Assembly (NCBI GenBank): GCA_017648805.1
Contig: JAGCIC010000072.1
Span: 1 to 11,200, forward strand
Reading direction: 5' to 3'
Length of the DNA stretch: 11,200 bases
Origin: Clostridia bacterium
GTDB lineage: Bacteria > Bacillota_A > Clostridia > Christensenellales > Aristaeellaceae
Under the pieces are notes generated by a model that did not search any database, had not been told where the DNA came from, and was given only the letters and a program-made list of their open reading frames with translations. Shown piece after piece: positions 1 to 11,200 of this stretch; within the stretch, counting starts at the first letter, position 1; each line of letters begins with the position of its first letter. The translations under genes and the position numbers were made by a program.

Positions 1-862
1 CGTTGCCGAAGGTGCCGGAAGAGAGGAAATAATCCAGCATCTCCTTTTCTTCCCCCGCGGGCTCTCCGCCGTCAAACAGGCTGAGCGCCAGGGCGCGGTT
101 CCGCTTTTCGAAGCCGTCTATGCCCAGCTTCTCCGTCTGCGCGGCCACATAGTCCATGTCGGGCGCGTTGCGCTTAAGGAACACATAGGTGTCCAGCAGG
201 GAGCGCAGCCCCGTGCCCTCCTCGGAATAGTGCTTGTGTTCGTGGGCGGTCAGGTACACGTAGCAGTCCTCGGGAGTGAAGCGTTTTTCGCAGCCTTCGC
301 CTATAAGGCGCTTTCGCACGTCCTTATAATACTCGCACAGCGCCTCCCCCTGGGCGAGCTTGAACAGCGCGCGGTGCATTTCGAATTTCAGGAACGGCGG
401 CTTGACGTACACGTCGTGGTTGCTCACGGCGTAATGCTCGGCGGTGTAGCCCAGCTTTTCCATTATGCTCTTTACGTCCGCCGCCCGCGTTTCGTCGATC
501 AGCACGTCGTGGTCGGAGAACTCCCGCATGCCGAACACGGGGTACAGGTCCTGAAGATACGCGCCCTTAAGGGGCAGGTACCAGATGCCTTCCGCCTCCA
601 GATGCTGCTTTATGCCCGCCAGCGCCGCCCTGAACAGCACCGCCTTACGCTGGGAGGAAGCTATGGCGTCCTTTATCCGCGCGTCCATGATGCCCGCGCT
701 TTGAAGGGCGAACGCCGCCGCCGCGGTGACCATATGTCCCTTGGCGAAAGCGAACACCCGGTCAAGATCCATGCCTGCGGCCCTCTCTTTGTCCGGCGCC
801 TGCCCGTTCACGGCGCATGAGAGCAGGTATATCACGTCCCGCGCGGTCCTGCCGTCGGTCAC
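1..862 (-). CDS. Nucleotidyltransferase-family protein (PF14907-like), C-terminus cut by window edge
   Basis: 287 residues are visible and the frame is open to the left edge. It resembles the uncharacterised nucleotidyltransferase family (PF14907) that accompanies PqqD, HprK-like kinases and S26 peptidases in many peptide clusters. Evidence: an N-terminal VIYLLSCAVNG helix (10-20), the catalytic-core WYLPLKGAYLQDLY (94-107), FSDHDVLIDE with the Asp117/Asp119 metal pair (115-124), FEMHRAL (160-166), and HEHKHYSEEGTGLRSLLDTY (207-226). The GTG start at 862 forms a GTGA overlap with the peptidase stop; an in-frame TGA at 871 rules out anything further upstream. AAGGAG overlaps this GTG, so a GTG at 835 or an ATG 30 codons later are alternatives, but the conserved N-terminal helix favours 862. 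It may add a nucleotide or sugar-phosphate to the kinase product; in lasso pathways such as pseudomycoidin a related protein works with the kinase. Confidence 0.78.
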   Translation of the reverse strand, partial: MTDGRTARDVIYLLSCAVNGQAPDKERAAGMDLDRVFAFAKGHMVTAAAAFALQSAGIMDARIKDAIASSQRKAVLFRAALAGIKQHLEAEGIWYLPLKGAYLQDLYPVFGMREFSDHDVLIDETRAADVKSIMEKLGYTAEHYAVSNHDVYVKPPFLKFEMHRALFKLAQGEALCEYYKDVRKRLIGEGCEKRFTPEDCYVYLTAHEHKHYSEEGTGLRSLLDTYVFLKRNAPDMDYVAAQTEKLGIDGFEKRNRALALSLFDGGEPAGEEKEMLDYFLSSGTFGN

Positions 863-1305
863 TCCTTGTCACCCCGCCTTCCGAATGCCCGCCCGAGTCT
901 GCGGGAAAGGAACCTTCTCAGCCTGCGCCAAAAGTACCTTATCGGGAAGATGAAGTGCCACGCCCGCGCGTACAGCCGGTAGAGCCTGCCGTCGGCGGAA
1001 TACTGTTTTCCCCTGCGCATGAAGCCCGTGAGCACGCCCAGCACGTCCCCGTCGGGAACGCTCTCGGTCTTAAAGGTGTTGTCGCCGCGGATAAGGTAGC
1101 CTTCGGGCAGCACCTTTATCACACGGTGGGCCACGCAGTCCTTCCCCCGCCGGTACAGCGCCACGTCGTATTTTTTGAGACGCGAAGACGGGACCCTGAT
1201 GGTCACCAGGTCCCGGTTCTGGCGGAGCATGGGCTCCATGCTGGTGCCCCGGGTGCGGTACACCAGCACCCCGTCCCGGGCGAGCACTTCCTCGATCGAG
1301 CTCAT
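859..1305 (-). CDS. S24/S26-family (signal peptidase-like) serine peptidase
   Basis: A 148-aa signal-peptidase-like protein of the kind often found in RiPP clusters, a candidate for leader removal. The nucleophile Ser22 lies in RGTSMEPML (19-27). The second catalytic site is AHRVI with His60 rather than the Lys of bacterial type I signal peptidases, like the Ser-His (SipW/Sec11-type) group. YLIRGDN follows as the third conserved block. There is no N-terminal membrane anchor; the C-terminal third (from about residue 108) is aromatic and highly Arg-rich, which might bind membrane or peptide. It starts in an ATGA overlap with PqqD and ends in a GTGA overlap with the next gene. An A-x-A at residues 22-24 of both precursors matches the usual small-residue preference of this peptidase group. 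Confidence 0.82.
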   Translation of the reverse strand: MSSIEEVLARDGVLVYRTRGTSMEPMLRQNRDLVTIRVPSSRLKKYDVALYRRGKDCVAHRVIKVLPEGYLIRGDNTFKTESVPDGDVLGVLTGFMRRGKQYSADGRLYRLYARAWHFIFPIRYFWRRLRRFLSRRLGRAFGRRGDKE

Positions 1306-1562
1306 TCGGAGAGCGCGTTTATGCGGCGCAGGGTGTCAAGTATCTCCCTGACGTCTTCGGCCACGGTCTCACGGGGCGCGTCGTACTCGGCGCACACGGC
1401 GTCTATTATGTTTTCCTCGGTGGTCTCCTGTTTAAGGCAGTTCACTATGAACGCCGCGGTCTCGTTGCCCCGGGCGATGCCCCGGAACGCCTCCGCGCCC
1501 ATGGGCACCAGGAACTGGGTGTCCTCTATATCCTGGGTGATGAAATCGGGATTGAGTTTCAT
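1302..1562 (-). CDS. PqqD-family RiPP recognition protein
   Basis: An 86-aa PqqD-like protein, the winged-helix RiPP recognition element that binds a leader peptide as an extra beta strand and presents it to a radical SAM enzyme. The pattern fits: an N-terminal strand pair (FITQDIEDTQFLVPMGAEAF), a central helix with NETAAFIVNCLKQETTEENI (33-52) and a C-terminal helix EDVREILDTLRRINAL, matching the family's usual 80-100 aa. The ATG at 1562 has AGGAGA upstream and lies 11 nt after the maturase stop; its own stop overlaps the peptidase start (ATGA). Its partner is likely the KPVLEVVEI stretch of the shared leader. Confidence 0.88.
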   Translation of the reverse strand: MKLNPDFITQDIEDTQFLVPMGAEAFRGIARGNETAAFIVNCLKQETTEENIIDAVCAEYDAPRETVAEDVREILDTLRRINALSE

Positions 1563-1573
1563 ACATGTCTCCT

Positions 1574-2887
1574 TCAGCAGTCCGGCTGCTCCGCCGCGTC
1601 GCCGCCGGCGTCGTCTATTATGTCCTCAAGCGCCGCCAGGGTCAGCATCCGCATCACTTCCCGGCAGTGGGCGTCGGTTATGGGACAGGCGGCAAAGCTC
1701 GTGCAGTGGGGCAGAAACGGGCAGGTCAGGCACTTTTCGCGGGTCGCGTCCGCGCGGCAGAACTTAAAGCGGGCGTTTTCGTCCGTCACGCCCCTGAAAA
1801 TGTCCCCGAAGCGCGCCTGAGGGGGACAGTGCTCGCAGGGGTACAGGCTGCCGTCCGGGCCTATCACCGCGGCGCCCGAGTCCGCCATGCAGTGGAACAC
1901 GCGGAACCTGCCGGCGTACGCGCCCGTGCCCGTGGTCCTGAAGCCGGCGGAGATTACTGTCTGCCTGGCGTCAAGTATCTTTTGATACAGTTCCAGGTCC
2001 CCGCCGCTTTCGCGCGCCTGGAACAGGGGCGCGAAGTAGATGGTCACGTTGCGCTTGTTTCTGACGCGCCGTTCCATGTCGTTAAGGAACTCGGGGATAT
2101 TGGCCCAGTTGTCCCCGTCCACGTTGCAGCGCACCGTCACGCGTATGCCCGCGCCCGCCATGGCGTCCACGCCCGCGATCACCTTAAAGTATGCGCCATC
2201 GCATGCGAAATAGTTCTTGCGGGGGATGTAGTCCTTTTCCGCGCCGTCCATGGAGATCTGCAGCGACTCCAGGCGCCACTCCCCCGCCATTTTACCTACG
2301 ATATCCGGAGTGACCAGGCTGCCGTTGGACACCATTTTGCAGCGGTAATCCGCGCCCGCCGCCTTGAGCCCCGCGCACACCCGGTCGATTATGTCCGGGC
2401 GCAAAAGCGGCTCCCCGCCGAACCAGTTGATCTCCGCCCTGCCCTCGGCGCGGTTGTCCAGTATGAACCTGACCGTCTGCCTGACCGTGTCGTCCGTCAT
2501 GGACACGGGCTTTACGCCCTCCTCGTAGCAGTACACGCAGCGGGCGTTGCAGGCGGTGGTGGGCAGCACGGTAAAATAGCGGTAGCCCTTCTTCGCGCTG
2601 TAGGCGCGCATCACCGAGGAGACGCCGTTGTAGAACGCGGTCTCGTCCCGCCCCTCGGGCACCAGGAACATGCCTTCGATCAGTTCGTCAAACCCCTCCC
2701 CCGCCTTCGCGGACGCGGGCAGACTGCCCCGTATCAGCTGCTTGGTCAGGGTGTTGAACACGTACTGCCCGGACTTATGCCCGAATGTGAGGGTGAACCG
2801 GCTCGGGACGTAGGTCTCCCCCTCCCGGGGCACCGCCCGGGGCAGCGTCTTCATGAGCGCCTGGTCCGGCTTGCGTATCTCGGTCAC
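1574..2887 (-). CDS. Radical SAM/SPASM peptide maturase
   Basis: A 437-aa enzyme expected to install cross-links in the two precursor peptides using S-adenosylmethionine radical chemistry. The radical SAM cluster motif is C113-x3-C117-x2-C120 in the CNARCVYCYE stretch, followed by WFGGEPLL (155-162, SAM-binding GGE) and SNGSLVTPDIV (187-197). A C-terminal SPASM domain for extra iron-sulfur clusters is shown by Cys333, GPDGSLYPCEHC (343-354), Cys377, CLTCPFLPHC (386-395), Cys401 and Cys408. The first ~105 residues are a variable N-terminal region with no clear recognition domain, consistent with the separate PqqD protein doing the leader binding. The GTG start at 2887 has GGAGGA five bases upstream. 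A gap of 11 nt leads to the PqqD gene. Thioether formation is inferred from Cys-rich substrates; carbon-carbon links are an alternative. Confidence 0.93.
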   Translation of the reverse strand: MTEIRKPDQALMKTLPRAVPREGETYVPSRFTLTFGHKSGQYVFNTLTKQLIRGSLPASAKAGEGFDELIEGMFLVPEGRDETAFYNGVSSVMRAYSAKKGYRYFTVLPTTACNARCVYCYEEGVKPVSMTDDTVRQTVRFILDNRAEGRAEINWFGGEPLLRPDIIDRVCAGLKAAGADYRCKMVSNGSLVTPDIVGKMAGEWRLESLQISMDGAEKDYIPRKNYFACDGAYFKVIAGVDAMAGAGIRVTVRCNVDGDNWANIPEFLNDMERRVRNKRNVTIYFAPLFQARESGGDLELYQKILDARQTVISAGFRTTGTGAYAGRFRVFHCMADSGAAVIGPDGSLYPCEHCPPQARFGDIFRGVTDENARFKFCRADATREKCLTCPFLPHCTSFAACPITDAHCREVMRMLTLAALEDIIDDAGGDAAEQPDC

Positions 2888-2909
2888 TTATGTCCTCCAT
2901 TATACGCGA

Positions 2910-2939
2910 TTGCGGCGCACAGACAGCTGTGCGCCGCAA
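2910..2939 (-). promoter_or_regulatory. 13-bp perfect hairpin between precursors and maturase gene
   Basis: On the minus strand the arms TTGCGGCGCACAG and CTGTGCGCCGCAA pair perfectly around a 4-nt loop (CTGT). It begins 18 nt after the precursor B stop and ends 22 nt before the radical SAM start. No U-run follows, so it is more likely an mRNA-stabilising or partial read-through element than a full terminator. Such a structure would keep short precursor transcripts abundant over the maturase message, a common need in RiPP operons. Confidence 0.65.
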
Positions 2940-2957
2940 ACTGGCGGGTGTTGCGTT

Positions 2958-3116
2958 TTACTTCGCGGGGAAATCCTGGCACTCGGCGTAATCCGGGCAG
3001 ATGGTGAGATCCTGGCACACGGCGGTATCGTTGTCCACGCCGCTGGCGCAGGCGGACAGGATGGCGTCGTTCTCGATCTCTACGACTTCCAGCACGGGCT
3101 TCACATACTTCTTCAT
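2958..3116 (-). CDS. RiPP precursor peptide B, paralogue with diverged Cys/Asp core (52 aa)
   Basis: Tandem paralogue of precursor A. Residues 1-32 are identical to A, while the core reads VCQDLTICPDYAECQDFPAK (33-52). Cys34, Cys40, Cys46 and Asp36, Asp42, Asp48 are kept at the same positions, whereas every other aligned core position from 33 to 50 differs. That contrast marks the Cys/Asp set as the chemically needed residues and the rest as free to vary. The ATG at 3116 has AAAGGAG nine bases upstream. It is followed by a 70-nt gap holding a strong hairpin and then the radical SAM maturase gene. The shared leader implies that the same maturase, PqqD and peptidase act on both peptides, possibly yielding a two-peptide product or variants of one activity. 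Confidence 0.9.
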   Translation of the reverse strand: MKKYVKPVLEVVEIENDAILSACASGVDNDTAVCQDLTICPDYAECQDFPAK

Positions 3117-3302
3117 AAGCGTTTTCTCCTTTATAAAACCGGCCTTAAATCAAGCTAAGTCGTTGCACGGGGGGAAATCCGCGCACTCGGGGTTGTCTTC
3201 GCACAGGGCGGTATCGTTGTCCACGCCGCTGGCGCAGGCGGACAGGATGGCGTCGTTCTCTATCTCGACGACCTCCAGCACGGGCTTTACGTATTTCTTC
3301 AT
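3021..3302 (-). repeat. Tandem 96-bp direct repeat: duplicated precursor leader
   Basis: Copies at 3021-3116 and 3207-3302, offset 186 nt, encode residues 1-32 of precursors B and A. They differ at six bases, all at third codon positions and all silent (codons 3, 4, 5, 10, 12, 14); the 54 bases for codons 15-32 are identical. The repeat records a gene duplication followed by core divergence. Confidence 0.93.
3150..3302 (-). CDS. RiPP precursor peptide A, Cys/Asp hexad core (50 aa)
   Basis: A small precursor of a ribosomally made, modified peptide. Residues 1-32 form a leader-like part beginning MKKYVKPVLEVVEIEN, a beta-strand-prone KPVLEVVEI stretch of the sort bound by PqqD-type recognition proteins, then DAILSACASGVDNDTA. 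The core follows: LCEDNPECADFPPCNDLA (33-50). Cysteines are at 23, 34, 40 and 46 and aspartates at 28, 30, 36, 42 and 48, so each of the last three Cys has Asp at -4 and at +2 in an exact 6-residue period. An A-x-A sequence at 22-24 could be the cut site for the S26-type peptidase of the cluster. The start is set by the strong ribosome site at 3312-3318. It sits 50 nt after the kinase gene and 33 nt before its paralogue. Function (antimicrobial, signalling, metal-binding) cannot be read from the sequence. Confidence 0.9.
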   Translation of the reverse strand: MKKYVKPVLEVVEIENDAILSACASGVDNDTALCEDNPECADFPPCNDLA

Positions 3303-3311
3303 GAACCGCAT

Positions 3312-3318
3312 CCTCCTT
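3312..3318 (-). promoter_or_regulatory. Ribosome binding site that fixes the start of precursor A
   Basis: The minus strand reads AAGGAGG, ending 9 nt before the ATG at 3302. An in-frame ATG at 3311 directly abuts this site and so is too close to be used. The downstream ATG also gives a protein start identical to precursor B, which lacks any such extra codon. Precursor B has an equivalent AAAGGAG at 3126-3132, also 9 nt from its ATG. Confidence 0.8.
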
Positions 3319-3352
3319 ACGGATATCGCTGTCTGTATATATGGAAACCCGG

Positions 3353-4099
3353 TCAGCCGGGATATTCCCCGTTCATGCCCCGGTATGCGGTCAGCGCCGC
3401 GTCCGGGTCCATGTTGCAGAAAAGGCGGCAGAACTCCGCTTTGCCGAGCAGTTCCGCTTCCAGCCGGGACACCTTAAGGCGGTTCGCTGGCGCGTCGGAC
3501 ACGTAGCAGTGACGGATCAGCAGCGCGTAGGCATCGGCCTTTTTAAGGGGCTCCACGCGGTTGTCCCTGCCGCGTTCCAGCTGCGCTACGGCCCTGAGGG
3601 GCGCGGAGGCGTTGCGGCTCAAGTGATGCTTGCCGTCCCAGGGAGAGCCGTACACTTTTGCCCCGTCATCAAGCACCCTTATCAGGGGCTTGTCGTCGTT
3701 TATCATCCACACCCGGTCCCCGAAGGCTTCCCGCCACAGGCGGGCGTGGGTGCTTTTGCCGGTACCGCTTAAGGCGGTGAACACATACGCCCGTCCGTCC
3801 ATGCACAGCGCCGAGCCGTGCATCTGCAGCACCCCGAAGTTCGCCAGATTTACCGCGGTCTGCGTATATATCGCGCTGTTCTCCAGGAAGACGCCGCCCC
3901 TGGGCTGAGGGGCAAACCCCCTTTTCGCGTCCCGCCTGACGAAGGCGGCCCATTCGGCCTCCAGGTCCGCGTCGGTGGGACTCAGGGTGAACAGCGGCGC
4001 TTTTTCGCTCAGGTAGTCCTTAAAAAACTCCCTGTTCTCCGGATGCCGGCAGACTATCCTGAACGGAACATCCGCGAGCTCAACGCAAAAGTCCTCCAC
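3353..4099 (-). CDS. HPr-kinase-like (HprK-related) kinase of a RiPP cluster
   Basis: A 248-aa protein resembling the C-terminal catalytic domain of HPr Ser kinase/phosphatase, a P-loop fold. Such stand-alone homologues recur in RiPP clusters; in the lasso peptide paeninodin, a related kinase phosphorylates a C-terminal Ser of the precursor. Motifs: MHGSALCMDGRAYVF (93-107), Walker A SGTGKSTH (111-118), a Walker B-like MINDDKPLI (132-140) with the acidic pair Asp135-Asp136, and GSPWDGKHHLSRN (151-163). The start is GTG 4099, backed by AAGGAG six bases upstream. It is the first gene of the RiPP operon and lies 50 nt before the first precursor gene. Here the precursors lack a C-terminal Ser, so the target may be Ser25/Thr31 of the precursor or something else. 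Kinase fold confident; substrate inferred. Confidence 0.8.
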   Translation of the reverse strand: MEDFCVELADVPFRIVCRHPENREFFKDYLSEKAPLFTLSPTDADLEAEWAAFVRRDAKRGFAPQPRGGVFLENSAIYTQTAVNLANFGVLQMHGSALCMDGRAYVFTALSGTGKSTHARLWREAFGDRVWMINDDKPLIRVLDDGAKVYGSPWDGKHHLSRNASAPLRAVAQLERGRDNRVEPLKKADAYALLIRHCYVSDAPANRLKVSRLEAELLGKAEFCRLFCNMDPDAALTAYRGMNGEYPG

Positions 4100-4288
4100 C
4101 TGTCACTCCTTCGGCCCAAAGAACACACCGGATATATATACATTTTAATGTTAACAGCCGGGAGCGGGAAATGCAATAAACATTTCCGTAAACATTGTTT
4201 CAATTGTGTTACAGAAAGCCGGGCGGCGCCGCTTCAGCAGGCAGCGGGTTTTTCATTTTGCTTGGGGATACGCGCGGGGTAAGGCAGA
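4100..4288 (-). promoter_or_regulatory. Intergenic region with AT-rich stretch, likely promoter area of the RiPP operon
   Basis: This is the only sizeable non-coding gap in the window. The stretch 4130-4210 is strikingly AT-rich against the GC-rich surroundings, with an alternating TA run at 4132-4140, a TTAA at 4151-4154 and several A/T runs. This is where a promoter for the downstream kinase-precursor-maturase operon would be expected. I could not fit a clean -35/-10 pair with 16-18 nt spacing, so no exact promoter is claimed. A ribosome site (AAGGAG, 4106-4111) sits 6 nt before the GTG start of the next gene. No gene or RNA is recognised here. Confidence 0.45.
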
Positions 4289-4307
4289 GGCGGCGCCCAG
4301 CGCCGCC
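4289..4307 (-). terminator. GC-rich hairpin after the cupin gene, possible terminator
   Basis: A perfect 8-bp stem (GGCGGCGC/GCGCCGCC) with a 3-nt loop, which could extend by one wobble and one GC pair. It lies 15 nt past the cupin stop. No U-run follows on the minus strand, so it is not a textbook intrinsic terminator. It may stop transcription inefficiently, rely on Rho, or protect the mRNA 3' end. Its place between two functionally unrelated operons supports a boundary role. Confidence 0.4.
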
Positions 4308-4322
4308 CCGTAAAACCGGTCC

Positions 4323-4679
4323 TTATTCCGCGATATACTCCGGCCGCATGGGCGCGAAAAACTCGATGAACTCCATGTCCTCCAGCGCCTCGGTGGAGTG
4401 GTACTCGTTGGAGTCCCACACGTAGCCGCCGCCCGCCTCTATGACGCCTTCTTCGTACACGTTCATGTTCTCGTCCGCCAGCTGGTACTTCAGGCGCCCG
4501 CTGATCACGTAGCCGTTCTGCACCGCCAGGTGCTTGTGCAGGGGCAGCACGCAGCCCTTTTTCATTTTGAAATGGCACAGCATGGTGTCGTCGTTGTAGG
4601 ACAGGTTGGTCTTGACCAGCCCGGGCCTGAGTTCCACCCTGTTGCGGTCCGCCAGGTTGGTGATCTTGTTATTTGCCAT
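4323..4679 (-). CDS. Small single-domain cupin, KdgF-like
   Basis: A 118-aa cupin beta-barrel. Likely metal ligands are His48 and His50 (PLHKHLAVQNGYVISG), Gln54 and His94 (DSNEYHSTEAL), giving an HxHxxxQ...H set. This set, and the ending EFFAPMRPEYI, resemble KdgF, the small cupin that linearises unsaturated uronates from pectin and alginate. That similarity is by eye only; many small cupins share the metal motif. The start at 4679 lies inside the end of the transaldolase gene (11-nt overlap), so it is the last coupled gene of the sugar operon. A GC-rich hairpin follows about 15 nt after its stop. A role as a sugar epimerase, mutarotase-like or ring-opening enzyme in the same pathway is plausible; a regulatory sugar-binding role cannot be excluded. 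Confidence 0.78.
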   Translation of the reverse strand: MANNKITNLADRNRVELRPGLVKTNLSYNDDTMLCHFKMKKGCVLPLHKHLAVQNGYVISGRLKYQLADENMNVYEEGVIEAGGGYVWDSNEYHSTEALEDMEFIEFFAPMRPEYIAE

Positions 4680-5697
4680 AGTCCTCGATCTCCTTTAAAA
4701 GCTTTTTCCAGCCGTCCTCGAACTGGCCGCGGAACAGCCTTACGGGCGGGAAGTCGGCGTACTCGCACGGCTTTAACCCGTCCGGCAGATACGCCTTCGC
4801 GAAAGTGGGCACCTGCATGAGCGCGTCCAGCAGCTCCTTCGGGGTGGGCGCGTCCATGCGCTCGACCACGGGCGTGTCGCCCTCTATCAGCGCGTCCGCG
4901 GTGCCCTTCCAGTTGATGGTTATGTCGCACTCGCCGCCCACAAACTCGGTAAAGTGGTGCAGCCCCCTGGCGCCGCCGCCCAGCAGCCGCCCGGGCAGGC
5001 CGTTTTCACGCATCACGCGGTACTCCTCCCGCATCAGCGTGCAGCCCGCGCGGAAGAGCACGTCCTTGTCCGCCGATATTTCCTCCGCCGCCAGCTGGTT
5101 TTTGAGGCAGTCGTCGAATATACCGGCGATGCAGGTGATGTACACGGGCGCGCTGCCGCCGCTCGATCTGTACGCTTCGCAGGCGGACAGGCACTGGGCC
5201 ACGGACATGATCTCCGTGGCGATCACGGGAACGTTCCTGCCGCACAGGTATTTTATCGCCTCCAGGCCCGCCTCAGTAGTGGGTATCTTGGCGATAAAGT
5301 TCTTGCCCAGCGCCAGGTCCTTAAGCGCCTCGTTTATGATGTTGGCGGGGTCGTCCTCCTTAAAGGGGTCGCCCTGCAGGGACACGAAGCCGTTCACGCC
5401 CCCCGCCGCCTCGTACACGGGCAGGAACTTGTCCATCAGCAGCTTTACGCTCTTTCTCTGGACGAAAGCGGCTATGTCCGAAGCATCCCCGTACATGTTC
5501 CGGCCCTCGCCTATCAGCGAAAGCACTATGTCCCGCATCTCGGGGTTCGCCAGCATCTTGCCGCAGTATGTGGGGTTGGTGGTGCAGCTGACCGCCCCCG
5601 CGGCTATGGCCTTGTTGGACTCGCCGAGTGTGGGATTGTTGATCCACATGCGGGTGGGCGTGTACCGGGTGACCCGCTTAAAATATCCTTCGCTCAT
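4669..5697 (-). CDS. Transaldolase-family protein
   Basis: A 342-aa class I aldolase/transaldolase that moves or releases a three-carbon dihydroxyacetone unit through a Lys Schiff base. The start chosen is ATG 5697, overlapping the upstream stop by ATGA; a longer reading to 5826 exists but would lie inside the transketolase gene and adds unrelated residues. Visible: a GAVSCTTNPTYCGKML segment (34-49) like the family's TNP loop, FIAKIPTTEAGLEAI (134-148) with Schiff-base Lys137, PVIATEIMSVAQC (157-169), and a C-terminal extension with a PPVRLFRGQFEDGWKKLL tail (317-334). It differs from housekeeping transaldolase in the long N-terminus and in the GGGARGLHHFTEFVGG segment (240-255), suggesting a specialised substrate. 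Its stop overlaps the cupin gene by 11 nt. The family is firm; the exact donor and acceptor are unknown. Confidence 0.85.
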   Translation of the reverse strand: MSEGYFKRVTRYTPTRMWINNPTLGESNKAIAAGAVSCTTNPTYCGKMLANPEMRDIVLSLIGEGRNMYGDASDIAAFVQRKSVKLLMDKFLPVYEAAGGVNGFVSLQGDPFKEDDPANIINEALKDLALGKNFIAKIPTTEAGLEAIKYLCGRNVPVIATEIMSVAQCLSACEAYRSSGGSAPVYITCIAGIFDDCLKNQLAAEEISADKDVLFRAGCTLMREEYRVMRENGLPGRLLGGGARGLHHFTEFVGGECDITINWKGTADALIEGDTPVVERMDAPTPKELLDALMQVPTFAKAYLPDGLKPCEYADFPPVRLFRGQFEDGWKKLLKEIEDYGK

Positions 5698-6584
5698 GCT
5701 TTCACCGCCTTTATAACGTCCGGCGCCGCGATGCCGTATTTGACTTTCAGCTCCTGGGCCGTGCCGCTTTCGGGATAGACGTCCTGGAGCCCCAGGCGCG
5801 TGACCTTCTTTCCCGCGATCTCGCACACCGCGCTGCCCAGGCCGCCGTATATGTTGTGGTCCTCTATGGTGATGACCTTATCTGCCCGCTCTATGTAGGG
5901 CATGAGCGCCCGTTCGTCCAGGGGCTTTATCACGTTAACGCCCAGCACGGTGGCGTTTATCCCCTCGGCCTTCAGCTCGTCCGCGGCCTCGACCGCGTCC
6001 GCGAGGGGCGCGCCGCAGCCGATGATCAGCGCGTCAAGGCCGTACTCCCTTTTTACGAAGCCGCCGCCCACCACCGGGTCCCGCCCGCTGCCTATGCGGC
6101 AGTACACGGGGCCGTCGGTCTCGTAGGCTTTGAACACCATCCGTTTCGTGTCCTCGGCGTCATAGGGCGCCAGCACGGTGAACCCGGGCACCGCGCGCAT
6201 TATGCCCACGTCCTCGAAGAACTGGTGGGTCACGCCTTCCCTTTCGCCGGAGCACATGCCCGCGTTGGCACCGAAGAACTTGACGTTAAGGTGCGGATAA
6301 GCCACGAACGTGCGCATCTGCTCCACGGCGCGCATGGTCAGAAAGCCCGCGTAGGCGCACACGAAGGGCTTCATCCCGGCGGAAGCCAGCCCCGCCGCGA
6401 TCATTACCGCGCTGCCCTCGGCGATGCCGCACTCGACTATCCGCTCCGGGTACTTTTTCTGCAGCCCCGTCGCGCGGAACACCGCCACGGAGTCCGCGGA
6501 GACCATGACCACCTTGTCGTCCTTTTCGATAAGCTCGGTCAGTGCCTCCACGAAGGCAGTGCGGGTGGATGAGATCTCAGCCAT
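5694..6584 (-). CDS. Transketolase, C-terminal (pyrimidine-binding) subunit
   Basis: A 296-aa partner of the preceding gene, carrying the pyrimidine-binding domain and the C-terminal domain of transketolase. Evidence: VECGIAEGSAVMIAAGLASAG (begins at 50) with the cofactor-activating Glu56, the AYAGFLTMRAVEQMR stretch (78-92), GVTHQFFEDVGIMRAVPG (117-134), and the C-terminal Rossmann-like domain with ITIEDHNIYGGLGSAV. The length fits stand-alone C-terminal subunits. The active site forms at the interface with the N-terminal subunit, whose gene overlaps by 8 nt. The stop overlaps the transaldolase-family start (TCAT on the plus strand, ATGA on the minus strand), so the three enzymes are translationally coupled and probably act in sequence on the same sugar-phosphate pool. 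Confidence 0.93.
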   Translation of the reverse strand: MAEISSTRTAFVEALTELIEKDDKVVMVSADSVAVFRATGLQKKYPERIVECGIAEGSAVMIAAGLASAGMKPFVCAYAGFLTMRAVEQMRTFVAYPHLNVKFFGANAGMCSGEREGVTHQFFEDVGIMRAVPGFTVLAPYDAEDTKRMVFKAYETDGPVYCRIGSGRDPVVGGGFVKREYGLDALIIGCGAPLADAVEAADELKAEGINATVLGVNVIKPLDERALMPYIERADKVITIEDHNIYGGLGSAVCEIAGKKVTRLGLQDVYPESGTAQELKVKYGIAAPDVIKAVKA

Positions 6585-7395
6585 TTATCATCGCCTCCAG
6601 TTCCCTTACCGCGGTAAGATACTGTTCGTCATTCGGCGTGCCCTTGTGCCAGGCGTTGTTGTGCTCCATGTAGCTCACGCCCCTGCCCTTAACCGTGTGG
6701 GCCACCACGCACAGCGGCCTGCCGGGATGGGGAGAAGTGAGCGCGTCCATTATCTGCTTTACGTCGTGGCCGTCCGCCTCTTTGACCTCGAAGCCGAAGG
6801 CCGCGAACTTGCCTGGGATGTTTACCACGCCGCCCACGTCCTCCACGCTGCCGCCGGACTGCATGCCGTTGTTGTCCACTATCAGCGTAAGGTTGTCCAG
6901 CTTATACTTCGCCGCGGTCTGGGCGGCCTCCCAGTTGATGCCTTCACCCAGCTCCCCGTCGCCGGTGAGCACGTAGGTCCTGTAGCTCTTGTTTTGGAGC
7001 TTCGCTGCCAGCGCCATGCCCGTGGCCGCCGCCAGGCCGTTGCCCAGGCTGCCGCTGGTCATGTCCACGCCGGGGGTCTTTTTCATGTCCGGATGCCCCT
7101 GCAGCACGCTGTCTATGCGCCTTAAGGTCGGGTACAGCTCCCGGGAAAAATAGCCCTTCTGCCCCAGCGCCGCGTACAGGGCGGGGCAGGCGTGGCCCTT
7201 GGACAGCACGAAGCGGTCCCGGTCCTCCCAATGGGGATGTTCCGGGTCAACGTTCATCACGCCGAAGTACAGGCACGCCACTATGTCCGCGCAGGACAGC
7301 GACGGCGCGGGATGCCCGTCACCGGAACGGTAGATCATCTCGATTATGTCGCGGCGCAGGCGGTTGCCCATGCGCGCGAGTTCCGTATAGTTCAT
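6577..7395 (-). CDS. Transketolase, N-terminal (TPP-binding) subunit
   Basis: A 272-aa thiamine-diphosphate-binding half of a split transketolase, which moves a two-carbon ketol unit between phosphorylated sugars. The TPP/Mg motif is clear: GDGELGEG (145-152) followed about 25 residues later by DNNG (174-177). Also present are the early GDGHPAPSLSCADI segment (25-38), SKGHACPALYAALG (65-78) and TSGSLGNGLAAATGMALA (113-130), all typical of this half. Length matches the usual 270-280 aa of separate N-terminal subunits. It needs the C-terminal subunit encoded directly downstream, with which it overlaps by 8 nt, so a 1:1 complex is expected. Split transketolases of this type occur both in general pentose metabolism and in dedicated routes, such as apulose-4-phosphate and sulfo-sugar cleavage; the operon context favours a dedicated role. 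Confidence 0.93.
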   Translation of the reverse strand: MNYTELARMGNRLRRDIIEMIYRSGDGHPAPSLSCADIVACLYFGVMNVDPEHPHWEDRDRFVLSKGHACPALYAALGQKGYFSRELYPTLRRIDSVLQGHPDMKKTPGVDMTSGSLGNGLAAATGMALAAKLQNKSYRTYVLTGDGELGEGINWEAAQTAAKYKLDNLTLIVDNNGMQSGGSVEDVGGVVNIPGKFAAFGFEVKEADGHDVKQIMDALTSPHPGRPLCVVAHTVKGRGVSYMEHNNAWHKGTPNDEQYLTAVRELEAMING

Positions 7396-8048
7396 TTGCC
7401 TTTCACCGCCTGGTATACCGCTTTGGCGCCGTTAGAGGGGCTCTCGAACACGGGAAGGCCCGTGGCCGCGGCCACTTCCCCGGCGTTGTCCGCCATGGAG
7501 CCCTGGGCCAGCACCAGGCACCCGGGAGCATCCAGCTTCTTCGCCGCCTCGATCAGTTTTTCCGCGCCGCCTCCGAAAGCGTTGTCCGCCAGCACACCCT
7601 GCAGCTCCACCGTCCTGCCCTGTTTTTCGGCGCAGGCCCTAAGCAGCCGAAGGGAAGGTTCCAGCGTGGAGGACAGGGTGGCGATGACGCCTATCCTGTC
7701 GTAGGACGCGGTGGCGCGCATGGCCATCTCCTCGTCTATCCTGACCAGCGGCACGCCCATAAGCGCATACGCGCCCTGGCAGGCGGCCGCAAAGTCGCCC
7801 ACGGAGGAGCAGATGTTGAGTATCGCTTCCGCCCCCGCCTCCGCCGCCCGGGCGTACATGGCGTTCAGGCGTTTGAGCGCCTCATGGGAGGGACTGCCGT
7901 TTTTCACCGCGTCGGCGATGATGGAGGGGTCCGACAGGGTGACGAAGGTGAGCTTGTCCCCCTCGAATACTTTTGTGAGCTCCGCCTCCACCCGTTTGAC
8001 CAGGCTGAAGGGCATGCCCGTGTAGACCAGCGCGATCTTGTGTTCCAT
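7392..8048 (-). CDS. Asp/Glu racemase-superfamily protein with one of the two catalytic Cys replaced
   Basis: A 218-aa protein with the aspartate/glutamate racemase fold (PF01177 type). Members interconvert enantiomers with a pair of Cys acid/bases, or act as isomerases or decarboxylases with one. Visible: an N-terminal beta-alpha start (KIALVYTGMPF), an LNICSSVGD loop with Cys80 as first catalytic Cys, VPLVRIDEEMA (99-109), a YDRIGVIATLSSTLEPS strand-loop (116-132), and CLVLAQGSMA (177-186) where the family normally has an LGC motif. There Gln182 sits in place of the second Cys. This suggests a non-racemase activity, possibly an isomerase acting on a sugar-derived acid or phosphate. The start at 8048 has only a weak purine-rich site upstream. 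The stop overlaps the transketolase start (ATGA). The fold is fairly sure; the reaction is unknown. Confidence 0.78.
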   Translation of the reverse strand: MEHKIALVYTGMPFSLVKRVEAELTKVFEGDKLTFVTLSDPSIIADAVKNGSPSHEALKRLNAMYARAAEAGAEAILNICSSVGDFAAACQGAYALMGVPLVRIDEEMAMRATASYDRIGVIATLSSTLEPSLRLLRACAEKQGRTVELQGVLADNAFGGGAEKLIEAAKKLDAPGCLVLAQGSMADNAGEVAAATGLPVFESPSNGAKAVYQAVKGK

Positions 8049-8067
8049 ACTTTTACCCCACTAATGC

Positions 8068-9906
8068 TTATTTTGCGTCATACCTGACCGGGATCCAGAT
8101 GCGCATTTCCTTGAAGCCCGAATTGTCCCACTCGAAGTACGGGATAAGGCTTATATCCTCCGGTTCGAGGGCGGCGCCGCCCACTTCCTCGTAAAGGCCG
8201 GCGGGCGTGCTGCTCAGGCGCCAGCCTTTTGTTTTGAGCCCGACCACGCTTTCGCCACAGATATCCACCCGCTGCTCTGTGAACTCCGTTTTGGAGGACA
8301 GGTACAGGCCGGACAGGTCTTCCTCCTCCGCGCAGTAGACTACGGGTCCGCGCATCACGCACACGCTGGACTCGTTCTCCTCCAGCTTGGCATGGGCGCG
8401 GATGAGGCGCGGCGTCATGTCAAATGCGATCTCCGGGTCGCTTATGTCCAGTTCCCTGAAGCCGCCCCCCGCGAAGGCGGGCACCCGCGCCAGCAGCCGG
8501 AAGGGCACGCCGTTATGATTGCCGATTTTGAAGCTCACGCGCCCGTCCCAGGGATAGTCGGTGACTTCCTCTATGTCGAACTCGGCGCCGTTTTTAAGGC
8601 TTATATGCGCCCTGCAGGGCATGTACAGGCCGGTGTAGAGCACGTCGTCCCCGCAGAAGAACGCGTACTGGGGCAGGTGCGCCATGAAGCGGGACAGGTT
8701 GGTGGGACAGCAGAAGCACTTGAACGTGTCCGACCTCTCACGGGGCCACATGAGGAAGTAGCCAACTTCTTTGGTGCGCCTGAGCATGTTCTCGTAGAAA
8801 TATTTGTTCCCGTCCGGGCTCACCGCCGCGAAGGCCAGGTTGTACGCCGCGCGCTCGATGAAGTCGATGTATTTGGAGTCCGGGAACAGCTGGAACATGC
8901 GGCTCGCCCACATTATTCCCCCCAGGGAGGCGCAGGTCTCGTTGTAGGCGGTGATGTTGGGCAGCTGGTACTCGTAGCCGAAGGCCTGGTGCACCCGCTT
9001 GGCGTTGATCAGGTCGCCGAAGGGAGACGCGCCGGTGTACAGCGCGCCCAGGCCGCCGGTTATGTACATTTTCCTGTTCACCATGTCGTCCCAGCAGCTC
9101 AAAAGCACTTCTTCCAGCGCCCGGTCCCCCGTCTCCAGGCACAGATCCGCCACGCCCGCGTACAGGTAGGTGGCCCTGACCGCGTGGCCCCGCATCTCCC
9201 GCTGCTCGGCAAGCGGTATCTCGTCCTGGTTGTCGTCGGTGCCGTTTGCCACGTATTTTCTGAGTTCCAGCGCTGCTTTCAGGGCGGACAGGTACTTTTC
9301 CTCCCCCGTCAGGCGGTAAAGCTCCGCCAGGCCCATGTAGTGGCTGGGACACACCGCGCTCATGGCCTTTTTGTCCTTAAGCGCCATCAGGTACCTGTTG
9401 TACAGGTAATCCGCCGCCTTTTTTGATACCCTCAGCAGCGTCTCCCCCTGCCCCATGCGGCAGGCGGCGGCGGTCAGGGTGAACAGGTGGCCGAAATTGT
9501 ATTCCTCAAAGTCGTCCTGGTCGGCGTGGCGCACCGCCTGCCCCTTGCGGGAGGCGATTATCTGCTTGGTGGAGATGTAGCCGTCCTGCTCCTGCGCCCG
9601 CGCGATCAGAGCCGCGTATTCGGAGATGTCCTGCCCGAAGAGCACCATGCCCTCCAGCAGCTTATAGAAGTCCCCGTCCCCGTACACGTTGCCTCGAAAC
9701 TCGCCTTCGCTCTCCCCCGCCGCGATTCGGAAATTCTCAAGGGCGTGGAAAAAGCTGTCCGGGTCCGAGAATATATCCAGCAGATGGGGTATCATGCTGG
9801 TTTTCGCACTGTGCCTGCGCCTGCCTATTATACCGCCCTCCTGCACTACCGGGGCGGAAAGCATGTGCGCCCTTGCGAAGGGCGATCTGTTCGTGTCAGC
9901 GATCAT
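8068..9906 (-). CDS. DUF1680 / GH127-like beta-L-arabinofuranosidase
   Basis: A 612-aa protein of the DUF1680 (GH127 and relatives) glycoside hydrolases, which use a zinc-bound cysteine as nucleophile and mostly cleave beta-L-arabinofuranosides. The (alpha/alpha)6-barrel signatures are visible: GYEYQLPNITAYNETCASLG (310-329) and FKCFCCPTNLSRF (395-407). By comparison with the Bifidobacterium enzyme HypBA1, Glu323, Cys325, Cys399 and Cys400 match the zinc ligands and nucleophilic Cys. The position of the HypBA1 acid/base Glu322 appears to be Gln307 here, which may mark a different subfamily or activity. There is no signal peptide, so the enzyme is probably cytoplasmic and works on imported oligosaccharides. 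The ATG at 9906 shares ATGA with the upstream fucosidase stop. An internal start near Met38 is possible but less coupled. A 19-nt gap follows before the racemase-like gene. Confidence 0.88.
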   Translation of the reverse strand: MIADTNRSPFARAHMLSAPVVQEGGIIGRRRHSAKTSMIPHLLDIFSDPDSFFHALENFRIAAGESEGEFRGNVYGDGDFYKLLEGMVLFGQDISEYAALIARAQEQDGYISTKQIIASRKGQAVRHADQDDFEEYNFGHLFTLTAAACRMGQGETLLRVSKKAADYLYNRYLMALKDKKAMSAVCPSHYMGLAELYRLTGEEKYLSALKAALELRKYVANGTDDNQDEIPLAEQREMRGHAVRATYLYAGVADLCLETGDRALEEVLLSCWDDMVNRKMYITGGLGALYTGASPFGDLINAKRVHQAFGYEYQLPNITAYNETCASLGGIMWASRMFQLFPDSKYIDFIERAAYNLAFAAVSPDGNKYFYENMLRRTKEVGYFLMWPRERSDTFKCFCCPTNLSRFMAHLPQYAFFCGDDVLYTGLYMPCRAHISLKNGAEFDIEEVTDYPWDGRVSFKIGNHNGVPFRLLARVPAFAGGGFRELDISDPEIAFDMTPRLIRAHAKLEENESSVCVMRGPVVYCAEEEDLSGLYLSSKTEFTEQRVDICGESVVGLKTKGWRLSSTPAGLYEEVGGAALEPEDISLIPYFEWDNSGFKEMRIWIPVRYDAK

Positions 9907-11200
9907 GGCCTTGTCACCTTTATAACGTAAATGTCCTCTTCGGGAGCGTTATCGGGCAGCTTTACGGTCAGCGAATCCGCCGAGTGGACGTACTGAGCCT
10001 TCCCCGCGCCCAGCACTTCGACGGAAGCGATATCCTTAAGGCAGGCGTCCTTTCCCAGGGACCTTATGCGGTACTCGCCGTTCTCGCTCCGGCCCATGCA
10101 CAGCGCGTACACGGTCCTGCCATTCTGGGTAAAGCGGAAGTCCCGGCCCGTCAGGCGGTACTGGCCCGCCTCCATGGCGATGCCGTCCTTCATCTGCTGC
10201 TTGACGCGCTCCACGTTGTAATCCTCGTTGGTGGCCTTGGTGACGCCCTCGTGGGCCACGTCGAAAGGCACGGTGCCGTAGATGGCCTCGCCGTACTTTT
10301 TAAGCCAGTCACCCACCTTGTACAGCTCCTTTTTCGCTTCCTCGGGGAAGGTGCCGTCCGCGCTGGGGCCCACGTTCAGAAGCAGGTTGCCGTTTTTGCT
10401 CACCACGTCGCACAGCTGCTGCAGTATGCGGTAGGCGCTTTTGTATTTGGGGTTCTGCACTATGCACCAGGTTATGTTGTCCTCCAGCCGGTCGTCGGTC
10501 TGCCAGGTGTAGGGCTGCTTGTCGGCAAAGCGGCCGCACTCCACGTCGTACACGCCCACGCCCTTGGGGAAGTCCGCCTGCTTGTAGGTCATTATGCCGT
10601 CGGTGACGCCCGCCTGATTATAGTAGATGTCCGCCGCCTCCCGGCGCACGTCCTCGGGGATGATCAGCAGGCGGCTGTCGTAATACAGAACGTCGGGCTT
10701 GTACTTGGTCGCCACTTCCCTGACCTTTTCCAGCCACACCTTGCAGAACTTTTCGTCCGGCATGCGGTAGGGCATGTAACGGCAGGTCTCCAGGGGCAGC
10801 GCGGGGCCGTAGTACACCTCGTTTTTCGGGTCGTACACGTCCGCTTCCGGGTCTGAGGACATGAACCAGCCCCACAGCCACTGGTGGTGCAGTGTGGCCA
10901 GGAACCTGATGCCGCGCTTTCTGAAGGCTTCGGCGCACTCGCCCACCACGTCGCGGCCCATATAGGTCACGGAGTTTATCGGGTTCACGTCGCTGTCCCA
11001 GAGCGAATAGTTGTCCGCGTGCTCGGACACGGGACCCGCGTACTTCGCGCCCGTTCTGACCACCAGCTCCGCCCACTCGTCCGCGTCGAAGTTCTCGCCC
11101 TTGAACATGGGGATAAAGTCCTTGTAGCCGAACTCGCTCACCTTGCCGAAGCGCTTGACGTGCTCCAGGTTCTGCTTGGAGCCTTTAAGGTACATGTTGC
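9903..11200 (-). CDS. GH29-like alpha-L-fucosidase, N-terminus cut by window edge
   Basis: Retaining exo-glycosidase of family GH29, expected to remove terminal alpha-L-fucose from an oligosaccharide. The frame is open to the right edge; the first Met in the window (11195) is internal because a codon for Asn precedes it and the family's N-terminal barrel strands are missing, so roughly 80-100 residues lie outside. Counting from that Met: a SEHADNYSLWDS segment (58-68) fits the family HHDGF-LWDS strand, LHHQW (102-106) fits an active-site loop, and KPDVLYYDS (166-174) carries the likely nucleophile Asp173. NGNLLLNVGPSADG and the GEAIYGT segment are hallmark GH29 motifs. The remaining C-terminal part is a beta-sandwich-like tail. 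Odd point: the second His of the usual HHD motif is Ala here. Its stop overlaps the next start (ATGA), so the two glycosidases are co-translated. Family assignment is firm; fucose specificity is inferred. Confidence 0.88.
   Translation of the reverse strand, partial: NMYLKGSKQNLEHVKRFGKVSEFGYKDFIPMFKGENFDADEWAELVVRTGAKYAGPVSEHADNYSLWDSDVNPINSVTYMGRDVVGECAEAFRKRGIRFLATLHHQWLWGWFMSSDPEADVYDPKNEVYYGPALPLETCRYMPYRMPDEKFCKVWLEKVREVATKYKPDVLYYDSRLLIIPEDVRREAADIYYNQAGVTDGIMTYKQADFPKGVGVYDVECGRFADKQPYTWQTDDRLEDNITWCIVQNPKYKSAYRILQQLCDVVSKNGNLLLNVGPSADGTFPEEAKKELYKVGDWLKKYGEAIYGTVPFDVAHEGVTKATNEDYNVERVKQQMKDGIAMEAGQYRLTGRDFRFTQNGRTVYALCMGRSENGEYRIRSLGKDACLKDIASVEVLGAGKAQYVHSADSLTVKLPDNAPEEDIYVIKVTRP

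Follow-up and report, generated by a model that had tools for sequence, protein, structure and literature searches.

The systems closest to the locus described here are freyrasin, SCIFF/thermocellin with CteB, QhpD, NxxcA and the lasso peptides of the paeninodin type. In freyrasin, cysteine is linked to aspartate by S-Cβ bonds; QhpD makes Cys-Asp links of the same S-Cβ type and Cys-Glu links of the S-Cγ type (PMC11002830). PapB, the enzyme of freyrasin, uses both Glu and Asp and is reported to accept in vitro C-Xn-D with n = 0-6, whereby n = 1-5 appear to reach completion (PMC9413430). The acceptor may also stand ahead of the cysteine: in the streptococcal NxxcA, Cys23 is joined to Asn20 (PMC8326336). 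The precursors of lasso peptides are reported to contain a YxxPxL motif (PMC10368454). The B1 protein of paeninodin, one of those proteins that annotations often call PqqD homologues, binds the leader with nanomolar affinity (PMC5067487), and HPr kinases and nucleotidyltransferases were found in lasso clusters of the rumen (PMC7533575). A recent rumen survey gives TIGR03973 as its ranthipeptide rule in its Table 1 (PMC13289728).

The DNA analysed here, the window, is a stretch of 11,200 nucleotides from a Clostridia bacterium (contig JAGCIC010000072.1). A first-pass annotation had pointed to two overlooked precursor genes near a radical SAM and a PqqD gene. This setting is confirmed: precursors of RiPP type adjoin a radical SAM-SPASM enzyme and PqqD, and their cysteines and acids are co-conserved. 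The gene order on the minus strand is HPr-kinase-like protein, precursors, radical SAM-SPASM enzyme, PqqD, S26 peptidase and nucleotidyltransferase. The HPr-kinase-like protein (3353..4099, minus strand), a candidate peptide kinase, owes its name to weak matches to ScmC, PEPCK and HprK-related models, all below their cut-offs, and to a P-loop (SGTGKST) recognised by eye; its weak toxin-named matches, at E 0.025-0.086 and with 12-14 bits where the cut-offs are 600-736, were discarded as chance. The maturase (1574..2887, minus strand) displays the CxxxCxxC motif and seven cysteines in the SPASM region. The PqqD-family peptide chaperone (1302..1562, minus strand; Pfam PF05402, 54.7 bits) is a probable leader-binding RRE; its best NCBIfam likeness is to the lasso-peptide PqqD family, below the cut-off (39 of 70 bits). 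The candidate leader peptidase (859..1305, minus strand) resembles S26 signal peptidases by its SMEP, HRVI and GDN boxes, seen by eye, and scores 22.3 bits with TIGR02228, under the cut-off of 51.85. The NTP_transf_5 nucleotidyltransferase (2..862, minus strand; PF14907, 133.3 bits) runs off the window. Upstream of the operon lie a gene for a cupin-like protein and, farther away, genes for GH127 and fucosidase-type enzymes; sugar-metabolism genes in between were recognised by eye only.

The two precursor genes are arranged in tandem. Copy B, the first (3150..3302, minus strand), encodes 50 residues counted from the MKKY start and reads MKKYVKPVLEVVEIENDAILSACASGVDNDTALCEDNPECADFPPCNDLA; copy A (2958..3116, minus strand) encodes 52 residues and reads MKKYVKPVLEVVEIENDAILSACASGVDNDTAVCQDLTICPDYAECQDFPAK. 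Each open reading frame is preceded by a Shine-Dalgarno-like sequence, in copy B the RBS-like TAAGGAGG. Over residues 1-32 the two proteins are identical, their codons differing by six synonymous and no non-synonymous changes. Over residues 33-50, 12 of 18 positions are changed, and those kept are exactly C34, D36, C40, D42, C46 and D48, which make up the three C-x-D units C34-x-D36, C40-x-D42 and C46-x-D48 (3159..3203 in copy B and 2973..3017 in copy A, both minus strand). Randomly placing six kept positions among 18 would hit this set once in 18,564 cases, and when each core was shuffled 200,000 times, the array C.D...C.D...C.D turned up 0 and 3 times. The codons of Asp36 and Asp48 differ synonymously between the copies, which means that the protein and not the DNA is conserved. 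Codon comparison, placement odds and shuffles together make the precursor genes look real, and the two open reading frames and the exact set of six residues in 33-50 stand as first described. By this comparison the leader looks to be under purifying selection and the core to have diversified around a fixed Cys/Asp frame. With tandem copies that combine a frozen leader with varied ring residues, several products from one enzyme would be possible.

Downstream of copy A, ahead of the maturase gene, the DNA can form a 13-bp stem-loop without a T-run (2910..2939, minus strand; z -3.05); no terminator-like site was found. The same arms occur in L001 (4758-4827), the locus with the nearest maturase, which is 65% identical and belongs to a MAG of a Clostridia bacterium from the reticulum of a water buffalo; by this neighbour and by the names of homologous peptides, the bacterium of the window is probably a gut inhabitant. 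Of 26 precursor-maturase gaps examined, 11 reach a fold with z < -3 (those of the window, L001, L003, L005-L008, L021, L022, L032 and L033). The stem-loop possibly sets the ratio of precursor to enzyme.

Near relatives of the precursors are few. A search of 5.8 billion proteins yielded 12 matches at E<=10, including copy B itself, a profile search 13 proteins at E<=1, and of 396 genomes from the order of the L001 genome only the latter itself contains the near family (E<=0.001). The resulting near set comprises 14 distinct peptides, among them the two of the window and three tandem copies of L001. After Cys23 they contain two or three array cysteines, four in P0001. At Cys+2, the 35 array cysteines have Glu 19 times, Asp 14 times and Ala twice. 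The cysteines thus stand at a fixed spacing from potential side-chain acceptors, with an acid at +2 in 33/35, and acids that vary freely beside constant cysteines, which would have spoken against the proposal, are not what the relatives show. The strict Asp of the first-pass annotation holds for the window pair, but the relatives prefer Glu. Nor are three identical rings supported as a rule, since the relatives carry two or three units, plus Cys23.

Cys23 (codons 3048..3050 in copy A and 3234..3236 in copy B, minus strand) had not been counted before. It is invariant in 13/13 aligned near peptides and also present in P0013; in the five peptides of the window and L001 this is so by construction, as they were chosen by the SACASG motif, and the remaining nine were obtained through database searches. 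In 24 hand-chosen peptides of a wider family that shares the leader, the first core cysteine forms one column directly after the leader, at the Cys23 site. As the two coincide, Cys23 belongs in the core count; it probably starts the core, and up to four rings per peptide become possible. The leader of the near peptides is almost unchanged, together with the stretch LSACASGVDNDT, in which P0013 has T for V. Tyr4 and Pro7 are invariant in 13/13 aligned peptides, and position 9 is L or M. The leaders of the wider family share Y-x-x-P-x-[L/M]-E-V-[I/V]...D-[V/I]-I-x-x-S, with a cysteine soon after in most of those seen. The end of the leader (LSACASG, residues 20-26, in the precursors) has small residues, A-C-A, T-T-S or T-A-S, which would suit the -3/-1 rule of an S26 enzyme of signal-peptidase type.

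The wider family tells a related story with a different spacing. Leader matches had to reach E 1e-4, which left 62 rows from 46/62 sources; these gave 57 distinct wide-family peptides, cleared of identical copies only. Their cores are hypervariable. An acid at Cys+3 is nevertheless found in 59/142 cases, with 26.8 expected, a value reached by 0/5000 shuffles. A later test set was drawn from the best 120 of 499 proteins, after removal of nine badly parsed ones, one lacking Cys, 16 that resembled the first set and 47 that resembled one another. The 47 kept gave 41/101 against 17.6 expected, again with 0/5000 shuffles. At Cys+2, acids stay below expectation, with 15/145 against 27.2 in the first set and 12/101 against 17.7 in the test set from the best 120 of 499. 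The first set has a weaker signal at -3 and the second set one at -4, but neither recurred in the other set. Since the window clade is nested inside this family with its acid at +3, its C-x-[D/E] unit seems to have arisen by contraction of C-xx-[D/E].

Some members of the wider family deserve mention. The precursors of L035 and L043 contain clean C-x-x-E-S-x repeats (CSAESTCTAESTCPAES; CTSESTCASES), the Glu counterpart of the C-x-x-D motif of this family. L017 and L034 each hold two tandem cassettes of kinase-like protein, precursor, maturase and PqqD with different cores; in L034 the locus ends within the first kinase-like gene. A C-terminal motif C-[VTM]-[WI]-G-[DY], mostly C-x3-D, is seen in L009, L011, L012, L050 and L019 (CVWGD, CTWGD, CMWGD, CTIGD, CVWGYD).

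The maturase leads to a similar placement. Its search returned 61 loci, by their titles largely Clostridia MAGs from the ruminant gut; alignment, tree and fold comparison were made with the window and 37 of the 61, chosen by hand. C112, C116, C119, C332, C350, C385, C388, C394, C400 and C407 are invariant in these 38 homologues, and CxxxCxxC together with the SPASM cysteines marks the enzyme as a radical SAM-SPASM maturase as expected for ranthipeptides in the broad sense; the Pfam SPASM model gives 17.6 bits, below its cut-off of 21.5. In the maximum-likelihood tree, which is rooted at the midpoint and represents the C-x-[D/E] type by two loci only, the window groups with L001 in a single clade (100/100), nested in a supported group of 16 rows (97/89). 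The predicted fold (pLDDT 89) matches best 5wgg/5why; 5wgg is CteB, a ranthipeptide synthase, with about 15% identity over the fold alignment. Among loci with at least 40% maturase identity and enough flank, a PqqD homologue is present in 23/25 and a leader-type small peptide in 22/25, the window counted. Counted at any position in the locus, the HPrK-like homologue occurs in 10/25 loci of at least 40% maturase identity, window included. Excluding the window, which has too little flank, an S26 homologue is found in 10/19 and NTP_transf_5 in 8/19. Not being universal, these three are accessory genes.

In our opinion, the two genes rather probably encode substrates of a radical SAM-SPASM maturase of ranthipeptide type that makes C-x-[D/E] thioether rings. 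The locus is best read as a ranthipeptide-like Cys-to-Asp/Glu thioether system with leader recognition of the lasso type. The PqqD protein, perhaps together with the N-terminal region of the maturase, would bind the leader at Y-x-x-P-x-L. The maturase would act on the acid at +2 of each array cysteine and take a hydrogen from its side-chain carbon, to which the sulfur would be joined, S-Cβ for Asp and S-Cγ for Glu. Tight C-x-[D/E] thioether rings in a row would result; with Asp, we count ten members per ring. The S26 peptidase would cleave near residues 21-24, and the HPr-kinase-like protein and the nucleotidyltransferase may place a phosphate-based tag on Ser/Thr. The predicted mass change per window peptide is -6 Da for three C-x-D units and -8 Da, if Cys23 also reacts. 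A more elaborate version, which we advance with considerable reserve, sees a series of ring sizes on a lasso-type leader: C-xx-[D/E] would be ancestral, the window clade would make 10/11-membered C-x-[D/E] rings, Cys23 would form a fourth ring with D28 or D30, and the HPr-kinase-like protein and NTP_transf_5 would attach a phosphate-based tag.

Other radical chemistry has to be considered. SPASM maturases are chemically diverse, and anSME, TigE, SkfB and SuiB also appear among the structural matches of the model; the enzyme might thus make sactionine links to α-carbons, epimerise residues or decarboxylate acids, while the cysteines end as thiols or disulfides. Three of the 57 wide-family precursors even lack a core cysteine (L002, 3220-3339; L029, 2859-2975; one of L040, at offset -1079 from the maturase), which counts against the thioether reading; in L029 the maturase gene has an in-frame stop. 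Epimerisation or disulfides, however, do not require an acid at a fixed distance past the cysteine, as it is seen in the near and the wide family alike, and the best structural match is 5wgg. We therefore rate such chemistry as unlikely.

A more specific alternative inverts the order: each cysteine would be joined to the acid four places before it (D-x3-C), as Cys23 to Asn20 in NxxcA (PMC8326336). The first-pass annotation had left the choice between D-x3-C and C-x-D even. An acid at -4 is indeed present in 18/21 non-first array cysteines, and D30 is invariant ahead of C34. At a spacing of six residues between C-x-acid units, however, an acid at -4 is automatic, and in the remaining 3/21 it is broken while the acid at +2 stays; D-x3-C was therefore rejected as the unit. 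Four Cys pairs lie 7 apart: in 3/4 of them -4 is Asn or Thr with Glu at +2, and +2 is acidic in 4/4. Because they lose -4 yet keep +2, the order C-x-[D/E] is favoured. Also, the last cysteine is followed by its +2 acid in 13/14 near peptides, though no further cysteine comes after it. The opposite case, an acid at -4 without one at +2, is seen in C40 of P0006, which has an Asp at +3, and in the extra last cysteine of P0001. In the wide family the first set shows no excess of acids at -4 (17/101 against 15.8 expected) and the second a weak one (16/59 against 9.2; best 120 of 499), in contrast to +3. From these alignments the relatives tilt the balance to C-x-[D/E] as the better supported unit, and the acceptor-first order appears improbable.

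Cys/Asp arrays can also bind metals, and the peptides might do so or stay unmodified, the radical enzyme serving something else. The operon order, the frozen leader with its YxxPxL motif and the leader-type peptides near maturases of the same family (22/25, as above) render this very improbable. Least of all do we believe in a lasso system in which a radical SAM enzyme adds a tailoring step: the YxxPx[L/M] leader, the PqqD nearest to a lasso model, the kinase and nucleotidyltransferase reported from rumen lasso clusters (PMC7533575) and weak matches of 3/24 wide-family precursors to the paeninodin model (best E 0.046) would fit, but a Pfam scan of ten window proteins showed neither an Asn-synthetase-like cyclase nor the B2 transglutaminase-like peptidase (PF13471), the cyclase scan covering the window only, and PF13471 matched 4/12 related genomes at E<=0.001 and exceeded the cut-off in just one, within a 920-aa frame.

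What is new, then, in the ranthipeptide-like reading? The first-pass annotation had proposed a new RiPP subclass. In the strong sense this goes too far: PapB already takes C-Xn-D with n = 0-6 (PMC9413430), and the wider family shows other spacings between Cys and acid. The finding stands as a variant of ranthipeptide-like systems, not as a new class. In it, leader recognition and accessory genes of the lasso type accompany a radical enzyme of thioether type. If the proposed bond is right, we know of no tighter natural Cys-to-acid thioether rings. The wider family would then be a source of natural maturases with substrates of different ring spacing, and the choice of ring size in ranthipeptides could be tested by swapping homologous enzymes and cores; if the ring-size series is true, a comparison of maturases that are 50-65% identical could reveal what sets ring size. 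The open-licence literature yielded no report, which does not prove absence in print, on HPr kinase with PqqD, radical SAM and precursor peptide, on ranthipeptides with HPr kinase, on a RiPP recognition element with radical SAM, nucleotidyltransferase, kinase and thioether, or on spacings written as CX2D/CX1D (Cys-X-Asp). The window precursors have no NCBIfam match at E<=0.1, TIGR03973 being assumed to be in the library, and a rule of the TIGR03973 type would therefore probably miss them. This model we take to be that of SCIFF; membership there was rejected, as there is no NCBIfam match and each window peptide has four cysteines, not six.

QhpD makes links with longer spacings, modifies an enzyme subunit and forms no tandem short rings; with its model TIGR03906 the window maturase scores 59 bits, under the cut-off. 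Its Cys-Asp and Cys-Glu thioethers resemble the chemistry proposed here (PMC11002830). NxxcA/NxxcB share a short-range thioether from Cys to a side-chain carbon and a radical SAM enzyme with SPASM domain (PMC8326336), but NxxcA has a single link, with Asn as acceptor and the acceptor before the cysteine. The lasso systems of the paeninodin type have in common with the window the YxxPxL leader (PMC10368454), a chaperone of the PqqD/B1 type (PMC5067487), here a PF05402 protein, and HPr kinase and nucleotidyltransferase as partners (PMC7533575). In the window, however, radical SAM-SPASM and S26 proteins replace the macrolactam cyclase and the B2 protease, and the core is one of cysteines and acids; with B2 over the cut-off in only one of 12 related genomes, membership was rejected. 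In PapA-PapB of freyrasin, too, a radical SAM-SPASM enzyme modifies a series of spaced Cys and Asp/Glu in which the Cys comes first (PMC9413430). The natural spacing of freyrasin is C-x3-D, that of the window C-x-[D/E]; the window maturase reaches 103 bits with the PapB model NF047865, whose cut-off is 340, and, in contrast to freyrasin, the window has separate genes for PqqD, S26 peptidase, HPrK-like protein and NTP_transf_5.
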